A program made the position numbers and the translations under genes. Below are positions 1 to 64,000 of a stretch of 64,000 nt of DNA, piece after piece. The notes beneath the pieces were generated by a model. It did not search any database and had not been told where the DNA came from. It was given only the letters and a program-made list of their open reading frames with translations. The stretch spans positions 1 through 64,000 of the forward strand of contig NZ_AUIM01000010.1 in NCBI RefSeq assembly GCF_000423705.1, read 5' to 3'. Numbering within the stretch: position 1 is the first letter of the stretch; each line of letters begins with the position of its first letter. This DNA is from Stappia stellulata DSM 5886. Its GTDB lineage: Bacteria; Pseudomonadota; Alphaproteobacteria; Rhizobiales; Stappiaceae.

Positions 1-256
1 CAAGATCGAACGCTGGCATCAGACGCTCAAGAACCGTGTGCTGTTGCAGAACTACTTCCTGCCAGGCGATCTCGAACAGCAAATCGAAGCGTTCGTCGAA
101 CACTACAACCATCAGCGTTACCACGAGAGCCTCGACAACGTCACACCCGCCGATGCCTACTTCGGCAGGGCAGCAGCCATCATCAAGCGAAGAGAAAGGA
201 TCAAGCGAAAGACACTCGAACATCGGCGCTTGCAACACCGCAAGCTCGCCGCCTAA
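1..256 (+). mobile_element. IS3-family transposase (OrfB), C-terminal fragment cut by window edge
   Basis: The frame is open from base 2 and ends in TAA at 256. It gives about 84 residues of an rve integrase-core protein. The segment IERWHQTLKNR carries what would be the last Glu of the DDE triad, and YNHQRYHESLDNVTPADAYFG is the typical C-terminal signature of IS3-family OrfB proteins. The tail is basic (KRRERIKRKTLEHRR). Everything upstream lies outside the window, so I cannot say whether the element is intact. It is the only transposase in the window. Confidence 0.85.
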
Positions 257-908
257 ACATCAAACCGAGACGAGGCCCACACTCCGCAAACTTACGCCGC
301 AAGTTGTGCCAAATGTTCTGACGACGGACACGCGCCCGATCTTCTGTGTGGCGTGTACCGCCGATATCGTCGCGCAAACAAAAGCGGAGTTAGCTGTCGT
401 AGAGGCACAGGTGACTGAGCTGTGTTGAAAGGGGGCGCCCTTATGTGGTGCTGCCATCCGCCAATCAACGTCTAGCTGCTTGCCGGCTATTCCGATGGCG
501 TGTGAGCTGAACGCCGCATCCCGTTGTCCTAATATTCTGGTAGACCGCGCCTCATTTTAGAGGGGTATAGCGTAGACATAGTTCTCATCGCTATCCCGCA
601 TGCCCCGCCATTCCCGCCGATTGCCCTCTATTGTGCGATATTGCCGCCGAACGCGGCGTTCCATCGGGTGGGATGGCAAGACGCCGTTTTTACGCTACCG
701 CCCGTCAATTCTTGAAATTCAGGATGCCCGCTTCCGCCCCCCTTTGCGGCCGTTGATCGTTGACAATGGTGTCCCCTGAAACAGGTTATAGAGGCACTGA
801 GCCTGTCTCGGATTCTGGGAAATTGTGACACACGAACGTGATCGTCTCGACCCGGCGGTGTAGAACTGCCGGAAAATCCGTTCAGATTCGCGCCTGGAAA
901 TCGACGAT
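257..908. other. Gene-poor stretch between IS remnant and amidase
   Basis: I see no credible gene here; the short open frames lack a ribosome site and any recognisable protein. The stretch holds one copy of a 33-bp repeat (554-586) whose second copy lies beyond the amidase gene. It probably contains degraded insertion-sequence DNA and the amidase promoter. Confidence 0.5.
554..586 (+). repeat. 33-bp direct repeat, copy A
   Basis: It begins ATTTTAGAGG and continues through TATAGCGTAG to GTTCTC. It matches 2251-2283 in 28 of 33 positions and in the same orientation. The two copies flank the amidase gene. They may be ends of an old mobile unit or a shared promoter element. Confidence 0.7.
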
Positions 909-2114
909 ATGCCTCACTCTCCAACAGATCCATCCGGCGCACTGGTCGAACAGCTTGACCTCGCGCCCGTACGTAACGGTTCGCTGGATGGGCTTTACTT
1001 CACCGTGAAAGATAACATCGACCTTGCGGGACTTAAGACTTCCTATGGAAGCCCCGCTTGGCGGGACGCACATCCCGCACCAGTTCACAACGCGCTTTGC
1101 GTCGATCAACTGCTTGCCTCAGGAGCGCGCTGCGTCGGCAAGGTCGTGGCGGATGAGTTCACGTATAGCCTCGACGGGGAGAGCTTCTATTTTGGCACCC
1201 CCCGAAACGCGAAAGCACCGGATCGCGTCCCCGGTGGCTCGTCCAGCGGCTCGGCTGCTTCCGTCGCCAATGGTCTTGCGGATTTTTCTCTTTGCACGGA
1301 CGCGGGAGGCTCCGTCCGTGTTCCGGCAAGCCTTTGCGGTCTTTGGGGGATGCGTCCCTCCCTTCATCGGATTTCCGAGGCTGGCGTTTTGCCGTTCCAG
1401 CCAAGCGTCAGCACCGTAGGCGTGCTGGCGGATCGCTTCGAGGTGCTCGATGCCACGATGCGCGTCTTGCTGAACGCTCCCGCATCATCAATGCCATCGC
1501 CACGACGCATCCTCGTCTTGCAGGATGCGCTTGAGATCGCAGATGCCGCCGTGCGAGATGAAGTTGGCAGCGCATTGGATCGAATAGAAGAACACACGGG
1601 CATTGTGATTGAGCCGGTAAGGTTTTCCGAAATCGTCGGGGAGGCGTGCGAACTGAAGGTCTGCAACCTGAATGGATTGCGTGATCTGCAGACCGCCGAA
1701 TTCCAGAGCACGGTCGGCAACTGGATCGAAGCTTGCAAGCCTGAACTCGGCTTCACGTTCTCGATGGCCTACGGCAATGTCCGGAGGTTCGACCGCATCG
1801 CGGCGCTCGACAATATGGCGAGGTGTGAACGCCTCTTCCGGCAGATCAACGCCTTCTTCACCCCGGAAACGGTGATCTGCTTCCCTACGACGCCGAAAAT
1901 CGCGCCCCGGAAAGGGTCCCTGAACACGCTTGAAGCGGTGATGGACTTCTATGATCCGACGATGACCATCACCGCGTTTTCCGGTGTGGCACGCTTGCCG
2001 GAAATCTCTGTTCCGCTATTGACCGTGGATACCTGTCCGGTCGGCTTGTCCTTCGTTGCAGGCCACTATCAGGACGAGTTTCTATTGAGCGCGGTAAAGA
2101 GAATGATCAGTTGA
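909..2114 (+). CDS. Amidase-signature hydrolase, AMI1-like
   Basis: This 401-residue cytoplasmic enzyme belongs to the amidase signature family, which hydrolyses amides with a Ser-cisSer-Lys triad. Lys34 (in VKDN), the Ser-rich loop at 111-113 (GGSSSGSA) and Ser135 (in DAGGSVRVPA) sit where the triad is expected. The segment VPGGSSSGSA followed by ADFSLCTDAGGSVRVPAS resembles plant AMI1 (indole-3-acetamide hydrolase) more than GatA, and the length fits AMI1. The substrate is unknown. There is no signal peptide. The ATG has no clear ribosome site. The gene stands alone between the two copies of the 33-bp repeat and downstream of an IS fragment, so it may have been acquired. Confidence 0.85.
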   Translation: MPHSPTDPSGALVEQLDLAPVRNGSLDGLYFTVKDNIDLAGLKTSYGSPAWRDAHPAPVHNALCVDQLLASGARCVGKVVADEFTYSLDGESFYFGTPRNAKAPDRVPGGSSSGSAASVANGLADFSLCTDAGGSVRVPASLCGLWGMRPSLHRISEAGVLPFQPSVSTVGVLADRFEVLDATMRVLLNAPASSMPSPRRILVLQDALEIADAAVRDEVGSALDRIEEHTGIVIEPVRFSEIVGEACELKVCNLNGLRDLQTAEFQSTVGNWIEACKPELGFTFSMAYGNVRRFDRIAALDNMARCERLFRQINAFFTPETVICFPTTPKIAPRKGSLNTLEAVMDFYDPTMTITAFSGVARLPEISVPLLTVDTCPVGLSFVAGHYQDEFLLSAVKRMIS

Positions 2115-2475
2115 TATTTCGCGGAAATCCTATGCGTTGCATAAAAATCGGCGGCGCTGATTTCCCGGGAAAACTCTGCCGCAAACGCCGGAGCAGAAGT
2201 CTGAATTTCGCGACCGTCTGCCTCATCCGGACCATTCCGCTCGAGCCTTGATTTTAGAGGGCTATAGCGTAGGTGTCGTTCTCTTTTTCGTCGGCTTCGG
2301 CCCGCAATTTGTTTGCGCTTTGCAGCCTGCCCCAAGGCGCGGGGGCTTTGGATGAACTTCACGCCCCCACTTCCTTTTTTACCGCCAATCCAGTCGTGAG
2401 ACACAGACAACGGGTTCGATCGCCCCCCCCTGCCGAGACAGGGAGAGACCGGCTTCGGCCGCCGCGCGCCGGGGA
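2115..2475. other. Gene-free stretch between amidase and DsbA-like gene
   Basis: I see no gene. It contains copy B of the 33-bp repeat at 2251-2283. The amidase and the disulfide operon converge here. Confidence 0.5.
2251..2283 (+). repeat. 33-bp direct repeat, copy B
   Basis: Second copy of the repeat at 554-586. The mismatches are at repeat positions 12, 23-25 and 27. Confidence 0.7.
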
Positions 2476-3087
2476 TCAGGCGGCGCGGGCGCGTTCGACG
2501 GCGGCGAGAAGCGCCGCCTTGTCCATCGCGCCGTAATTGAGCTGCGTATTGACCAGATAAACCGGCGTTCCGCGAAACCCGAAGGCGCTGGCCTGGTTCG
2601 TGTTGCGATCCAGGATCCCCTGGATACGGGTGGCCTGCTCCGCGGCGCGAGCCGCAAGACGCTCGGGATCGTGCCCCGCCCCGGCCAGAGTGGCATCGAC
2701 GTCGTCGCGGCTGAGGCGCCCTTCGGTCTTCATCAGCGCGGTGTGCGCGGCCTCATAATCGTCTCCGGCTGCCAGCACGAGGCTGGCGGCATAGACGGAG
2801 GGTTCGCCGAAAATCGGCCAGTCCTTCATCACCAGGCGGATGTTGCCGTCGCTCGCGACCACATCGAGCAGGTCCGGATGGCCGCGCTTGCAGAACGGGC
2901 ACTGGTAGTCAAAGTATTCGGCAATGGTAACGTCGCCATCCGGGTTGCCGATGGTCGGGATGGCCTCGTCGAACAGAACCTCCTCCACGGTCGGGATCGA
3001 CTGCGCCGCCGCCGGAAAGCCGGAGGCGAGAAGGGACGCGGTTCCGGCGGCGCCGGCGATGAGCAGGGTACGGCGTGTAAGCATCAA
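2476..3087 (-). CDS. DsbA-family thiol:disulfide oxidoreductase (ScsC-like)
   Basis: This 203-residue exported thioredoxin-fold protein probably forms or isomerises disulfides in the periplasm. The N-terminus (MMLTRRTLLIAGAAGTASLL) is a twin-Arg-like signal ending near AAAQS. The active site is CPFC (Cys63, Cys66) and the cis-Pro loop is in FRGTPVYLV. It is the last gene of a minus-strand set: dsbD-like, tlpA-like (7 bp upstream), this gene. DsbD plus TlpA-like plus DsbA-like is the layout of suppressor-of-copper-sensitivity (scs) loci, so an isomerase kept reduced by the DsbD partner is plausible. Two adjacent ATG codons leave the start uncertain by one residue. Confidence 0.85.
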   Translation of the reverse strand: MMLTRRTLLIAGAAGTASLLASGFPAAAQSIPTVEEVLFDEAIPTIGNPDGDVTIAEYFDYQCPFCKRGHPDLLDVVASDGNIRLVMKDWPIFGEPSVYAASLVLAAGDDYEAAHTALMKTEGRLSRDDVDATLAGAGHDPERLAARAAEQATRIQGILDRNTNQASAFGFRGTPVYLVNTQLNYGAMDKAALLAAVERARAA

Positions 3088-3094
3088 GGTCTCC

Positions 3095-3919
3095 TTAACG
3101 GGGGGAAGCTGCGGGGTCTTGCGAGACGGTCAGCCGATCGATGTTCGACTGAAGCACTTCGCGGGAAATCTCGCCGATATGCGCGTGGCGCAGGATGCCG
3201 TCGGCATCGATGAAGAGCGTGGCCGGCAGTCCCGGCGCGCCATAGAACCGCGACAGGTCGCTGAACGGATCGACCAGGATCGTTTCGAGAGACAGCCCGG
3301 TCTGTCCGAGATAGGAGCGGATGTCGGACCGCCCTTCGCCCTGATTTGCGAAGATGAAGTCGACAGCGTCGCTTTCCCGCGCAAGCTCCGCCATCATCGG
3401 CATCTCGCGTCGACAGGGCGGGCACCAGGTTGCCCACAGGTTGACGATGCGCGGCTCTCCCGAGCCCGCGCCCAGATCATGAAGGGTTCCCTCGAGGGTC
3501 TGGAAGCTGCGGTCGGGTACGGCAAGCGCGCTGGTGCCGCCCGTCAACTGCCAGGTCGTGTTCCACACAACCAGCGCCAGGGCGAGCGGCAGCACCCCCC
3601 AGAGGCGCAATCGCGCATCCTTGAGCAAAAAGACGAGGCACGCCAGCACCGCCGCGGCGCCGGCCGGCCAGAAGAAGCCGCCCTGCCAGATGTACAGGAC
3701 ACGCAAGGGGTCCGCCGCGAAGGTGTCGAGATGCAACGCGACATGCCCGAGCCGCGCTGCACCGATGCCGGCGAGCAGGGTCCACCACGCCCAGCCGTCG
3801 AGCCGGCCGTTGACGCGCCTTGCCAGAATGCCGGCGACGATCAGGAAGGTGAAGATCCCGAGGACCACGGCGAAGCGGTCGGCGGCCATGACGAGGGGAC
3901 CGAGGGAAACGGCGTTCAT
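3095..3919 (-). CDS. Membrane-anchored TlpA-like thioredoxin with Lgt-like N-terminal segment
   Basis: A 274-residue protein. The N-terminal ~125 residues contain several hydrophobic segments including GAARLGHVALH and DPLRVLYIWQGG, which resemble parts of prolipoprotein diacylglyceryl transferase. The C-terminal domain is TlpA/AhpC-like with NLWATWCPPCRREM, a WCxxC active site, and would face the periplasm. I chose the ATG at 3919 because it lies one base after the stop of the dsbD-like gene; an upstream frame extension has no support. It probably passes electrons from DsbD to a periplasmic client, the ScsD-like role. Confidence 0.8.
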   Translation of the reverse strand: MNAVSLGPLVMAADRFAVVLGIFTFLIVAGILARRVNGRLDGWAWWTLLAGIGAARLGHVALHLDTFAADPLRVLYIWQGGFFWPAGAAAVLACLVFLLKDARLRLWGVLPLALALVVWNTTWQLTGGTSALAVPDRSFQTLEGTLHDLGAGSGEPRIVNLWATWCPPCRREMPMMAELARESDAVDFIFANQGEGRSDIRSYLGQTGLSLETILVDPFSDLSRFYGAPGLPATLFIDADGILRHAHIGEISREVLQSNIDRLTVSQDPAASPR

Positions 3920-3920
3920 G

Positions 3921-5807
3921 CTAGAGACGCTCCGTGGTGTGCGCCGAGCGGGTGAGCGCATCGACGGTGACGCTGCCAACGAGGCGGGTGTCGGCGGCTT
4001 CCCGGCCGGCGCCGTCGAAGAAGATCATGGTCGGCGGGCCGGCCACACGCATGGCTTTCATCAGGGCGGAATTTTCGGCGTTGAAGTCGGTCAGGTCCGC
4101 CTTGACGAGTTGGAAGTCGCCGAGGCTTTGCCGCACCTGCGGGTCGGGAAAGACGGATCGCTCGATCACACGGCAGGTCACGCACCAGTCGGCGGTGAAA
4201 TAGACCATGGTCGAGCGTTCCCCGTTCGCGGAGGCGAGCCTTGCCTGAAGGTCGGAAATCGAACCGGTCGCGGCGAACCGCAGCTCCCTCCCCTCGCCCG
4301 ACCCCGCAGAGCCGCCGCGCTGGGCCAGCGGCGCCAGCGGCTTGAGCGGGTCGGTGCCGCCGGCGCTGGCGCCGATGAGCAGGATCACGCCATAGACCAG
4401 CGCCAGGCCCCCGACGGCGCGCATCGAGGCAAGCGCTGTGGTGTTGGTCAGCGGGACGCTGACAGCGAAGCTTGCCACCGCGATCAGCAGGGCGGCCCAC
4501 AGGGCCAGGTCCACGCCGGAGGGCAGAAGGGGAGCCACGGTCCAGATGGCGGTGGCCAGAAAGCCGAACCCGAAGATCTGCTTGACGCCCTCCATCCAGG
4601 CGCCGGCACGAGGCAGCGCCTGTCCGCCGAGCGTTCCCATGACGATCAGCGGGAGCCCCTTGCCGAGACCGAGCCCGAAGAGGGCGGCCGCGCCGAGGCC
4701 GACATCGGCGGTTTGCGCGATATAGAGCAAGGCGCCGGCCAGCGGCACCGTCACGCACGGACCGACGATGAGGGCGGAGGAAAAGCCGAGCAGCGCGGTG
4801 GAGCGCTTTGAGCCCCCCGAACCGCCGAGACCGCCGGTGCGCGCCGCCACCCAATTGGTCCAGGATCCCGGCAACTGCAATTCGAACAGGCCGAACATCG
4901 ACAAGGCAAGCACCGCGAAGAGCGCCGCGAGAATGCCGGAGGTGATCGGCGACTGCAGGACCAGTTGCAGGTTCTGCCCCGACCAGCCGGCGGCCGCGCC
5001 CAGCAGGCCGAAGGCTGTCGACAGCGACAGGACATAGATACTCGACAGGACGAACCCGCGTCGTGCCGTCAGCTTGTCGCCCTCCCGGGCGAGCGCACCG
5101 GCAAGGATCGGATACATCGGAAAGACGCAAGGGGTGAAGGCGAGCAACAGACCGAAGAGGGGAAAACTGGCGAGAACGAGCAGGACGCCGCCCCGCTCCA
5201 GCAGCCCCTCGACGAGACCGCCGCTCGCGGCCAGCTCGAACCCGGCGTCGGCAGGGCCGGAGCCGGCCCCGGGGGCGGTTCCGGGCACGGCCTCAACGGG
5301 CGCCACTGCCGTTTCCCCGCCCACGGTCCAGGCGATCTCCGGGCCGGTGCCGAGCGCGCCCGGACCGCCAGGGCCGGCGGGTGCACTAACCTCCAGCGTC
5401 TGGGCATCGACGTGACGGGTTTCCGGCGCGTAGCAGATCCCGTCGTCCTGACACCCCTGGAAGGTCAGTTCCAGCGTTCCGAAAACCGGCGTCTCCAGTC
5501 TCGCGGTGGCGGCCCCGGTATAGACTTGCGTGGGGCCGAAGACCGGATCGTCTTTCGGCGTGCCGGGAGGCGTGGACAGCGGCAGCGGGGTCTCGTCGCG
5601 CTGCGCGGAAATGTGGTCGCGATACAGGTAGTAGCCCGGCGCAATGTCCCAGGAAAACACCAATGCGCCATCCGCGTCGCGCGCGACGTCGAGCTCGAAG
5701 GCCTCGGAGACCGGCAACGGAGCCGCCGGAGCAGCGCCGGCCGGGCCGGCTGAGGGAAGAAGGACCAGCGCGAGAAGCGCAAAGGCTGAGGCCGAAAAGA
5801 GTTTCAT
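3921..5807 (-). CDS. dsbD: Thiol:disulfide interchange protein DsbD (ScsB-like)
   Basis: A 628-residue inner-membrane electron carrier that moves reducing power from cytoplasmic thioredoxin to periplasmic thiol proteins. From the ATG at 5807 it begins with a signal peptide (MKLFSASAFALLALVLL). The alpha domain carries the FQGCQDDGICYAPE motif. The middle beta domain has about eight membrane segments with a CVFPMYPIL start, and the C-terminal gamma thioredoxin domain carries FTADWCVTCRVIE. All three cysteine sets of DsbD are present. An upstream GTG would add 16 residues that look non-native. It is first in the operon with the TlpA-like and DsbA-like genes, and a CTTAAG-N5-CTTAAG box lies about 100 bp upstream. 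Confidence 0.9.
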   Translation of the reverse strand: MKLFSASAFALLALVLLPSAGPAGAAPAAPLPVSEAFELDVARDADGALVFSWDIAPGYYLYRDHISAQRDETPLPLSTPPGTPKDDPVFGPTQVYTGAATARLETPVFGTLELTFQGCQDDGICYAPETRHVDAQTLEVSAPAGPGGPGALGTGPEIAWTVGGETAVAPVEAVPGTAPGAGSGPADAGFELAASGGLVEGLLERGGVLLVLASFPLFGLLLAFTPCVFPMYPILAGALAREGDKLTARRGFVLSSIYVLSLSTAFGLLGAAAGWSGQNLQLVLQSPITSGILAALFAVLALSMFGLFELQLPGSWTNWVAARTGGLGGSGGSKRSTALLGFSSALIVGPCVTVPLAGALLYIAQTADVGLGAAALFGLGLGKGLPLIVMGTLGGQALPRAGAWMEGVKQIFGFGFLATAIWTVAPLLPSGVDLALWAALLIAVASFAVSVPLTNTTALASMRAVGGLALVYGVILLIGASAGGTDPLKPLAPLAQRGGSAGSGEGRELRFAATGSISDLQARLASANGERSTMVYFTADWCVTCRVIERSVFPDPQVRQSLGDFQLVKADLTDFNAENSALMKAMRVAGPPTMIFFDGAGREAADTRLVGSVTVDALTRSAHTTERL

Positions 5808-5904
5808 CGAATGTCGATCCCATGACCGTGACGGGCTAAGGAGCGTTTCCCGCAACGGTCATCGACCGGACGGGAAAGGCGATCGTCCGGCGAGGTGCCG
5901 TCCC

Positions 5905-5927
5905 CAGCTTAAGGCAGCCTTAAGCTG
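5905..5927. promoter_or_regulatory. PmrA/QseB-type operator in a perfect 23-bp dyad
   Basis: CTTAAG-GCAGC-CTTAAG (5908-5924) sits inside a perfect inverted repeat with 11-bp arms and a 1-nt centre. Two CTTAAG half-sites 5 nt apart are the form bound by PmrA/QseB-type OmpR regulators. It lies 51 bp before the L,D-transpeptidase ATG and about 100 bp before the divergent dsbD start. The regulator encoded at 6843-7511 belongs to that subfamily, so autoregulation is likely. Confidence 0.7.
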
Positions 5928-5975
5928 CGTAGGGCTTGCAGCGGGCAGAAAGAGATCAACGAGGAGCTTTTGCAA

Positions 5976-6794
5976 ATGACGCAGTGTCGAACCGGTATCG
6001 ACCCGGGATGCCCGCAGACCCGGGAGCGCCGCCGTCCGGACGTCCGCAATGACACCGGTCCGGTCGCGCAAACGCAAGCCGCCGTTGCGGCCCCCACCTC
6101 GCGGGCGATCGCCCGGCGGGGTTTCCTCGTCGGACTGGGGGCAATGACGGTCGCGGGCTGTGTCGGCACGCAGAACCGGGCCGGCCTCACGACCGCTCCG
6201 CCGCAGCCTCAGCCGGTGGTTCCGCCGATGTATTATGCGGCTCCGGAAGAGCCCTTCCCGGTTCCGGAGGTCGATGTCTCCAAATTCGATCAGCGGTATT
6301 GGCGCCAGGAGGTCGACTATCCGAACACGGAAAGGCCCGGCACGCTGATCGTGGACACCCCCAACCGCTACCTCTATCACACCCTGTCGAAGGACAGGGC
6401 CATGCGTTACGGCATCGGAGTCGGACGCGACGGCTTTTCCTGGGCCGGTCGCGCGCGCATGGCCTACCGGCGCAAGTGGCCACGCTGGACGCCGCCCGAC
6501 GAGATGGTGGCCCGTCGGCCCGACCTGGAACCCTACAGCATCGCCAACGGCGGAATGGATCCGGGCCCGTACAATCCGCTCGGGGCCCGTTCGCTCTATA
6601 TTCACAAGGACGGCAAGGATACGCTGTACCGGGTGCACGGCACCTGGGATCCGGCGAGCATCGGCAAGGCCGTGTCCTCGGGCTGCATTCGCCTGATCAA
6701 CCAGGATGTCATCTATCTGCACGATCAGGTGCGCGACGGCAGCACCATCGTTGTCATACCCGATCCGGCGATGAGCCATCTTCTGGTGTCGTGA
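5976..6794 (+). CDS. L,D-transpeptidase (YkuD) lipoprotein
   Basis: A 272-residue cell-envelope enzyme that forms L,D-crosslinks in peptidoglycan or attaches proteins to it. The N-terminus has Arg-Arg, a hydrophobic stretch and a lipobox (TVAGC), which predicts a lipoprotein after a long leader of about 60 residues. The YkuD domain follows, with GTLIVDTPNRYLYH at its start and the catalytic signature HGT...SSGCIRL near the C-terminus. The start ATG follows a GAGGAG ribosome site at 5961-5966. It heads a probable operon with the response regulator (48-bp gap) and sensor kinase, behind the CTTAAG box. Confidence 0.88.
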   Translation: MTQCRTGIDPGCPQTRERRRPDVRNDTGPVAQTQAAVAAPTSRAIARRGFLVGLGAMTVAGCVGTQNRAGLTTAPPQPQPVVPPMYYAAPEEPFPVPEVDVSKFDQRYWRQEVDYPNTERPGTLIVDTPNRYLYHTLSKDRAMRYGIGVGRDGFSWAGRARMAYRRKWPRWTPPDEMVARRPDLEPYSIANGGMDPGPYNPLGARSLYIHKDGKDTLYRVHGTWDPASIGKAVSSGCIRLINQDVIYLHDQVRDGSTIVVIPDPAMSHLLVS

Positions 6795-6842
6795 CGCCGC
6801 CGTCGCGAGACGAAACGAGAAACTGGAGCAAAGCGGAAAACC

Positions 6843-7511
6843 ATGCGGCTTCTTGTGGTCGAGGACGATGAGCTTCTGCTCGATGGCCTGTCGGTCGGGT
6901 TGGGCCTTGCCGGGTTCACCGTGGATGCGGTGAGCGCATGCGAGGACGCCCGCGCCGCCATCGCGGCCCAGGCCTATGACGGTATCGTGCTCGACGTGAT
7001 GCTCCCCGACGGGTCGGGGCTGGACCTTCTGGCGTCTCTGCGCGCCCGGGGAAGCGCCATCCCGGTGGTGCTGCTGACGGCACGCGACCAGGTGCCGGAG
7101 CGTATCGCCGGCCTGGATGCCGGAGCCGACGACTACGTCGGCAAGCCATTCGATCTCGATGAACTGGCCGCCCGTGTTCGGGCGGCCGTGCGCCGGGGCA
7201 AGGGGCGCTCCAGCGCCACCTTGCGCTGGCGCGGCGTGGAACTGGATCCGGCGTCCCTGACGGCATTGCGCGACGGCGAGCCGGTAAACCTCACCCGGCG
7301 CGAATTCGCCGTTCTGGCCGCCTTGATGGAGCGACCACAGGGGGTTCTGTCGAAAGCCGGCCTGGAAGACAGGATCTATGGCTGGCAGGAAGAGCTGGAG
7401 AGCAACGCAGTGGAAGTGCATGTCCACAAGTTGCGCTCCAAGCTCGGAGCGGACTTCATCAAGACCGTGCGCGGCGTCGGATACAGGCTGGCGGGGGCGA
7501 AAGAAACATGA
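6843..7511 (+). CDS. OmpR-family response regulator, QseB/PmrA subfamily
   Basis: A 222-residue cytoplasmic transcription regulator. The receiver domain (1-115) has the acidic pair ED8-D9, the phosphoacceptor Asp51 (LDVMLPDG) and the KPFDLDEL segment. The C-terminal winged helix contains LTRREFAVLAALM and ESNAVEVHVHKLRSKLG followed by VRGVGYRL, the signature of the QseB/PmrA/TctD branch. The stop overlaps the kinase ATG by 4 bp. The CTTAAG box at 5908-5924 fits its expected binding site, so it probably controls its own operon and the divergent disulfide operon. Confidence 0.9.
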   Translation: MRLLVVEDDELLLDGLSVGLGLAGFTVDAVSACEDARAAIAAQAYDGIVLDVMLPDGSGLDLLASLRARGSAIPVVLLTARDQVPERIAGLDAGADDYVGKPFDLDELAARVRAAVRRGKGRSSATLRWRGVELDPASLTALRDGEPVNLTRREFAVLAALMERPQGVLSKAGLEDRIYGWQEELESNAVEVHVHKLRSKLGADFIKTVRGVGYRLAGAKET

Positions 7512-8950
7512 CATCGATCCGCGCGCGTTTGAGCCTGATCCTTCTGGGACTGACCGGGCTGCTATGGCTGCTTGCGGTCGGCTGGATCTACCTGAGCACA
7601 CAGGCGGAGGTGGAGCGGGTCCTCGATGCAAGGCTGATGGAAGCCGCCCGCATGGTGAACTCCCTGCTGGCCGACCGGCGCGTCGAGGTGGGCGAGGCCG
7701 GAAACCTGCAAACGGGACAGCCGGACGCCGGGGGACCGGAGCCCGAAGGGCTCGAGATCGGGGCTGTCGGCGCGTTCGAGGTCGGGTCGGGGAACTACGA
7801 CCGGCAACTCGCCTGCCAGATCTGGTCCCTTGAGGGCAATCTCGTCGGCCGCTCGCAAAGCGCGCCGAACGAGCGGCTGAGCAAGACGGCGGACGGATTT
7901 TCCGAAGCCGTCGTCGACGGCGAGCGATGGCGGGTCTTCTCCATCGAGAATGCGGAGCTCGGCGTGCGCGTCATGGTGGGCGACAGCCTGGAGGTCCGCG
8001 ACGGGCTGGTGGACGATGTGGTCGCGGGTCTGGCGATTCCCGCCTTGGTAATCCTGCCGGTTCTGGCCCTTGCGATCCTGGTCAGCGTGCGTCGCGGCTT
8101 GTCGCCGCTCAGCGACATGGCCGAAACGCTGTCGGCACGGGCGGCCAGCGATCTGCGCCCCTTGCCGGAGACGGCCCTGCCGCGCGAGATCGCGCCGGCC
8201 GTCACCGCGTTGAACGGCCTGTTCCGGCGGGTGGAGGCGGCGCGCGAGCGCGAGCGCAGCTTCACCGCCTTTGCCGCGCATGAACTCAAGACCCCGCTCG
8301 CCGGCGTCAAGACCCAGGCACAGATCGCGCTGGCCAGCGCCGATCCGGCGGTTCATGCCAATGCGCTGCGCCAGATCACGGCCGGGGTCGACCGCACCAG
8401 CCGGCTTGTCCGCCAGCTTCTCGACCTGGCCGCGCTGGAGGCCTGCGAGGTGCAAGGCGTGGGCAACGAGGAGAATGCCGCGGACCTGCTGGTGGCGATC
8501 CTGGCCGAGGCGGTGCCCGGAGCGGCCACCCGGCGTGTGGTTCTGGCCCCCGAACCGGCCGAGGATCGGGCGCAGGCGCGGGACCTGCGGGTGCAGGTTG
8601 AGCCGTATTTCCTGACACTGGCCCTGCGCAATCTGATCGAGAACGCGCTCGATCATGCGCCGGCCGACACGCCGGTCACCTGCCGGGTGGTTCCGATGGC
8701 GGACGGTGGCGCCTGTTTCGTCATTGAGGACGAGGGACCCGGCATCCCGGACGGCGAGCTGTCGCGGGTCGTCGAGAAATTCGTCAGGGGCCGCAATCGT
8801 TCGCCCACCGGAAGCGGCCTCGGCCTGGCCATTGCCCGCGCCGCGATGGCGCGAATGGGCGGAGACCTGACGCTGGAAAACCGCGCAGGCGGCGGGTTGC
8901 GCGCCTCGTTGCATGTGCCGCCGCCCGGACGCGAAACGCCATCGGGCTGA
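7508..8950 (+). CDS. Sensor histidine kinase partner of the 6843 regulator
   Basis: A 480-residue inner-membrane kinase. One membrane segment lies near residues 8-28, then a periplasmic sensor region of about 140 residues, then a second membrane segment (LAIPALVILPVLALAILVSV). A HAMP-like linker is followed by the H-box FAAHELKTPLAG, the N-box NLIENALDHA and the G-boxes DEGPGIPDGE and GSGLGLAIA. The QseC/TctE-type architecture matches its regulator. The sensor domain has no recognisable ligand motif. The neighbours suggest envelope or thiol stress as the signal, but that is inference. Confidence 0.88.
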   Translation: MTSIRARLSLILLGLTGLLWLLAVGWIYLSTQAEVERVLDARLMEAARMVNSLLADRRVEVGEAGNLQTGQPDAGGPEPEGLEIGAVGAFEVGSGNYDRQLACQIWSLEGNLVGRSQSAPNERLSKTADGFSEAVVDGERWRVFSIENAELGVRVMVGDSLEVRDGLVDDVVAGLAIPALVILPVLALAILVSVRRGLSPLSDMAETLSARAASDLRPLPETALPREIAPAVTALNGLFRRVEAARERERSFTAFAAHELKTPLAGVKTQAQIALASADPAVHANALRQITAGVDRTSRLVRQLLDLAALEACEVQGVGNEENAADLLVAILAEAVPGAATRRVVLAPEPAEDRAQARDLRVQVEPYFLTLALRNLIENALDHAPADTPVTCRVVPMADGGACFVIEDEGPGIPDGELSRVVEKFVRGRNRSPTGSGLGLAIARAAMARMGGDLTLENRAGGGLRASLHVPPPGRETPSG

Positions 8951-9008
8951 GGACGGCCGCTCCGGTCGCCGTTCCGCGCCCGCAGGGTCGTGCGGACGAC
9001 CGCGCGCG

Positions 9009-10808
9009 TCAGGCGTGCTCCGCGATGACCGTCAGGAACGCCGGGCCGTAGCGCTCGAGCTTCGCCTTGCCGACGCCGGGCACGGTTGCCATTTCCGTGG
9101 TCGACGCGGGCTTGGTTGTCGCAAGTTCGACCAGCGTCTTGTCGTGAAAGATCACATAGGGCGGCACGTTCTGGGCCCGCGCAAGCTCCGTGCGCGTGTG
9201 TCTCAAGGCCTCGAACAGCAGGCGGTCCGTGTCGGAGATGGCAGCGCGAAGCGCGTCGGACACCGCCGCGCGGCGCCGCGCCTTGGGTGGCGGCGGAACC
9301 CGCAGCATCAGCGTCGGTTTTTCGCGCAGGAAATCGCGGCCCGCCAATGCGATCGACAGTCCCCCGTGACCGGCAAGGTCGACATCGACGAAGCGCAACG
9401 CGATCAGCTGGCGCAGGATCGCCCGCCAGGTGGACTTGTCGTGCTCGGTCCCGATCCCGTAGGTCGAGACCTGGTCGTGGCCGAACTGGGCGATGCGCTC
9501 GTTCTCGACGCCGAGCAGCACATCGACGACATAGGCCTGTCCGAAGCGTTCGCCGGTCCGGTAGATGCAGGACAGCACCTTCTGCGCGGCGATCGTGCCG
9601 TCGAACAGCTCCGGCGGTTCCTCGCAGGTGTCGCAATTGCCGCAAGGCGCGCAAGTGTCGCCGAAATAGGACAAGAGCGCCTGCCGGCGGCAGCCGGCGG
9701 TCTCGGCCAGTCCCAGCAGCGCGTCGAGTTTCTGGCGCTCCATGCGTTTGCGGGGCTCGGGCGCATCCGACTCCTCGATGAACCGGCTGCGCAGCGCGAT
9801 ATCGTCGGACCCGTAGAGCATCAGCGTGTCGGACGGCAGGCCGTCACGCCCGGCCCGGCCCGTCTCCTGATAGAAGGCCTCGATGCTGCCGGGCAGGTCG
9901 AGATGGGCGACGAAGCGCACGTCCGGCTTGTCGATGCCCATGCCGAAGGCAATGGTGGCGACCATGATGACCGCCTCGCCGTGCTGGAACCGGGCCTGAT
10001 TGGCCTCGCGCACCGCCTTGTCCATGCCGGCGTGATAGGCGAGCGCCTCATGGCCCTGGTCGCACAGCCAGGCGGCGGTCTCCTCCGTCTTGCGTTTCGA
10101 CAGGCAGTAGACGATGCCGCTCTCGTTCAGGTGGCGCTTCAGGAAATCCTTGAGCTGCGCGCGCGGATTGTCCTTTTCCTTGATGGCGTAACGGATGTTG
10201 GGACGGTCGAAGCCGGCGATGAAGGCATCGGATTGCGCGATGTCGAGATGGGCGAGGATTTCCGCACGCGTCGGTTCGTCGGCCGTCGCGGTCAGCGCCA
10301 TGCGCGGCGTCTGCGGGAAGCGCCGGACCAGTTCATCGAGCTGGCGATAAGAGGGGCGGAAGTCATGCCCCCATTGCGACAGGCAATGCGCCTCGTCGAT
10401 GGCGATCACCGACAATTGCGCCCGTTCGAGCTGGTTCAGGACCTCGGGGCGCAAGACGGTCTCGGGCGCCGCGTAAAGCAGGTCCAGGGCGCCGGAATGG
10501 ATGTCGCGCCACAGCGCGCCACGCTCCTCCGCCGGCAAGTCGGAATTGAGCGCAGCGGCGCGCACGCCCGCTTGCCGCAGGGCGGCGACCTGGTCCGCCA
10601 TCAGCGCCAGCAGCGGCGACACGACGAGCCCCATCCCGGGTCTGACGAGCGCCGGGATCTGGTAGCACAGCGACTTGCCGCCGCCGGTCGGCATCAGCAC
10701 GAAGGCGTTGCGACCGCTTGCGACATGGTCGACGATACCCGCCTGCAGACCCCGGAAGGAGTCGTAGCCGTAAACGGATCTGAGGATTTCAAGGGCGTTG
10801 GCGGTCAT
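9009..10808 (-). CDS. recQ: ATP-dependent DNA helicase RecQ
   Basis: A 599-residue 3'-5' helicase of recombination repair. Visible parts in order: Walker A MPTGGGKSLCYQ, DEAH-box IDEAHCLSQWGHDFRP, helicase C-terminal motif QETGRAGRDGLPS, the RQC zinc site CRRQALLSYFG...CAPCGNCDTC, and a C-terminal HRDC domain (DRLLFEALRHTRTELA to the end). The length is normal. The ATG at 10808 is preferred; a GTG 12 bp upstream is possible. It is monocistronic and convergent with the sensor kinase. Confidence 0.93.
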   Translation of the reverse strand: MTANALEILRSVYGYDSFRGLQAGIVDHVASGRNAFVLMPTGGGKSLCYQIPALVRPGMGLVVSPLLALMADQVAALRQAGVRAAALNSDLPAEERGALWRDIHSGALDLLYAAPETVLRPEVLNQLERAQLSVIAIDEAHCLSQWGHDFRPSYRQLDELVRRFPQTPRMALTATADEPTRAEILAHLDIAQSDAFIAGFDRPNIRYAIKEKDNPRAQLKDFLKRHLNESGIVYCLSKRKTEETAAWLCDQGHEALAYHAGMDKAVREANQARFQHGEAVIMVATIAFGMGIDKPDVRFVAHLDLPGSIEAFYQETGRAGRDGLPSDTLMLYGSDDIALRSRFIEESDAPEPRKRMERQKLDALLGLAETAGCRRQALLSYFGDTCAPCGNCDTCEEPPELFDGTIAAQKVLSCIYRTGERFGQAYVVDVLLGVENERIAQFGHDQVSTYGIGTEHDKSTWRAILRQLIALRFVDVDLAGHGGLSIALAGRDFLREKPTLMLRVPPPPKARRRAAVSDALRAAISDTDRLLFEALRHTRTELARAQNVPPYVIFHDKTLVELATTKPASTTEMATVPGVGKAKLERYGPAFLTVIAEHA

Positions 10809-11021
10809 TGTCTTCGGCACGGGGGAATCAGTCTGCGCCCTTCATAGCAGCTTTGGACGAACGGGAGCGATGGCTGCGCGGCCTCCGACATGATCGAGTT
10901 GGCGGATCGCGTCAAGGCGCATGATCCGCCCCCCCTTCGGCCACCGCGGATGGCTGGCCTTGCGACGGGCCGGGAAACCCGAGTGTCACGCCCTTTCCCG
11001 GCGCGCGTTTCCGGCCGCGCG

Positions 11022-12422
11022 TTACGAGGCCACCGGCTTCGCATCCCGCACGCCCGGCGTATCGCCCACATGGCGCAGGGCAACGCCCGACAACACATTG
11101 TCCTCGATGTCGTCGAGGTGCCTCGCCCTGGTTTCGGGAAGCCAGATCAGCGAGACGACCAATGCCAGCACGCAGATCCCGGCAAAGACCAGAAACACCC
11201 CGGCAAGGCCGATTGTCGAGACCCCCGAAAGAAAGACGAAGGCGACCAGCGCGTTGAACAACCAGCTCGTCGCGGAGGCAACCGCGATGCCGGTTTCGCG
11301 GATCGCGGAGGGCACCAGCTCCGACATCATCACATAGGGCAAGGGTCCAAGGCTGATCGCGAAGGCGCCGATGTAGACGCACAGCGAGATCAGGCCGAGG
11401 ACCGGCAGCGACAGGGACTGCGCGGCCACGACGCCCAGCAGTCCGAGCACCATGACGAGCGAACCGACGATGGCCAGCGGACGGCGACCCAGCCGGTCGA
11501 CCATCGCGATGGCGACAAGTGTCGCGAGCAGGTTGATCAACCCAAGTCCGAACGTCGCGCCGAGCGCCGCCGTTCCCGGCGAAAACCCCAGGCCGACGAA
11601 GATCGAGGGCGCGTAGTAGAGGATCCCGTCGATGCCGCTCAGGTTCTGCAGGATGAAGAGCCCGCAGCACAGCGCCAGCACCGCCGGGGTGGTGCCCCGG
11701 CGCAGGATCTGGCCGAGCGGGGGCTGAGGCGCCGCCGCCGTTGCGGGCTTGCGTGCGGTCCAGGGCCGGTGAGTGAACCCCAGCGACACAGCTGCGGAGA
11801 TTGCCTGCCGGGTCCGTCCGACCGCGTTCAGCCAGACCGGGCTTTCCGGTACGAGGGCGAGCGAAACCAGCCCGGCGACGGCAATGACGCCACCGACGCC
11901 GATGCCCGGGGCCCATTTTTGCGGGTCGTCCATCCACAGCGGCACGGCATAGGCAAGCAGGATGCCCGTCGTTACCGCGAGCTGAAACAGCGACACGACG
12001 CTGCCGCGATGGCGGGCAGGCGTTGCCTCGCCCGCATACATCGGCCCGGCCATGGAGGAGAGGCCGACGGACAGGCCGATGAGGATCCGCGCAATCAGGA
12101 AACCGAGAAGATCCGGTTCGCTCAGCGTGAAGCCGTAACCGGCCGCCGCCAGCACGAAGGCGAGCAGCAACACCGCGCGCCGGCCGTAGGCCCGCGCCAG
12201 CGGCCCGGCCGCAATCGCACCGAAAAAACAGAAGATCACCAGCGTGACGGTGACGTTTTCCTTGCCGGAGGTGGAGAGATCGAACACCAGCCCGATCTCG
12301 TCCAGCCAGCCGGCGATGCTGGCGGTGCTGTATCCGAACAGCAACCCCGCGCAGACGGTGAGAAAGGCCACCCGGCCGAGCGCCAGATAAAGCCTGGCGC
12401 CGGAAGGCGGTCCTCCCCTCAT
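11022..12422 (-). CDS. MFS transporter, sugar porter family (permease 2)
   Basis: A 466-residue, 12-helix inner-membrane permease. It has the sugar-porter signatures between helices 2 and 3 (ARAYGRRAVLL), PESPVWLNAVG after helix 6, and DRLGRRPLAIVG in the second half. It probably imports a monosaccharide or polyol by H+ symport. It overlaps the preceding permease gene by 4 bp (ATGA), so the two are translated together. The C-terminal tail is longer than in its neighbour. It is the last gene of the sugar operon. Confidence 0.85.
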   Translation of the reverse strand: MRGGPPSGARLYLALGRVAFLTVCAGLLFGYSTASIAGWLDEIGLVFDLSTSGKENVTVTLVIFCFFGAIAAGPLARAYGRRAVLLLAFVLAAAGYGFTLSEPDLLGFLIARILIGLSVGLSSMAGPMYAGEATPARHRGSVVSLFQLAVTTGILLAYAVPLWMDDPQKWAPGIGVGGVIAVAGLVSLALVPESPVWLNAVGRTRQAISAAVSLGFTHRPWTARKPATAAAPQPPLGQILRRGTTPAVLALCCGLFILQNLSGIDGILYYAPSIFVGLGFSPGTAALGATFGLGLINLLATLVAIAMVDRLGRRPLAIVGSLVMVLGLLGVVAAQSLSLPVLGLISLCVYIGAFAISLGPLPYVMMSELVPSAIRETGIAVASATSWLFNALVAFVFLSGVSTIGLAGVFLVFAGICVLALVVSLIWLPETRARHLDDIEDNVLSGVALRHVGDTPGVRDAKPVAS

Positions 12423-13759
12423 GCGGTCACGGCGCTATGGCGCATCTCGATTTCCTCCAGGCTGACGCCCTTGGTCTCGGGTGCGAAGTACCATGAGTAA
12501 ACCGCGCCGATGGTGCAAAAACCGGCAAACATCGCGAAGATGAACGGCGCGCCGAACTCGAACACGATCACCGGAAAGGCGAAGACAACGGCGAAGTTGA
12601 ACGCCCAGTTCGCAACCGACGCCATGGCCATGCCCCGGCTGCGCAGCGCAAGCGGAAACAGCTCGGACATGTAGAGCCAGGGCAACGGCCCGAGGCTCAC
12701 CGCGAAGAAGGCGATATAGGCGAACAGGCCGATCAACCCGACGGGCGCAAGATCCGGACGGTCCGCCTGCATGGCGTAGGAAATCACCACGAGGCTGATC
12801 GCCGAACCGAGGAAGCCGAGGATGAACAAGGGGCGACGACCGAAACTGTCCACCACCAGCATGGCGACCACGGTCATCAGAACGTTGACCACGCCAACGC
12901 CGACGGTCGCGGCCAGCTGCGTCGCGCTGCCGTCGAAGCCGGCATGACTCATGATGGTCGGTGCGTAGTAGATGACGGCGTTGATGCCGCTCACCTGCTG
13001 CAGGATGAAGGCGGCGATGGTGAAGAACACGACGGGACGCACGCTCGGCGACAAGAAGGTGCCCCACGCCGGCGCGGCGCGGGAGGGGTCGCTGGAGCGT
13101 TCGATCTCGTCGACGATGTGAACGGCCTCGGCCCTGGACAGATCCGGCTGCACCATGCCGATCACGGAGATCGCCTTGTCGCGCGCGCCGTTTGCGGCAA
13201 GCCAGCGCGGGCTTTCGGGCGCGAAGACGATGCCGACGAGCGCGGCGAGGGCCGGCAGCGCGCCGAGCGCAAGCATCCAGCGCCAGGCGCCGAGCGGTTC
13301 CAGCACCATGTCGATCAGGTAGGACACCAGGATCCCGACGGTGATCATCAGCTGGAACGACGAGACGACCGCGCCGCGATACTTCGCAGGGGCCAGTTCC
13401 GCAAGGAACATCGGCGCGGCAAGCGCCGAGGCCCCGACCGCGACACCAAGCGTCAGGCGCGCCAGGATCAGAACCGTCTGCCCCGTCGCCAGGCCGCTGG
13501 CGAGCGCGCCGGCGATGAACAGGAGCGAGCACATGATCAGCACCTTGCGCCGGCCGAGGCGGTCCGCGTAGGTCGCCGCAAGGATCGCACCCGCAACCGC
13601 TCCAAGCGGAACGGAAGCCGTCATGAAGCCTTCGCCGGTCACGGAAATGCTGAAGGCGTTGGTGATCAGGGGCAGCGCCCCGGCGATCACGCCTTCATCG
13701 AAGCCGAACAGCAGGCCGAACAGGGCCGCCAGCGCGACCAGTCGAAACAGAAACAGCAT
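12419..13759 (-). CDS. MFS transporter, sugar porter family (permease 1)
   Basis: A 446-residue, 12-helix permease with full sugar-porter signatures: YADRLGRRKVLI, PESPRWLAANG, VDSFGRRPLFILG and a PETKGVSLEEIE C-terminus. It follows the GMC oxidoreductase gene by about 20 bp and overlaps the second permease. Two related but clearly different sugar porters in one operon suggest two substrates, or an importer and an exporter of the product made by the oxidoreductase and aminotransferase. Confidence 0.87.
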   Translation of the reverse strand: MLFLFRLVALAALFGLLFGFDEGVIAGALPLITNAFSISVTGEGFMTASVPLGAVAGAILAATYADRLGRRKVLIMCSLLFIAGALASGLATGQTVLILARLTLGVAVGASALAAPMFLAELAPAKYRGAVVSSFQLMITVGILVSYLIDMVLEPLGAWRWMLALGALPALAALVGIVFAPESPRWLAANGARDKAISVIGMVQPDLSRAEAVHIVDEIERSSDPSRAAPAWGTFLSPSVRPVVFFTIAAFILQQVSGINAVIYYAPTIMSHAGFDGSATQLAATVGVGVVNVLMTVVAMLVVDSFGRRPLFILGFLGSAISLVVISYAMQADRPDLAPVGLIGLFAYIAFFAVSLGPLPWLYMSELFPLALRSRGMAMASVANWAFNFAVVFAFPVIVFEFGAPFIFAMFAGFCTIGAVYSWYFAPETKGVSLEEIEMRHSAVTA

Positions 13760-13780
13760 GGTCTTTCTCCCCTCGCCGTC

Positions 13781-15274
13781 TCACGCCAGACGCGCGAGAA
13801 CGCCTTCGGCATGGCGCAAGGACCACGCGGTGATCGTCAGATAGCTGTTCGCCGAGCCCTGCGACGGCCAGGCGGCGGAATCCGCGACCGAGAGATTGCC
13901 AAGCTTCCAGAAGCGACCGTAGGTGTCGGTAACCCCGTCGCTCTCCTGCGCCGACATGCGCAAACCGCCGATCTCGTGAAGCGCGGCACCGAGGGGATTG
14001 ACCTTGGAGCGGACCAGTTCGGCGCCGAGGGCTTCGGCGACCTCGGGCAGGAAGTCCTTCATCTCGTCGAGGATCCGGTGATCATGCGCACTGCGGTCCG
14101 CGACGACGGTGTAGCCGCCCATCTCGCCAGGCGCGGTGCCCGGACCGTCGGTGATCCTGACCTCGTTCGAGGCGGAGGATTCGCCAACGCCGAAGCAATA
14201 GGCGAGCAGATAGGTTCCCTTGACGTCGCAATCCAGCCAGACCGTCGCGTGATAGGGCGTGTACCAGGTCTCTGTGAAAGGCCCCTGGATCTGGATGTGG
14301 TAGGGACGCTCCTTCGTCGGCGGGATGAAGGCGTAGATCGGCTCCTTCAGCGGCTCGCGCAGCTTCAACAGCCCCTGCACGAACTGATGGTCGGCGACAT
14401 GGGTGCCGACGTCCGGATGCAGATCCTTGAGGCCGGAGGCAAGCGCCAGGCGCGTCGACTGGATCGCGCCGCAGGCGAAGGTATAGTGACGCGCGGTCAG
14501 ACGAACCGGCTCGCTCGCATCGACGCCCCTCGCGACCAGGCCGGTCACCTGGCCACCGGCATGTTCGACGCGCTCGACCACGGTGTTTTCCACGAGCGCG
14601 ATGCCACCCGGCGTCACGGCGCGGGTCAGCAGTCCGCTGCGGATCAGGCGGGACGCGGCACAGTCGAAACTGCGCGACATATGACCGTTTTGCACCTCTT
14701 GCGTATCCACGGCGAGCGAGGCGTGCTCGGCGCCGATACCGGCCGTGTTCAGACGATCCAGGAATTCCTGCTGGCCCTCGCCGCGAAAGAACGGCGGCCG
14801 TTTGGCGCGCGGGCCCGACACATGCATCAGGTTTTCCGCGCGGTCGTAATAGGGCGCGAATTCCTCCAGCGTGAGCGGCCAGTCGTCGAAGTCCCATTCC
14901 GTGAAGCGCGGCGTGCATCCGCCCCAAAACAGCGTGCGCCCGCCGACAACCGACCAGGAATCATTGTTGAGCGGCGCCTCGCCGGTCGTTTCGAACGGCA
15001 CGCGCTCGACCCATGAGGTGCGATGGCGCACGAGATCGTGGATCTGGGGAGTCAGGTCGTCACGGCTGCGAAAGGGCGAGGATCCGACATGCATCGGCAA
15101 CACGAAAGGACCCGCCTCGAGGATAACGACGGACAGGCCGTTGCGCGCAAGTTCGATCGCGCTGGTGACCCCGGCGGTGCCCGATCCAACGATCAGCACG
15201 TCGGGCCCGGATCCGGCCCCGGCTCCCACGACAGAGGCAAGGTCCGTCGTCACGATAGAGGAAAGAGACTTCAT
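13781..15274 (-). CDS. GMC-family FAD oxidoreductase
   Basis: A 497-residue flavoprotein of the glucose-methanol-choline family. The N-terminal dinucleotide motif is VLIVGSGTAGVTSAIEL. A Gly-rich segment (VVGGRTLFWGG) follows, then the C-terminal GMC region with HEIGGLRM and WPSQGSANSYLTITAWS. There is no export signal. It probably oxidises a sugar or cyclitol hydroxyl to a ketone, which the aminotransferase gene 12 bp upstream could then aminate. That coupling is inferred from gene order, not from motifs. Confidence 0.82.
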   Translation of the reverse strand: MKSLSSIVTTDLASVVGAGAGSGPDVLIVGSGTAGVTSAIELARNGLSVVILEAGPFVLPMHVGSSPFRSRDDLTPQIHDLVRHRTSWVERVPFETTGEAPLNNDSWSVVGGRTLFWGGCTPRFTEWDFDDWPLTLEEFAPYYDRAENLMHVSGPRAKRPPFFRGEGQQEFLDRLNTAGIGAEHASLAVDTQEVQNGHMSRSFDCAASRLIRSGLLTRAVTPGGIALVENTVVERVEHAGGQVTGLVARGVDASEPVRLTARHYTFACGAIQSTRLALASGLKDLHPDVGTHVADHQFVQGLLKLREPLKEPIYAFIPPTKERPYHIQIQGPFTETWYTPYHATVWLDCDVKGTYLLAYCFGVGESSASNEVRITDGPGTAPGEMGGYTVVADRSAHDHRILDEMKDFLPEVAEALGAELVRSKVNPLGAALHEIGGLRMSAQESDGVTDTYGRFWKLGNLSVADSAAWPSQGSANSYLTITAWSLRHAEGVLARLA

Positions 15275-15286
15275 GAATTAAAACTC

Positions 15287-16603
15287 TCAAAGCGGTTGAA
15301 AATAGGCATTCGCGACCTTGCGAAAGGCGCGGATAATGTCGTCGACGTCGTCGTTCGACAGCGTCGATGCAATCGTCAGGAGCGCCGAGCGGTCGTGCAG
15401 GTCGTCGCAGACCGGCAGCGCCCCCCTGTCGTAGGAAATCTCCCGAGCAAAGGCATTCGCTGGGTGGCTCCAGGGGAAGCCGTCGTGGCTGTTCGACCGC
15501 TTGCGCGTCAGGCTGGGAACGTTGAAGTACCAGTGCAGGCCCCAGTCGCTCATCGGCAGGCAGCTGAGAGATCCCTTCGGCCCCTGGATGCCCTCGGCCT
15601 TGAGTGCTGTCATGAAGCGCGAGCACAAGTCCTTGTCCGCGAAGCTCATGATCAGGAAAGGACCGCTGTCGCCGTCCGGATCGGGGATCGTGCGCAGGCG
15701 GATCTGGGAAATGTCGCAGAGCGCCTCGCGGATGCGCCATTTCGAACGGCGCATGGCGCCGGTGATGCGCGCGAGCTTGCGCGACTGCGCCAGCGCCATC
15801 GCGCCCGCAAGATCCGACATGCGCGCTCCCACGCCCCAGAGCTGGCAGGTCTCGTCGCTGGTATCCAGCCGCCCCTGGTCGTTGCGGGCGTAGCCCAGGT
15901 CATGCAGCGCGACGATCCTGCGAAACAGCCCGTCGTCGTCGCTCACGACCATGCCGCCGTCACCGGCCGTCATGTTCTTGTTGAGCTGGAAACTGAAGGT
16001 CGCGATATCGCCAAAACGGCCGACGGGCGTTCCGTTCTGGCTGGCGCCGGCGGCCTGGGCGCAGTCCTCGATCAGGCGGACCCCGCGGCTGCGCGCGATT
16101 TCGGCGATCTCGGCGACGCGACCGGGCGCCCCGCTCATGTGAACCAGAAGGATCGCCCGGCTGCGCGCGTTGATCTTGCGCTCCAGATCGGCCGGATCCA
16201 TGCAGAAGGTGTCGTCGATGTCGACGAGGCGCGGAATGGCGCCGGCGCGCACGATGGCCGAGAGACAGCTCACCCACATGTAGCCGGCAACGAGAACCTC
16301 GTCGCCCGGGCCGACCTCCAGCGCGGAAAGCGCGATGGACAGGGCCGCGGTCCCGGACGAGACCGCCAGTGCATTGCCATGTCCGTAGGCGGCGCACCAC
16401 TCCCGCTCAAGGGTTTCCACCATGTGCTGCGGGTCGGGGCCGTAAAAGCGGAAAGGACTTTGCGCGCGCACCACCCGATCGACCAGTTCGCGCTCTTCCT
16501 CGCCGATCCAATGCGCTCCGGGCAGTTCCCACGGCAAGGGGGCGGTTCGGACCGGATCGCCACCATCAATGGCCAGCCGATTTTCTGAATTGGACAGGGG
16601 CAT
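15287..16603 (-). CDS. DegT/DnrJ/EryC1/StrS sugar aminotransferase
   Basis: A 438-residue PLP enzyme. The PLP-anchoring Asp is D180 (IEDCAQAAGA) and the Schiff-base Lys is K209 (FSFQLNKNMTAGDGG). The N-terminal LAIDGGDPVRTAPLP is the usual opening of the StrS branch that aminates keto-sugars and keto-cyclitols. It heads the minus-strand operon with the GMC oxidoreductase and two sugar porters. The leader is AT-rich and contains an imperfect dyad at 16675-16710. Confidence 0.87.
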   Translation of the reverse strand: MPLSNSENRLAIDGGDPVRTAPLPWELPGAHWIGEEERELVDRVVRAQSPFRFYGPDPQHMVETLEREWCAAYGHGNALAVSSGTAALSIALSALEVGPGDEVLVAGYMWVSCLSAIVRAGAIPRLVDIDDTFCMDPADLERKINARSRAILLVHMSGAPGRVAEIAEIARSRGVRLIEDCAQAAGASQNGTPVGRFGDIATFSFQLNKNMTAGDGGMVVSDDDGLFRRIVALHDLGYARNDQGRLDTSDETCQLWGVGARMSDLAGAMALAQSRKLARITGAMRRSKWRIREALCDISQIRLRTIPDPDGDSGPFLIMSFADKDLCSRFMTALKAEGIQGPKGSLSCLPMSDWGLHWYFNVPSLTRKRSNSHDGFPWSHPANAFAREISYDRGALPVCDDLHDRSALLTIASTLSNDDVDDIIRAFRKVANAYFQPL

Positions 16604-16936
16604 TCAAATACCTGTTTTTTAAACAAATGACTTTATCGCTCAAAAGATACTTAGTCTGAGCGTCGGCCATGATCGGACCTGGGTGTTAAGGACAGCCTAA
16701 GTGTGGGTCCGAACTTGTAGAAATAACCGCCTGACCGCGGTGAAGACGACCGACGGAGGGGACCGAACGCCCTTTCACATCACATGCGGCGAGCGTGCCG
16801 TGGCGAACGAACGACGGGTGCGGACCATGTTGCCATTGCCGGATAGATCCCCTAGAACCCGGCAATTGCGCACGCTGCCGGCGGGCAGCCTCCGGAGCGT
16901 TCGATGGCCCGACCCACACCACCGTTGAGAGAAATC
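16604..16936. other. Divergent promoter region of the sugar locus
   Basis: No gene seen. The part nearest the aminotransferase is AT-rich. It contains the dyad at 16675-16710 and must carry promoters for the minus-strand operon and the plus-strand nucleotidyltransferase. Confidence 0.5.
16675..16710. promoter_or_regulatory. Imperfect dyad with degenerate CTTAAG-N5-CTTAAG
   Basis: GGACC and GGTCC arms enclose GTTAAG-GACAG-CCTAAG (16685-16701), which matches the PmrA/QseB-type pattern in 10 of 12 half-site positions with the correct 5-nt spacing. It could be an operator for one of the two local OmpR-type regulators. Confidence 0.4.
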
Positions 16937-17656
16937 ATGATCCGCACGGCTGTTATCCTGGGTGCAGGCAGGGGAACGCGGCTGCGTCCCATTACCGACA
17001 GCATCCCGAAAATCCTCGTGCCCGTGCGCGGGGTCCCGCTGTGCGACCGGATCGTGGACAGCCTGATCGAGGCCGGGATCGAACGGATCGTCTTCGTCGT
17101 CGGCTATCTGTCTGAGCGCATCGTCGCGCACTACGACCGCCATCCGCATAGTGAAAAATTCGAATACATCGAGCAGGCGACGCTGGACGGCACCGGCGGC
17201 GCGGTGCGTCTGGCACTGCCGACGATCGAGGACGATTTCCTCGTGATCTTCGGCGACAGTCTCTTCGCCCGCGGCGCCGTTTCCTCGGTCGTCGACGCGC
17301 CCGCAAAGAATGTCATCGGCGTGGTGGAGGTCTCCGACCCGCAACGCTACGGCGTGGTGAACGTGGATCAGGCGGGTCGAATTCTGGAGATCGAGGAAAA
17401 GCCGGAGCGGCCGAAGTCCAACCTCGCGGTCGCCGGAATCTACAAGTTCTCCGGCGAGGTGAAGCGGTACTTCTCCGACCTTCCCCTTTCCAGCAGGGGA
17501 GAATACGAGATGCCCGACGCGATCCGCATGATGCTGGACGACGACGTCCCGGTTGCGGCGGTGACCTTCGACGGCATGTTCGACGTCGGCACGCTCGACC
17601 AGATCGAGGAGCTGGAGGCGATGGACGACGCGGCTTTCACCGAGAGCTTCGGGTAG
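16937..17656 (+). CDS. Sugar-phosphate nucleotidyltransferase
   Basis: A 239-residue enzyme of the GlmU/RmlA-type nucleotidyltransferase superfamily, which makes NDP-sugars from sugar 1-phosphates. The opening VILGAGRGTRLRPITDSIPK is the nucleotide-binding signature and VIFGDSLF carries the metal-binding Asp. It is shorter than RmlA (about 290) and has no acyltransferase domain. The ATG at 16937 follows GAGAGAAATC; an upstream ATG would add 11 unlikely residues. Its divergent position opposite the aminotransferase suggests supply of an activated sugar. Confidence 0.85.
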   Translation: MIRTAVILGAGRGTRLRPITDSIPKILVPVRGVPLCDRIVDSLIEAGIERIVFVVGYLSERIVAHYDRHPHSEKFEYIEQATLDGTGGAVRLALPTIEDDFLVIFGDSLFARGAVSSVVDAPAKNVIGVVEVSDPQRYGVVNVDQAGRILEIEEKPERPKSNLAVAGIYKFSGEVKRYFSDLPLSSRGEYEMPDAIRMMLDDDVPVAAVTFDGMFDVGTLDQIEELEAMDDAAFTESFG

Positions 17657-17665
17657 CCACGCGCG

Positions 17666-19006
17666 TCAGGCCGGTGCCGGCCCCTGCGGCAGGTCGACCG
17701 TGACTTCCAGTCCCCCCTCCCGCCCGGGTGCGGGCGAGGTCAGGGCAAGCGAGGCCTGCGTGCGCTCGGCGAGGGTCCGCACGATGGCCAGTCCCAGGCC
17801 GCTGCCGTCGCCGCGACCGTCCGCGCGTTCGAACCGACCGGTCAGCCGGGCAAGCGTATCGGGCGCAAGCGTCGCGCCGTCATTGGTGACGGTGAAGCGC
17901 CGGGGCAGCGACAGGGTGACGCGAACCGGGGCCTCCCGCGCACCGTGTTTCAGCGCGTTCTCGATCAGGTTGCGCGCCAGAATGGCAAAGGCATCCGGAT
18001 CCATGTCCGACAGCACCGCCGTTTGCGGCAGGTCGAGCGCAATACGCCCCCCTTCCTCCGCGCGCCCGACATCCTGGGCGACCATCTGCAAGATCGGCCG
18101 CATGTCGGCGGGTGTGTCCCTGCGCAGACGGCCGCCTTCGGCGCGCGCCAGCTGCATCAGCTTTTCCGACAAGCGCGTCAGGCGTTTCAGGGTTGTCTCG
18201 ATCTCCCCGGCCCGCCGGGCTGCCTTCGGGTCCCCGGTTTCGCTCTGCAGCCTCTGCGCCTGGGCAAGGGCGCCGGCCACCGGGGTGCGCAGCTCATGCG
18301 CGGCATTGGCGGCAAAGCTACGCTCCGCCTCGAAGGCGGCGGCGAGCCGCGCCAGCAACTGGTTGACGGCGGCCGCGATCGGGGCGAGTTCGCCAGGAAG
18401 GTCGTCGGCCGGCGCAGGCGACAGATCGGCCGCACCGCGCATGGCGAGCGCGTCGCGAAGCCGCCGCACCGGGCGAAAGCCGAGCCGGACGGCCAGCAGG
18501 ATCCCCGCGACCGACAGCGGGATGACAAGCAGAAGCGGCAGGGCGAGCGCCATGCGCATCTCGCGCGCCACCTCCACGCGGTGGTCGAGCGGCTCGGCGA
18601 CCGCGATGGTGATCGTCTCCTGCAGCGCCGCGTCGAAGTAAAACCTGTGCGTCGCCGTCTGGCGAAAGCCGATGCCGTCGAAGGCGGGAAAAAGCTCCGG
18701 ATCCGCGGAATGGGACGTCAGCAGCACGCGCCCTTGCGCATCGCGAACGATATAGGTGAAGAACTCGTCGTGGGTGCGCAACGTGGCGAGCTGCTGGGTC
18801 AGGCCCTCTTCCTCGCGGGCGACAATGTCCATCACGGCGAGCGGAAGAATGCGCTGCGCGGTTTCCTGGAGCGCGCTGTCGAAGACCTCGTCCATCTCGT
18901 CGCGCAGGATCGTCGCCGTCACGGTGGCCGCCGCCACCCACAGGAGGGTGACCCCGAGACTGATCGCAAGCGCGAGGCGAAGCTGGATCGAGCGCGGCAT
19001 CCTCAT
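17666..19006 (-). CDS. Sensor histidine kinase partner of the 19003 regulator
   Basis: A 446-residue inner-membrane kinase of the QseC/TctE type. Membrane segments lie near residues 8-30 (LALAISLGVTLLWVAAATV) and 160-180, enclosing a ~130-residue periplasmic sensor. The H-box is NAAHELRTPVAG, the N-box NLIENALKHG and the G-box GSGLGLAIV. The start ATG at 19006 overlaps the regulator stop by 4 bp. A cluster of redox and metal genes lies on the other side of the regulator, so the signal may be a metal or flavin/iron status. No metal-ligand cluster is obvious in the sensor domain. Confidence 0.87.
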   Translation of the reverse strand: MRMPRSIQLRLALAISLGVTLLWVAAATVTATILRDEMDEVFDSALQETAQRILPLAVMDIVAREEEGLTQQLATLRTHDEFFTYIVRDAQGRVLLTSHSADPELFPAFDGIGFRQTATHRFYFDAALQETITIAVAEPLDHRVEVAREMRMALALPLLLVIPLSVAGILLAVRLGFRPVRRLRDALAMRGAADLSPAPADDLPGELAPIAAAVNQLLARLAAAFEAERSFAANAAHELRTPVAGALAQAQRLQSETGDPKAARRAGEIETTLKRLTRLSEKLMQLARAEGGRLRRDTPADMRPILQMVAQDVGRAEEGGRIALDLPQTAVLSDMDPDAFAILARNLIENALKHGAREAPVRVTLSLPRRFTVTNDGATLAPDTLARLTGRFERADGRGDGSGLGLAIVRTLAERTQASLALTSPAPGREGGLEVTVDLPQGPAPA

Positions 19007-19662
19007 GGCGCGCCCAGGCGATATCCCAGCCCGCGTTCGGTGGCGATGGCGGTGCGGCCGAGCTTCTTGCGCAGGCGACTGACATGCACCTCGATGGTGT
19101 TGCTCTCGATTTCCGTATCGAAGGAATAGAGCCGCTCCTCCAGCTGCGCCTTGGAGAGCAGTTGGCCGGGCCGCTGGACGAAGGCCTCGAACAACACCCA
19201 TTCGCGCGCCGTCAGCGGCACCGGCTTTCCTTCCTTCGTCACGCGTCGGGCCGCGAGATCGATCTCCAGCGACCCCAGCCTGACGACCGGATTGGGATTG
19301 CCGGAATAGCGGCGTGCTACGGAGCCGATGCGCGCGGAAAGTTCCGCGAGATCGAAGGGTTTGACCAGATAATCGTCGGCGCCCGCGTTCAGCCCCTCGA
19401 TCCGGTCGCTCACCTGGTCGAGTGCGGTGAGGATGATCACCGGCGTGACGTCGCCGCCTCCGCGGCGCTCTTTCAGAAAGGGGATGCCGCGCCCGTCCGG
19501 CAGCATCAGGTCGAGCAGCAGCAGATCGTAGGCCGCGACCGTGATGGCGTCGCGCGCCGCATCGAGCCGCCGGACCCAGTCGAGCGAATGCCCGTCCGCC
19601 ACGATCTGGTCATGCACGGCCGCGCCGAGCACGTCGTCATCTTCAATCAGCAATATGCGCAT
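19003..19662 (-). CDS. OmpR-family response regulator, QseB/TctD subfamily
   Basis: A 219-residue regulator. Acidic pocket ED8-D9, phosphoacceptor Asp51 (LLDLMLPDG), KPFDLAEL, then a winged helix with LTAREWVLFEAF and ESNTIEVHVSRLRKKLG plus ERGLGYRL. The ATG at 19662 starts the conserved receiver domain. The divergent intergenic region holds two candidate half-site pairs in opposite orientation, and the same pair occurs before the gene at 20452. I infer it controls those genes and itself. Confidence 0.9.
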   Translation of the reverse strand: MRILLIEDDDVLGAAVHDQIVADGHSLDWVRRLDAARDAITVAAYDLLLLDLMLPDGRGIPFLKERRGGGDVTPVIILTALDQVSDRIEGLNAGADDYLVKPFDLAELSARIGSVARRYSGNPNPVVRLGSLEIDLAARRVTKEGKPVPLTAREWVLFEAFVQRPGQLLSKAQLEERLYSFDTEIESNTIEVHVSRLRKKLGRTAIATERGLGYRLGAP

Positions 19663-19708
19663 TGTGGCTCGCTGTCGGTGGGTCTTTGCATCTGTATCGC
19701 CTTTCCGG

Positions 19709-19757
19709 CTTACCGCAAGCTGAAGCCCGCCCCGCGCCCGCTTCAGGTCCGCGTCAG
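19709..19757. promoter_or_regulatory. Paired, oppositely oriented regulator boxes (set 1)
   Basis: Plus-strand CTTACC-GCAAG-CTGAAG at 19709-19725 and minus-strand CTGACG-CGGAC-CTGAAG at 19757-19741. The box centres are 32 bp apart, and the second box ends 51 bp before the PepSY gene ATG. The same arrangement recurs at 20355-20403. Each box has the half-site/5-nt/half-site form of PmrA/QseB-type operators. Confidence 0.55.
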
Positions 19758-19808
19758 TTTGACGGTTCATGAAAGGAACCAGACGCAACGCAACCCGGAG
19801 ATCCTTCC

Positions 19809-20084
19809 ATGAAGACACCCCTCATCCTTCTCGCCGTCCTCCTGTCACTTGGCACGATCGGCACGGCCCGCGCAGACGATGACGACTGCAGCGTGCCGAT
19901 GGAGCAATGGCAGCCGCGCACCGCAGTGGAGAGCATGGCCGAAACCAAGGGCTGGTCCGTCCGGCGCATCAAGATCGACGACGGCTGTTACGAGATCAAG
20001 GGCCGCGACACGCAAGGTCGCAAGATCGAGGTGAAACTGGATCCCGCGACGCTGGACGTCGTGGAGTTCGAGTTCGACGACTGA
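19809..20084 (+). CDS. Small exported PepSY-domain protein
   Basis: A 91-residue protein with a signal peptide (to about ARA, residue 22), two cysteines (DDDDCSVP and DDGCYEIK) and a single PepSY-like domain: GWSVRRIKIDDGCYEIKGRD followed by KIEVKLDPATLDVVEFE. Such proteins are often induced by OmpR-type systems and sit next to PepSY reductases; the biochemical role is unknown. It is divergent from the regulator, with the paired boxes in between. I infer it is a direct target. Confidence 0.85.
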   Translation: MKTPLILLAVLLSLGTIGTARADDDDCSVPMEQWQPRTAVESMAETKGWSVRRIKIDDGCYEIKGRDTQGRKIEVKLDPATLDVVEFEFDD

Positions 20085-20102
20085 CACGCATCCAATGCTC
20101 GA

Positions 20103-20331
20103 CCCGCGCTTTCGCGGGCCGAGGGCCATGACGACCTCTCAAGACCATTTGTCCCGGACCTCGCGCAAGCGCGAGGTCCGGGACCGCAGGGCCATTGCCT
20201 TTTGTTGGGTCGTGCCCTGTTGAACAAGCACTTCCCGCTCTCCGATGGCGGGTCGCGGCTTGCGCTTTCCCGGTGTGACACCGGGGACATCTCAACCTTT
20301 GTCATCATCCTCGGCCCGCGATTTCGCGGGC
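20103..20331. repeat. Composite palindromic element (REP/MITE-like)
   Basis: Outer inverted copies: the left end carries gacccgcgctttcgcgggc with CCGAGGGCCATGAC after it, and the right end carries GTCATCATCCTCGGCCCGCG before its own hairpin. They enclose a perfect inverted repeat at 20151-20184 (16-bp arms, AA spacer). This resembles the mobile palindromic repeats common in alphaproteobacteria. Confidence 0.5.
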
Positions 20332-20354
20332 TTGTTTTCGCGCCGCGCCCGAAC

Positions 20355-20403
20355 CTGACGCCAAGCTGAAGCGAAAACCCGCGACCCGTCAGCAAGCCCT
20401 CAG
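20355..20403. promoter_or_regulatory. Paired, oppositely oriented regulator boxes (set 2)
   Basis: Plus-strand CTGACG-CCAAG-CTGAAG at 20355-20371 and minus-strand CTGAGG-GCTTG-CTGACG at 20403-20387. The centres are 32 bp apart, as in set 1, and the second box ends 48 bp before the ATG at 20452. The identical geometry at two promoters supports one shared regulator. Confidence 0.55.
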
Positions 20404-20451
20404 GCGGCCCTGCGACATTGACCGCATCAACCCACCCCGAGGAGACCTGCC

Positions 20452-20832
20452 ATGAAAACGAAACTTGCCGTTCTTGCCGCTTCCACAGCGCTCGGCGCGC
20501 TGATCGCAGCCCCCGCCATCGGCGCCATGAAGACCGTCGACCTGGACGAACCCTATGCCGTCCTCTCCAAGGGTGCCGAGACGCTCCAGGAGGGCTTCCT
20601 GAAGCTCGCCAGCAATGACGACGATGATGAGTATGACGATGACGACGACGACGATCACGACGACGATGATCACGACGACGATGATCACGACGACGATGAT
20701 CACGATGATGATGATGATGATGACGACGGCGGACGCCGTGGCGGCATGAACGCCGCACCCGCCGGCAGCGTGGCACCGCCGGCCAACGGCCTGTTCGGCG
20801 ATGGCGCCGCGCCCAAGGTCAAGGTGAACTGA
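20452..20832 (+). CDS. Exported Asp/His-repeat acidic protein, putative metal binder
   Basis: A 126-residue protein I do not recognise. It has a signal peptide (MKTKLAVLAASTALGALIAAPAIGA), a short linker (MKTVDLDEPYAVLSKGAETLQEG), then about 35 residues of nearly pure Asp with regularly spaced His in HDDDD units, and an Ala/Pro/Gly tail. The repeat would be exported, strongly acidic and able to bind divalent cations. It follows the second paired-box promoter and precedes the DUF2271/PepSY reductase genes. I infer a periplasmic metal buffer or cation sponge. It could also be a Ca2+-binding or structural polyanion. Confidence 0.75.
   Translation: MKTKLAVLAASTALGALIAAPAIGAMKTVDLDEPYAVLSKGAETLQEGFLKLASNDDDDEYDDDDDDDHDDDDHDDDDHDDDDHDDDDDDDDGGRRGGMNAAPAGSVAPPANGLFGDGAAPKVKVN
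20656..20715 (+). repeat. 15-bp tandem repeat encoding HDDDD
   Basis: Four units of CACGACGACGATGAT, the last imperfect, in frame inside the acidic protein gene. The 15-bp period keeps the frame, so copy number can change without breaking the protein. Confidence 0.8.
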
Positions 20833-20856
20833 CCGTTTTCGCCCCACATCAGCCAA

Positions 20857-20885
20857 GACCCGCCGTCCGTTCCGGCGGCGGGGTC
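20857..20885 (+). terminator. GC-rich hairpin between acidic-protein and DUF2271 genes
   Basis: GACCCGCCG and CGGCGGGGTC arms with a short loop, without a T-run. It may be an attenuator or mRNA-processing hairpin rather than a full terminator. Confidence 0.3.
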
Positions 20886-20917
20886 GCATTCCTCATCGTC
20901 CAGGCTGGAGATCCCCG

Positions 20918-21400
20918 ATGAAATCCCTTCTTGCCGCCCTCGCCCTCACCACTGCGCTGACCACGGCACTGGCCCTCCCCGGCGCCGCGCAGGCCCGGCC
21001 GGTGACCCTGACCACCACGCTGAACGATTACGGCGGCGACGGTGCCTATCTGGCGCTTTACGTCACCGATGCCTCCGGCGCCTACAAGGGCAGCCTGTGG
21101 ATGGCAGGCGGAAAGTCCAAATACTACGAGCACCTGCGCGACTGGTATCGCGCGACCGCCGGAAACACCGCCGAGATCAACGGCATCACCGGCGCCAGCG
21201 TCGGCGCGGGACGTGAGCTTTCCATCACGCTCGATCTCTCCGACGCCCTCTTCGATGCCGGCTATGTGCTTCATATCGATGCCGCCGTCGAAGACATGCG
21301 CGACAGCCCGTCGGAAATCGCCGTGCCGCTGACCTCGGACGGCGCCGGAAAGCCAACGGCCGGGCGCCGCTACATCTCCTCCTTCTCCTACGACATGTAA
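20918..21400 (+). CDS. DUF2271 exported protein with flavinylation-like motif
   Basis: A 160-residue secreted protein. The signal peptide ends near AQA (25). The mature part matches the DUF2271 pattern: VTLTTTLNDYGGDGAYLALYVTD, then GSLWMAGGKSKYYEHLRDWYR. At 88-94 it reads NGITGAS, close to the [D]xx[S/T]GA[T/S] motif at which ApbE attaches FMN, with Ser94 as the candidate acceptor. An apbE gene lies two genes downstream. I infer a covalently flavinylated electron carrier next to the PepSY reductase. The gap to that gene is about 13 bp, so they form an operon. Confidence 0.82.
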   Translation: MKSLLAALALTTALTTALALPGAAQARPVTLTTTLNDYGGDGAYLALYVTDASGAYKGSLWMAGGKSKYYEHLRDWYRATAGNTAEINGITGASVGAGRELSITLDLSDALFDAGYVLHIDAAVEDMRDSPSEIAVPLTSDGAGKPTAGRRYISSFSYDM

Positions 21401-21413
21401 CGGAGCGCGTGTG

Positions 21414-23621
21414 ATGATCCGCAGTCTGCACCGATGGCCCGGGCTTGCCGCCGCCGCACTTCTTGTGGTGCTCGCGCTTTCGGGCGCCGCCCTTTCGCTG
21501 TTCCCGGCGCTGGAGACCCTTCAGACCCCGGCGCAGGGCGATCCAGGGCTCAGCGTCGCGACGCTCGCGACGCGGATCCAGGCCCAGCATCCAGGCGTCG
21601 AGCAGATCCGCCGCGCACCGTCGGGCCGGATCGTCGCCTATTGGTTCGAGGACGGCGCGCCGGGGGCCGCGGCAATCGATCCGGCAACCGGCGCGGGCGT
21701 GGCCAGCGCAGATGCGCCGGCCGCCCGCGGCTGGCTGAAAAACCTGCACCGGTCGCTGTTCCTCGACGATGCCGGACGGATCGCGGCGGCGGTCGGCGCG
21801 GCGTCAATGCTTCTCCTCTCCATCAGCGGCATCGCCCTCGTGGTGCGGCGCACCGGCGGCTGGCGCAAGGTGTTTTCGCCGCTCAAGGGCGCGGTATCCG
21901 GGCGGCTGCACGTGGAGATCGCCCGCGTCTCGGTCGCAGGCCTTCTGCTGTCCTCGGCCACCGCGTTGTGGATGAGCGCCTCGACCTTCGCCCTTCTGCC
22001 GGAGGAGACCGCGCCGCCGGCCTTTCCCGCCGTCAGTGGCGAAACCGGCGCCGTCGTCGCCGACATGCCGGCCCTGCGCGCCACCGCTGTCTCGACCTTG
22101 CGCGAGCTCACCTTCCCCTATCCCGGCGACCTCACCGACGCCTTCACGCTGAAGACCGACACCGGCCAGGGCTACATCGACCAGGGCACCGGCGCGCTTG
22201 TCGCCTGGAACGACCTCGGCGGCTTCGACCGGGTCAGCGAGACGATTTACATGCTGCACACCGGCAAGGGCGCCTCTGTGCTCGGGCTGGTTCTCGGGCT
22301 GATGGCGCTCGGCGTCCCCGTCATGGCGGGAACGGGCATCGTCCTTTGGGCAGGTGGCGCAGGCAAGCGGCCTCGCATCCGCGCCAATGCCGCGCCCGGG
22401 CGGGCCGACACGATCCTGCTGGTCGGCAGCGAGGGCGGCAGCACCTGGGGATTTGCAAAGACGCTGCACGACGCGCTCGCTGCCGACGGCCACAGTGTGC
22501 ACACCGATGCGATGTCGCGCTTCGCGCCGACACGCTACACAAGCGCCAGGCGCATCGTCGTGCTTGCCGCGACCTATGGCGACGGCACGGCGCCTTCCTC
22601 TGCGGCGGGCTTTCTCGACCGGCTGGCCGCACTGCCCGAGGCTCCCGCCGCGCCGCTTGCGGTGCTCGGCTTCGGCGACCGCAACTTTCCCGCCTTTTGC
22701 GGTTTCGCCCAAGATGTCGCGGATGCGGCGGCGGCGAAAGGCTGGCCCGCGCTCCTGCCGATGGACAGCGTCGACCGCCAGTCGCCGCAGGACTTCGCCC
22801 GCTGGGCGCGCGCCTTCGGAGCGGTCATCGGGACGCCGCTGGAGATCGACCACCAGCCGGTCGCGCCGCGCACCTGCGACCTGACGCTCGTCTCGCGTCG
22901 CGATTACGGAACGGACATGCAGACCCCGGTCTCCATCCTGCGCTTTGCCGTGCCCCGCCTGCCGGTCTGGCGGCGCTGGATCGGCCAGGGCCTGCCGTCT
23001 TTTGCCGCCGGCGACCTCCTCGGCATCGTGCCGGCGGGCTCGCCCGTCACCCGGTTCTATTCGCTCGCCTCCGCGACCGGCGACGGCTTTGCGGAAGTCT
23101 GTGTGAGGAAACACCCCGGCGGGCTGTGCTCGGGCCAGCTCCTGAGCCTTCAGCCCGGCGACAGCATGCGTGCCTTCGTGCGCCCCAACCCCACGTTCCG
23201 GCCTAAACGCGGCCGCGCGCCGGTGATCCTGATCGGCGCGGGAACGGGCATCGGGCCGCTTGCCGGCTTTGCCCGAGCCAATGCGAACAAACGCCCGATG
23301 CACCTGTGGTTCGGTGTCCGCCACCCAGACAGCGACCTGCTTTACGGTGCGGAGCTCGCCGAGTGGCAGGCGGACGGACGGCTCGCCTCGCTCACCACGG
23401 CCTTCTCGCGGGCGCAGACGCGCAGCTATGTCCAGGACGCGCTGCGCCGCGATGGCGCGCAGGTGGCGCAGCTGATCGCCGACGGTGCCGAGGTGCTGGT
23501 GTGCGGCGGGCGCGGGATGGCGGCGGGTGTCGCCGAAGCGCTGACCGAGATCCTGGCACCCCGGGGCCTCTCCCTCCAGACACTCAAAGCCGAGGGCCGA
23601 TATGGCGAAGACATTTACTGA
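21414..23621 (+). CDS. PepSY membrane domain / flavodoxin / NADPH-FAD reductase fusion
   Basis: A 735-residue inner-membrane flavoprotein. Residues 1-330 form a PepSY-associated membrane region (about four helices, including ALLVVLALSGAALSLF and LGLVLGLMALGVPVMAG). Residues ~340-470 are flavodoxin-like (ILLVGSEGGSTWGFA, LAATYGDGTAP). The rest is a CysJ-type FAD/NADPH domain with RFYSLAS, IGAGTGIGPLAGF and a C-terminal EGRYGEDIY. Such fusions move NADPH electrons across the membrane to ferric siderophores or flavoproteins. The likely partner is the DUF2271 protein. The ATG at 21414 is preferred to a GTG one codon earlier. The 3' end overlaps apbE by 20 bp. Confidence 0.88.
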   Translation: MIRSLHRWPGLAAAALLVVLALSGAALSLFPALETLQTPAQGDPGLSVATLATRIQAQHPGVEQIRRAPSGRIVAYWFEDGAPGAAAIDPATGAGVASADAPAARGWLKNLHRSLFLDDAGRIAAAVGAASMLLLSISGIALVVRRTGGWRKVFSPLKGAVSGRLHVEIARVSVAGLLLSSATALWMSASTFALLPEETAPPAFPAVSGETGAVVADMPALRATAVSTLRELTFPYPGDLTDAFTLKTDTGQGYIDQGTGALVAWNDLGGFDRVSETIYMLHTGKGASVLGLVLGLMALGVPVMAGTGIVLWAGGAGKRPRIRANAAPGRADTILLVGSEGGSTWGFAKTLHDALAADGHSVHTDAMSRFAPTRYTSARRIVVLAATYGDGTAPSSAAGFLDRLAALPEAPAAPLAVLGFGDRNFPAFCGFAQDVADAAAAKGWPALLPMDSVDRQSPQDFARWARAFGAVIGTPLEIDHQPVAPRTCDLTLVSRRDYGTDMQTPVSILRFAVPRLPVWRRWIGQGLPSFAAGDLLGIVPAGSPVTRFYSLASATGDGFAEVCVRKHPGGLCSGQLLSLQPGDSMRAFVRPNPTFRPKRGRAPVILIGAGTGIGPLAGFARANANKRPMHLWFGVRHPDSDLLYGAELAEWQADGRLASLTTAFSRAQTRSYVQDALRRDGAQVAQLIADGAEVLVCGGRGMAAGVAEALTEILAPRGLSLQTLKAEGRYGEDIY

Positions 23622-24561
23622 TCTCACCCGCCACGCCCTGAACGGGGCGACGATGGGCACCCGCTGGTCCGCCCTGTTTCACATGCCGGCGGATTTCGAC
23701 GTCGCGCCCGCCGAACGCGCCATGGCGCAGGCGGTGGCCGACGTCGACGCGCAGATGTCCACCTGGAACGCCGACAGCGATCTCATGCGGTTGAACGCGG
23801 CCCCGACGGATGTCTGGGTCGACCTGCCGGCCGCGCTGATGGCGGTGCTCGAGGCCGGACTTCAGGTCGGGCGCGCATCGGACGGCGCCTTCGACATTGC
23901 CATGGGCGATGCGGTTTCGGCCTGGGGCTTCGGCCCCGAGGCGGCGGAGGAAAGCCGCATCCGCGCAGCCCTTTCCGCCACGCGACCGGCGGCGCATGAC
24001 GTGCTGGAACTCGATACGGCGGGCGGACGCGCCCGCAAGCATGCGCCGGTGTCGCTCGATCTCAACGGCATCGCCAAGGGATATGGCGTCGACCGGCTGG
24101 CCGAGGTCGCCAGGGCGTTCGCCATTCCCGGCGCGCTCCTTGCCATCGACGGCGAGTTGCGCGCGCTCGGCACCCAGCCGGACGGCGCGCCCTGGACGGT
24201 GGCGATCGAGGATCCCGACCCGCTTGCGCGCAAACCCTGCGCGATCCTGGCGCTCGAGGATGCCGCCATTGCCACCTCCGGCGACTATCGCCATTTCGTG
24301 GAGGTCGGCGGAAAGCGGCTGTCGCACACGATGGACCCGAAACGCGGCGGCCCGCTTGCGCATGCGCCGGCCTCGGTCACCGTTGTCGCCGACACCTGCA
24401 TGGCGGCGGATGCCTGGGCAACGGCCCTGATGGTGAAAGGACGCTTGGAGGGGGCAAGAATCGCCGGTAAACTGACCCTCGACGCCCTCTTCATCGACCG
24501 GGACGGGGACCGGCTGCGAAAAACGCCGGTCGGACCTCTCTTCCAGCCGCGCCCGGCCTGA
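23602..24561 (+). CDS. apbE: FAD:protein FMN transferase (ApbE family)
   Basis: A 319-residue enzyme that attaches FMN from FAD to a Thr/Ser of carrier proteins. Family features: an early GATMGTRWS, DVDAQMSTWNADSDLMRLN, VSLDLNGIAKGYGVDRLAEV, SGDYRHF and SHTMDPKRG. It lacks the N-terminal signal or lipobox usual for ApbE, because the coding region begins only ten residues before the conserved core. Either it acts in the cytoplasm or an upstream signal was lost when the gene became overlapped with the reductase. The candidate substrate is the DUF2271 protein. Confidence 0.88.
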   Translation: MAKTFTDLTRHALNGATMGTRWSALFHMPADFDVAPAERAMAQAVADVDAQMSTWNADSDLMRLNAAPTDVWVDLPAALMAVLEAGLQVGRASDGAFDIAMGDAVSAWGFGPEAAEESRIRAALSATRPAAHDVLELDTAGGRARKHAPVSLDLNGIAKGYGVDRLAEVARAFAIPGALLAIDGELRALGTQPDGAPWTVAIEDPDPLARKPCAILALEDAAIATSGDYRHFVEVGGKRLSHTMDPKRGGPLAHAPASVTVVADTCMAADAWATALMVKGRLEGARIAGKLTLDALFIDRDGDRLRKTPVGPLFQPRPA

Positions 24562-24620
24562 CTTGCCACCGCCCGCTGCGCGACGCGACACCGGACCCTC
24601 CTTGCCATGGCCCCCCTGTG

Positions 24621-26498
24621 ATGACCGCCCCGTTTCAGGACCGCGTGAACACCGCGCTTGTCGCCATCGCGCTTGCGGGACTGGGTGTCGGCCTCGCGCT
24701 GTCGCTCACCGGACGGGCCTGGGCGGCGGATGCCGTCTGGATCGCCGGGGTCCTCCCCGTGCTGGCCGCGCTTCTGGTGGAGATCGTGCGCTCGCTGCGC
24801 GCCGGCGAGGTCGGCCTCGACATCGTCGCAGCACTCTCGATGACCGCGGCGCTTGTCTTTGGGGAAACGCTGGCCGCGGCCGTGGTGGCGCTGATGTATT
24901 CCGGCGGCACCTTCCTGGAGACCTTCGCCGAGGGGCGCGCCCGGCGCGAGATGAGCGCGCTTCTCGCCCGTGTGCCGCGCACCGCGACCCGCCACCGCAA
25001 CGGCGCCCTCGACGAGGTGCCGCTGGAAGAGATCGAACCCGGCGACCTCCTTCTCATCCGGCAGGGCGACGTCGCGCCGGTGGACGGGACGCTTGCAAGC
25101 GCGCGCGCCGTTCTCGACCTGTCGGCGCTGACGGGCGAATCCCTGCCGGCGCGGCTTGAGCGCGAGGCCGAGGTGATGAGCGGGGCGACCAACGCGGGCG
25201 AGGCCTTCGACCTGCGCGCGACGCGCCGCGCCGCCGACAGCACCTACGCCGGGATCGTGCGGCTGGTGGAGGCGGCACAGAAATCCAAGGCGCCGATGGC
25301 GCGGCTCGCCGACCGCTATTCGCTCGCCTTCCTCGTTGTTACCGTGGTGCTGGCGACGGCAGCCTGGTGGTTTACCGGCGATCCGATCCGCGCGGTTGCC
25401 GTTCTCGTCGTTGCAACGCCCTGCCCGCTGATCCTTGCCGTTCCGGTGGCGCTGGTGGCGGGCCTGTCGCGTGCCGCGCATTTCGGCGTGCTGATCAAGG
25501 GCGCGAAACCGCTGGAGGCGCTGGCGCGGATCAACACGCTGATCCTCGACAAGACCGGCACGCTGACCGACGGGCGGCCGAAGATCGTCTCCATCGAACG
25601 CCATGGCACGCTCGACGAAAACGAGGTGCTCTACTACGCCGCCGCCCTCGACCAGGCATCGAAACATCCGATCGCCCAGGCCATCGTCGCGGACGCGCGG
25701 ACGCGCGGCATGAACCTGCCCGTCCCGGAAGACCTCGTCGAGACGGCGGGCGAAGGCGTCGCCGGCACCGTCGACGGACGCCGCGTCGTCGTCGGCGGGA
25801 TCGGTTTCGTCACGCGACAGGCCGCACCGCCCGATTGGGATCGCCACATCCGCGAACCGGGATCGGTGATCGTCGCCGTCTCCGTCGACGGCGTGCTGGC
25901 GGGCCATCTGGCCCTGGCCGACGCGTTGCGCGAGGGAACGGCGGACCTGCTCGCCGGCCTTCGGGAAAACGGCATCGAGCGCATTCTTCTGGCGACCGGC
26001 GACCGGCGCGCCGTGGCGGAGGCGGTCACGGAAGGCCTCGGTCTCGATGCGGTGCGCTCGGATCTCTCGCCGGACCAGAAGGTGCTTCTGGTTCTGAGCG
26101 AACGCAAGAACGGCCCCGTGATGATGGTCGGCGACGGCGTCAACGATGCCCCGGCGCTGGCGGCCGCCGACGTCGGCGTTGCCATGGGCGCGCGCGGCGC
26201 GGCCGCCTCGGCGGAAGCGGCGGATGTCGTCTTGCTGGTCGACCATCTGAACCGGCTGTTGCCGGGGCTGGAAGTGGCCAGGGGCGCGCGGCGGATCGCG
26301 GTGGAAAGCGTCGTCGCCGGCATCGGCCTTTCGATTGCCGGGATGATTGCTGCCGCCTTCGGCTATCTCACACCGGTTCAGGGCGCGCTTCTGCAGGAGG
26401 TGATCGACGTTGCCGTGATCCTCAACGCCCTTCGTGCCCTGAAGATCACGCCGCGCGCGGAGCCTTCGGCTCCCAATGCCAAAGGACAAGGCCAATGA
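24621..26498 (+). CDS. P1B-type metal-transporting ATPase with TPCPL motif
   Basis: A 625-residue inner-membrane metal pump. It has the actuator motif LTGES, phosphorylation motif DKTGTLTDGRP, nucleotide-domain HP motif (SKHPIA) and hinge GDGVNDAPAL. The transport motif is TPCPLILAVP rather than CPC, CPH or SPC. TPCP is typical of the P1B-5 group, which includes Ni2+/Fe2+ pumps, so nickel or iron export is the best guess. There is no N-terminal heavy-metal domain and no C-terminal hemerythrin domain. It overlaps the VIT-family gene by 4 bp (ATGA). Confidence 0.85.
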   Translation: MTAPFQDRVNTALVAIALAGLGVGLALSLTGRAWAADAVWIAGVLPVLAALLVEIVRSLRAGEVGLDIVAALSMTAALVFGETLAAAVVALMYSGGTFLETFAEGRARREMSALLARVPRTATRHRNGALDEVPLEEIEPGDLLLIRQGDVAPVDGTLASARAVLDLSALTGESLPARLEREAEVMSGATNAGEAFDLRATRRAADSTYAGIVRLVEAAQKSKAPMARLADRYSLAFLVVTVVLATAAWWFTGDPIRAVAVLVVATPCPLILAVPVALVAGLSRAAHFGVLIKGAKPLEALARINTLILDKTGTLTDGRPKIVSIERHGTLDENEVLYYAAALDQASKHPIAQAIVADARTRGMNLPVPEDLVETAGEGVAGTVDGRRVVVGGIGFVTRQAAPPDWDRHIREPGSVIVAVSVDGVLAGHLALADALREGTADLLAGLRENGIERILLATGDRRAVAEAVTEGLGLDAVRSDLSPDQKVLLVLSERKNGPVMMVGDGVNDAPALAAADVGVAMGARGAAASAEAADVVLLVDHLNRLLPGLEVARGARRIAVESVVAGIGLSIAGMIAAAFGYLTPVQGALLQEVIDVAVILNALRALKITPRAEPSAPNAKGQGQ

Positions 26499-27193
26499 CC
26501 CGTATTCTTCACTCCGAAGTCCATCTGGTGCATCGCATCGGCTGGCTGCGCGCCGCCGTTCTGGGCGCAAACGACGGTCTCGTGTCGACCGCGAGCCTCG
26601 TCGTCGGCGTGGCGGCGGCCGGCTCGGGGCGCACGGAGGTGCTGATCGCCGGCCTTGCCGGTCTCGTTGCCGGCGCGATGTCGATGGCCGCCGGCGAATA
26701 TGTCTCGGTCAGCTCGCAGACGGACGCCGAAAAGGCCGACATCGCCCGCGAAACGCGCGAGCTGGAGGAAACGCCGGAGGCCGAACTCGACGAACTGACG
26801 CAGATTTATGTCGAACGCGGTCTCGACGACCGGCTGGCCCGGCAAGTCGCGGTCCAGCTCACCGAAAAGAACGCGCTCGCCGCACATATGCGCGACGAAC
26901 TGGGCATCTCCGAGACCATTGCCGCCCGTCCGATCCAGGCCGCCGTCGTCTCGGCACTGACCTTTGCAATCGGCGCCGTCGTGCCGCTGATCGTGGCGGG
27001 GCTTGCGCCGGCCTCCGCGATCTCGGTCGCGGTGGCGGTCACCACGCTGCCGGCGCTTGCCGTGCTCGGCGGACTGGGCGCCTCCGCCGGCGGTGCCGGG
27101 ATCGCCAAGGGCGCGCTGCGGGTCACCTTCTGGGGAGCGCTCGCCATGGCCGCGACCGCCGCCGTCGGCATGGTTTTCGGGGTCACCGTCTAG
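26495..27193 (+). CDS. VIT1/CCC1-family Fe2+/Mn2+ transporter
   Basis: A 232-residue membrane protein. The opening VHRIGWLRAAVLGANDGLVSTASLVVGVAAA and SMAAGEYVSVSSQTD are diagnostic of VIT1/CCC1 proteins. A charged, Glu-rich central segment (ETRELEETPEAELDEL) is the cytoplasmic metal-binding part, followed by three C-terminal helices. The family moves Fe2+ or Mn2+ out of the cytoplasm. Translational coupling to the P1B ATPase suggests a shared metal, most likely iron or manganese. Confidence 0.9.
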   Translation: MTRILHSEVHLVHRIGWLRAAVLGANDGLVSTASLVVGVAAAGSGRTEVLIAGLAGLVAGAMSMAAGEYVSVSSQTDAEKADIARETRELEETPEAELDELTQIYVERGLDDRLARQVAVQLTEKNALAAHMRDELGISETIAARPIQAAVVSALTFAIGAVVPLIVAGLAPASAISVAVAVTTLPALAVLGGLGASAGGAGIAKGALRVTFWGALAMAATAAVGMVFGVTV

Positions 27194-27310
27194 GAGACGG
27201 GCCTGGCGTTGTCAGCGGGTCGCACCAAGGATCGGCGCGCCTCTGAACCGGGGAGAACAATGCGGGCGCGCCGGCACAGACTCTCCTCCCCGGCCGACCC
27301 GCGCGCAGCG

Positions 27311-28081
27311 TCAGGACACCGCGGGCAGTCCCACCGCCGCACGCCCCTCGTTGGTCTTCAGCGAGAAATCCGTACCGAGATAGGCATCGCCTCCGGGGCC
27401 GCAGAGATAGGCGATGGTCTTGGCGACCCACTCGGGCGGAATATGCACCGACGGGTCGAGCTGGCTCACCGGATTGAGACCCGACGCCTTGATCGCGACC
27501 TGCATTTCGGTCTTCACCGTGCCCGGGCTCAGTCCGATCATGCGGATGCCCTCGCCGCGATACTCCTTGTCGGTGCAGCGGGTCAGCGACAGCACCGCCG
27601 CCTTTGTCGAGCAATAGTGGCTCCAGCCCTCCAGCGCGCCGGTCGCGGCGCCGGAACTGATGTTGATGATCGTGCCACCGCCGCGCGCGGTCATTTCCGG
27701 GATCGCATGGCGCAGGCCGTAGTAGACGCCCTTGACGTTCACATCGACGACCCGGCTCCAGGCGTCCGGATCGCTGTCGGCAAGCCGCGCGATCGGATCG
27801 ATCAGTCCGGCATTGTTCACCAGGACGTCGAGACCGCCGTAGAGCTCGACGGCGCGCGCGATCAGCGCCTTCACGTCCTCCTGGCGGGCAACGTCGCAGG
27901 TCATCGCGCTCGCCGTGCCCCCGGCGGCTTCGATCTCCCTTGCGATGCGTTCGATATCGCCGGCGCTGCGCGCGGCAAGCACGACATTGGCGCCAAGGGC
28001 GGCCAGATGACGCGCGGCGGCCTCGCCGATACCCCGGCTGGCGCCGGTGATGACAACACTCTTGTTTTCAAACTCGGACAT
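27311..28081 (-). CDS. Short-chain dehydrogenase/reductase
   Basis: A 256-residue NAD(P)-dependent oxidoreductase. It has the cofactor motif TGASRGIG, NNAG, the catalytic Ser in NISSG and Tyr-Lys in YCSTK. The ATG at 28081 follows GGAGAG; the longer frame upstream is unsupported. The substrate is unknown. It is downstream of the CDF gene on the same strand with a ~125-bp gap and is probably independent. Confidence 0.87.
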   Translation of the reverse strand: MSEFENKSVVITGASRGIGEAAARHLAALGANVVLAARSAGDIERIAREIEAAGGTASAMTCDVARQEDVKALIARAVELYGGLDVLVNNAGLIDPIARLADSDPDAWSRVVDVNVKGVYYGLRHAIPEMTARGGGTIINISSGAATGALEGWSHYCSTKAAVLSLTRCTDKEYRGEGIRMIGLSPGTVKTEMQVAIKASGLNPVSQLDPSVHIPPEWVAKTIAYLCGPGGDAYLGTDFSLKTNEGRAAVGLPAVS

Positions 28082-28206
28082 ACACTCTCCAGAAACCGGA
28101 TTTGCAATGAGGGGATCAACGCCGGACATTCTATCGCATTCTCCGGCAATGCCGAGTCCGGCCCCCAAGCGCGCCTCGCCCGCCAGATGCAATGCGACGG
28201 AACGCG

Positions 28207-29127
28207 TCAATCCGGCAGGCTCGACGGGCGGGTGACATCGATCTCCCGGGCGGTCTCCTCATCGCGGCAGCGGACTTCCAGCTGCAAGGTGGAAAAGTAG
28301 AAACCGAAGCGGCGCCGAAGCAGGTCATGCGCACGATCGAGCACCGTCTCGGAAACGGCGTCGTCGCGCACGCGCATATGCGCGGAGAAGACATGCCGAC
28401 CGCTGGTAAGCGCCCAGGCATGGGGATGGTGGACGTCGATGACACCGGCGAGCTCGGCAAGCGCCGCCGACACGTGCTCAAGATCGATGCCGGGGGGCGT
28501 TCCCTCCAACAGGAGATGCGACGCATCGCGCAGGATCCCCCAACTCGCCCAGATCAGAACGAAACCGAACGCCATGCCGAGCAGGGGATCGATGGCGAGA
28601 AACCCGGTCAGCCAGATCACCAGCGCGGTGACGACGATCAGCAGACTGCCGACGAAGGTCTGGATGATATGCCAGAGCGCGCCGCGCACGTTGATGTCCT
28701 CGCGGGCCTGCGTCCAGACGAGGGCAAGCGACACGACCTCTGTCGCGAGCCCGCCCGCGGCGGCGATCAGCATGGGGGTGGTCGGAAGCTCGATCGGGTC
28801 GAACAGGCGCATCGCCGACATGACGAGGACCACCACCGCCATCGCCAGCAGAAATCCGCCGTTGACCAATGCGCCGATGATCTCGCTTCGGTACCAGCCG
28901 AACGAGCGCTGCGCGTCGGCCGGGCGCCGGGCAAGGCGGGCGGCAAGAAGCGCGACCAGGATCCCGCCAACGGCGGAGAAGGTGTGCAGGGCATCCGCAA
29001 TGACGGCAATGGAGCCCGTCCACAATCCGATCGCCAGTTCCACAACGAAATAGACCCCGGTCAACCAGGCGGAAATCTTCATTCCGCGCCCCCGTATCGG
29101 CGTCGGTCCGTGACTTGCGTGACTCAT
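28207..29127 (-). CDS. CDF-family cation transporter, atypical metal site
   Basis: A 306-residue, six-helix inner-membrane protein of the cation diffusion facilitator family, with a His-containing C-terminal cytoplasmic domain (IDVHHPHAW). Membrane segments and the QRSFGWYRSEIIGALVNG loop are typical. The two metal-site helices read ADALHTFSA and HIIQTFVGS where Zn2+ transporters have HxxxD, so both second acidic ligands are replaced by Ala and Thr. Metal choice may differ, or the protein may be impaired. The start ATG follows GGAGATGCAGG. Confidence 0.82.
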   Translation of the reverse strand: MSHASHGPTPIRGRGMKISAWLTGVYFVVELAIGLWTGSIAVIADALHTFSAVGGILVALLAARLARRPADAQRSFGWYRSEIIGALVNGGFLLAMAVVVLVMSAMRLFDPIELPTTPMLIAAAGGLATEVVSLALVWTQAREDINVRGALWHIIQTFVGSLLIVVTALVIWLTGFLAIDPLLGMAFGFVLIWASWGILRDASHLLLEGTPPGIDLEHVSAALAELAGVIDVHHPHAWALTSGRHVFSAHMRVRDDAVSETVLDRAHDLLRRRFGFYFSTLQLEVRCRDEETAREIDVTRPSSLPD

Positions 29128-29373
29128 CCTGCATCTCCAAGGGCGATTTGAGCTGTGACCCGAAGGCCGTGGCCTCGCCACAAGGTTGCCGCCTCCAGCC
29201 CGTGGAACGTCAAGCGCGAGAGCAACGCAAGAAACCGGTGCCAACCGGCGCCGGATCGCTCCGGTCCGGTACATTTTTCTGGTCGCAAACGACGCGACCC
29301 AGTATGACGTACGGCGGGCTGTCGCTGGACGCAGCGCAGGTGCAGCAAAGTCTTTTCAAACACCGGGGGCCGT

Positions 29374-30393
29374 GTGTTGGCGAACGTTGAAAACGGAAGC
29401 GTTGTCACGTTGGAAACGGAGTGCCGCATCTGCGCGGGCAAAAACCGGCGTGTCGTCTCCGGCGTGGGACGCGGTTCCAAACCGCTGACCACGGTGATCT
29501 GCACCGGCTGCGGGCTGGTGCACAGCCATCCGATCCCCACCAAGGAAGAACTCGACCGCTTCTACACCGTCGACTATCGCAAGGCCTACAAGTCGACCTA
29601 CGAGCCGAAGCTGAAGCACACCTATCGCTATGCGCCCGGGGCCTATCAGCGCGTCGCGGAAATCGCCAGACACGCAAGCCCGGAGCAGACGCGCTTCCTC
29701 GACATCGGCTCGGGCAGCGGCGAGTTCCTCTACATGGCCCGCAAGGCGGGCTTCAAGGTCACCGGCATCGAACCCAACACCGGCTACGCGGACTATACGA
29801 GGCGCGTGCTCGGCCTTCCCGTCCAGAACTGCACCTACGAGACCGCGGCGCTCGATCCGGACGGCTACGACATCATCAACCTGAACCATGTGCTGGAGCA
29901 TTTGCCGGACCCGCTCGCCTCGCTGCGCGTCATCAATTCGCTCCTGCGCGAGAGCGGGCTGCTCTCGGTCGCCGTGCCCGACATCCAGCACACCAACCAC
30001 GCTCCGTGGACGCGCTTTCACTTCGCGCATATTTACAATTTCAACCACGAGACGCTGAAGGCGATGCTTCTGAAGGCCGGCTTCGAGATCATTCCCGAAG
30101 GCTCCGCGTCGACAACCTTCCTCGCCCGCAAGGTTTCCGAGCATTTCAGCGACGCGCCGATGGAAATGCCGGAAAACTACGAGACCCTCTGGGCGGACCT
30201 GCATGCCACATCGACCATCGGCCATGTGGCGAGCAAGAAGGGCATCGGCCGGTTTCTCAACAAGTGCTATCGCTATCCAAAGGAGTATCTGCTGGCGGTA
30301 AGCCACGGCAATGCCCCGAAAATCCTCGACCGCGTCTTTGCCCGGATGAACAGGACCGCGCCGGTGCGCGCAGGAACCGACCCACGCAGCTGA
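29374..30393 (+). CDS. Class I SAM-dependent methyltransferase with N-terminal Cys4 site
   Basis: A 339-residue protein. The N-terminus has CRICAG and CTGCGLVHSHPIP, a four-Cys zinc-binding pattern often seen in C-methyltransferases. The SAM domain has FLDIGSGSGEFLYMARKAGFKVTGIEP and the post-motif NHVLEHLPDPLASLR. The initiator is GTG (29374) or TTG one codon later, after GGGGGCC. Its target is unknown; the Cys4-type architecture is common for sugar or small-molecule methyltransferases. The next gene starts 24 bp downstream. Confidence 0.82.
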   Translation: MLANVENGSVVTLETECRICAGKNRRVVSGVGRGSKPLTTVICTGCGLVHSHPIPTKEELDRFYTVDYRKAYKSTYEPKLKHTYRYAPGAYQRVAEIARHASPEQTRFLDIGSGSGEFLYMARKAGFKVTGIEPNTGYADYTRRVLGLPVQNCTYETAALDPDGYDIINLNHVLEHLPDPLASLRVINSLLRESGLLSVAVPDIQHTNHAPWTRFHFAHIYNFNHETLKAMLLKAGFEIIPEGSASTTFLARKVSEHFSDAPMEMPENYETLWADLHATSTIGHVASKKGIGRFLNKCYRYPKEYLLAVSHGNAPKILDRVFARMNRTAPVRAGTDPRS

Positions 30394-30416
30394 CCCGACC
30401 CGCCAGCGAGAGCGCC

Positions 30417-32243
30417 ATGACGACATGCCCGCGCGACACGACCGGTCGTCTCCTGCTGCTCGACGCACAGGCGGACACGGCGCTTTTGTTTTCCGCTCCG
30501 CACCGGACCCTCGCCTGTTCCCGCATCGACGCGGTGACAGCATGCCTGGAGGCCGCTGAACAGGCCGCGGCCTGCGGGCATCATGTCGCCGGATACCTGT
30601 CCTATGAAGCCGGATATGCATTCGAGGAAAAGCTGCGCGCCCTCGCGCCGGCGGATCCGGAGCTGCCGCTTGTCTGGTTCGGCATTTACGACGCGCCGGA
30701 ACGGCTCGGGCTGACAGCCGCGCTGGACCTGCTTGCGGCCCCGGAGGCGCGCGCCGCCGCCCATGCCGCCCCGCCCGCGGCAACGGTCGACAGCCTGGAC
30801 ATGAGCGAGCGCGACTATGAGGCCGCCTTCAACGCGGTGTGCCGCCATCTTGCAAAGGGCGACATCTATCAGGCCAATCTGACCATGCGGGCGCGCGGAC
30901 GCTGGTCGGGCGACCTGCGCGCCCTGTTCGCCCGGCTGGTCACCACACAGCCGGTGGGCCATGCCGCCTGGCTGGACCTCGGCACGCACCAGGTCCTGTC
31001 GCTGTCGCCGGAGCTCTTTCTGGAACGGCGCGGAACGCAGATTGTAAGCCGGCCAATGAAAGGCACGGCACCGCGCGGCTTCAACGCGCAGGCCGATGCC
31101 GAAATCGCGGCAGAGCTTGCCCGCGATCCCAAGTCGCGGGCCGAAAACGTCATGATTGTCGACCTGATGCGCAACGACCTGTCGCGGATCGCCGTGCCGG
31201 GCAGCGTTCAGGTGCCACGCCTCTTCGAGGTGGAGCCCTACGCCACGCTGCACCAGATGACCTCCACGGTGGAAGCGCAGCTCGAACCCGGCCACGGCTT
31301 CGCCGCCTGCATGGCGCGTCTCTTTCCCTGCGGTTCGATCACCGGCGCGCCCAAACTCAGGGCGATGGAGATCCTGCACGCCCTGGAAACCGGTCCGCGC
31401 GGGATCTACACCGGCGCCATCGGTCACCTTGAGCCCGGCGGCGACTTTCGCTTCAACGTGGCGATCCGCACGATGGTCGCGCGAACGCCCGACGATGCGG
31501 GCGAAGGATCCTTCGAGATCGGGACCGGATCGGGACTGGTGTTCGATTCCGGGGCGGGCCCGGAATACGCCGAAAGCCGGCTAAAGCTCGCGTTCCTGGA
31601 ACGCCCCCTGCCCGATTTCGCGCTGATCGAGACAATGGCCTGGCACCCGCTGGAGGGCTATCTGCTCCTAAAGCGCCACATGCGCCGGCTTCAAGAAAGC
31701 GCGGCCCGATTGGGGTTCACATGTGCCCCGGACACGATCGCGGGCGCGCTGTCCGCGCTGGCGGAGCGCTTCGAGGCCCCGCGCCGCGTGCGTCTGGAAC
31801 TCTCCGCCGACGGGCGGTTTCGCCTCGCCGACGAGGCGCTGGCGCCCACGCCGCCGCGCTGGCGCATCGCGGTGTCGGACAGGCCCGTCGATGCGGGCAA
31901 CCCGCTGCTCGCCCACAAGACGACCCGGCGCGCGCTTTACGACGACACGCTCAAGCGCATGGTCGCGACACGGGGCTGCGACGAGGTGCTTTTCGTCAAC
32001 GGCGACGGGTTTGCGACGGAAGGCAGCTACACCAATCTCTTCGTCGCGCGGGGCGGCCGGCTGCTGACCCCGCCCCTGTTCCATGGCCTGCTGCCGGGAA
32101 CGCTGCGCGAAGCCCTGCTGGAGAGCGGCCGCGCTTTCGAGGCGGCGCTCACGCTGGACGATGTGCTGGCGGCGGAAAGGGTCTATTTCGGCAATTCGGT
32201 GCGCGGGCTGGTCGCGAGCGACATCCAGTCGCGGCCATCCTGA
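30417..32243 (+). CDS. pabB: Fused aminodeoxychorismate synthase component I / aminodeoxychorismate lyase
   Basis: A 608-residue fusion that makes p-aminobenzoate for folate. Residues 1-390 are PabB: SLSPELFLERRG, RPMKGTAPRG, DLMRNDLSRIA and GSITGAPKLRAMEIL. Residues ~395-608 are PabC-like, a class IV PLP lyase with the expected Lys in AHKTTRRALYD and with EGSYTNLFV. The amidotransferase partner PabA is not in the window. The 3' end overlaps the convergent nucleotidyltransferase gene by 61 bp. Confidence 0.9.
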   Translation: MTTCPRDTTGRLLLLDAQADTALLFSAPHRTLACSRIDAVTACLEAAEQAAACGHHVAGYLSYEAGYAFEEKLRALAPADPELPLVWFGIYDAPERLGLTAALDLLAAPEARAAAHAAPPAATVDSLDMSERDYEAAFNAVCRHLAKGDIYQANLTMRARGRWSGDLRALFARLVTTQPVGHAAWLDLGTHQVLSLSPELFLERRGTQIVSRPMKGTAPRGFNAQADAEIAAELARDPKSRAENVMIVDLMRNDLSRIAVPGSVQVPRLFEVEPYATLHQMTSTVEAQLEPGHGFAACMARLFPCGSITGAPKLRAMEILHALETGPRGIYTGAIGHLEPGGDFRFNVAIRTMVARTPDDAGEGSFEIGTGSGLVFDSGAGPEYAESRLKLAFLERPLPDFALIETMAWHPLEGYLLLKRHMRRLQESAARLGFTCAPDTIAGALSALAERFEAPRRVRLELSADGRFRLADEALAPTPPRWRIAVSDRPVDAGNPLLAHKTTRRALYDDTLKRMVATRGCDEVLFVNGDGFATEGSYTNLFVARGGRLLTPPLFHGLLPGTLREALLESGRAFEAALTLDDVLAAERVYFGNSVRGLVASDIQSRPS

Positions 32244-33070
32244 GACGGATCGTCACGCAGCGCCTGATCCGCCGGTTCCCGCGCCCCCGGCTCGTCCTCG
32301 ACCGGCCGAGGCGGATCGTCCGCTTCAAACGCGCTGTCGTTCGACGGCTCTCCGGTCACCGGTCCCGCGTGCGCGGGTCCTTCATGTTCAGGTCCCGCGT
32401 GCGCAGGCCAGGGCACGACCTCGATCTCCGGCCAGGCCGCCGACATGCGTTGCGCCTTTTTCACGTAGGTCGCGGCATTGTCGAGCACGGGATTGGGCAC
32501 CAGCCGCATCGCAAAGACATCCGCCAGTCCGAAAGGCGCTGCGACCGACAGGCGGTCGTCGTTTTCCAGACGCACCGCGACCGCATGGGTCTTCGAGGCA
32601 TAGTTCAGGAGCGCCTCGTCGGTGCACCGCAGCTTCGGATAGGGCCGGGCGAAGCGCGCCTGGAACCACAGGTGCACCCGCGCCTGGTTGCGAATCTCGA
32701 CCGGGGCGGGCGCATCGGCCAAGAGCGCCTCTCCGCGCGCGATTTCCCGGTCCTCGGCCTCATAGCCTGTATCGGCGCCATCGAAATACAGAAGATCGAA
32801 GTCCTTGATGCCGTGACCGGCTTCGCGCCCGGTGAGCGCGTTCCACACGGTCTGATAGACCGCGCCGCTGGCAAGCCGCCAGTCCGGCAGCGCAAGCCTC
32901 CGCGCGCCGCGCAAGACCCGCATCAGATCCGGATCGGTGCGGATCAACAGTTCCAGAACCCGGCGCCGGTCGTCCTCGCTCGCAAGCGCGGGATCGCCCA
33001 GCGTCGTGCGGTCGAGGGCAAGGCCGGTCGACGGTATCGGGTTTCGAGGCGATGTCAGTGCAGCCACCAC
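32183..33070 (-). CDS. Nucleotidyltransferase-family protein (DUF925/NTP_transf_6-like) with acidic tail
   Basis: A 295-residue protein. The core has WRLASGAVYQTVWNALTG, IKDFDLLYFDGAD and RNQARVHLWFQARFARPYP, matching the uncharacterised nucleotidyltransferase family PF06042. I start at the GTG at 33070 because AGGAGA lies just upstream. After about residue 225 a Pro/Glu/Asp-rich tail with a short repeat (HAGP, HEGP, HAGP) extends through the 3' end of the opposing pab gene. The tail is longer than I expect for the family; a frameshift near the true stop is possible. Confidence 0.7.
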   Translation of the reverse strand: MVAALTSPRNPIPSTGLALDRTTLGDPALASEDDRRRVLELLIRTDPDLMRVLRGARRLALPDWRLASGAVYQTVWNALTGREAGHGIKDFDLLYFDGADTGYEAEDREIARGEALLADAPAPVEIRNQARVHLWFQARFARPYPKLRCTDEALLNYASKTHAVAVRLENDDRLSVAAPFGLADVFAMRLVPNPVLDNAATYVKKAQRMSAAWPEIEVVPWPAHAGPEHEGPAHAGPVTGEPSNDSAFEADDPPRPVEDEPGAREPADQALRDDPSQDGRDWMSLATSPRTELPK

Positions 33071-33179
33071 GCTCTCCTGAATTGCTCCCTGCCCCCGCAG
33101 GTGCCGGCGCGCCCGTTGCCTACGGCGCGTGCCGAAGCACCTTGAAAGGGTATGGGAGCCGGCGTCCGCGCACAAGCGC

Positions 33180-35600
33180 TCAGCCGCGAAGCGTGCCGCC
33201 GGTCGCCTTTTCCACCGCCGCGCGGATCTTGCCCGCGACCGCGTCGAGGTCCTCGTCGGTCAGCGTCTTGGCGCGCGGCTGCAGCGTCACGTCGATGGCG
33301 AGCGACTTGCGTCCCGCCTCGATGCCGGCCCCGCGATAGACGTCGAACAGCGTGACGTCGGCGATCAGCGCCTTGTCGGCGCCGCGCGCCGCCTTCATCA
33401 GCTTGTCGGCGGTCACCGCCTCGTCGACGACGAAGGCGAAATCGCGGCGCACCGGCATCAGGTCGCTGGCGTTGAAGGCGCCCTTGGAGCGCCCGCCCTT
33501 GCCCTTGGGCACGGGGATCGCGTCGAGGAACACCTCGAAGACCGCGATCGCCCCGTCGAGATCGAGCGCGCGCATGACGCGCGGGTGCAATTCGCCGAAG
33601 CGCGCGAGCACCGTCTTCGGGCCGAGGCGCAATTCGCCCGAGCGCCCCGGATGCAGCCAGTCGGGCACCTCAGTGAAGACCATCAGCTTGTCGACCGGCG
33701 CACCGGCGGCCGCAAGGGCGGCCTCCGCATCGGCCTTGGCGTCGAAGACGGAGACAGGCGCCGCGTTGCCCGACCAGTGGCGGTCGGCCCCGGTGAAACC
33801 TGCGGTTCCCCGGCGCACGCCGGCGGCCACCATCGACTGGCCTTCCGGCGTGTCGTTGGCGAAGACCTGGCCGACCTCGAAGAGCGCGACATCCGGATAG
33901 CCCCGGTCGGCGTTGCGCTGGGCGGCGGCGGCAAGGCCCGGCACCAGGCTCGGGCGCATGTCGGACATGTCGGCGGAAATCGGATTGGCAAGCTCGAGGT
34001 CGCGCCCGCCGCCGCCGAAGGCTTGCGCCTGTTTGGCGGAAATGAACGACCAGGTCACCGCTTCCTTCATGCCGCGCACGGCAAGCGTGCGCCGTGCCTG
34101 CGAGCGCCGCGTCTGGGCGACGGTCAGCACGCGGCCGGAGACCGTCGACTGGCGCGGCAGCGGGGTGGAGACCACCTTGTCGAGACCGACGATGCGCACG
34201 ACTTCTTCCACAAGGTCCGCCTTGCCGTGGACGTCCGGGCGCCAGGACGGCGGCGAAACCTTGACCGTATCGCCGCTGCCGGCGACCCAGAAGCCGAGCC
34301 GGCCGAGCACACCCTTGATCTCCGCATCCGACAGCGAGAGACCCGACAGCCGCTTGACCTCTGCGAAGGGGAAATCGACCACCCGGTCGGTGTCGGGAAT
34401 GGCGCCGGAGAAGGTCACTTCGCTCGGCGTGCCGCCGCAAAGCTCCATCACCAACTGCGTGGCGAGATCCAGCCCCGGCAGGCAGAACTGCGGATCGACG
34501 CCGCGCTCGAAACGGTAGCGCGCGTCGGTGTTGATGCCGAGCGCGCGGCCCGTGCGGGCGATGTTGGTCTCGTCCCAAAGCGCCGATTCGATCAACACGT
34601 CGGTGGTCTCGGCGGTGCAGCCGGAAACTTCGCCGCCCATGATTCCGCCAATGGATTCCACACCGTTCTCGTCGGCGATCACGCACATCGTGTCGTCGAA
34701 GCGGTAGGTCTTGCCGTCGAGGCCGAGAAGCTCCTCGCCGTCGCGCCCGCGCCGCACCGTGAGATCGCCCTGGACCTTGGCGGCGTCGAAGACGTGCAGC
34801 GGACGGCCGCGGTCGAAGGTGATGTAATTGGTGATGTCGACCAGCGCGTTGATCGGGCGCAGGCCGATGGCGATCAGGCGCTTCTGCATCCACTCCGGCG
34901 ACGGGCCATTGCGGATCCCGCGCACCAGGCGCAGGCCGAAGGCGGGACACAGCGACGGCGTGTCGCCGAAGTCCAGATCGACCTTCACCGGACAGGGGCC
35001 CTCGCCCGCGACCGTCTGCGGGCGGTTTTCCTTGAACTTGCCGAGACCGGCCGCGGCGAGGTCGCGGGCGATGCCCGAGACGCCGGCGCAATCGGGGCGG
35101 TTCGGCGTCAGGCCGATCTCGATCACGGGATCGTCGAGGCCGATGAATTCAGCGTAGGACACGCCCACCGGCGCGCCTTCGCCGAGGTCGATGATGCCGC
35201 TGTGCTCGTCGGAGAGTTCCAGCTCGCGCTCCGAGCACATCATGCCGAAGCTTTCCACATCGCGGATCTTGCCGACCGACAGCGTCACGTCGATGCCCGG
35301 CACATAATCGCCGGGGCGCGCCAGCACGCCGACGAGACCGGTGCGCGCGTTGGGCGCGCCGCAGACGATCTGCAGCAGCTCGCCGCCGTCGCCGGCATCG
35401 ACGCTGAGCACCTTCAGCCGGTCGGCGTTCGGGTGCTGTTTGGCCTCCACCACGCGGGCGATGGTGAAGCTCTTCAGCTTGTCGGCGGGATTGATGACAT
35501 CCTCGACCTCCAGGCCGATGCGCGTCAGCGTCTCGACGATTTCGTCGAGACCGGCATCGGTCTCCAGGTGATCCTTGAGCCAGGACAGGGTGAATTTCAT
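33180..35600 (-). CDS. pheT: Phenylalanyl-tRNA synthetase beta subunit
   Basis: An 806-residue housekeeping protein. In order: the N-terminal catalytic-core opening [20 protein letters not shown], the tRNA-binding OB domain ([17 protein letters not shown]), the B3/B4 editing region, the B5 domain and the C-terminal anticodon-binding domain ([18 protein letters not shown]). The ATG at 35600 matches family starts. It is separated from pheS by a small membrane-protein gene. Confidence 0.95.
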
Positions 35601-35665
35601 GGCATCGGTCTCTTGTCTTGTGTCGCGGAGGGCGCCCGCTCGCGCGGCGCCATTCGACGCGACCG

Positions 35666-36322
35666 TCAATCGGTCGGGGTGAAACGGTCCAGATCAGGCA
35701 TCACGGAGGCGCCGGCATAGGACTGCGCGAAGCGCAGGCCGATCTCGTGCAAGCGGTCGTTCCAGCGCTCCACCTGCATGTCGCTGATCCCGTCGCCACC
35801 GGCGATCGCCTGCGATGCCTCGGTCTCGACCTGGTCTCGCAACAAGCCCAGTTCGAGCATCGCCGCATCCTCGGCCTGGCTTTTGTCCAGCCAGCCGTAG
35901 GTCACCGCGCCGATGAGAATCAGCAACGCCAGCGCCGAGGTCGCCGTCGACCATTTGGAGATCCCCGCGATGCGCCGCTCGCTCGTCACCAGAACGAGGG
36001 TGGCGATGGCCAGGAAGGCGGTGATGTAGACGGCCGTCAGGAAGCTCTGGTATTTTTCCGAGGCATTCGTCTCATGGCTTGCGCGCAGCCGGGTGATGCG
36101 GTCGCGCAGGTACAACACCGGATCCGCGCCCGCGCCCAGGCCCTGGCGGAAATAGTCGTCGCAATAGCGCAGCCGGCCGCGCTCCTCGGTCTTGTCGGCG
36201 CAAACCTCCAGGAACGACGGCGCGCCGGTTTGCGCGGGCGTCTGGAGGTTGGTCTGGGCCTGGACCGGCGCGACAAGCACGGCCGTCAGCAGCACCAGCC
36301 ACAGGGCGGCGAAGAGCCTCAT
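35666..36322 (-). CDS. Hypothetical membrane protein between pheS and pheT
   Basis: A 218-residue protein I do not recognise. It has an N-terminal signal or anchor ([19 protein letters not shown]), two cysteines in a short segment ([20 protein letters not shown]), and two membrane helices ([19 protein letters not shown] and [16 protein letters not shown]). An acidic, helical C-terminus follows. Its ATG overlaps the pheS stop by 4 bp (ATGA), so it is co-translated with pheS. A link with translation is not evident; it may simply be carried by the operon. Confidence 0.75.
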
Positions 36323-37401
36323 CGTGACAGCCCCCCGAACAGCGTCGGCAGGTCGAGCGGGCGGAAACCGTAGTGGTCGATCCAGCGCACGTCGGCGTCG
36401 AAGAAGGCACGCAGGTCCGGCATGCCGTACTTCAGCATGGCGATCCGGTCGATGCCCATGCCCCAGGCAAAGCCTTGATATTCGTCCGGGTCCAGCCCGC
36501 AATTGCGGATGACATTGGGATGGACCATGCCGCAGCCGAGGATTTCCAGCCAGTCGTCGCCCTCGCCGATCTTCACCTCGTTGCCGGAGCGGTCGCAGCC
36601 GATATCGACTTCCATCGACGGCTCGGTGAAGGGGAAGAACGACGGGCGAAAACGCATCTTGATCTCGTCGACCTCGAAGAAGGCCTTGCAGAATTCCTCG
36701 AGCACCCACTTCAGGTGACCGATGTGGCTGCCCTTGTCGATGACGAGCCCCTCGACCTGGTGGAACATCGGGGTGTGCGTCTGGTCGCTGTCGCAGCGAT
36801 AGGTGCGGCCCGGCGTGATCACGCGGATCGGCGGCTTTTGCGACATCATCGTGCGGATCTGCACCGGAGAGGTGTGGGTCCGCAGAAGCATGCGCTCGCC
36901 GTCCTCCTTGGGATGCAGGAAGAACGTGTCGTGCATGTCGCGCGCCGGATGGTCTTCCGGGAAATTCAGCGCGGTGAAATTGAGATGATCGGTCTCGACA
37001 TCCGGGCCTTCGGCGATGGAAAAGCCCATGTCGGCGAAGATCGCCGTCAGTTCGTCGATCACCTGGCTCACGGGATGAATGCGGCCGGCCTCCGACGGTG
37101 CCGCACGCAGCGGCAGCGTCACGTCGATCCGCTCCGCTTCCAGCCTCGCGTTGAGGGCGGCCTCCTGCAGCACCTCGCGGCGGGCGCCCAGCGCCTCGCC
37201 GACGCGTTGCTTCAGGCCGTTGATCGCCGGCCCCATCTCCCGGCGTTCCTCCGGCGAGAGCTTGCCCAGCGTCTTGAGCTGTTCGGAGACAGACCCCTTC
37301 TTGCCAAGGGCCGCGACCCGAACCTCTTCCAGGTCGGCTTCGGTCGATGCAGCGGCGATGGCCGCGAGGATCTCGGATTCCAGGTTTTCGAGTTCGGACA
37401 T
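36319..37401 (-). CDS. pheS: Phenylalanyl-tRNA synthetase alpha subunit
   Basis: A 360-residue class II synthetase subunit. It has an N-terminal coiled coil (1-90) that binds tRNA and class II motifs including [23 protein letters not shown], the motif 2 region [19 protein letters not shown] and the motif 3 segment [17 protein letters not shown]. The ATG at 37401 opens the conserved [15 protein letters not shown]. Four bases overlap the following membrane-protein gene. Confidence 0.95.
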
Positions 37402-37541
37402 GACACCGTCGGGATTTGCGGCGCACGGACAGGCCCGCGCGCGCGGCATGGTGAGAAGGTTTCCGGTCTTTTAGCAGACTTTTTGCCGGTTTCCAGCCGC
37501 AGCCGCCTCCCCGGTCCACATGCAGCGGCGCAAGCGGCGCG

Positions 37542-37751
37542 CTACTTGGTCAAAAGCAGCTTCTCCAAGCGCGTGATCGACAGGCGGTAGGTCATGTCCT
37601 TGTGCCTGATATGCACTTCGCGCGCGCCCTGGAAAAGCGCGGAACTGTCCAGTTCCAGCGGTGCCAGCGCAGCCTTGGACGCAGCGGCGAAAGGCCGGCG
37701 GGCGCCCGGTCGGCGAAGAAGCGTGCGTCGCACGGGCGGGTCCTGGGACAT
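37542..37751 (-). CDS. hemP: Hemin uptake protein HemP/HmuP
   Basis: A 69-residue protein whose C-terminal half (GAREVHIRHKDMTYRLSITRLEKLLLTK) is the HemP signature. In rhizobia HmuP helps activate heme-receptor gene transcription. The ATG follows a good AAGGAGA site. A TGA-N9-TCA box lies 52 bp upstream, consistent with iron control by RirA. The neighbouring plus-strand genes are also heme-related. Confidence 0.9.
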   Translation of the reverse strand: MSQDPPVRRTLLRRPGARRPFAAASKAALAPLELDSSALFQGAREVHIRHKDMTYRLSITRLEKLLLTK

Positions 37752-37802
37752 GACAATCTCCTTGAAGCAAGAGGCGCGAAACCGGCGCGCCGAACGAATT
37801 TG

Positions 37803-37817
37803 TGACTCAAATACTCA
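37803..37817. promoter_or_regulatory. RirA-type iron-responsive operator
   Basis: TGA-CTCAAATAC-TCA fits the TGA-N9-TCA operator used by RirA in rhizobia. It lies between the divergent hemP and DUF2325 genes and could control both. Confidence 0.6.
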
Positions 37818-37994
37818 TGTTTTAACAAGGACGCAATCCTCCCCGCTCGCCTGTTGAAAAACGGGACTGGCCGTGTGGCCTTGTGCTTGCCGGTGCGCCT
37901 CTCCCAGCGCCGGGCTTTATACTTGACTCTTTATGTCATGTTTTATACCAAGAGTCCGGTTCGCGGCCCCATCCGTGTCCAGGGGCCGCCGGAC

Positions 37995-39509
37995 ATGTCC
38001 AAGCGCCAGCAAGCCACACCGGCAACTCCCTCGCCGGTTCAGCCAGCCACGCCTTTCCACGATCGAAAAGCGAAGCGCGGTCGCACGGCAGATGCCGGCG
38101 CTGCGCCATGCGAGGCCCCATGCTGCCGCCCCCTCCCGTTGCCCCGCCCTTCGCGCCGATGCACAGGCGCGCCGGGTTTTTCACCTGCCGAAAGGCGCGT
38201 CATGTGCGCCGGTAACGGTTCCCTCGAGGCCGCCGTTGCCGCCGCCATCCAGGCGGAAGCATCGGCCACCGCGTCCGGCACCGGCCCGCCGGAGCCGCGT
38301 CGGCGCATTTTTCTGTGGGAGCAGAACGACAGCGTGCATTGCTCGATTGTCGGCACCTGCGCCAGCGTCGGCGACTTGCGCCGGGTTGCGCGGCGGATCG
38401 GCATGGAGATTGCGCCCGAAACACCCGACTACGACCTCCACGGACACTTCGTTCGCCTGTCGACGACCGACAACGCCTTTTCCCGCGCTTTCCAGAAGCT
38501 CCTCGACGCGCGGTTCGAGGGCGCCTTGCGCCGGGTCGCGCGCACCCGGAACGCCACGGGTCTGGCGGAACTGTGGGACGACATGTGCGACCGCGGCCAG
38601 GTCGCGCCCGCATACTGGGCCTTCATGAGCCACGGCCATGTGCCGAACGACCTTCGGGTGCGCGTCTTCGGCGAGGTGCACATGTGGTCGCATCTGGCCG
38701 GAGCCTCCTTCCGCCGCAAGACCGTGGAAGCGGCCGCGCTGCGCGACCAGATCCGCGAGATGGAAGACCGCGCGAAACGCACCGAGGCCGGGCTGCACGC
38801 GGCCCTCGCGGAGCGCGACGCCGAGATCGCCCGGCTGCGCGCGCGTCTCACCGACCTGCAGGCAAGCGCCGCCCATGGCGCCGGCGCCACCGCGAGGGCG
38901 AAGGCGAAAGGCCGGCCGCAAAACGATGCGCTGCAACGGCGTTTCGACAAGGCCCAGCGCGCGCTTCAGGGAGCAAGGGTCAGGGCGCGCCAGGCAGAGG
39001 CGCGGCTGCGGGCGCTCGACGGCGCGGCACGACAGGCCGCAGACGGGCCCGGATCCCGCCCGCTTCCATGTCCCGCCTCGACCGAGGCGCCATATCCCGC
39101 AAGAACGCCGCCCGAAAGCCGGTCGGCCGGCACCGGCGGGCGGCCCCGCACCGTGCTTTATGTCGGCGGGTTGCACGGTCACCGCGACCGGCTGCGCGGC
39201 ATCGCCGCCGAATTCAACGCCGCCTTCCTGCATCACGACGGCGGCGTGGAGGACGCCCCGCAACGGCTCGATCAGCTGCTTCCGTCCGTCGACTGCGTCT
39301 TCTGTCCGGTCAGCTGCGTCAGCCACGATGCCTGCCTGCGCGCCAAACGGGCGTGCCAGAAACGCAACATGCCCTTCGTCGCCCTGCGCAGTCCCGGCCA
39401 GAGCACCTTCGCGCGCGCCCTGCGGCACCTTGTCGAAGCGGACGATCATGGCCAAATACCGGGTCACGACACGCCACAGGAGGACACCACGACATGTTCA
39501 TCGCCATGA
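37995..39509 (+). CDS. DUF2325 protein
   Basis: About 504 residues from the ATG at 37995; an ATG at 38202 with AAAGG upstream would give 435 residues and may be the true start, since the first 70 residues are low-complexity. The middle (RIFLWEQNDSVHCSIVGTC onward) is helical and is followed by a coiled coil rich in Arg, Ala and Glu (about 290-370). The C-terminal DUF2325 domain has VLYVGGLHGHRDRLRGIA, CVFCPVSCVSHDACLRAKRAC and AFVALRS-like PFVALRSPGQSTF. The family often lies beside hemP and heme-degradation genes in alphaproteobacteria; the function is unknown. It overlaps the next gene by 16 bp. Confidence 0.8.
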   Translation: MSKRQQATPATPSPVQPATPFHDRKAKRGRTADAGAAPCEAPCCRPLPLPRPSRRCTGAPGFSPAERRVMCAGNGSLEAAVAAAIQAEASATASGTGPPEPRRRIFLWEQNDSVHCSIVGTCASVGDLRRVARRIGMEIAPETPDYDLHGHFVRLSTTDNAFSRAFQKLLDARFEGALRRVARTRNATGLAELWDDMCDRGQVAPAYWAFMSHGHVPNDLRVRVFGEVHMWSHLAGASFRRKTVEAAALRDQIREMEDRAKRTEAGLHAALAERDAEIARLRARLTDLQASAAHGAGATARAKAKGRPQNDALQRRFDKAQRALQGARVRARQAEARLRALDGAARQAADGPGSRPLPCPASTEAPYPARTPPESRSAGTGGRPRTVLYVGGLHGHRDRLRGIAAEFNAAFLHHDGGVEDAPQRLDQLLPSVDCVFCPVSCVSHDACLRAKRACQKRNMPFVALRSPGQSTFARALRHLVEADDHGQIPGHDTPQEDTTTCSSP

Positions 39510-39808
39510 ACCGCTTTCGCGTCAGGCCCGGCCACGAGGACGATTTCGAAACCGTCTGGCGCAACCGCGAGCGCAAGCTCGGCGACGTTCCGGGCTTCAG
39601 GGAGTTTCACCTGCTGCGCGGCGCAACCGGCGACGAACACACGCTGTTTGCCTCCCACACCATCTGGGAAAGCGAAGAGGCTTTTCTGGCCTGGACGAAG
39701 AGCCAGGCCTTTCGCGACGCGCACAAGAACGCCGGCGACAACAAGCCGCTCTACCTCGGCCCGCCCGATTTCGAGGGCTTTCAGGTCGTGCTCGCCGAAA
39801 CCGCCTGA
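39494..39808 (+). CDS. Heme-degrading/antibiotic-biosynthesis-type monooxygenase (HmuQ/IsdG-like)
   Basis: A 104-residue dimeric alpha/beta-barrel (ABM) protein: MFIAMNRFRVRPGHEDDFETVWRN, GFREFHLLRG, HTLFASHTIWESEEAFLAWTKSQAFRDAHKN. It has the Asn, Trp and His positions expected of IsdG-type heme oxygenases. It probably opens heme to release iron. The overlap with the DUF2325 gene and proximity to hemP and the RirA-type box support this. Confidence 0.83.
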   Translation: MFIAMNRFRVRPGHEDDFETVWRNRERKLGDVPGFREFHLLRGATGDEHTLFASHTIWESEEAFLAWTKSQAFRDAHKNAGDNKPLYLGPPDFEGFQVVLAETA

Positions 39809-39898
39809 GGCCGGGGAAACCGGACAGGCACCGGTTTTGCGACCGCATACGGCGTGATAAACTACCGACGGCAGCCTCACAACCAGAGCGGGAAAATC

Positions 39899-40999
39899 AT
39901 GAAGATCGACGGAACCCCCTATCGCGCGATCTGGCCGGGTGAAGACGGCCGCAGCGCCTGCATCATCGACCAGACCCGGCTGCCGCATGAATTCGTCACC
40001 GTGGATCTGCACAGCGTCGACGACGCCGCGACCGCCATCCGCGACATGTGGGTGCGCGGCGCGCCGCTGATCGGCGCCACGGCCGCCTATGGCATGGCGC
40101 TGGCGATGCAACGCGATGCCGGCGACGCCAAGCTCGCCGATGCCTACGAGACGCTGATCGCGACGCGACCAACGGCGATCAACCTGAAATGGGCGCTCGA
40201 TGCCGCCCGCGCCCGCCTCGCGCCGCTCGATGAAGCGGAGCGCGCCGCCGCCGCCTGGCGCTTCGCCGCAGAGCTTTGCGACGCCGATGTCGCGGTGAAC
40301 CATGCCATCGGCGAACACGGGCTCTCGCTGATCCGCGAGATCGCCGCGAACAAGAAGCCCGGCGAGCCCGTCAATGTGCTAACCCATTGCAACGCCGGAT
40401 GGATCGCGACCGTCGACTGGGGCACGGCGACCTCGCCGATCTATCAGGCGCACAACGCCGGCATCGACGTTCACGTCTTCGTCGACGAGACCCGGCCGCG
40501 CAACCAGGGTGCCAGCCTGACGGCCTGGGAACTCGGCAAGCACGGCGTGCCGCACACGCTGATCGTCGACAATGCCGGCGGCCACCTGATGCAGCACGGC
40601 CAGGTCGACATCGTCATCACCGGCACCGACCGCACCACCGCGCAGGGCGACGTCTGCAACAAGATCGGCACCTACCTGAAGGCGCTTGCGGCCAAGGACA
40701 ACGGCGTTCCCTTCTATGTCGCGCTGCCCTCCTCCACCATCGACTGGACCGTGCGCGACGGGGTGCGCGAGATCCCGATCGAGGAGCGAAACGGCGAGGA
40801 AGTCACCTGGATCCAGGGCCGGCGCGCCGACGGCAGCATCGACAAGGTACTGATTTCGCCGCCCGACACGCCCGCTGCCAATCCCGCCTTCGACGTAACC
40901 CCGGCACGGCTCGTCACCGGCCTGATCACCGAGCGCGGCATCTGCGATGCAAGCGCGGACGGTCTCGCCGGGCTCTTTCCGGACCGCGCGGTGGCCTAA
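39899..40999 (+). CDS. mtnA: S-methyl-5-thioribose-1-phosphate isomerase
   Basis: A 366-residue enzyme of methylthioadenosine salvage. Signatures: [31 protein letters not shown] (catalytic Cys), [10 protein letters not shown], and [18 protein letters not shown] (catalytic Asp). The length is normal. Other mtn genes are not in the window. The ArgRS-like gene begins 84 bp downstream on the same strand, but I see nothing that ties the two functionally. Confidence 0.93.
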
Positions 41000-41083
41000 C
41001 GCGCATCCGCCCCTTGCCTGATCGACCGAAGGTTGCAAAACTGATCCGAACTCGCCCGCTTCGGCGATTTTCGGAACGGATCG

Positions 41084-42796
41084 ATGGACCAGAAACCGAA
41101 GACGGCACAGGATGGCATCGGCGACCCGGCCGGCGGCATCGCGGATAGTGGCGGCCCGCTTTCTGCGGGCGCCCTGTCGGCACTTGTCGAGGCCGGGCTT
41201 GACCGGGCGGTCGGCGCGCTCGACCGGCAGACCGACTTCCGGCGCGGACCACAGGGTGCTGCCGACGTCTCCGTCATCCTCAAGGGCCGGATCGACGGCC
41301 CCGCACGCACGGCCCTGACATCGGTCTTCGAGGCCTGGCCGGCGGTGGAAAGCGCGCGGCTTTCCAAGAACCGGCTGACCTTGCGCTTCACCGACGAAAC
41401 ATTGGAGCGGGTCGCGGACGGCCTTGCCGCACATCCGGACGATCCGCTGCAGCTTGGCGGCACGGCCACCGGCACGCGGATTCTCGTCGACTATCTCGAT
41501 CCCAACGCCAACAAGGCGCTGCATGTCGGGCACCTTCGCAACATCGCGCTCGGCGGCGCGCTAGCCGCCCTGTGGCGGGCACGCGGCGCCGAGGTCGCCT
41601 GCCAGAGCGTCGTCTGCGACATCGGCCGCAACATCGCCGAGGCGCTGGCCGGCGTAACGGCGGCGGGCGGACTGTCCGCGCTGGCGGGCGGCGGACCCGT
41701 GGACCGGCTGGTCGGCAGGCTCTACGGCGAGATCGCCGGGGCCGTCGTGTCCGATGAGGGCGGCGCGGACGCCGATGCGCCGATCGCGCGGGAACTGACG
41801 CTCCATGGCGATGCCGCCGACGCGGTGCTCGCCGCCTGGCGCGCAGGCGACACCGCGACGCATGCGCTGTGGCGGGAGATGATCGATCTCGTCTTGCGCG
41901 ATCAGGCGGCGACACTCGCCCGCCTCGGCCAGCGCCACGACGTTTTCCTGCGCGAATCGGATGCGGTCGGGCCGGCACTGGCGCTTGCGGACCGGTTGAT
42001 CGATGTCGGCCTCGCGCGGCGCGAGGACGACGGCGTCGTGATCCTGGAAACCGGGCGCGACGACTACCCGCGCTGCCCGCTCACCCGCAGCGACGGCTTT
42101 GCAACCGAACACCTGCGCGCGCTGGTTCTCTGGCTGGAGGCGGCACAGGGCGCATCGCCGGCCGACCGCATCCTGCACGTGATGGGCGAGGAATGGCTGA
42201 CCAGCACCGAGATCCGCCTCGATGCGCTGAGGGCACTCGGCGCCGGAGCTTTTTTCGACCGCTACCGCATGCTGCCCCATCAGCTGGTGCGGCTCGACGG
42301 CTCGACGATGAAATCGAGCACCGGCAACACGCTGTTGATCGACGACCTCATCGACACGCTCGCCCGCAACCTTCCCGGCCCGCTCGCCGCCCTGCCCGCA
42401 GAGACGCAAGGCCGGGCCGTGGCAACCATCGCGCTGACGCCGTTCCTGATCGCGGAGGCCGGCGTTGCGCTGGAGATCGACCTTGCGGCCCTCACCGACC
42501 CGGAGCGCAATCCGGGCTTCGATCTCGCAGCACTCGCGCTTGCACCGCCTTCCGGGCACGCAACGGCGTCGGGCGGCGATGCGCAGCGCTTCGCGCTGCT
42601 TCAGGGCGAAAGGCTCAGGCGGGTGTTGATCCAGGCATCCAAGCGCGACGATCCGGTGGCCCCGGCGCGGTTTCTGGCGCGCCTCGCGCAGGCCCGCCGC
42701 GACGGGGATATCGGGCCGAAGACCGACGCCGTGCTTCAGCCGCCGGTGCGCGCGGCGATGACCGCCTGCGGACTGCTGCCGGGCCTCCAGGCGTGA
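41084..42796 (+). CDS. Arginyl-tRNA synthetase paralog (class Ia aaRS-like)
   Basis: A 570-residue protein with a class Ia aminoacyl-tRNA synthetase fold of the ArgRS type. DPNANKALHVGHLRNIALGG has the HIGH motif as HVGH (147-150), and STMKSSTGNTLLIDDLID (from Met409) stands at the KMSK position. The C-terminal helical part (RFALLQGERLRRVLIQASK) looks like the ArgRS anticodon-binding domain. The N-terminal domain and the segment after HVGH are divergent; I do not find the YINDAG motif of housekeeping ArgRS. It probably activates an amino acid for a special tRNA or a small acceptor. It converges on a minus-strand tRNA-like gene, a CCA-rich peptide gene and a biosynthetic operon. A self-resistance ArgRS is an alternative. 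Confidence 0.8.
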   Translation: MDQKPKTAQDGIGDPAGGIADSGGPLSAGALSALVEAGLDRAVGALDRQTDFRRGPQGAADVSVILKGRIDGPARTALTSVFEAWPAVESARLSKNRLTLRFTDETLERVADGLAAHPDDPLQLGGTATGTRILVDYLDPNANKALHVGHLRNIALGGALAALWRARGAEVACQSVVCDIGRNIAEALAGVTAAGGLSALAGGGPVDRLVGRLYGEIAGAVVSDEGGADADAPIARELTLHGDAADAVLAAWRAGDTATHALWREMIDLVLRDQAATLARLGQRHDVFLRESDAVGPALALADRLIDVGLARREDDGVVILETGRDDYPRCPLTRSDGFATEHLRALVLWLEAAQGASPADRILHVMGEEWLTSTEIRLDALRALGAGAFFDRYRMLPHQLVRLDGSTMKSSTGNTLLIDDLIDTLARNLPGPLAALPAETQGRAVATIALTPFLIAEAGVALEIDLAALTDPERNPGFDLAALALAPPSGHATASGGDAQRFALLQGERLRRVLIQASKRDDPVAPARFLARLAQARRDGDIGPKTDAVLQPPVRAAMTACGLLPGLQA

Positions 42797-43176
42797 AGCA
42801 AGACGACGGATTCAACCGGGCACCGGCCGGCGACTTGTCCCCGCCCGGCCTTGCGGCGCATCGCCTGCGCGGTCACGCGCAATCCGATCAATATTCGCAA
42901 TTCAAAACGCAATTTTCGCAAAATCCGGCGCAAAACTTGTAAAATCTGCAAGTCCGCCAGAAAGCGATCAGGGGCACGCCGCCTCCGGCGCGCTCTTGCG
43001 GCTGCAACCGCGGAAAGACCGGACCGAGATGGCCGACCCTCCCGCGGCGCGGGTTTCTACAGGGCATCGTTTCCAGGGCATCATTTCCAGGGCATCACAT
43101 TTTGCGAAAGCGCAAGTTCGCGCGCGTTCCGGTGCTGCGGCTATCGGGCGACGGTCACCCGCCGACCTCATGTGCC
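42797..43176. other. Convergent intergenic region with short repeats
   Basis: No gene seen. It contains an AT-richer run of degenerate CGCAAAA-like words (about 42890-42940), a small CCCGC/GCGGG hairpin at 43041-43053, a 14-bp tandem repeat (43060-43101) and a TTGCG/CGCAA hairpin (43102-43115). It probably holds the 3' ends of both convergent transcripts. Confidence 0.5.
43060..43101 (+). repeat. 14-bp tandem repeat, three units
   Basis: Units begin CAGGGCATC and differ at the end (GTTTC, ATTTC, ACATT). On the minus strand the core reads GATGCCCTG, which also occurs inside the tRNA-gene insertion at 43729-43737 on the plus strand. Confidence 0.65.
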
Positions 43177-43506
43177 TTAGCGGGCTGGAACGGCATCGAA
43201 CTTGGCGAGCGCGCCAGCGGCAATTGGAGCCGAGCTGGCGATTGGCGCCGCATCACGCGCCAGTGGATGCGCCGCTGGTACAGCCAGATCGTCAAGATCC
43301 TTGGCTGGCACAGCGGGTGGCATCCCGCTCACTGGCACGCCCTTACCCGCTGGAGCAGCGGATGGAACGGCCAGCTTTGGCATAGCGGCTGGAACACCAG
43401 ACGCTGGTACAGACCGGTTCGCCATTGGCGCAGCGGTCTCGGAGAGACGCGAGCTCGTCAGCGCGAGCGCGGCCTTGATCTCCCGAAGAGCCATCACTTT
43501 GTCCAT
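43177..43506 (-). CDS. Ala/Pro-rich 109-residue peptide, prolines encoded almost only by CCA
   Basis: I recognise no family. The N-terminus (MDKVMALREIKAALALTSSR) looks like an amphipathic helix. Residues 27-107 repeat [V/A/M]-P-[A/S]-like units with 15 prolines, 14 written CCA and one CCC (residue 64). The neighbouring Ala and Val codons vary freely at the third position, so this strand is the coding one and CCA is specifically held. The ATG is preceded by AAGGAGGTGA (43522-43513), a ten-base match to the 16S anti-SD with ideal spacing, so strong translation is expected. The gene lies 117 bp after a tRNA-like gene with anticodon UGG, which would read CCA. It may be a precursor or scaffold peptide carrying a special residue at CCA positions. 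Confidence 0.72.
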   Translation of the reverse strand: MDKVMALREIKAALALTSSRLSETAAPMANRSVPASGVPAAMPKLAVPSAAPAGKGVPVSGMPPAVPAKDLDDLAVPAAHPLARDAAPIASSAPIAAGALAKFDAVPAR

Positions 43507-43512
43507 GATTTT

Positions 43513-43522
43513 TCACCTCCTT
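43513..43522 (-). promoter_or_regulatory. Perfect extended Shine-Dalgarno of the CCA-rich peptide
   Basis: AAGGAGGTGA complements the 3' end of 16S rRNA over ten bases; the GGAGG core is 9 nt from the ATG. I saw no other site this strong among the starts examined in this window. Confidence 0.85.
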
Positions 43523-43622
43523 TCCTTCCCATGCAGGAAACCGTCCGGCCTCGACCGGAGGATATCCGGGAGGCCGTGTCACATGTCGCGCCGTCTGCCG
43601 GTCACGGCATGGCGCGAGAAAA

Positions 43623-43810
43623 TGGCGCATCCGACGGGACTCGAACCCGCACCTACCAACTCCCAAAGCTGGTGCTCTTAAGCCACGTAAAGTCCGCCGT
43701 TCCGGGATCCGGGTCGGGGTGGAATGACGATGCCCTGGTGAAATCATTCCCCAGTCGCCAGGCCTTCCAGGCGTTCCGCTGCAGCATTTTACCGGTTAAG
43801 CTACGGATGC
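43623..43810 (-). tRNA. tRNA-like gene, anticodon UGG, with ~110-nt insertion in the D-loop
   Basis: On the minus strand the 5' part reads GCATCCG-TA-GCTT (43810-43798) and the 3' part gives GAGC-A, anticodon arm CCAGC-TTTGGGA-GTTGG, a 5-nt variable loop, T-arm GCGGG-TTCGAGT-CCCGT, then CGGATGC-G-CCA. All four stems pair, the acceptor pairs 7/7 and CCA is encoded. The anticodon is UGG at 43665-43663, which reads proline CCA. The ends are G1:C72 with discriminator G73, like many tRNA-Arg genes and unlike bacterial tRNA-Pro (C1:G72, A73). The D-loop is interrupted by ~110 nt (43795-43686). The 5' end overlaps the last codons of the methyltransferase gene. Either a special tRNA with an extra domain or a disrupted gene. 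Confidence 0.7.
43686..43795 (-). repeat. Insertion inside the D-loop of the tRNA-like gene
   Basis: About 110 nt between GCTTAA and TGGCTTAAGAGC. The ends carry short inverted repeats (GTAAA and TTTAC), and a GGAATGA/TCATTCC hairpin lies inside. It resembles a small palindromic element but could equally fold as a long D-arm extension. The exact borders are uncertain by several bases. Confidence 0.5.
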
Positions 43811-44589
43811 ATTTGCCCCTTTTCGTCTTCGGGGATCGGTTTTCGCGCGACGAAGACGACGTTCTCGCGCCCGTCGAGCGCGATGTAGTCGGGCGTCCCC
43901 GCACGGTGAAAGAAGCGCGCCTCCTCAACCTCCAGCCCGGCTGCACGCGCGGCACGCGACAGCACATCCGGGTCGACGAGATGCAGGAAAGCGGGCAGTT
44001 CGCTGATCGTGGGATCGTCGGACACCGCCGGCAGGTCGTGGCATTCGCCCGGCCAGGCGAGGCCCGCCGCGCGGTTCGCCTCGTAGACGGGGCCGAAGGC
44101 GCGGATGTTGGCGGCATAGGGCGAGCCGGAGATCGACAGGAACCGGCCGCCCGGCTCAAGCCACGCGGCGATTTTTGCAAAGCCCGCCTCGATCTCGGCG
44201 CCGGAGAGGAAATTGAGCAGGTTGGAGGCATGCACCAGCGACAGGCTTTCGGGCGCGAAGTCGAGCTCGGCGGGAAAGGCGCCCGGCGCCAGATGCAGAC
44301 GGTCCGAGGTCCCCGGCGGGGCATCGCGCGCCGTCGCCTCCAGATGCGCCGGGTCGATGTCATTGGCATGAACGGTGGCGCCGGAGGCAAGGGCTGCATG
44401 GGCGGCAACGCCGAAGGCGCAGCCGAGATCGAGCACGGGCCGGGCCGCCGACCCGGCGAGGTCGGCAAAGCGGCGGTTGATCTCGTTCAGCCGCGTCGTG
44501 GTGCGCCCGCGCCGGTTTGCCGTGACGAGGCTTGCCGCCCGCACGTCGTCCGGGTGCTCCTTGTCCGTCATCGCGCCCGCCTCGCTCAT
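43801..44589 (-). CDS. Class I SAM-dependent methyltransferase
   Basis: A 262-residue cytoplasmic enzyme. Motif I is VLDLGCAFGVAAHAALA, then VHANDIDPAHLE and motif IV region SLVHASNLLNFLSG, followed by WLEPGGRFLSISGSPYA. The substrate is unknown. The ATG at 44589 overlaps the preceding oxidoreductase stop by 4 bp, and the gene's own stop lies within the 5' end of the tRNA-like gene, so all are probably on one transcript. Of its 20 proline codons I count 11 CCG, 9 CCC and no CCA, which contrasts with the peptide gene downstream. Confidence 0.83.
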   Translation of the reverse strand: MSEAGAMTDKEHPDDVRAASLVTANRRGRTTTRLNEINRRFADLAGSAARPVLDLGCAFGVAAHAALASGATVHANDIDPAHLEATARDAPPGTSDRLHLAPGAFPAELDFAPESLSLVHASNLLNFLSGAEIEAGFAKIAAWLEPGGRFLSISGSPYAANIRAFGPVYEANRAAGLAWPGECHDLPAVSDDPTISELPAFLHLVDPDVLSRAARAAGLEVEEARFFHRAGTPDYIALDGRENVVFVARKPIPEDEKGQMHP

Positions 44590-45731
44590 GCGCTCACCCT
44601 TTCGGCATAGGCGCGGTAGCGCGCCTGCAACTCGCCCGCCCAGTCGTCGACGTCGTCGACATGCATCTGCGCGCAATCATAGCCGAAGGCCTCGCGCAAG
44701 ACCGCCATTTCCGCCGGCGCATAGACGATGGTGCCATCGGCGCGGATCTCGGAAATGCCTTCCACCGTCTGTCCGTCGAGATTGACGCGGATCGCCTCGT
44801 CCTGCGGAAGACCGTTGGGCAGGGCAAGACGCACCTCGCGCTTGCCGACGAGCGCCGGATAGCCGCCGGGAAGCGCGTTGGGACCCGGCACATGCATGGG
44901 CTTTTGGGTATCGGGCGCGCTCAAGGCGGCGGTCACCGCCGCGACGCCGGAGGCGGCAACGATCTGGCCGGTGACGCCGCGCACGCGCTTGAACTCGCCG
45001 ATCACGCTGGAAAACAGCGCCGTGTGATCGAGCGTGTCGGCGACCTCCGCGCCGTCGAGCACGATGCTCAGCCGATAGGGCGCGTCGCCCGGCGTGCCAT
45101 AGGAGGAAATCGCGTTGCAGGCGACATGATGCGCGACGAAATGAACCGTCAGCGCGCCGCGTTCCACGCCGAGCTGGCCCGCGGCCGCACGGGTCAGCGT
45201 CGGCACGATATTGGCGATGTTGCCGCCGCCGACATGCGGAGCGAGGCCGACGGTCGCAAGCGCGGAATTCACCGCGTCGGGGAAGGCGGCATTGACCACC
45301 AGCGCGCTGCTGCCGGCGGATCGCACGGCGCGCATCACCGCCCGCGCGGTCGCCAGATGATTGGGCAGCCACGGGCCGATGCGCGCGCGCTCCAGATGCT
45401 TGTACGCCTCCGACGGCAAGAGGCCGATCTCCCAGAAGGTCTGCAGGCTGGTGGCGTTGACGATGATGTCGGGGCGGACCCGGTCGATCAGCGCCGCGCA
45501 GGCGTCGGTCTCGAATACATCGCAGGCCACCGCCTCGATGCGCGGATCGAACCCCAGGCAAAGCGCGGAGGTGATCGACAGGTTCACGCGCTGCGACAGC
45601 GCATCGCCGCGCCGCGACGCGACAACAAGATCGAAGCGGTCGTCCATCCGCGACAGCAGGTCGCAGACATGGCCGCCAATGACACCGGCGCCGAAAATCA
45701 GGACGCGGTCGCGTTTCCAGGCATCTACCAT
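44586..45731 (-). CDS. Saccharopine-dehydrogenase-like NAD(P) oxidoreductase
   Basis: A 381-residue enzyme. The Rossmann motif is VLIFGAGVIGGHVCDLL, followed by VVASRRGDALSQRV and PDIIVNATSLQTFWEIG. The overall pattern is that of the saccharopine dehydrogenase/carboxynorspermidine synthase superfamily, which forms or splits secondary amines, but I cannot assign a substrate. The ATG at 45731 overlaps the HAD gene stop by 7 bp. An upstream frame extension of 24 residues is not supported. It is part of the aminotransferase-HAD-oxidoreductase-methyltransferase operon. Confidence 0.72.
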   Translation of the reverse strand: MVDAWKRDRVLIFGAGVIGGHVCDLLSRMDDRFDLVVASRRGDALSQRVNLSITSALCLGFDPRIEAVACDVFETDACAALIDRVRPDIIVNATSLQTFWEIGLLPSEAYKHLERARIGPWLPNHLATARAVMRAVRSAGSSALVVNAAFPDAVNSALATVGLAPHVGGGNIANIVPTLTRAAAGQLGVERGALTVHFVAHHVACNAISSYGTPGDAPYRLSIVLDGAEVADTLDHTALFSSVIGEFKRVRGVTGQIVAASGVAAVTAALSAPDTQKPMHVPGPNALPGGYPALVGKREVRLALPNGLPQDEAIRVNLDGQTVEGISEIRADGTIVYAPAEMAVLREAFGYDCAQMHVDDVDDWAGELQARYRAYAERVSA

Positions 45732-46768
45732 TGCATCGCCTCCATCACGTGGTGCGGACGAACCCGTGTGCGCTCGACAAGCCCCGCAAGCGCGTCCAGA
45801 CAAAGCCGGCCTTGCGGGCCGGCATGAAGTTCATGGGCATGGGACCCCGAGCCGGTCACGAGAACGGTCGGAATGCCGGCTGCCCGGGCCCCGGCGATGT
45901 CGGTCGCCAGCGTGTCGCCGATCATCAGGGCACGGACCGGATCGGCGCTCCCGACAGCCGCCAACGCGGCGGAATAGATTTCCAGGGCGGGTTTTCCATA
46001 GATGCGAACGGTCCCGCCGAACGACTGGTAGACGGGCGCGAGCGCGCCAATGCCGAGATGAAGCGACCCGGCAATGCGCACGCAGGTATCGGCATTGGTC
46101 AGAACCAGCGGCAGGCCGGCGCGGGCGGCGGCTCGCAGGAGACGACGGGTCTCAACGTCGGGCACGGGCAAAGGCGCGTCGGCGCGCGGGTCGCCGTGCC
46201 CCAGAACGCCGAAGCCGAGAAGAAGATCCGCCGCGTCGGGCGAGTCGACGCAGGCCAGACCGGCGTCGCGCGCCCAGTCGCCACCGGGCTGCGTTCCAAC
46301 GACGACACAGCGCAGGGCATCGCCACCGCAACGGCGGCGCCGTGCCACTTCGTCCGACAATTGCTCGAACGCCAGACCGCCGCCGGTGATCACCGCGGCG
46401 TAGAGATCGGGGGCGAGCCCCTGCTCCTGGAGCAGGCGGGCCAGATCCTCGCCACGGCGCGACGTGTTGGAGACAAGCACCACCGGCACACGGCGCTCGC
46501 GCAGGCGCTCGAGTGCGCGGATGGCGGACGGATAGGCACGCACCCCGTCCGTGACAACGCCCCAGACATCGACAAGGACCGCGCAAGGCGCCTCCGCGCG
46601 CGCGGCATCGTCGAACAGCCCGCCAAGACCGGCAAGCCGGCGCGGTTCCGTGACGTTGACCGGCGGCACCTGGAGCGAAAGACCGCCGTCGGCCGGTCCG
46701 CTTTCGGACCATGGGCCGTAGGCGCGTGTTGCAGCTTCGGCACCTCCCGCGCCGTCACGCGGGCTCAC
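45725..46768 (-). CDS. HAD-superfamily class IIA hydrolase
   Basis: A 347-residue phosphatase-like protein. The nucleophile motif is VLVDVWGVVTDG, where the usual second Asp of DxD is replaced by Trp-Gly, as in the HAD-IIA sub-branch. Motif II is VLVSNTSRRG, and motif IV is ALMIGDTLATDIAGARAAGI. The start is a GTG that overlaps the aminotransferase stop by 4 bp (GTGA). An N-terminal extension of about 55 residues precedes the domain. Family members dephosphorylate small phosphate esters; the substrate here is unknown. Confidence 0.8.
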   Translation of the reverse strand: MSPRDGAGGAEAATRAYGPWSESGPADGGLSLQVPPVNVTEPRRLAGLGGLFDDAARAEAPCAVLVDVWGVVTDGVRAYPSAIRALERLRERRVPVVLVSNTSRRGEDLARLLQEQGLAPDLYAAVITGGGLAFEQLSDEVARRRRCGGDALRCVVVGTQPGGDWARDAGLACVDSPDAADLLLGFGVLGHGDPRADAPLPVPDVETRRLLRAAARAGLPLVLTNADTCVRIAGSLHLGIGALAPVYQSFGGTVRIYGKPALEIYSAALAAVGSADPVRALMIGDTLATDIAGARAAGIPTVLVTGSGSHAHELHAGPQGRLCLDALAGLVERTRVRPHHVMEAMQW

Positions 46769-48246
46769 AGCGCCGCTCCCTGTCCGGCGGCGATCGCGGC
46801 CGCCGATTGCCGTTGCGGCATAGGCCGGGTCACATCCGGCAGCTGATTCAGCAGCTTCAAGAGGGCCGGCTCGACGCGCTCCGCGAATGCGGAGACAATC
46901 AGCTCGCGCGCCTGGGCGAAACCATCGTCGAAGCTGTGCTCCTGCTCCTCGCCCCAGGCCTCGTCGGCACGGTCCTCCCAGAGCCTCGACGCGCCATAAG
47001 TGAGATCCGTACCGATGGACGCCACATTGGCGCGCACGCGCGGTCCCTCGAAGCCATGCGACACGGCAGGCGCGAAAGCGACCTTCGCCTCGTTCAGAAA
47101 AAGCCGCGTCAGATCCGCGCCGTCGCCCAGCGTGCCACCCTCCGGCAACTCGTGACCGACCAGACAGGGAAACTCCAGAAGCACCGAATGCCCTGCCTCG
47201 ACCGGATGCCCGACCGTCACCATCGGGGCGTTCAGGCGGGTCGCCGCGCGCAGGCGGGCATCGAGCCCGTGCACCAGCTCGCAGACGAGCCCGATCCGCC
47301 GTCGGCACTCCTCGACATTGCGCCGGGAGAAAAGCGCCGGCGCGCGCAGGGCGCCAAGGGCGGCCGCCTTGGCGACATGGGGAATGCTGGCTGCGCTGCT
47401 GGTGATGTAATCCTGCAGGATCGCGACCAGCCAGTCCGGACCGCAGCCCCAGCCGATCCTGAGATTGGCCAGGCAGTGCAGCTTGCTGGCGCCGGCCACC
47501 GTGAGGCATCGCTCGCCCGCAGGCGATGCAGCCAGACGCCCGCGCGCCCCGTCGGCGTCATATTCGGACCCCGCGAACAGCGCATCCTCAATGGCGAGCA
47601 TGTCCGCCTCGACCAGAACCGCGCCCAGGTCATCCAGTTCGTCCTGGCTGTAGACGGCGCCGGTCATGGTCGGATTGAAGAGAACCAGCAGGGGTGGCAC
47701 CTTCGGACGCGTGCGGGCGATCCAGTCCCGCAGCTCCTTCGCTCCGAGCTTGTAGGCCCGTGCCCGGGAGGTGGGCAGGACATGCAAGGGCCGGTCGAGA
47801 TAGCCGCACCAGCCGGCAAGGGGATGGTAGAAGCCCGGAGACGTGACGACGTCCGACCCGCCGCGCGTCATCAGACCGATGGCCGCCACCATCAGACGCG
47901 TGGAGCCGGCGTCGAGAACCACGTTTCGCGCGAAGGCCCGTGGCACGCCAACACGGCAGAAACTATGCGCGATTTCGGTTTCCAGATCGGGGAAACGCCG
48001 CAGGAACATGTAGTTCTCGATCGGCGCGCCATCGGCATCGCGCAGCGCCTCGATGGCGTTTCGGATGGCACCGGGGAACGGTCGACGGACCCCTTCGCCA
48101 TGGGCGAAGGACACCACATCGGGATCGAACATGCCCGGTCCGACGCGTGTCCCGTCCTCCCCCAACCCCATCAGGGCCAGCCGGGCACGATGCAGGCTTT
48201 CGACTGCCGGGCCCTGCGAGGGGCCGGCCACACGTTCACACATCAT
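46765..48246 (-). CDS. Fold-type I PLP-dependent aminotransferase
   Basis: A 493-residue class I/II aminotransferase-like enzyme. Recognisable parts: FDPDVVSFAHGEGVRRPFPGAI, NYMFLRRFPDLETEIA, NPTMTGAVYSQDELDDLG, IEDALFAG and the Schiff-base Lys in VAGASKLHCLANLRIGW. It is longer than typical members, with a C-terminal helical extension of about 40 residues. It heads the operon, downstream of an unusually AT-rich leader. Enzymes of this type include arginine oxidases and cyclases in natural-product pathways, but this assignment is only a possibility. ATG at 48246 or 48243. Confidence 0.8.
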   Translation of the reverse strand: MMCERVAGPSQGPAVESLHRARLALMGLGEDGTRVGPGMFDPDVVSFAHGEGVRRPFPGAIRNAIEALRDADGAPIENYMFLRRFPDLETEIAHSFCRVGVPRAFARNVVLDAGSTRLMVAAIGLMTRGGSDVVTSPGFYHPLAGWCGYLDRPLHVLPTSRARAYKLGAKELRDWIARTRPKVPPLLVLFNPTMTGAVYSQDELDDLGAVLVEADMLAIEDALFAGSEYDADGARGRLAASPAGERCLTVAGASKLHCLANLRIGWGCGPDWLVAILQDYITSSAASIPHVAKAAALGALRAPALFSRRNVEECRRRIGLVCELVHGLDARLRAATRLNAPMVTVGHPVEAGHSVLLEFPCLVGHELPEGGTLGDGADLTRLFLNEAKVAFAPAVSHGFEGPRVRANVASIGTDLTYGASRLWEDRADEAWGEEQEHSFDDGFAQARELIVSAFAERVEPALLKLLNQLPDVTRPMPQRQSAAAIAAGQGAAL

Positions 48247-48547
48247 GCCACCACCCAAAATCTCTATTTAATAGCATATATTACATATACTCGTTATACG
48301 ATCACAATCAGTCATATTGCGCAACATAATTATAGAAATACCTGAAATCTCAAATCGTCATTCCGAAAAGTACATAATTTAATATATTTTATTTATATTA
48401 CTCTACGTCGCTTTTGAGATAAGTCGCAATCGACAAGCCCTCTGATCGGGATTGCGTCCTGGCGCCTTGTCCGGCCAAAGTTCCTTCTTGCAACGCCAGC
48501 CCTGTGTGGCGAGTGTAACGCTCCCGCAGCACCTTTCGGAGATCCGC
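48247..48547. promoter_or_regulatory. AT-rich divergent promoter region
   Basis: No gene seen. From about 48258 to 48425 the sequence is strongly AT-rich within an otherwise GC-rich window. A TATAAT word lies on the minus strand at 48334-48329, facing the aminotransferase operon. The region must hold promoters for that operon and for the dipeptidase. AT-rich DNA of this kind is a common target of silencers such as MucR/Ros-type proteins. Confidence 0.55.
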
Positions 48548-49603
48548 ATGCCCCCCGACCTCGTGCCCGTCTTCGACGGACACAATGACACCTTGCTGAA
48601 ACTGGAGCTGGGCGCAGGCACTGCGCGCGAACGCTCATTCCTGACCCGTTCGGACCGCGATCACATCGACTTGCCGCGCGCGCGTGAAGGCGGCTTCGCC
48701 GGTGGCCTGTTCGCGATGTATGTGCCCTCGCGCACGGGGCTGGACCTCACGGTGCGCTACAACCCGAGCGATCCGGCGAATTTCGCGCCGGTCGCGCAGG
48801 ACGTCGCGCTGGGGTTCACCTTGCGCATGGCCGCGCGTGCAAGACGGCTGGAGCGGGAAGCGGCCGGCGCCGTCGCGATCTGCACCGATGTGCCGGGCAT
48901 CCGCCAGGCCATGGCCGACGATGCGCTCGCCATGGTGCTGCACATCGAGGGAGCGGAGGCGATCGACGCGGATTTCTGCGCGCTCGAGGTGCTGCATGCC
49001 GCAGGATTGCGCTCGCTCGGCCCCGTCTGGAGCCGGCCGAACATCTTCGGCGACGGTGCACCGATGACCTGCCCCTCCTCACCGGACACGGGACCGGGCC
49101 TGAGCGACACCGGCAAGGCGCTGGTCAGGGCCTGCAACCAACTCAAGATCATGGTCGATCTGTCGCATCTGACGGAAAAAGGGTTCTGGGACGTCGCCGC
49201 AACCAGCGACCGCCCGCTGGTGGCTTCGCACTCCAACGCCCATGCGGTCTGTCCTTCCGCACGCAATCTCACCGATCGCCAGCTCGACGCCATCGCGGAA
49301 AGCAAGGGGTTGGCCGGCCTCAACTTCCACGTCGCCTTCCTCAGGCCCGACGGCGCCCACAAAGGCGACACGCCGCTGGAGCTGATGGTGCGCCACACCG
49401 ATCACATGCTGTCCAGGCTCGGCGAGGACGGGGTCGCGCTCGGCTCGGATTTCGACGGGTGTTTCGTGCCGCGCGCCATCGGCGACGTCAGCGGGCTGCC
49501 CAAGCTGATCGACGCGTTCCGGGCCGCAGGCTACGGCGAGGCGCTGATCGAGAAGATCGCCTGGCGCAACTGGCTCTCGGTGCTGGAGCGGACCTGGACG
49601 TAA
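48548..49603 (+). CDS. Membrane dipeptidase (renal dipeptidase, peptidase M19)
   Basis: A 351-residue zinc peptidase without a signal peptide. The binuclear zinc ligands are present: HxD in FDGHNDTLL, the bridging Glu in MVLHIEGAEAID, His in VDLSHLTEKG and SHSNAHAV, and Asp in GSDFDGCF. The family cleaves dipeptides, including those with D-amino acids or unusual residues. The ATG at 48548 follows GGAG; the upstream frame extension is not supported. It is divergent from the aminotransferase operon across the AT-rich region and could process or detoxify its product. Confidence 0.88.
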   Translation: MPPDLVPVFDGHNDTLLKLELGAGTARERSFLTRSDRDHIDLPRAREGGFAGGLFAMYVPSRTGLDLTVRYNPSDPANFAPVAQDVALGFTLRMAARARRLEREAAGAVAICTDVPGIRQAMADDALAMVLHIEGAEAIDADFCALEVLHAAGLRSLGPVWSRPNIFGDGAPMTCPSSPDTGPGLSDTGKALVRACNQLKIMVDLSHLTEKGFWDVAATSDRPLVASHSNAHAVCPSARNLTDRQLDAIAESKGLAGLNFHVAFLRPDGAHKGDTPLELMVRHTDHMLSRLGEDGVALGSDFDGCFVPRAIGDVSGLPKLIDAFRAAGYGEALIEKIAWRNWLSVLERTWT

Positions 49604-49636
49604 CCCTTTCACAGGCCGCCCGGCCGACACGGTCGG

Positions 49637-50008
49637 CTATGCGTCGTGGAGCGGCGCTTCCGCCTCGATGCGCTCTTCCAGGTAGCTGGCGATGCTGGTC
49701 GCCACCGCATGCAGGCGGCGCAACTCCGCCTCGCGGCGGGTGGCGGCAAGCACCTCGCTCGGGCTGCCACTGCGCGCACCGTCGCCGAACCGCCCGGTGC
49801 CGCGCACGATGAAGCGATAGGCCGCGCCGTCGCGCGATCTCGGCGTGTGCAGGATGTCGCCGACATGCTGCTCGGCAAACCGCAGCGAGTCGTCCAGGGT
49901 CGGAAGCGCGTTTTGAAAATCGGGCATTGCATCCCCCGTTCGCGCGGCCGCGCCGCCGCCCGCATTGGCTGCCCGCGCCCAGTCAAGGAAACTCGTGTGT
50001 GAATTCAT
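49637..50008 (-). CDS. Hypothetical protein
   Basis: A 123-residue soluble protein I do not recognise. The first 35 residues are low-complexity (MNSHTSFLDWARAANAGGG). A segment like a small alpha/beta domain follows (DDSLRFAEQHVGDILHTPRSRDGAAYRFIVRG), then a helix (AATRREAELRRLHAVATSIASYLEERI). The ATG at 50008 has GGGGTG upstream. It is isolated and convergent with the dipeptidase. Confidence 0.6.
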   Translation of the reverse strand: MNSHTSFLDWARAANAGGGAAARTGDAMPDFQNALPTLDDSLRFAEQHVGDILHTPRSRDGAAYRFIVRGTGRFGDGARSGSPSEVLAATRREAELRRLHAVATSIASYLEERIEAEAPLHDA

Positions 50009-50181
50009 CGGTGGCACCCCGAAACGCCCTTCGCCGCAATGGTTAACAAAAAGTTTGCGCCGATTCGCACGAGAGTCCAAAGGCATTGCGCAGCCGCCGC
50101 GCGCCGGCCCGCGCCCGGCCCCGATCCACGTCCCCGGCATGCGGCATTGACGCCGCCGCGCGGCTGGGGTCTTGTCCTGCG

Positions 50182-51015
50182 ATGAGCAGCGAAACGAACG
50201 ACGCAAAACCGAGCGACAAGGACCAGGCCGATACGGCGTCCCCCCCGGCGCTACAGGCGAAGGTTCGCCGGCTTTACTACGGCATGACACCGGCTGCGCG
50301 GCGCTGGCGGATCGCGCTGCTGGTGTTCGACCTCGTGACAATCACCTATTTCATCGTCTCCTCGATGATGGATCCGGAGAATGTCAATCATCTGATCGAC
50401 TATGCGATCGCGGCAGTGCTCGCCCTGGATTACGGCCTGCGGATGTATGCCGCCCACCGGCCCTGGCGGATGGTGTTCGAGTTCACCAATGTCGCCGACC
50501 TGATCGTCATCCTGTCGCTCTTCGCCAGCGCCTTCATCGACAATCTCGCCTTCCTCAGGGTGGTGCGCATGCTGCGCCTGCTGCGCTCCTATCACCTGCT
50601 GCGCGAATTGCGTTCCGCGTCGCTTTTCTTCCGCCGCAACGAGGAGATCATCCAGTCGGCGATCAACCTGATGGTCTTCGTCTTCGTCGTCACCGCCGTC
50701 GTCTTCGTCACCGAAGGCCACCAGAACCCGTCGATCAACACCTATCTGGACGCGCTCTATTTCACGGTCACGACGCTGACCACCACCGGCTTCGGCGACA
50801 TCACGATGACCGACAGCTTCGGACGACTGCTGACCGTGCTGATCATGATCTTCGGCGTCGGCCTGTTCCTGCGACTGGTGCAGACGATCTTCCGCCCGCA
50901 GAAGGTCGCCTACGATTGCCCGGACTGCGGGTTGTCACGCCACGATCCGGATGCGGTACACTGCAAGCATTGCGGCCGCACGATCAACATTCCCACCGAA
51001 GGAGAATGGGCGTGA
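50182..51015 (+). CDS. Voltage-gated K+ channel-like ion transporter with C-terminal zinc ribbon
   Basis: A 277-residue six-helix channel subunit. An S4-like helix with spaced Arg is seen in FLRVVRMLRLLRSYHLLREL. The pore has the selectivity-filter sequence TVTTLTTTGFGDITM. After S6 a short linker leads to CPDCGLSRHDPDAVHCKHCGR, a four-Cys zinc ribbon with nearby His that could act as a cytoplasmic sensor. It probably conducts K+. The N-terminal 35 residues are polar. The ATG at 50182 is the first Met of the conserved frame. Confidence 0.85.
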   Translation: MSSETNDAKPSDKDQADTASPPALQAKVRRLYYGMTPAARRWRIALLVFDLVTITYFIVSSMMDPENVNHLIDYAIAAVLALDYGLRMYAAHRPWRMVFEFTNVADLIVILSLFASAFIDNLAFLRVVRMLRLLRSYHLLRELRSASLFFRRNEEIIQSAINLMVFVFVVTAVVFVTEGHQNPSINTYLDALYFTVTTLTTTGFGDITMTDSFGRLLTVLIMIFGVGLFLRLVQTIFRPQKVAYDCPDCGLSRHDPDAVHCKHCGRTINIPTEGEWA

Positions 51016-51181
51016 GCGGGACGGGCCAGTCCCGGCGGCCTTGCATCGCGACGCACAAAAGCTTCAATCTGTCACATCGCTTTTGACCGCCTGCGCGGCA
51101 GTATCCGTGCAAGCATGACAATTGCCGCGCGGCCCGGCGACCGTACCGCGGCCATTCGAGAGCATCAACGCCGGAGGGAAC

Positions 51182-52591
51182 ATGATGGATTTTTCCGCAG
51201 TCGACCTGGCCCGTTTCCAGTTCGCGTTTACCGTCTCCTTCCACATCATCTTTCCCTCCTTCACCATCGGCCTCGCCAGTTTCCTGATGGTGCTCGAGGG
51301 TCTGTGGCTGGCGAGCGGGCGCGACGTCTACCTGCGGCTGTTCAAATACTGGATGAAGATCTTCGCCGTCGCGTTCGGCATGGGTGTCGTCTCCGGCATC
51401 GTCATGACCTACCAGTTCGGCACCAACTGGTCGGTTTTTTCCGACAAGACAGGCCCGGTGCTCGGACCGCTGATGGGCTACGAGGTGCTGTCCGCCTTCT
51501 TCCTGGAAGCCGGCTTCCTCGGCATCATGCTGTTCGGCCTGACCCGCGTCGGCCCGCGCCTGCATTTCGCCGCAACCGTGATGGTCGCCTTCGGCACGGC
51601 GCTGTCGGGCTTCTGGATTCTGTCGGTCAACAGCTGGATGCAGACCCCCGCCGGCTATTCGATCAACGAAGTCGGGCAATTCGTGCCGGAAAACTGGTTC
51701 GAGATCGTCTTCAACCCCTCCTTCCCCTACCGTTTCGTCCACATGATGCTGGCGGCCTATCTCACCACCGCCTTCGTGGTCGGCGCGGTCGGGGCGTGGC
51801 ATCTGCTCAAGGACCGCACAAGCGACGCGGCGCGGGTGATGTTTTCCATGGCGATGTGGATGGCAGCCCTCGTGACGCCGCTTCAAATTTTCGCCGGCGA
51901 CATGCACGGGCTCAACACGCTGGAGCACCAGCCGGCGAAGATCGCGGCGATGGAAGGCCACTTCGAGGCCGAGAACGGCGCGCCGCTGATCCTCTTCGGC
52001 ATACCGGACATGGCGGCGGGCGAGACCCGCTACAAGGTCGAGATCCCCAAGCTTGGCAGCCTGATCCTGACGCATACGCTCGACGGACGGGTGCCCGGTC
52101 TCAACGACTTTCCGCCCGAGGACCGGCCGAACGCGACGATCGTGTTCTTTTCCTTCCGCGTGATGGTCGGCATCGGCTTCGCGATGCTCGGCATCGGACT
52201 GATGAGCCTCTACCTGCGCGCCAGGGGACGGCTCTACGACGCGCCGCTGTTCCACAAGCTGGCACTGGCGATGGGGCCGACCGGCTTCATCGCGGTGCTC
52301 GCCGGCTGGATCACCACCGAGGTCGGGCGCCAGCCCTTCACCGTCTACGGCCTCCTGCGCACCACAGACAGCATCTCGCCGGTGGACGCGCCGGCGGTCG
52401 CGACCTCGCTTCTCGTGTTCATCGTCGTCTATTTCATCGTCTTCGGCATCGGCACCATGTATCTGCTGCGCGCGATGGCGGCACCGCCGGACTCCGGCAA
52501 CGGCCCGGCCGACATGGAGCCGGTGCGCGCGGCCGGCGTCACCCCCGCGCCCGCCTACCGCGACCCGCACACCCCCAAACCGGCGGAGTGA
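51182..52591 (+). CDS. cydA: Cytochrome bd-type quinol oxidase subunit I (CioA-like)
   Basis: A 469-residue inner-membrane heme protein that oxidises quinol and reduces O2. The N-terminal LARFQFAFTVSFHIIFPSFTIGLA carries a heme-ligand His. GWITTEVGRQPF is the conserved motif in the C-terminal half. The quinol-binding loop is short, as in cyanide-insensitive (CIO) oxidases. GGAGG lies just before the ATG. The operon continues with cydB (4-bp gap) and a small subunit. Confidence 0.93.
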   Translation: MMDFSAVDLARFQFAFTVSFHIIFPSFTIGLASFLMVLEGLWLASGRDVYLRLFKYWMKIFAVAFGMGVVSGIVMTYQFGTNWSVFSDKTGPVLGPLMGYEVLSAFFLEAGFLGIMLFGLTRVGPRLHFAATVMVAFGTALSGFWILSVNSWMQTPAGYSINEVGQFVPENWFEIVFNPSFPYRFVHMMLAAYLTTAFVVGAVGAWHLLKDRTSDAARVMFSMAMWMAALVTPLQIFAGDMHGLNTLEHQPAKIAAMEGHFEAENGAPLILFGIPDMAAGETRYKVEIPKLGSLILTHTLDGRVPGLNDFPPEDRPNATIVFFSFRVMVGIGFAMLGIGLMSLYLRARGRLYDAPLFHKLALAMGPTGFIAVLAGWITTEVGRQPFTVYGLLRTTDSISPVDAPAVATSLLVFIVVYFIVFGIGTMYLLRAMAAPPDSGNGPADMEPVRAAGVTPAPAYRDPHTPKPAE

Positions 52592-52595
52592 CGTC

Positions 52596-53603
52596 ATGGA
52601 ACTCGACCTTCCCCTCGTCTGGGCGCTCCTGATCGCCACGGCCGTCTTTCTCTATGTCGTGCTCGACGGGTTCGACCTCGGCCTCGGCATCCTGTTTCCC
52701 ACCGCGCGCTCGGGCACCGAACGCGACGTGATGATGAATTCCGTCGCCCCCGTGTGGGACGGCAACGAGACCTGGCTGGTGCTCGGCGGCGGCGGGCTTT
52801 ATGCGGTCTTTCCGCTGGCCTACGCCATCTTGATGCCGGCCCTCTATGCGCCGATCGTCGCCATGCTGCTCGGCCTGGTATTTCGCGGCGTCGTGTTCGA
52901 GTTCCGTTTCAAGGCAAGCGAGGAAAGGCGCTGGATCTGGGACATCGCCTTCTTTCTCGGCTCGCTGACGGCCGCGCTTGCGCAGGGCATCATCCTGGGC
53001 GCCATCGTGCAGGGCATCGAGGTCGAGGGACGCGCCTATGCAGGCGGCTGGCTCGACTGGCTGACGCCGTTTTCCCTGATGACCGGCGTCGCCGTCGTCA
53101 TCGGCTATGCGCTTCTCGGCGCCACCTGGCTGGTGTGGAAATGCGAAGGCCCGATGCAGGATCACTTCCGGCACAAGGCGATGATGCTGATGTTCGCCAT
53201 GCTGGTCGTCATCGGGATCGTCAGCCTTTGGACGCCGGCGCTCGATCCGGCAATCGCCGCGCGCTGGTTCGAGGTGCCGCAGATCTTCTACACCGCGCCG
53301 GTTCCGCTGATGGTGCTCGGCCTCGCCGTGGTGCTGTTCCGCAGCCTGAGCGGCACCCGCGACGTCGTGCCCTTCCTGGCAAGCCTGGGGCTGTTCCTGG
53401 TCACCTTCGCGGGCCTTGGCATCAGCCTCTACCCCAACATCGTGCCGCCGACGATCACCATCTGGGACGCGGCCGCGCCCGACAGCTCGCTGGCGTTCCT
53501 TCTCGCCGGTGCCGCCGTGCTGATCCCGATGATCCTGGCTTACTCCGGCTATGCCTACTGGATCTTCCGCGGCAAGGTGCGACCCGGCGACGGATATCAC
53601 TGA
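52596..53603 (+). CDS. cydB: Cytochrome bd-type quinol oxidase subunit II
   Basis: A 335-residue membrane subunit with eight or nine helices. It has the family opening FLYVVLDGFDLGLGILFP and VWDGNETWLVLGGGGLYAVFP. It pairs with subunit I to hold the hemes. The stop overlaps the next ATG (TGATG). Confidence 0.93.
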   Translation: MELDLPLVWALLIATAVFLYVVLDGFDLGLGILFPTARSGTERDVMMNSVAPVWDGNETWLVLGGGGLYAVFPLAYAILMPALYAPIVAMLLGLVFRGVVFEFRFKASEERRWIWDIAFFLGSLTAALAQGIILGAIVQGIEVEGRAYAGGWLDWLTPFSLMTGVAVVIGYALLGATWLVWKCEGPMQDHFRHKAMMLMFAMLVVIGIVSLWTPALDPAIAARWFEVPQIFYTAPVPLMVLGLAVVLFRSLSGTRDVVPFLASLGLFLVTFAGLGISLYPNIVPPTITIWDAAAPDSSLAFLLAGAAVLIPMILAYSGYAYWIFRGKVRPGDGYH

Positions 53604-53764
53604 TGACGGGCGCACGACATCCGGACGGACGCGACGGCACGGACGAAAAGGCCGGCGGGCCGGCGAGCCTGCCGCGCCGGCTGGCATGGTTCGCCGGACT
53701 GTGGCTCGCCGGCGTCGCCGTGCTGTTCGCGATTGCCAGCGCGATCCGATGGGCGATCCTCTGA
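53603..53764 (+). CDS. Small membrane subunit of the bd oxidase (DUF2474/CydX-like)
   Basis: A 53-residue protein with a polar N-terminus and one membrane helix (RLAWFAGLWLAGVAVLFAIA). Position and pattern match the DUF2474 proteins found after cioAB genes, which may stabilise the oxidase as CydX does. It overlaps cydB by one base. Confidence 0.8.
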   Translation: MTGARHPDGRDGTDEKAGGPASLPRRLAWFAGLWLAGVAVLFAIASAIRWAIL

Positions 53765-53844
53765 CGCAAGGCTCCGCGATCACCGATCCGTGACGTGACA
53801 ATCCGCGCGCGCCCCTTGCCGCACGGGCCTTCACGCGCATCCTT

Positions 53845-54750
53845 ATGCACAGATCCTCGCAACACGGACTGCCGCATATGCCGCCTATCGCCCCCGCCCT
53901 TCCGATTGCCGCCGCGCTTTGCCTTGCGCTCGTCGGGGAACCGCAAGCGGCTGGCGCAACGCGCGACCAACAGGCCGATTGCGGCATCGAGACCCCCTGC
54001 GAGATCGAAACCGGCGAATACCGCATCCGCTTCCCGACAGGCTGGGACGGGAAAAGCCCGCTCGGCGCCATCGTCTTCCTGCATGGCTGGCGCGGAACGG
54101 CTCAAGGGGAAATGCGCAACGCGGCCTGGGCGCGACTGGCCGACAGGCTGAACGTCGCCTTCGTGGCGCCGCAAGGCGCGGGCAAGACCTGGTCCTATCC
54201 CGGCGCGCCGCGCGCCTTGCGCGACGAATTCGCGTTCTTCGACGCCCTGGTCGAGGATCTCACGACACGCTTTCCCCTGCGCAGCGAGCGCATGATGGCC
54301 ACCGGCTTTTCCATGGGCGGATCGATGGTGTGGAACCTTGCCTGCTATCGCGGCGGGCTCTTCGCCGGCTTCGCGCCGATTGCCGGGGCGTTCTGGGATC
54401 CGATCCCGGAAAGCTGCCCCTCGCCGGCGCCGGTGCTATTCCATGTCCACGGAACCGCCGACCGCACCGTGCCGCTGGAAGGGCGCCCCATCGGCGAACG
54501 CTGGCGCCAGTCCGATGTCGCCGACAGTCTTGCCGTGTGGCAGGCGCAGGCCGGACTGCCGCGCATCTTCCCGGCCTCCGCGCCCGCGACCGGCCTCACC
54601 TGCCAGCGCCAGGAGGCTCAGGCGGAAGCGGGCCGCGGCACGGCGCCGCTTCTGGAAGTGTGCCTGCATTCGGGCGGACACAGCGTGCGCGCCGAATGGG
54701 TCGAGCGCGCCTGGCGCGCGCTCGGCCGCCATCTGGACTGGAGCGACTAG
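53845..54750 (+). CDS. Secreted alpha/beta-hydrolase, polyhydroxybutyrate depolymerase-like (LpqC family)
   Basis: A 301-residue esterase-fold protein. A signal-like hydrophobic N-terminus lies after a second Met (53878), which may be the true start. The oxyanion region is FLHGWRG and the nucleophile elbow is GFSMGGSMVW. An Asp in HGTADRTVP and a His in SGGHSVRAEW complete a plausible triad. It probably cleaves esters in the periplasm. The 3' end overlaps the convergent opgC gene by 4 bp. Confidence 0.82.
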   Translation: MHRSSQHGLPHMPPIAPALPIAAALCLALVGEPQAAGATRDQQADCGIETPCEIETGEYRIRFPTGWDGKSPLGAIVFLHGWRGTAQGEMRNAAWARLADRLNVAFVAPQGAGKTWSYPGAPRALRDEFAFFDALVEDLTTRFPLRSERMMATGFSMGGSMVWNLACYRGGLFAGFAPIAGAFWDPIPESCPSPAPVLFHVHGTADRTVPLEGRPIGERWRQSDVADSLAVWQAQAGLPRIFPASAPATGLTCQRQEAQAEAGRGTAPLLEVCLHSGGHSVRAEWVERAWRALGRHLDWSD

Positions 54751-56024
54751 CGCCCGGAGGTGTTTCCCGCGGCATCCTTCCGGTGCCGGTCGCCCGGGCC
54801 CGTCTGCCGACCCGGCGCGGCCCCGCCGCCTTGCTTGCGCCACGGCTCCTTCTTGTACCAGGACACCAGATAGGCAACCGCGATGAGCACCGCGAAACCG
54901 CCGGCATTGGCGAGAAACTCGATGACCATGTCGCCGCGTCCCCATGCCATGTCGCGCAGGATGCCCACGGCCTGGGCAACGACGAGGCTCGCCAGGAAAA
55001 CGGCAAGCGACTGCTGGCCGACCTTCTGGATCACCCGCACGACCGCGCCCCAGGCATTGTCGACGACGAGATAGCGTCCGCCGGCACCGACCGCGATCCA
55101 GGCGAGATAGGCGAGCGCGAGAAAATGCACATAGCGCAGGATGCCGAATTCCGTTTTCGCCCAAAGCGGCTCGATGGCCGTGCGGATTTCAAGCAACGCG
55201 GGAAAGGCGCCATAGGCGCGAAACCAGGCGAAGGGAACGGTCAGGACAACAACCGCAAGGGCGACAAAAATCAGGACGTGGCGCACCGGCGGCGCCGGGA
55301 TCCAGCCACGCATGAAGGCAAAGCCGCTGAAGAACAGAAGCTGCCAGGCAAAGGGGTTGAAGAACCAGACCCGGTCCGACCAGGGTTCCGCCGGAAGCCC
55401 GAGGACCCCGAAGGTCGCGCCAAGCCACAACAGCCCCATGAAAGCGAAAACGGGCGCACGCCCGAGCCGCGACAGCGCCATGATCGCCGGAAGAAGCAGC
55501 AGGATGACGATATACATCGGCAGGATGTCGAAATAGTTCGGCACATAGGTCAGCGTCAAAAGACCCGGCAGCGTTTCGCTGGTCTTTTCGAAGAAATGCC
55601 AAAGATTGAGCGACGCGACATAGTCCTGCGTGAGGCCGCAGCAGCTTTCCAGAACGCCGCTGGTCTGAACGGCAACAAGGCCGGCGGCAATGATCAGGAA
55701 CTGGCAGACATGCGCCCAATAGACCTGCCACACCCTGTGGCTGACACGGGCCGCCCCCATCAGCCAGCCGCTGTGGTCGAACACCTTTCCAAAGGCAATT
55801 GCCGAAGCCATGCCGGAGCAGAAGACGAAGATCTCCGTCGCGTCGGAAAAGCCGAAGCGTGCCGGTATCCACAGCGTCCATGTGTTTGCCGGCAAATGGG
55901 CGATGAAGATGATGAACATGCCGATGCCGCGAAAGAAATCGAGGCGCGGATCGCGCGGACGCGGGGCAGTGGCAGCAGGCGTGGAGTGCACGTTCACGAG
56001 ACGCGGGTCCTTGAAGCCGTTCAA
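54747..56024 (-). CDS. opgC: OpgC-family periplasmic glucan succinyltransferase
   Basis: A 425-residue membrane acyltransferase with about ten helices. RDPRLDFFRGIGMFIIFIAHLPANTW is the OpgC opening and FCSGMASAIAFGK the following loop. OpgC adds succinyl groups to osmoregulated periplasmic glucans in Rhodobacter and relatives. The polar C-terminal tail is Gly/Arg-rich. opgH lies about 7 kb away on the same strand at the right window edge. Confidence 0.88.
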   Translation of the reverse strand: MNGFKDPRLVNVHSTPAATAPRPRDPRLDFFRGIGMFIIFIAHLPANTWTLWIPARFGFSDATEIFVFCSGMASAIAFGKVFDHSGWLMGAARVSHRVWQVYWAHVCQFLIIAAGLVAVQTSGVLESCCGLTQDYVASLNLWHFFEKTSETLPGLLTLTYVPNYFDILPMYIVILLLLPAIMALSRLGRAPVFAFMGLLWLGATFGVLGLPAEPWSDRVWFFNPFAWQLLFFSGFAFMRGWIPAPPVRHVLIFVALAVVVLTVPFAWFRAYGAFPALLEIRTAIEPLWAKTEFGILRYVHFLALAYLAWIAVGAGGRYLVVDNAWGAVVRVIQKVGQQSLAVFLASLVVAQAVGILRDMAWGRGDMVIEFLANAGGFAVLIAVAYLVSWYKKEPWRKQGGGAAPGRQTGPGDRHRKDAAGNTSGR

Positions 56025-56096
56025 AGGGGCGCTGCCTCGCCGGCGCGCGGAAGCGCGATTTCTGTGCCACGGAGACGCGAGAAAACCAAGGCCGAT

Positions 56097-57479
56097 TTAC
56101 GCCGGCTGGGCGCGCAGGGCCTCGTCCTGCATGATCTTCGCCGCCCGCTTCATGCTGTCGGCCTGTTCCAGACGCTCGCTGGTGAAACGGTCGGGCGCAC
56201 CGCGCAGGCGGAGACGGTCGCGCAGCAGGCGTTCCGCCTCGCCGGCAAGGCCCGCGCGCAACGCCGCGTCGATGGCGAGACGCTCGAAGACATCGCGCTG
56301 CGCGTGACTGCCGCCGATGCCGCGCAAGGTCGGGCGCGCCTGGTCGAGATGATGGAAGGCGGAGAAGAAGTTGCCGCGGAAATAGGCCTCCAGCCCATGT
56401 GCGGCCGGAAGGCCGGCCGTTGCTGCGACCCGCCCCAGGTCGGTCGGCTCCTCGGCATGCAGCGCGACGGAGGCAAGCATGGCATCGGCCGCCTGGCGGC
56501 GGCGCCCACCGCCGAGCGACAGCATGTAGTGGAGATCGGCAAAGAGATTGCAGCGATCGTCAATGCGCGTCTGGGAAATCTGCGCCAGTTCCTCCCAGCG
56601 TCCGCCGACGTTGACGCCCTCGATTTCAAGGCGCATCAGCAGCGAGGCCGCATTGGAAATGTCGCGGTAGTCGTCGGTGCGCTCGGAGCGGATCTCTTCG
56701 TCGTAAAGGGCCAGGACGGCGGCGATGTCGCCCCGGTCGAGCTGCATCAGCGCCAGATGCCACCACACGTGAAAGCGGAAATTGTTGCAGTGGGAAAAGG
56801 TCTGGGTGTTGGCCTCCAGCCAGCGGCGCCCCTCCTCCGCGCGTCCGGTCATGTCGTACACATGGGCAACGGCATGCAGGGCCCAGGCATCGTCCGGCGC
56901 AAGCTCCACGGCCCGCCGGCCGCTGCGCTCCGCCCGGTCGTATTCGCCCGTTTCCTCCAGTGCGAAAGCGTGACAGCCCATCAGGTAGCCATAGGCGGAG
57001 TGACTTTCGTCATAGGCGTCGAGCACGGTTTCCACCGAACGCCTCATGCCGGCGGCATCGCCCAGAACGAAGCGGACGGCATGCACCAGTTTCATCAGGA
57101 GCGGATCCGCGGGATGGGCGGCAAGGGCTGTATCCAGGCGATCGGCCGCCGCGCGCGGGTGGCCGTCGAGCCAGTCGCGCAACGCATCGATCACGGCCGC
57201 CTCGCGAACGGTCGCGCCAACGGCCGTGCGCGCGCCATCCGCCTGTTTCCAGTCCTCTTCCGCCACGCCGACCATCTCACGCCGGCCGAGCAGCAGACAG
57301 AACAGGCCATGCGTCGCGTGCCCGAGCGCGAAGCGCGGCTCCAGCGACAGGGCGCGGGCGAGATGGTCCGGCGTCGTCGTCCCGTGGGCCAGGAACGCAT
57401 CGAGCGCGCTCTGCCAGGCCTCCAGAGCGGCCGGCTCCGACATCGTGAGAGGGTAGCCGTAGCGGTCGGTAAGGGTCAT
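56097..57479 (-). CDS. Tetratricopeptide-repeat protein, TTC38-like
   Basis: A 460-residue all-helical protein. It opens with MTLTDRYGYPLTMSEPAALEAWQSALDAFL and contains YDESHSAYGYLMGCHAFALEETGEYDRAER and DAWALHAVAHVYDMTGRAEEGRRWL, the pattern of bacterial TTC38 homologues. It probably acts in protein-protein contacts; no catalytic motif is visible. The ATG at 57479 starts the conserved region; a 114-residue upstream open frame lacks support. Confidence 0.83.
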   Translation of the reverse strand: MTLTDRYGYPLTMSEPAALEAWQSALDAFLAHGTTTPDHLARALSLEPRFALGHATHGLFCLLLGRREMVGVAEEDWKQADGARTAVGATVREAAVIDALRDWLDGHPRAAADRLDTALAAHPADPLLMKLVHAVRFVLGDAAGMRRSVETVLDAYDESHSAYGYLMGCHAFALEETGEYDRAERSGRRAVELAPDDAWALHAVAHVYDMTGRAEEGRRWLEANTQTFSHCNNFRFHVWWHLALMQLDRGDIAAVLALYDEEIRSERTDDYRDISNAASLLMRLEIEGVNVGGRWEELAQISQTRIDDRCNLFADLHYMLSLGGGRRRQAADAMLASVALHAEEPTDLGRVAATAGLPAAHGLEAYFRGNFFSAFHHLDQARPTLRGIGGSHAQRDVFERLAIDAALRAGLAGEAERLLRDRLRLRGAPDRFTSERLEQADSMKRAAKIMQDEALRAQPA

Positions 57480-57838
57480 GCGGCTTTCTTCCTGCCTGCG
57501 GCGAACGGGCCGCGAGGGTTCCTGTGACAACGCACAGCGGGCGGGCGGGGAGGCAAAGGGCGCTTCGGGCTTGCATGACCGGATCTTCGACCGGGAGGGA
57601 CCGAAGGGCAGTCCTTGCAAGGACCGGCGTGTGCCTATTCCTTTTCGCACTGTCAGTTTTTCCGCGGCGCGGATGACGTGCAACACACAAAAACTTGTGA
57701 CCGACGTGTGCGAAACCGGGCGAAGGCCGGATCTATCTTCCAATAGCGGCCAGATCCGGGCAAAGCAATTGCGCGGCAGCGCGATCCTGCAAAACGCCAT
57801 ACCTTCCGCCCGTGCACGCATGGGAGTAAACCGGTGTC
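57480..57838. other. Divergent intergenic region, TPR gene / YeeE gene
   Basis: No gene seen. A perfect 14-bp palindrome GTCCTTGCAAGGAC lies at 57611-57624, a possible operator for either gene. Confidence 0.45.
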
Positions 57839-59011
57839 ATGACAGCTCTTGCACAATCTCTCGCCCAGACGTTCTCCGGCTCGAACCGCACGGTCCTCGC
57901 CCTGTCGCTCGCCGGCCTCGCCGCCGTGGCGCTGATCGCCAGCAACACCGGCGGTCCCACGCTCGGTTATGCCGTTCTGATCGGCGGGCTTGCCGGCGTG
58001 GCACTTTATCATTCGAGCTTCGGCTTCACCGCTGCATGGCGCCGCATCGTCACGGAAAAGCGCGGCGGAGGCTTGCGCGCGCAGTTCCTGCTGATCCTGC
58101 TGACTGCGGCCGTGTCCTTCCCGCTGATCGGCTGGGGCGCCTCCTTCGGCATGCCGACGGGCGGCTTCGTCTTTCCCTTCGGCATTGCCGCAGCCATTGG
58201 CGCGACGATGTTCGGGCTCGGGATGCAGCTTGGCGGCGGCTGCGCCTCCGGCACGCTGTTTACCGCCGGCGGCGGCTCGACGCGGATGATGGTGACGCTG
58301 ACCGCCTTCGTGATGGGCTCCGTGGCGGCCACGCCGCACATGCATCTTTGGGGGGCCCTGCCGAAACTGCCCGCCTTTTCGCTGGTGAGCGAATTCGGCC
58401 CCGTCGGCGCCTTTGCCGCGACCGCCGCCGTGCTCGGCCTGATCGCACTGTGGAGCATCCGGGTCGAACGCAAGGCGCACGGCAGCCTCGCCGATCCGAA
58501 ACCGACCGCCTCGTTCCTCGCCGGCCCGTGGTCGCTGCGGCTGGGGGCGGTGATGATCGCCGTCGTCGGCATCGCCACCTTCGTCGTGCTCGGTCGCCCG
58601 TGGGGGATCACCTCGGGCTTTGCGCTGTGGGGCGCGAAGATCTGGCAGGGCTTCGGCGTGACGGTCACCGACTGGCCCTACTGGCAGTGGCAGAAGGGCG
58701 CGCTGGAGGCCTCCGTCTTCGCCGACGCGACCTCGGTGATGAACTTCGGAATCCTGATCGGCGCCATGACAGCGGCCGCCCTTGCCGGCAAATACGCGCC
58801 GGTGTGGAAGCTCTCCACCCGCGATCTCCTGACCGCGATCGTCGGCGGGCTGCTGATGGGCTACGGCGCGCGGCTTGCCTATGGCTGCAACATCGGCGCC
58901 TATCTCGGCGGGATCGTTTCCGGCTCGCTGCACGGCTGGCTGTGGCTGGTCTTCGGCTTCATCGGCAGCCTTGCCGGCACCCGCATCCGCCTCAGGCTCG
59001 GGATGGGCTGA
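57839..59011 (+). CDS. YeeE/YedE-family thiosulfate/sulfur-compound transporter
   Basis: A 390-residue membrane protein with about nine helices. The two conserved Cys motifs, LGGGCASGTLFTAGGGS and AYGCNIGAYLGGIVSGS, are those of YeeE (TsuA) transporters that bring thiosulfate into the cell. The length is typical. No TusA-like partner is adjacent. A promoter is likely in the 360-bp region upstream. Confidence 0.88.
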   Translation: MTALAQSLAQTFSGSNRTVLALSLAGLAAVALIASNTGGPTLGYAVLIGGLAGVALYHSSFGFTAAWRRIVTEKRGGGLRAQFLLILLTAAVSFPLIGWGASFGMPTGGFVFPFGIAAAIGATMFGLGMQLGGGCASGTLFTAGGGSTRMMVTLTAFVMGSVAATPHMHLWGALPKLPAFSLVSEFGPVGAFAATAAVLGLIALWSIRVERKAHGSLADPKPTASFLAGPWSLRLGAVMIAVVGIATFVVLGRPWGITSGFALWGAKIWQGFGVTVTDWPYWQWQKGALEASVFADATSVMNFGILIGAMTAAALAGKYAPVWKLSTRDLLTAIVGGLLMGYGARLAYGCNIGAYLGGIVSGSLHGWLWLVFGFIGSLAGTRIRLRLGMG

Positions 59012-59122
59012 GGCGGCGGCGCGCCGGATCGTGATCAACCGTGATTGCCGCGTGTGCGGTGCAGCGCACACGATCCGTTAGGGTCGGGCTTCTTCCTGCT
59101 TTCAAAGAAGGACCCCGACGCC

Positions 59123-59611
59123 ATGTTTACCGATATCGCCCGCGCCCTGTGCCTGCCCGCCCTTGTCCTCGCCGTTAGCGTCCCTTCGGTCGCACAGGCC
59201 GAGGTCGCGCCGCGCGACGGCTGGTCGGTGATTGAAACCGACAAGGCCTTTCCCGACCTCGTGGACAGTCTGACCGCCGCGATCAAGGCGGCCGAGATGG
59301 GTCTCGTCACCCAGGCCAGCGCGTCCGCCGGCGCAAAAATGCAGGGCATCACAATTCCCGGCAACCGGGTGATCGGCGTCTACCGCAACGACTATGCAAG
59401 GCGGATGCTGGAGGCGAGCGTTGCCGCCGGCATCGAGGCGCCGATCCGCTTCTATGTCACGGAAGACACGGACGGCGGAGCGACGCTCTCCTACAAGCAC
59501 CCGAGCTTCGTCTTCGCGCCCTATATGGCGAAGGGCGGCGACGCGCTCGAAACGCTGGCCGGCGAACTCGACGCGGTGTTCGAGACGATTGCCGAGGACG
59601 CCGTCGACTGA
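59123..59611 (+). CDS. Exported DUF302-domain protein
   Basis: A 162-residue secreted protein with a signal peptide (to about VAQA, residue 26). A DUF302 domain follows: WSVIETDKAFPDLVDSLTAAIKAAEMGLVTQASAS, GNRVIGVYRNDYARRMLEA, ATLSYKHPSFVFAPY. The function is unknown; the fold is often near sulfur or redox genes. It lies 111 bp after the YeeE-type gene on the same strand and may be co-expressed. Confidence 0.83.
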   Translation: MFTDIARALCLPALVLAVSVPSVAQAEVAPRDGWSVIETDKAFPDLVDSLTAAIKAAEMGLVTQASASAGAKMQGITIPGNRVIGVYRNDYARRMLEASVAAGIEAPIRFYVTEDTDGGATLSYKHPSFVFAPYMAKGGDALETLAGELDAVFETIAEDAVD

Positions 59612-59620
59612 GGCGATGCT

Positions 59621-61300
59621 TCAGAACTTGCCGTCGTAGGCGCGGCGCCCGATGCGGCAGGCCAGAAGTGTGTAGGTGTCGCGGGAAAGCGCCGCCTGCG
59701 CCTCGCGCTTGAGCGTTTCGGCGTCGTCCACCCACAGGCCGTGACCGCCCATGGCCCTGGCAAGTGCCGGAAAATCCGTGCCTTCGAAATCGACGCCGAC
59801 ATTGGCCCGCTGCCCGGCGCGCTGCTTCAGCTCGATCAGCGCCAGGCTTTCGTCGACAAGCACGCAGACAATCACCGGCAGACGCATGTCGCGCAACGTC
59901 GCCAGTTCACCAAGGCCCATTTCCAGACCGGCATCGCCGACGAAGACCACGACGGGCCTGTCCGGGTCGGCGAGTTTCTGGCCCATCCCGAGCGGCAGGG
60001 CGCAGGCCATGGTGCAAAGCGCGGAGGACTGAAGCATGCCGCGCGGCACCGCCGTGTGCCAGATCTGCGAGACCAGAATGCGATGCGCGCCGCTGTCGGC
60101 GGTGGCAACCGTTTCCGCCGGCAACACCTCGCGCAGGGTGTGAAAGACGCTCGCCGGTCCCCAGCCTTCCGGCTCCGGCGCGAATTGCGCGGCAAGGACT
60201 GCCCTGGCGTCGGCGATCTCGCCGCCCTCCCAGGTGGCTGTCGGGGAGAGGCCATCGGCCAGCGCATCCAGCCCGGCCGCAACGCCCGAGGCGAGCAGGT
60301 GACGCACGCCGTGCATGCCATGGGCGCGCGGGGTCGCCGCAATCTCGATCACCGGGGCATCGTGAGACCAGGGATCGCGCCAGTTGATGCGCATCTCGAT
60401 CGGATCATAGCCCAAAGCCAAGATGCAATCGGAGGCCTTGAAGAGCGGCAGGAGATGCGCATCGGCGCGAGGAGAAAGCCCCGCCCCGCCAAGCGCAAGC
60501 GGATCGGCCTCATCCATCAGCCCCTTGCCCTTGTAGGTGGTGACAAGCGGGACGCCATGCGCGCGGCAGAAGGCGGCAACAGCTTCGCCGGCGCCCTCGT
60601 TCACCGCATCGACGCCTGCAATCGCAATCGGGCGTTTGGCAGAAGCAAAAAGCGCACGCGCCGCTTCCAGCGCGGGACCTGCGGGCGTCAGGTCGGCGGG
60701 AGTGAGACCCGCCGGCAAGGGCCGCAACACCTCTTCGGTCGCGCCTTCGGCAACCGAGATCGGCACGTCGACATGCACCGGCCCCGGCTGACCGTCGAGA
60801 GCGATCCCGACCGCCTTGTCCATCATGGCGGAGAGCGCGCCGGGACTCGCGCGAAAGCTCGCCTTGACGATGGGGCGCAACAGCTGCTGGTGATCGAACA
60901 CCTGATGGGTGTAGGTCTCCGCCTCCGACGCATCGACGCAGCCGGTCAGGAAGATCAGCGGCACCCGGTCCTGCCAGGCATTGGCGACCACATTGACCGC
61001 ATTGGCAACACCCGGACCGAGCGTTGCCAGCAACACGCCCGGCGCGGCCGTCGCTCCGCTTGCACGCGCCTCGGCATGCCACACGCCCTCGGCCATGAAG
61101 CCGCCGGCGTTCTCGTGCTTGACGAGATGAAAGGCGATGCCGGCGTTTTCCAGCGCATCCATCAGCGCCAGCACCTCGCCGCCGGGAATGCCGAAGGCAT
61201 GGCGGCACCCCGCCTGGCGAAGCTTCTCCGCGATCAGCCCGGCACCCGTCGTCCCCGCACCCGTCGTCCCCGCATCCCTCGTCCCCGCATCCCTCGTCAT
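59621..61300 (-). CDS. Thiamine-diphosphate-dependent enzyme, acetolactate-synthase-like
   Basis: A 559-residue enzyme with three ThDP-enzyme domains. The catalytic Glu region is VKHENAGGFMAEG. The Mg/ThDP motif is FVGDAGLEMGLGEL (GDG replaced by GDA). Possible activities include decarboxylation or ligation of 2-oxo acids; the substrate is not evident. The N-terminus (TRDAGTRDAGTTGAGTTGAG) is encoded by a 15-bp tandem repeat and is probably dispensable. The ATG overlaps the CoA-transferase stop by 4 bp, so the pair works together, as in oxalate-type Frc/Oxc pairs. Confidence 0.83.
   Translation of the reverse strand: MTRDAGTRDAGTTGAGTTGAGLIAEKLRQAGCRHAFGIPGGEVLALMDALENAGIAFHLVKHENAGGFMAEGVWHAEARASGATAAPGVLLATLGPGVANAVNVVANAWQDRVPLIFLTGCVDASEAETYTHQVFDHQQLLRPIVKASFRASPGALSAMMDKAVGIALDGQPGPVHVDVPISVAEGATEEVLRPLPAGLTPADLTPAGPALEAARALFASAKRPIAIAGVDAVNEGAGEAVAAFCRAHGVPLVTTYKGKGLMDEADPLALGGAGLSPRADAHLLPLFKASDCILALGYDPIEMRINWRDPWSHDAPVIEIAATPRAHGMHGVRHLLASGVAAGLDALADGLSPTATWEGGEIADARAVLAAQFAPEPEGWGPASVFHTLREVLPAETVATADSGAHRILVSQIWHTAVPRGMLQSSALCTMACALPLGMGQKLADPDRPVVVFVGDAGLEMGLGELATLRDMRLPVIVCVLVDESLALIELKQRAGQRANVGVDFEGTDFPALARAMGGHGLWVDDAETLKREAQAALSRDTYTLLACRIGRRAYDGKF
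61244..61300 (-). repeat. 15-bp tandem repeat at start of ThDP-enzyme gene
   Basis: Nearly four units of a 15-bp repeat in two variants encode TRDAG/TTGAG. The length keeps the frame. Confidence 0.8.
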
Positions 61301-62598
61301 TGCGTCTCGTCTCCCTGCGCGCCGAAGGCGCCTTCCGCCGTCAGGCGCTCAAGCTCCGCCTCGTCAAGCTCCAGCGCCGAACGAAGCACCTCTCGCGTGT
61401 CCGCGCCGAGTTCCGGCGGCGCCCGCCGGAAGCTCACCGGCGTTTTCGAGAACCTCAGCGGATTGCCGATCAGGTCCACCGTTCCCGATGCGCTTGTCTC
61501 ATGCGGCATGGAAATGCGCATGCCGCGATGGCGCACCTGCGGATCGGCGAAAACCTCGCCGACATCGTTGATCGGCCCGCAGGGAACGCCGGCGGCTTCC
61601 AGCACGGCGATCCAGTCGCCGGCGTCGCGCGTGCGCGTCAGTCGCTCGATCTCCGGTTCGAGGGCCGCGCGGTTGCGCACGCGTTCGGCGTTGGCGGAAA
61701 AGCGCGGATCGTCGGCAAGCGACGGCGCACCCGCCACTTCGCAGAAGCGACGGAACTGCGCGTCGTTGCCGACCGCCAGAATGAAAGCGCCGTCGCGCGC
61801 CGGATAGGCGTTATAGGGCACGATTGCGGGATGGGCGTTGCCGCGCCGGGGCGGCACCGCACCGTCGGTGAGATAGGCAACACCCTGATTGATCAGCCAG
61901 GCGACCTGGGTGTCGAGCAGGGCGACGTCGATGTGCTGGCCCTCGCCCGTTGCCGTGCGGTGATGAAGGGCGGCCAGGATCGCGTTGGAGGCATACATGC
62001 CGCACATGACATCGGCGATGCCCACGCCCGCCTTGGTCGGCTCTCCGCCGTCCTCGTCGGCACGCCCGGTCAGCGACATCAGCCCGCCCATGCCCTGGAT
62101 CAAAAAGTCGTAGCCGGCGCGCGCCGCATAGGGACCGCTCTGGCCGAAGCCGGAGATCGAGCAATAGATCAAGCCGGGATTCGACGGCTTGAGATCGTCG
62201 TAACCGAGACCGCGCCGGGCGAGATCGCCGACCTTGAAATTCTCGATCAGCACGTCGGCCTTGCCCGCGAGCCGGCGCAGAAGATCCTGCCCCCCGGGCG
62301 CCGCGATATCGATGGCGAGCGAGCGCTTGTTGCGGTTGGCGGACAGATAATAGGCGCTCTCGCGTGTCTCGTTTCCTTGCGCGTCCTTGAGAAAGGGCGG
62401 TCCCCAGCCGCGGGTGTCGTCGCCGCGCCCCGGGCGTTCGATCTTCCACACGGTGGCGCCGAGATCGCCCAGCAATTGCGTGGCGGTGGGGCCGGCGAGA
62501 ATGCGCGACAGGTCGAGCACGACAAGGCCCGCAAGCGGCCCCCGGGGGGCGCCGCCGGACGGATCGGGCGGGGTTTCAGTCCCAAATGAGGTCGTCAC
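61297..62598 (-). CDS. Class III (CaiB/BaiF-family) CoA-transferase
   Basis: A 433-residue enzyme that moves CoA between carboxylic acids. It has LVVLDLSRILAGPTATQLLGDLGATVWKIERPG, DLRRRL-type ENFKVGDLARRGLGYDDL, and the catalytic Asp in GVGIADVMCGMYAS. The overlap with the ThDP-enzyme gene suggests activation of an acid to its CoA ester followed by a ThDP step. The acid is not known. Confidence 0.9.
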   Translation of the reverse strand: MTTSFGTETPPDPSGGAPRGPLAGLVVLDLSRILAGPTATQLLGDLGATVWKIERPGRGDDTRGWGPPFLKDAQGNETRESAYYLSANRNKRSLAIDIAAPGGQDLLRRLAGKADVLIENFKVGDLARRGLGYDDLKPSNPGLIYCSISGFGQSGPYAARAGYDFLIQGMGGLMSLTGRADEDGGEPTKAGVGIADVMCGMYASNAILAALHHRTATGEGQHIDVALLDTQVAWLINQGVAYLTDGAVPPRRGNAHPAIVPYNAYPARDGAFILAVGNDAQFRRFCEVAGAPSLADDPRFSANAERVRNRAALEPEIERLTRTRDAGDWIAVLEAAGVPCGPINDVGEVFADPQVRHRGMRISMPHETSASGTVDLIGNPLRFSKTPVSFRRAPPELGADTREVLRSALELDEAELERLTAEGAFGAQGDETQ

Positions 62599-62632
62599 CG
62601 GCGCGAAGGTCCTTTCAGGCGGTCGGAGAAAA

Positions 62633-63136
62633 TCAGACGGCGGCTCCCCTGCGCCAGCGCACGACGGCGCCGCAGACGAGACCGAAGATGAGATGCCCGA
62701 CGAGCGAGGCCCAGGTCAACTGGATGAAGCCGAGAAACGGCGGCAGTCCGGCAATCAGATGGGCCATGACGTAGAGCGCGAACACCCAGAGCCCGACGCC
62801 GAAGCCCAGCGCGACCACCGGCCAGGGCAGGAACGGCAGGAACCGGTCGGCAATCGGCCTGGCAATGAAGAGATAGCCGAGGGGATAGAAAACGATGCCG
62901 ACAACGAGATGCACGATCTCGGCCAGCGCAAAACTGCTGAACCCGAAGACCGACTGGACGAGGGCGGCCGGCTGCAACGGGCCGCCGACCCACAAGGGCG
63001 TGATGAAACGCGCCCAGATCTCCCAGGCGCCATCGGCAAAAAGGCCGGCGAGGATCGCGGTCGCGAGCGTCGCCAGCGTCAGCGGGGGAAACGGGCCGTG
63101 TTGCGGCCGGAGGGTGGAAGAGACGGAGGCGGGCAT
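62633..63136 (-). CDS. Hypothetical four-helix membrane protein
   Basis: A 167-residue protein I do not recognise. It has four membrane segments, including LTLATLATAILAGLFADGAWE and VVALGFGVGLWVFALYVMAHL, with an aromatic-rich first loop (WARFITPLWVGG). It lies 35 bp after the CoA-transferase start on the same strand. No function is implied by the sequence. Confidence 0.7.
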   Translation of the reverse strand: MPASVSSTLRPQHGPFPPLTLATLATAILAGLFADGAWEIWARFITPLWVGGPLQPAALVQSVFGFSSFALAEIVHLVVGIVFYPLGYLFIARPIADRFLPFLPWPVVALGFGVGLWVFALYVMAHLIAGLPPFLGFIQLTWASLVGHLIFGLVCGAVVRWRRGAAV

Positions 63137-63309
63137 GGATCAGGGCTCCTCAGGGCGACCCGCCGGACCCGGCGGCGTTGCAGGCAGACGCCGGGAACCG
63201 GTTGTCCGGTCCCGACATCCGACTGTGGGAGCAATGCCCGCTCCGTTCAAATCAACCGAGCGAGACGCGCCGGCCAGTTGCCCTCACGCTGGCGTGACCA
63301 GGCGCCGGG

Positions 63310-64000
63310 TCAGGCTTTCGCCTTTTCCGGCTCCGGTTCGAAAAACGCGCGCGACGGCACGAAGGCAACGCCAAGGGCTGCATGAGCGGAGAGACGGAGC
63401 GGCAGCAGGCATTCCGGCGGCACGGTCTCCTCCGGCAGGCGCCAGAGGCGCGTTGCCAGTGCCAGCCGTCCGACCCACTCGCCCGAGGTGCCAAGCGCAA
63501 GCGGGACCGCGATGGCGGGACCGAGGATCACCGGCAGGAGCGGCCAGACGAGGTCCGGCGCAAAGGCCGCCGCCCAGGCAAAGCCGGCAAAGCCGAAGAC
63601 CATCTGCGGCCAGAGCCGCGACACGCAAAGACCGAGCGGAAGGGCGCGCGTGTCGCGCACCTGTGCGCCCCAGCCCATCGCCTTGCCAAAGGGGAGACCG
63701 GCAATGAAGAGCGACACGGCAACGGCGACGACCGGCGCCATCAGGGCCGCGAAGACGATTTCCGACAGCGACCCCAAAACGATCCGAACCGGCCCGCCAA
63801 AGGCCGCGCGCAAACGCCGGTCGGCAAGGATGTCGATCACGGTGGCGATCTTGGGCGCGAAGATCATCGTCAGGATCACGACGAAAAGCGTGAAGCCGGA
63901 AGCCTGCTCGAACTGCACCAGATCCGCACCGCCAAGGGCGACAACCCCGGCACCGGTCGTCATGAAGAGGAGCCACGCGGGGGCGGACACGAACATCAGG
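63310..64000 (-). CDS. opgH: Glucans biosynthesis glucosyltransferase OpgH, C-terminal part (cut by window edge)
   Basis: The last ~230 residues of a large membrane glucosyltransferase. The segments IFAPKIATVIDIL, PVRIVLGSLSEIVFAALMAPV, GAQVRDTRALPLG and LPVILGPAIAVPLALGTSGEWVG match the C-terminal membrane region of OpgH/MdoH, which polymerises beta-glucan for the periplasm. The frame continues past base 64000. It agrees with opgC at 54747-56024. Confidence 0.8.
   Translation of the reverse strand, partial: LMFVSAPAWLLFMTTGAGVVALGGADLVQFEQASGFTLFVVILTMIFAPKIATVIDILADRRLRAAFGGPVRIVLGSLSEIVFAALMAPVVAVAVSLFIAGLPFGKAMGWGAQVRDTRALPLGLCVSRLWPQMVFGFAGFAWAAAFAPDLVWPLLPVILGPAIAVPLALGTSGEWVGRLALATRLWRLPEETVPPECLLPLRLSAHAALGVAFVPSRAFFEPEPEKAKA

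Follow-up and report, generated by a model that had tools for sequence, protein, structure and literature searches.

The pyrrolysine system consists of the PylRS/tRNAPyl pair together with pylBCD, and we know of no natural addition to the encoded amino acids other than Sec and Pyl, nor of any such addition at a sense codon. The locus described here resembles the pyrrolysine system in that a putatively dedicated synthetase and an unusual tRNA are located beside candidate genes for amino acid biosynthesis, and in that addition of the amino acid is proposed to occur during translation. However, several enzymes receive pyrrolysine at the stop codon UAG, whereas the present system would act on the sense codon CCA of a single peptide and would draw on ArgRS- or LeuRS-derived synthetases and several amino acid chemistries. 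Selenocysteine also relies on an unusual tRNA for a non-standard amino acid but, as outlined in the published account, it depends on the stop codon UGA, a hairpin in the mRNA and an elongation factor of its own (PMC7609411); parts of this type were not recognised among the proteins scanned here, in a scan that was not aimed at SelB. The ProRSx/tRNA-ProX pair shares with our locus a synthetase paralog beside an odd tRNA and, as proposed here, a second reading of sense codons, but is described as inserting ordinary proline, with neither biosynthesis genes nor a codon-locked peptide figuring in the descriptions (PMC10365949, PMC9437257). Similarly, CysRS*/SelC* combines a paralogous synthetase that lacks the anticodon domain with its own tRNA, but reportedly places cysteine, and no new amino acid, at UGA (PMC9437257). 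Lastly, the pearlin (PEARL) clusters combine a small peptide, tailoring genes and aminoacyl-tRNA to give amino acid-like products, but the PEARL enzyme extends the C terminus of the peptide, and a dedicated tRNA or internal codon does not appear in the pearlin description (PMC9303977). Among the literature matches listed, no title or opening of an abstract describes a system of the present kind, subscription papers and preprints falling outside the scope of the search.

The locus occupies positions 41,084–49,603 of the window, the 64,000 nt stretch of Stappia stellulata DSM 5886 (NZ_AUIM01000010.1) that was analysed. From its gene content and sequence features we consider it quite likely that it encodes a dedicated translation system, in which a tRNA charged by a synthetase paralog puts a cluster-made, non-proline amino acid (X) at CCA codons. 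The first-pass annotation had described a biosynthetic operon reading directly into the tRNA, and this is confirmed by the identification of four biosynthetic families on the minus strand, viz. a fold-type I PLP aminotransferase-like enzyme (46765..48246; top model aspartate-transaminase, with weaker matches to GntC and VioD), a HAD-IIA phosphatase (45725..46732; start uncertain), an NAD(P)-binding oxidoreductase (44586..45734; N-terminus weakly saccharopine-dehydrogenase-like, with no NCBIfam match at E 0.01) and a SAM-dependent methyltransferase (43801..44592) whose stop codon lies within the tRNA gene. The predicted structure of the aminotransferase is poor (pLDDT 70) and its PDB matches are generic; in Oceaniradius and Alkalicaulis this enzyme and the HAD phosphatase form one fused gene. 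The dipeptidase noted at the outset (48548..49603, plus strand; 48548 being an interpretive choice of start) does belong to M19 and is divergently oriented, but it is not part of the core, since all five Stappia-type loci carry it whereas none of the ORFs chosen from the remaining six loci matches it; it is probably accessory.

The tRNA(UGG) gene (43623..43810, minus strand; anticodon TGG at 43663..43665) has, as originally proposed, a UGG anticodon, the acceptor pair G1:C72 and G73, and its CCA is encoded; it is not, however, a tRNA gene of the usual 76 nt. Its length is 188 nt, the perfect cloverleaf being broken after position 20 by a 112-nt insert in the D-loop (43679..43790, minus strand; borders ± 1–2 bases), removal of which leaves a regular 76-nt tRNA. 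ARAGORN missed the gene, the Rfam tRNA model matches only its 3′ part (35.4 bits), and tmRNA was not matched, RF00005 alone reaching the Rfam cut-off in 42700–48700. The three tRNA-Pro genes of the host, which cover UGG, GGG and CGG, all have C1:G72 and A73, the identity elements for bacterial ProRS, whereas the orphan tRNA combines the CCN-reading anticodon of a tRNA-Pro with G1:C72 and G73, so that charging by the host ProRS is not expected. In the alignment of the insert tRNAs, cloverleaf pairing is retained in 189/189 cells, with double-sided changes at four pairs. The insert is 97–100% identical across the five Stappia-type loci, among which the paralog falls to 58% identity, and it lies at the same place in 9/9 stretches recovered by our pattern scan, partly through selection, as the pattern required the insert core. 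This core, CAGGGCATCG (43728..43737, minus strand), is common to the tRNAs of the window and of Breoghania, the latter having been found without its use. Pairing between the insert and the peptide leader is unsupported (z −1.3 to +1.2; seven loci, 30 shuffles each).

The synthetase gene (41084..42796, plus strand) encodes a protein of 570 aa with a class I catalytic domain and a shortened C-terminal domain. Its scores against PF00750 (37.3 bits) and TIGR00456 (83.7 bits, where the cut-off is 261.65) agree with its first description as a divergent ArgRS paralog, and the ArgRS-like paralogs of eight genomes all score below the same cut-off (72.1–124.5 bits). An ArgRS fold is indicated by the AF2 model of the window paralog (pLDDT 86), whose best PDB match is yeast ArgRS 1f7u (TM 0.73). 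The catalytic motifs LHVGH/LHLGH and MKSS are kept in the ArgRS-like paralogs, but the arginine pocket is altered, reading DGFATEHLRA in the window protein. Two residues of the DGxxTYxxxD motif, its Tyr and Asp, which we take to be the guanidinium contacts, are retained in the host's own ArgRS, which the genome keeps in addition to the paralog, and in 3fnr, 2zue, 4q2t and 4zaj (PDB alignments covering the site), whereas all eight ArgRS paralogs have Glu in place of the Tyr and Ala (seven) or Gln (one) in place of the Asp. Another ArgRS-like match, in G059, was rejected as a paralog; it keeps both residues and is thus an ordinary second ArgRS. At Breoghania, MAG464 and Hoeflea the ArgRS-like paralogs are replaced by LeuRS-like ones, the Hoeflea gene lying 5 kb away from the tRNA, and none of the paralogs is ProRS-derived, as would be expected of a ProRSx. 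The MAG464 and Breoghania proteins score above the LeuRS cut-off, so that at these two loci the paralog may use leucine itself. A second LeuRS was not found in MAG464 (E ≤ 1e-80), nor a second ArgRS in the Xanthobacteraceae MAG; hence the "paralog" might be the sole copy in these genomes, or the MAGs may be incomplete.

The peptide (43177..43506, minus strand; 109 aa) follows a long Shine-Dalgarno region, GAAAGGAGGTGAAAAATC (43507..43524, minus strand), and the long Shine-Dalgarno sequence GAAAGGAGGTGA supports the strong translation first ascribed to it. Its prolines are encoded by CCA in 14 of 15 cases, as initially counted, compared with 6/216 in nine neighbouring genes. The expectation that homologous peptides keep CCA is borne out at 11/11 loci, with CCA at 137 of the 154 prolines in total and at about 2–19% of those in neighbouring genes. 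The first background was taken from mechanically chosen ORFs, some of them probably false frames; a repeat with genes identified by family, similarity or eye gave 2.3–19%, the upper value being that of Hoeflea, where CCA is not rare. Binomial p values per peptide range from 7.4e-8 to 4.1e-16 for the six non-Stappia loci against identified cluster genes, and from 1.9e-20 to 5.8e-22 for the Stappia peptides. In the Stappia alignments, synonymous variation is seen at 0/14 CCA columns versus 15/38 columns of Ala, Val, Gly or Thr; Fisher tests on seven pairs, which are not independent of one another, gave p 0.0001–0.015. The 14 CCA triplets of the window peptide's coding frame compare with 3 and 0 in the other frames, which indicates that the codon, and not a sequence motif, is enriched. 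A specific codon is therefore selected at the target sites, as is looked for in code expansion. Among the 17 non-CCA prolines (CCC/CCT/CCG), 13 come directly after a CCA, and these are all the non-CCA prolines in the peptides of the type A clusters; the other four belong to the Xanthobacteraceae MAG (two), MAG464 (one) and Breoghania (one), MAG464 and Breoghania having CCC at one common aligned site. When the Stappia and Oceaniradius peptides are aligned, the codon differs at one proline site. The residue following CCA is Ala, Leu, Val or Ile in 60/80 cases (seven peptides).

The whole locus is syntenic in 5/14 members of the genus Stappia, and a separate search for the insert tRNA recovered the same five of 14, plus Breoghania. 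A scan of genome contigs by tRNA pattern added five further loci (Oceaniradius, Alkalicaulis, Hoeflea and two MAGs, viz. MAG464 and a Xanthobacteraceae MAG), giving 11 in all. The co-occurrence of parts that the initial proposal called for holds in both directions: the insert tRNA is contained in all five loci that the paralog had first revealed, and each of the six first revealed by the tRNA has a CCA peptide as well as a synthetase paralog, both of which are thus present in 11/11 loci (ArgRS-like in 8, LeuRS-like in 3). The change from an ArgRS-like to a LeuRS-like paralog comes with other biosynthetic genes (LeuA-like, PhyH and AMP-binding genes, or else radical-SAM genes), while the tRNA type and the CCA-locked peptide are unchanged. 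A LanM-like enzyme adjoins the Oceaniradius cluster. The scan yielded 85 stretches, 14 of them with tRNA-like arms and nine of these with a 7-bp acceptor stem 167–176 nt before the T loop; because its pattern fixed UGG, the T loop and the insert core beforehand, the constancy of these features in the five scan-found loci is not independent. The remaining five arm-bearing stretches are ordinary tRNAs at 57–59 nt, one of which (L078) also shows a further candidate acceptor stem at 154 nt.

Outside Stappia, the loci known so far belong to a few scattered relatives. The covariance model R1 matched ordinary tRNAs in 395/397 genomes of the order and, among the matches listed, no 188-nt form beyond the window. 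An anticodon-free pattern matched 9 of 137 genomes of the Alkalicaulis family, where only Alkalicaulis's own match reads as a tRNA, and 150/394 of the Hoeflea family, mostly by chance, with a tRNA among those listed only in Hoeflea (Oceaniradius also being marked). A profile of the ArgRS paralog retrieved the window genome alone from 385 genomes of the class at E ≤ 1e-40. One scan of viral contigs gave six matches, none an insert tRNA, and plasmids gave no match to the tRNA or to the catalytic part of the paralog (337 aa), in a set from which records near the window genome may have been excluded. A weak 28-nt match in G103 was seen in the tRNA similarity search. Homologues of the oxidoreductase (38–42% identity) occur in G326, G342, G268 and G040, and the paralog and insert tRNA are absent from the stretches fetched around them; in addition, G268 has a protein with 32% identity to the HAD phosphatase, and the aminotransferase is weakly matched in G342 (26%).

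Several other explanations may be considered for these observations. The paralog-charged tRNA could serve a non-ribosomal step, such as metabolite transfer or PEARL-like extension of a carrier peptide, with the CCA bias having another cause; some duplicated synthetases are reported to work outside translation (PMC9437257), and carrier-peptide chemistry using aminoacyl-tRNA is described (PMC9303977). We regard this as unlikely, since it leaves both the in-frame fixation of CCA in 11/11 peptides and the codon-cognate anticodon unexplained, and neither a PEARL (lantibiotic-dehydratase-like) enzyme nor any other aminoacyl-tRNA transferase family was found among the window proteins scanned (other loci being scanned in part). 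It is rather less likely that the peptide is an attenuator leader whose CCA codons sense the charge of the special tRNA, the peptide itself not being a product. The peptide does precede the synthetase gene, in the same orientation, in the Xanthobacteraceae MAG, Breoghania and MAG464; however, at type A loci it is last in the operon, with the synthetase convergent on the opposite strand, so that no downstream cluster gene is left to regulate. Moreover, the peptides have 7–16 CCA codons and an amino acid sequence conserved along their length, and such a sensor too would require a special tRNA to read CCA.

That the tRNA carries plain proline (or Arg or Leu), with CCA tuning speed or avoiding Pro-Pro stalls, appears very improbable. 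UGG is a proline anticodon, and codon choice at Pro-Pro is reported to matter (PMC8129111), but the bias is also present at isolated prolines, the host already has its own tRNA-Pro(UGG), the acceptor end of the orphan tRNA departs from that of all three host tRNA-Pro genes, and canonical Arg or Leu would require no special codon, synthetase or pathway. Least credible by far is that the insert, as an intron or a parasite, has nothing to do with the system, for although a regular tRNA remains without it, its constant position (partly selected) and its conservation relative to the paralog argue otherwise, and the main reading would in any case be unchanged.

Recoding of CCA through a dedicated tRNA thus remains our preferred explanation, and the initial proposal, that the paralog charges this tRNA and an operon-made residue enters at CCA, is supported by these comparisons. 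In the scheme that we infer, the aminotransferase, HAD phosphatase, oxidoreductase and methyltransferase would produce X, a non-standard amino acid, which the divergent ArgRS paralog would load onto the orphan tRNA; this tRNA would read CCA and so introduce X at 14 codons of the peptide, whose CCC, CCT or CCG prolines would stay proline. The peptide probably serves as a precursor that is cleaved to release products containing X. The tRNA and peptide module recurs in no fewer than four types of cluster, every one of which has a synthetase paralog (ArgRS-like or LeuRS-like) and biosynthetic genes of its own, so that X would differ by cluster. It is reasonably probable, if somewhat less so than the reading as a whole, that these loci constitute a modular, sporadic platform of the Alphaproteobacteria, in which a conserved giant-D-loop tRNA(UGG) and a CCA-locked peptide are combined with exchangeable paralogs and cassettes to place at least three or four different non-standard amino acids at a sense codon of the one peptide.

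If this is correct, they would, to our knowledge, be the first additions to the encoded amino acids after Sec and Pyl and the first at a sense codon, the natural genetic code would exceed 22 amino acids, and nature would have recoded a sense codon within a single peptide. Synthetase/tRNA pairs tuned to unusual amino acids would provide ready tools for protein engineering. The combination of a tRNA with a D-loop insert, a synthetase paralog and a codon-locked peptide also provides a rule for genome mining, and the question of further natural code expansions becomes testable in Stappia or Oceaniradius.

Our analyses have identified a conserved cluster in Stappia stellulata DSM 5886 (41084-48246) in which a divergent ArgRS paralog on the forward strand (41084-42796) faces a convergent reverse-strand operon consisting of genes for an aminotransferase, a HAD phosphatase, an oxidoreductase and a methyltransferase, an orphan tRNA(UGG) gene (43623-43810) and a gene for a 109 amino acid (aa) peptide. 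Strong matches to the paralog are found in 5 of the 14 members of the genus, S. stellulata included (61 genomes searched). The paralogs of the other four share 88, 86, 86, and 58% identity with it, and gene order is the same in these relatives for all eight proteins searched (viz. the paralog, the peptide, the four operon enzymes, a dipeptidase, and mtnA). The tRNA with its insert is 97–100% identical across the five genus loci, whereas identity falls to 58% for the paralog and to 52% for the HAD phosphatase.

No tRNA was reported by ARAGORN in the window, and the 3' part of the orphan tRNA alone scored against Rfam (35.4 bits). Read by hand, the gene is 188 nt long and carries a 112-nt insert in its D loop, together with a 7-bp acceptor stem, a 4-bp D stem, a 5-bp anticodon stem with UGG, a 5-bp T stem, G73 and an encoded CCA end; minus the insert it is a regular 76-nt tRNA, showing 60% identity to host tRNA-Pro(UGG), 69% to tRNA-Arg(CCG) and 75% to tRNA-Lys(UUU). 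The C1:G72 pair and A73, which are present in all three host tRNA-Pro species (UGG, GGG, and CGG), are absent from the orphan tRNA. The insert may help the paralog to recognize the tRNA, may keep ProRS from doing so, or may be removed as an intron; when tested for pairing with the peptide leader, it gave a negative result.

Blastn searches of 87 family genomes with this tRNA recovered the five paralog-bearing genus members, Breoghania (82% identity over 60 nt of the 3' half), and a weak 28-nt match in one further genome (G103, stretch L032), which falls in the T-arm part and is probably an ordinary tRNA. The Breoghania tRNA, located via its 3' half alone, has the anticodon UGG and a 111-nt D-loop insert with the conserved core CAGGGCATCG. 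A scan of genome contigs for AGGGCATCG combined with TTGGG and the T loop returned 85 stretches, 14 of which have paired T and anticodon arms; the acceptor stem closes 167–176 nt before the T loop in nine of these and at the ordinary 57–59 nt in five. Three of the nine long-insert stretches are genus loci already described and one is that of Breoghania; the remaining five are new (viz. Oceaniradius stylonematis, Alkalicaulis satelles, Hoeflea poritis, a Xanthobacteraceae MAG, and the alphaproteobacterial MAG464). Because the scan pattern itself specified the anticodon, T loop and core, their constancy in these five does not count as independent evidence. In a cloverleaf alignment comprising the window and eight of the long-insert stretches (the third genus locus, L114, was omitted), all 189 cells of 21 pairs are standard and four pairs are changed on both sides, the filter having demanded the acceptor, T and anticodon stems wholly or partly and the D stem not at all; RNAalifold recovered the same four arms. 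A paralog profile matched the window alone among 385 genomes of the class. Among the 137 genomes of the Alkalicaulis family, a tRNA pattern that left the anticodon free led to an insert tRNA in Alkalicaulis alone. The spread of the loci over distant genera suggests putative horizontal transfer of the clusters.

The prolines of the small peptide are encoded predominantly by CCA (137 of 154 over 11 peptides). The proportions are 14/15, 14/16, 14/16, 14/15, and 15/17 in the genus, 15/19 in Oceaniradius, 11/12 in Alkalicaulis, 16/18 in Xanthobacteraceae, 10/10 in Hoeflea, and 7/8 in both MAG464 and Breoghania. CCA codons are rare in host genes of most of these clusters, yet present: 6 of 216 prolines near the window and, in identified cluster genes, 3/128 in Breoghania, 10/190 in MAG464, 24/124 in Hoeflea, 9/109 in Xanthobacteraceae, 7/127 in Oceaniradius, and 11/92 in Alkalicaulis. 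Against the identified cluster genes, binomial p values are 7.4e-8 to 4.1e-16 for the six non-genus peptides (2.5e-7 to 6.1e-14 against a first background of mechanically chosen ORFs with 2.7–21% CCA); those for the genus peptides are 1.9e-20 to 5.8e-22. Within the genus none of the 14 CCA columns vary, whereas 15 of 38 conserved Ala/Val/Gly/Thr columns do. Fisher tests on seven pairwise comparisons gave p values of 0.0001 to 0.015; five of these comparisons share the window peptide, and the tests are hence not independent; one proline site has differing codons in the window and Oceaniradius peptides. Of the 17 non-CCA prolines, all 13 in the genus, Oceaniradius and Alkalicaulis directly follow a CCA proline, with the codon varying among CCC, CCT, and CCG; those without a preceding CCA occur in Xanthobacteraceae (two), MAG464 and Breoghania (one each); in MAG464 and Breoghania the codon is CCC, and the two sites align with each other. 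In every one of the 11 peptides CCA falls mainly in frame 0 (14/3/0 by frame in the window peptide), which indicates a role as a codon rather than as an RNA motif. The ribosome site AAAGGAGGTGA precedes 10 of the 11 peptides, and that of Hoeflea is weaker.

The gene content allows four cluster types to be distinguished. Type A (the five genus loci, Oceaniradius, and Alkalicaulis) combines the ArgRS paralog with the aminotransferase, HAD, oxidoreductase and methyltransferase, the first two of these enzymes being fused into one protein in Oceaniradius and Alkalicaulis. Type B (the Xanthobacteraceae MAG) has an ArgRS paralog (32% identity over 466 aa), a glutamine-synthetase-like enzyme, a Cys/Met-metabolism PLP enzyme and a desaturase-family protein. 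Type C (Breoghania and MAG464) has a LeuRS paralog, a PhyH dioxygenase and an HMGL/homocitrate-synthase-like enzyme (the latter two by Pfam in both), an AMP-binding enzyme (Pfam in Breoghania, by eye in MAG464), and a luciferase-like monooxygenase, an RraA-like enzyme and a thioesterase (Pfam in MAG464, by eye in Breoghania). Type D (Hoeflea) has radical SAM, arginase-family, class V aminotransferase and ATP-grasp enzymes and a LeuRS-like protein, encoded ~5 kb from the tRNA, in which the editing domain was unmatched. At the six non-genus loci, none of the selected ORFs matched the dipeptidase. Adjoining the Oceaniradius cluster (L171:9989-13566) are a LanM-like lanthionine synthetase (DUF4135 + LANC_like) and a small protein without a Pfam match that looks, on visual inspection, like a nitrile-hydratase-type RiPP leader. 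Homologues of the oxidoreductase (33–42% identity) also occur in stretches L034-L037 and L052 (genomes G326, G342, G268, and G040), which themselves hold neither a synthetase paralog nor an insert tRNA; G040 carries two, ~1.2 kb apart.

The ArgRS paralogs retain LHVGH/LHLGH and MKSS. In all eight, the Tyr of the DGxxTYxxxD motif is replaced by Glu and the Asp by Ala (seven) or Gln (one); we take this Tyr and Asp to contact the guanidinium group. The intact motif is present in the host ArgRS and in the printed PDB alignments covering it (3fnr, 2zue, 4q2t, and 4zaj). The C-terminal domain is shorter than that of the host ArgRS; for the Oceaniradius paralog (L116:711-2621), which has an ambiguous base near the C terminus (X in translation), the upstream part alone was aligned. 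An AlphaFold2 model of the window paralog (pLDDT 86) best matches yeast ArgRS (TM 0.73). A separate ArgRS scores above the cut-off in seven of the eight genomes, and none does in the Xanthobacteraceae MAG. Genome G059 (L025) carries a second, ordinary-looking ArgRS-like gene, a 568-aa open frame retaining the arginine-pocket Tyr and Asp.

A separate LeuRS is present in Breoghania and Hoeflea and was not found in MAG464 at E <= 1e-80. Compared with the Breoghania host LeuRS, the sole reference, the three LeuRS paralogs are without the C-terminal tail and the segment before KMSKS, and residues ahead of HMGH differ. Because two of the three score above the LeuRS cut-off, leucine itself is, judged from sequence, a possible charged amino acid for type C. 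A non-standard amino acid is favored for two reasons: a canonical one would not require a codon, tRNA, synthetase, and pathway of its own, and the ancestry of the synthetase fits the neighboring chemistry (in type C, LeuRS beside LeuA-like genes).

A full-text literature search retrieved nothing comparable in the titles and abstract openings of the matches listed. The nearest systems in the literature consulted are ProRSx/tRNA-ProX, which inserts ordinary proline (PMC10365949, PMC9437257), and pearlins, in which a carrier peptide is extended at its C terminus by an amino acid (PMC9303977). Our results point to a cluster-made non-standard amino acid that would be loaded by the paralog and inserted at CCA: each cluster would make its own such amino acid, the paralog would charge it onto the orphan tRNA, and the peptide into which it would be inserted at CCA codons may subsequently be processed.
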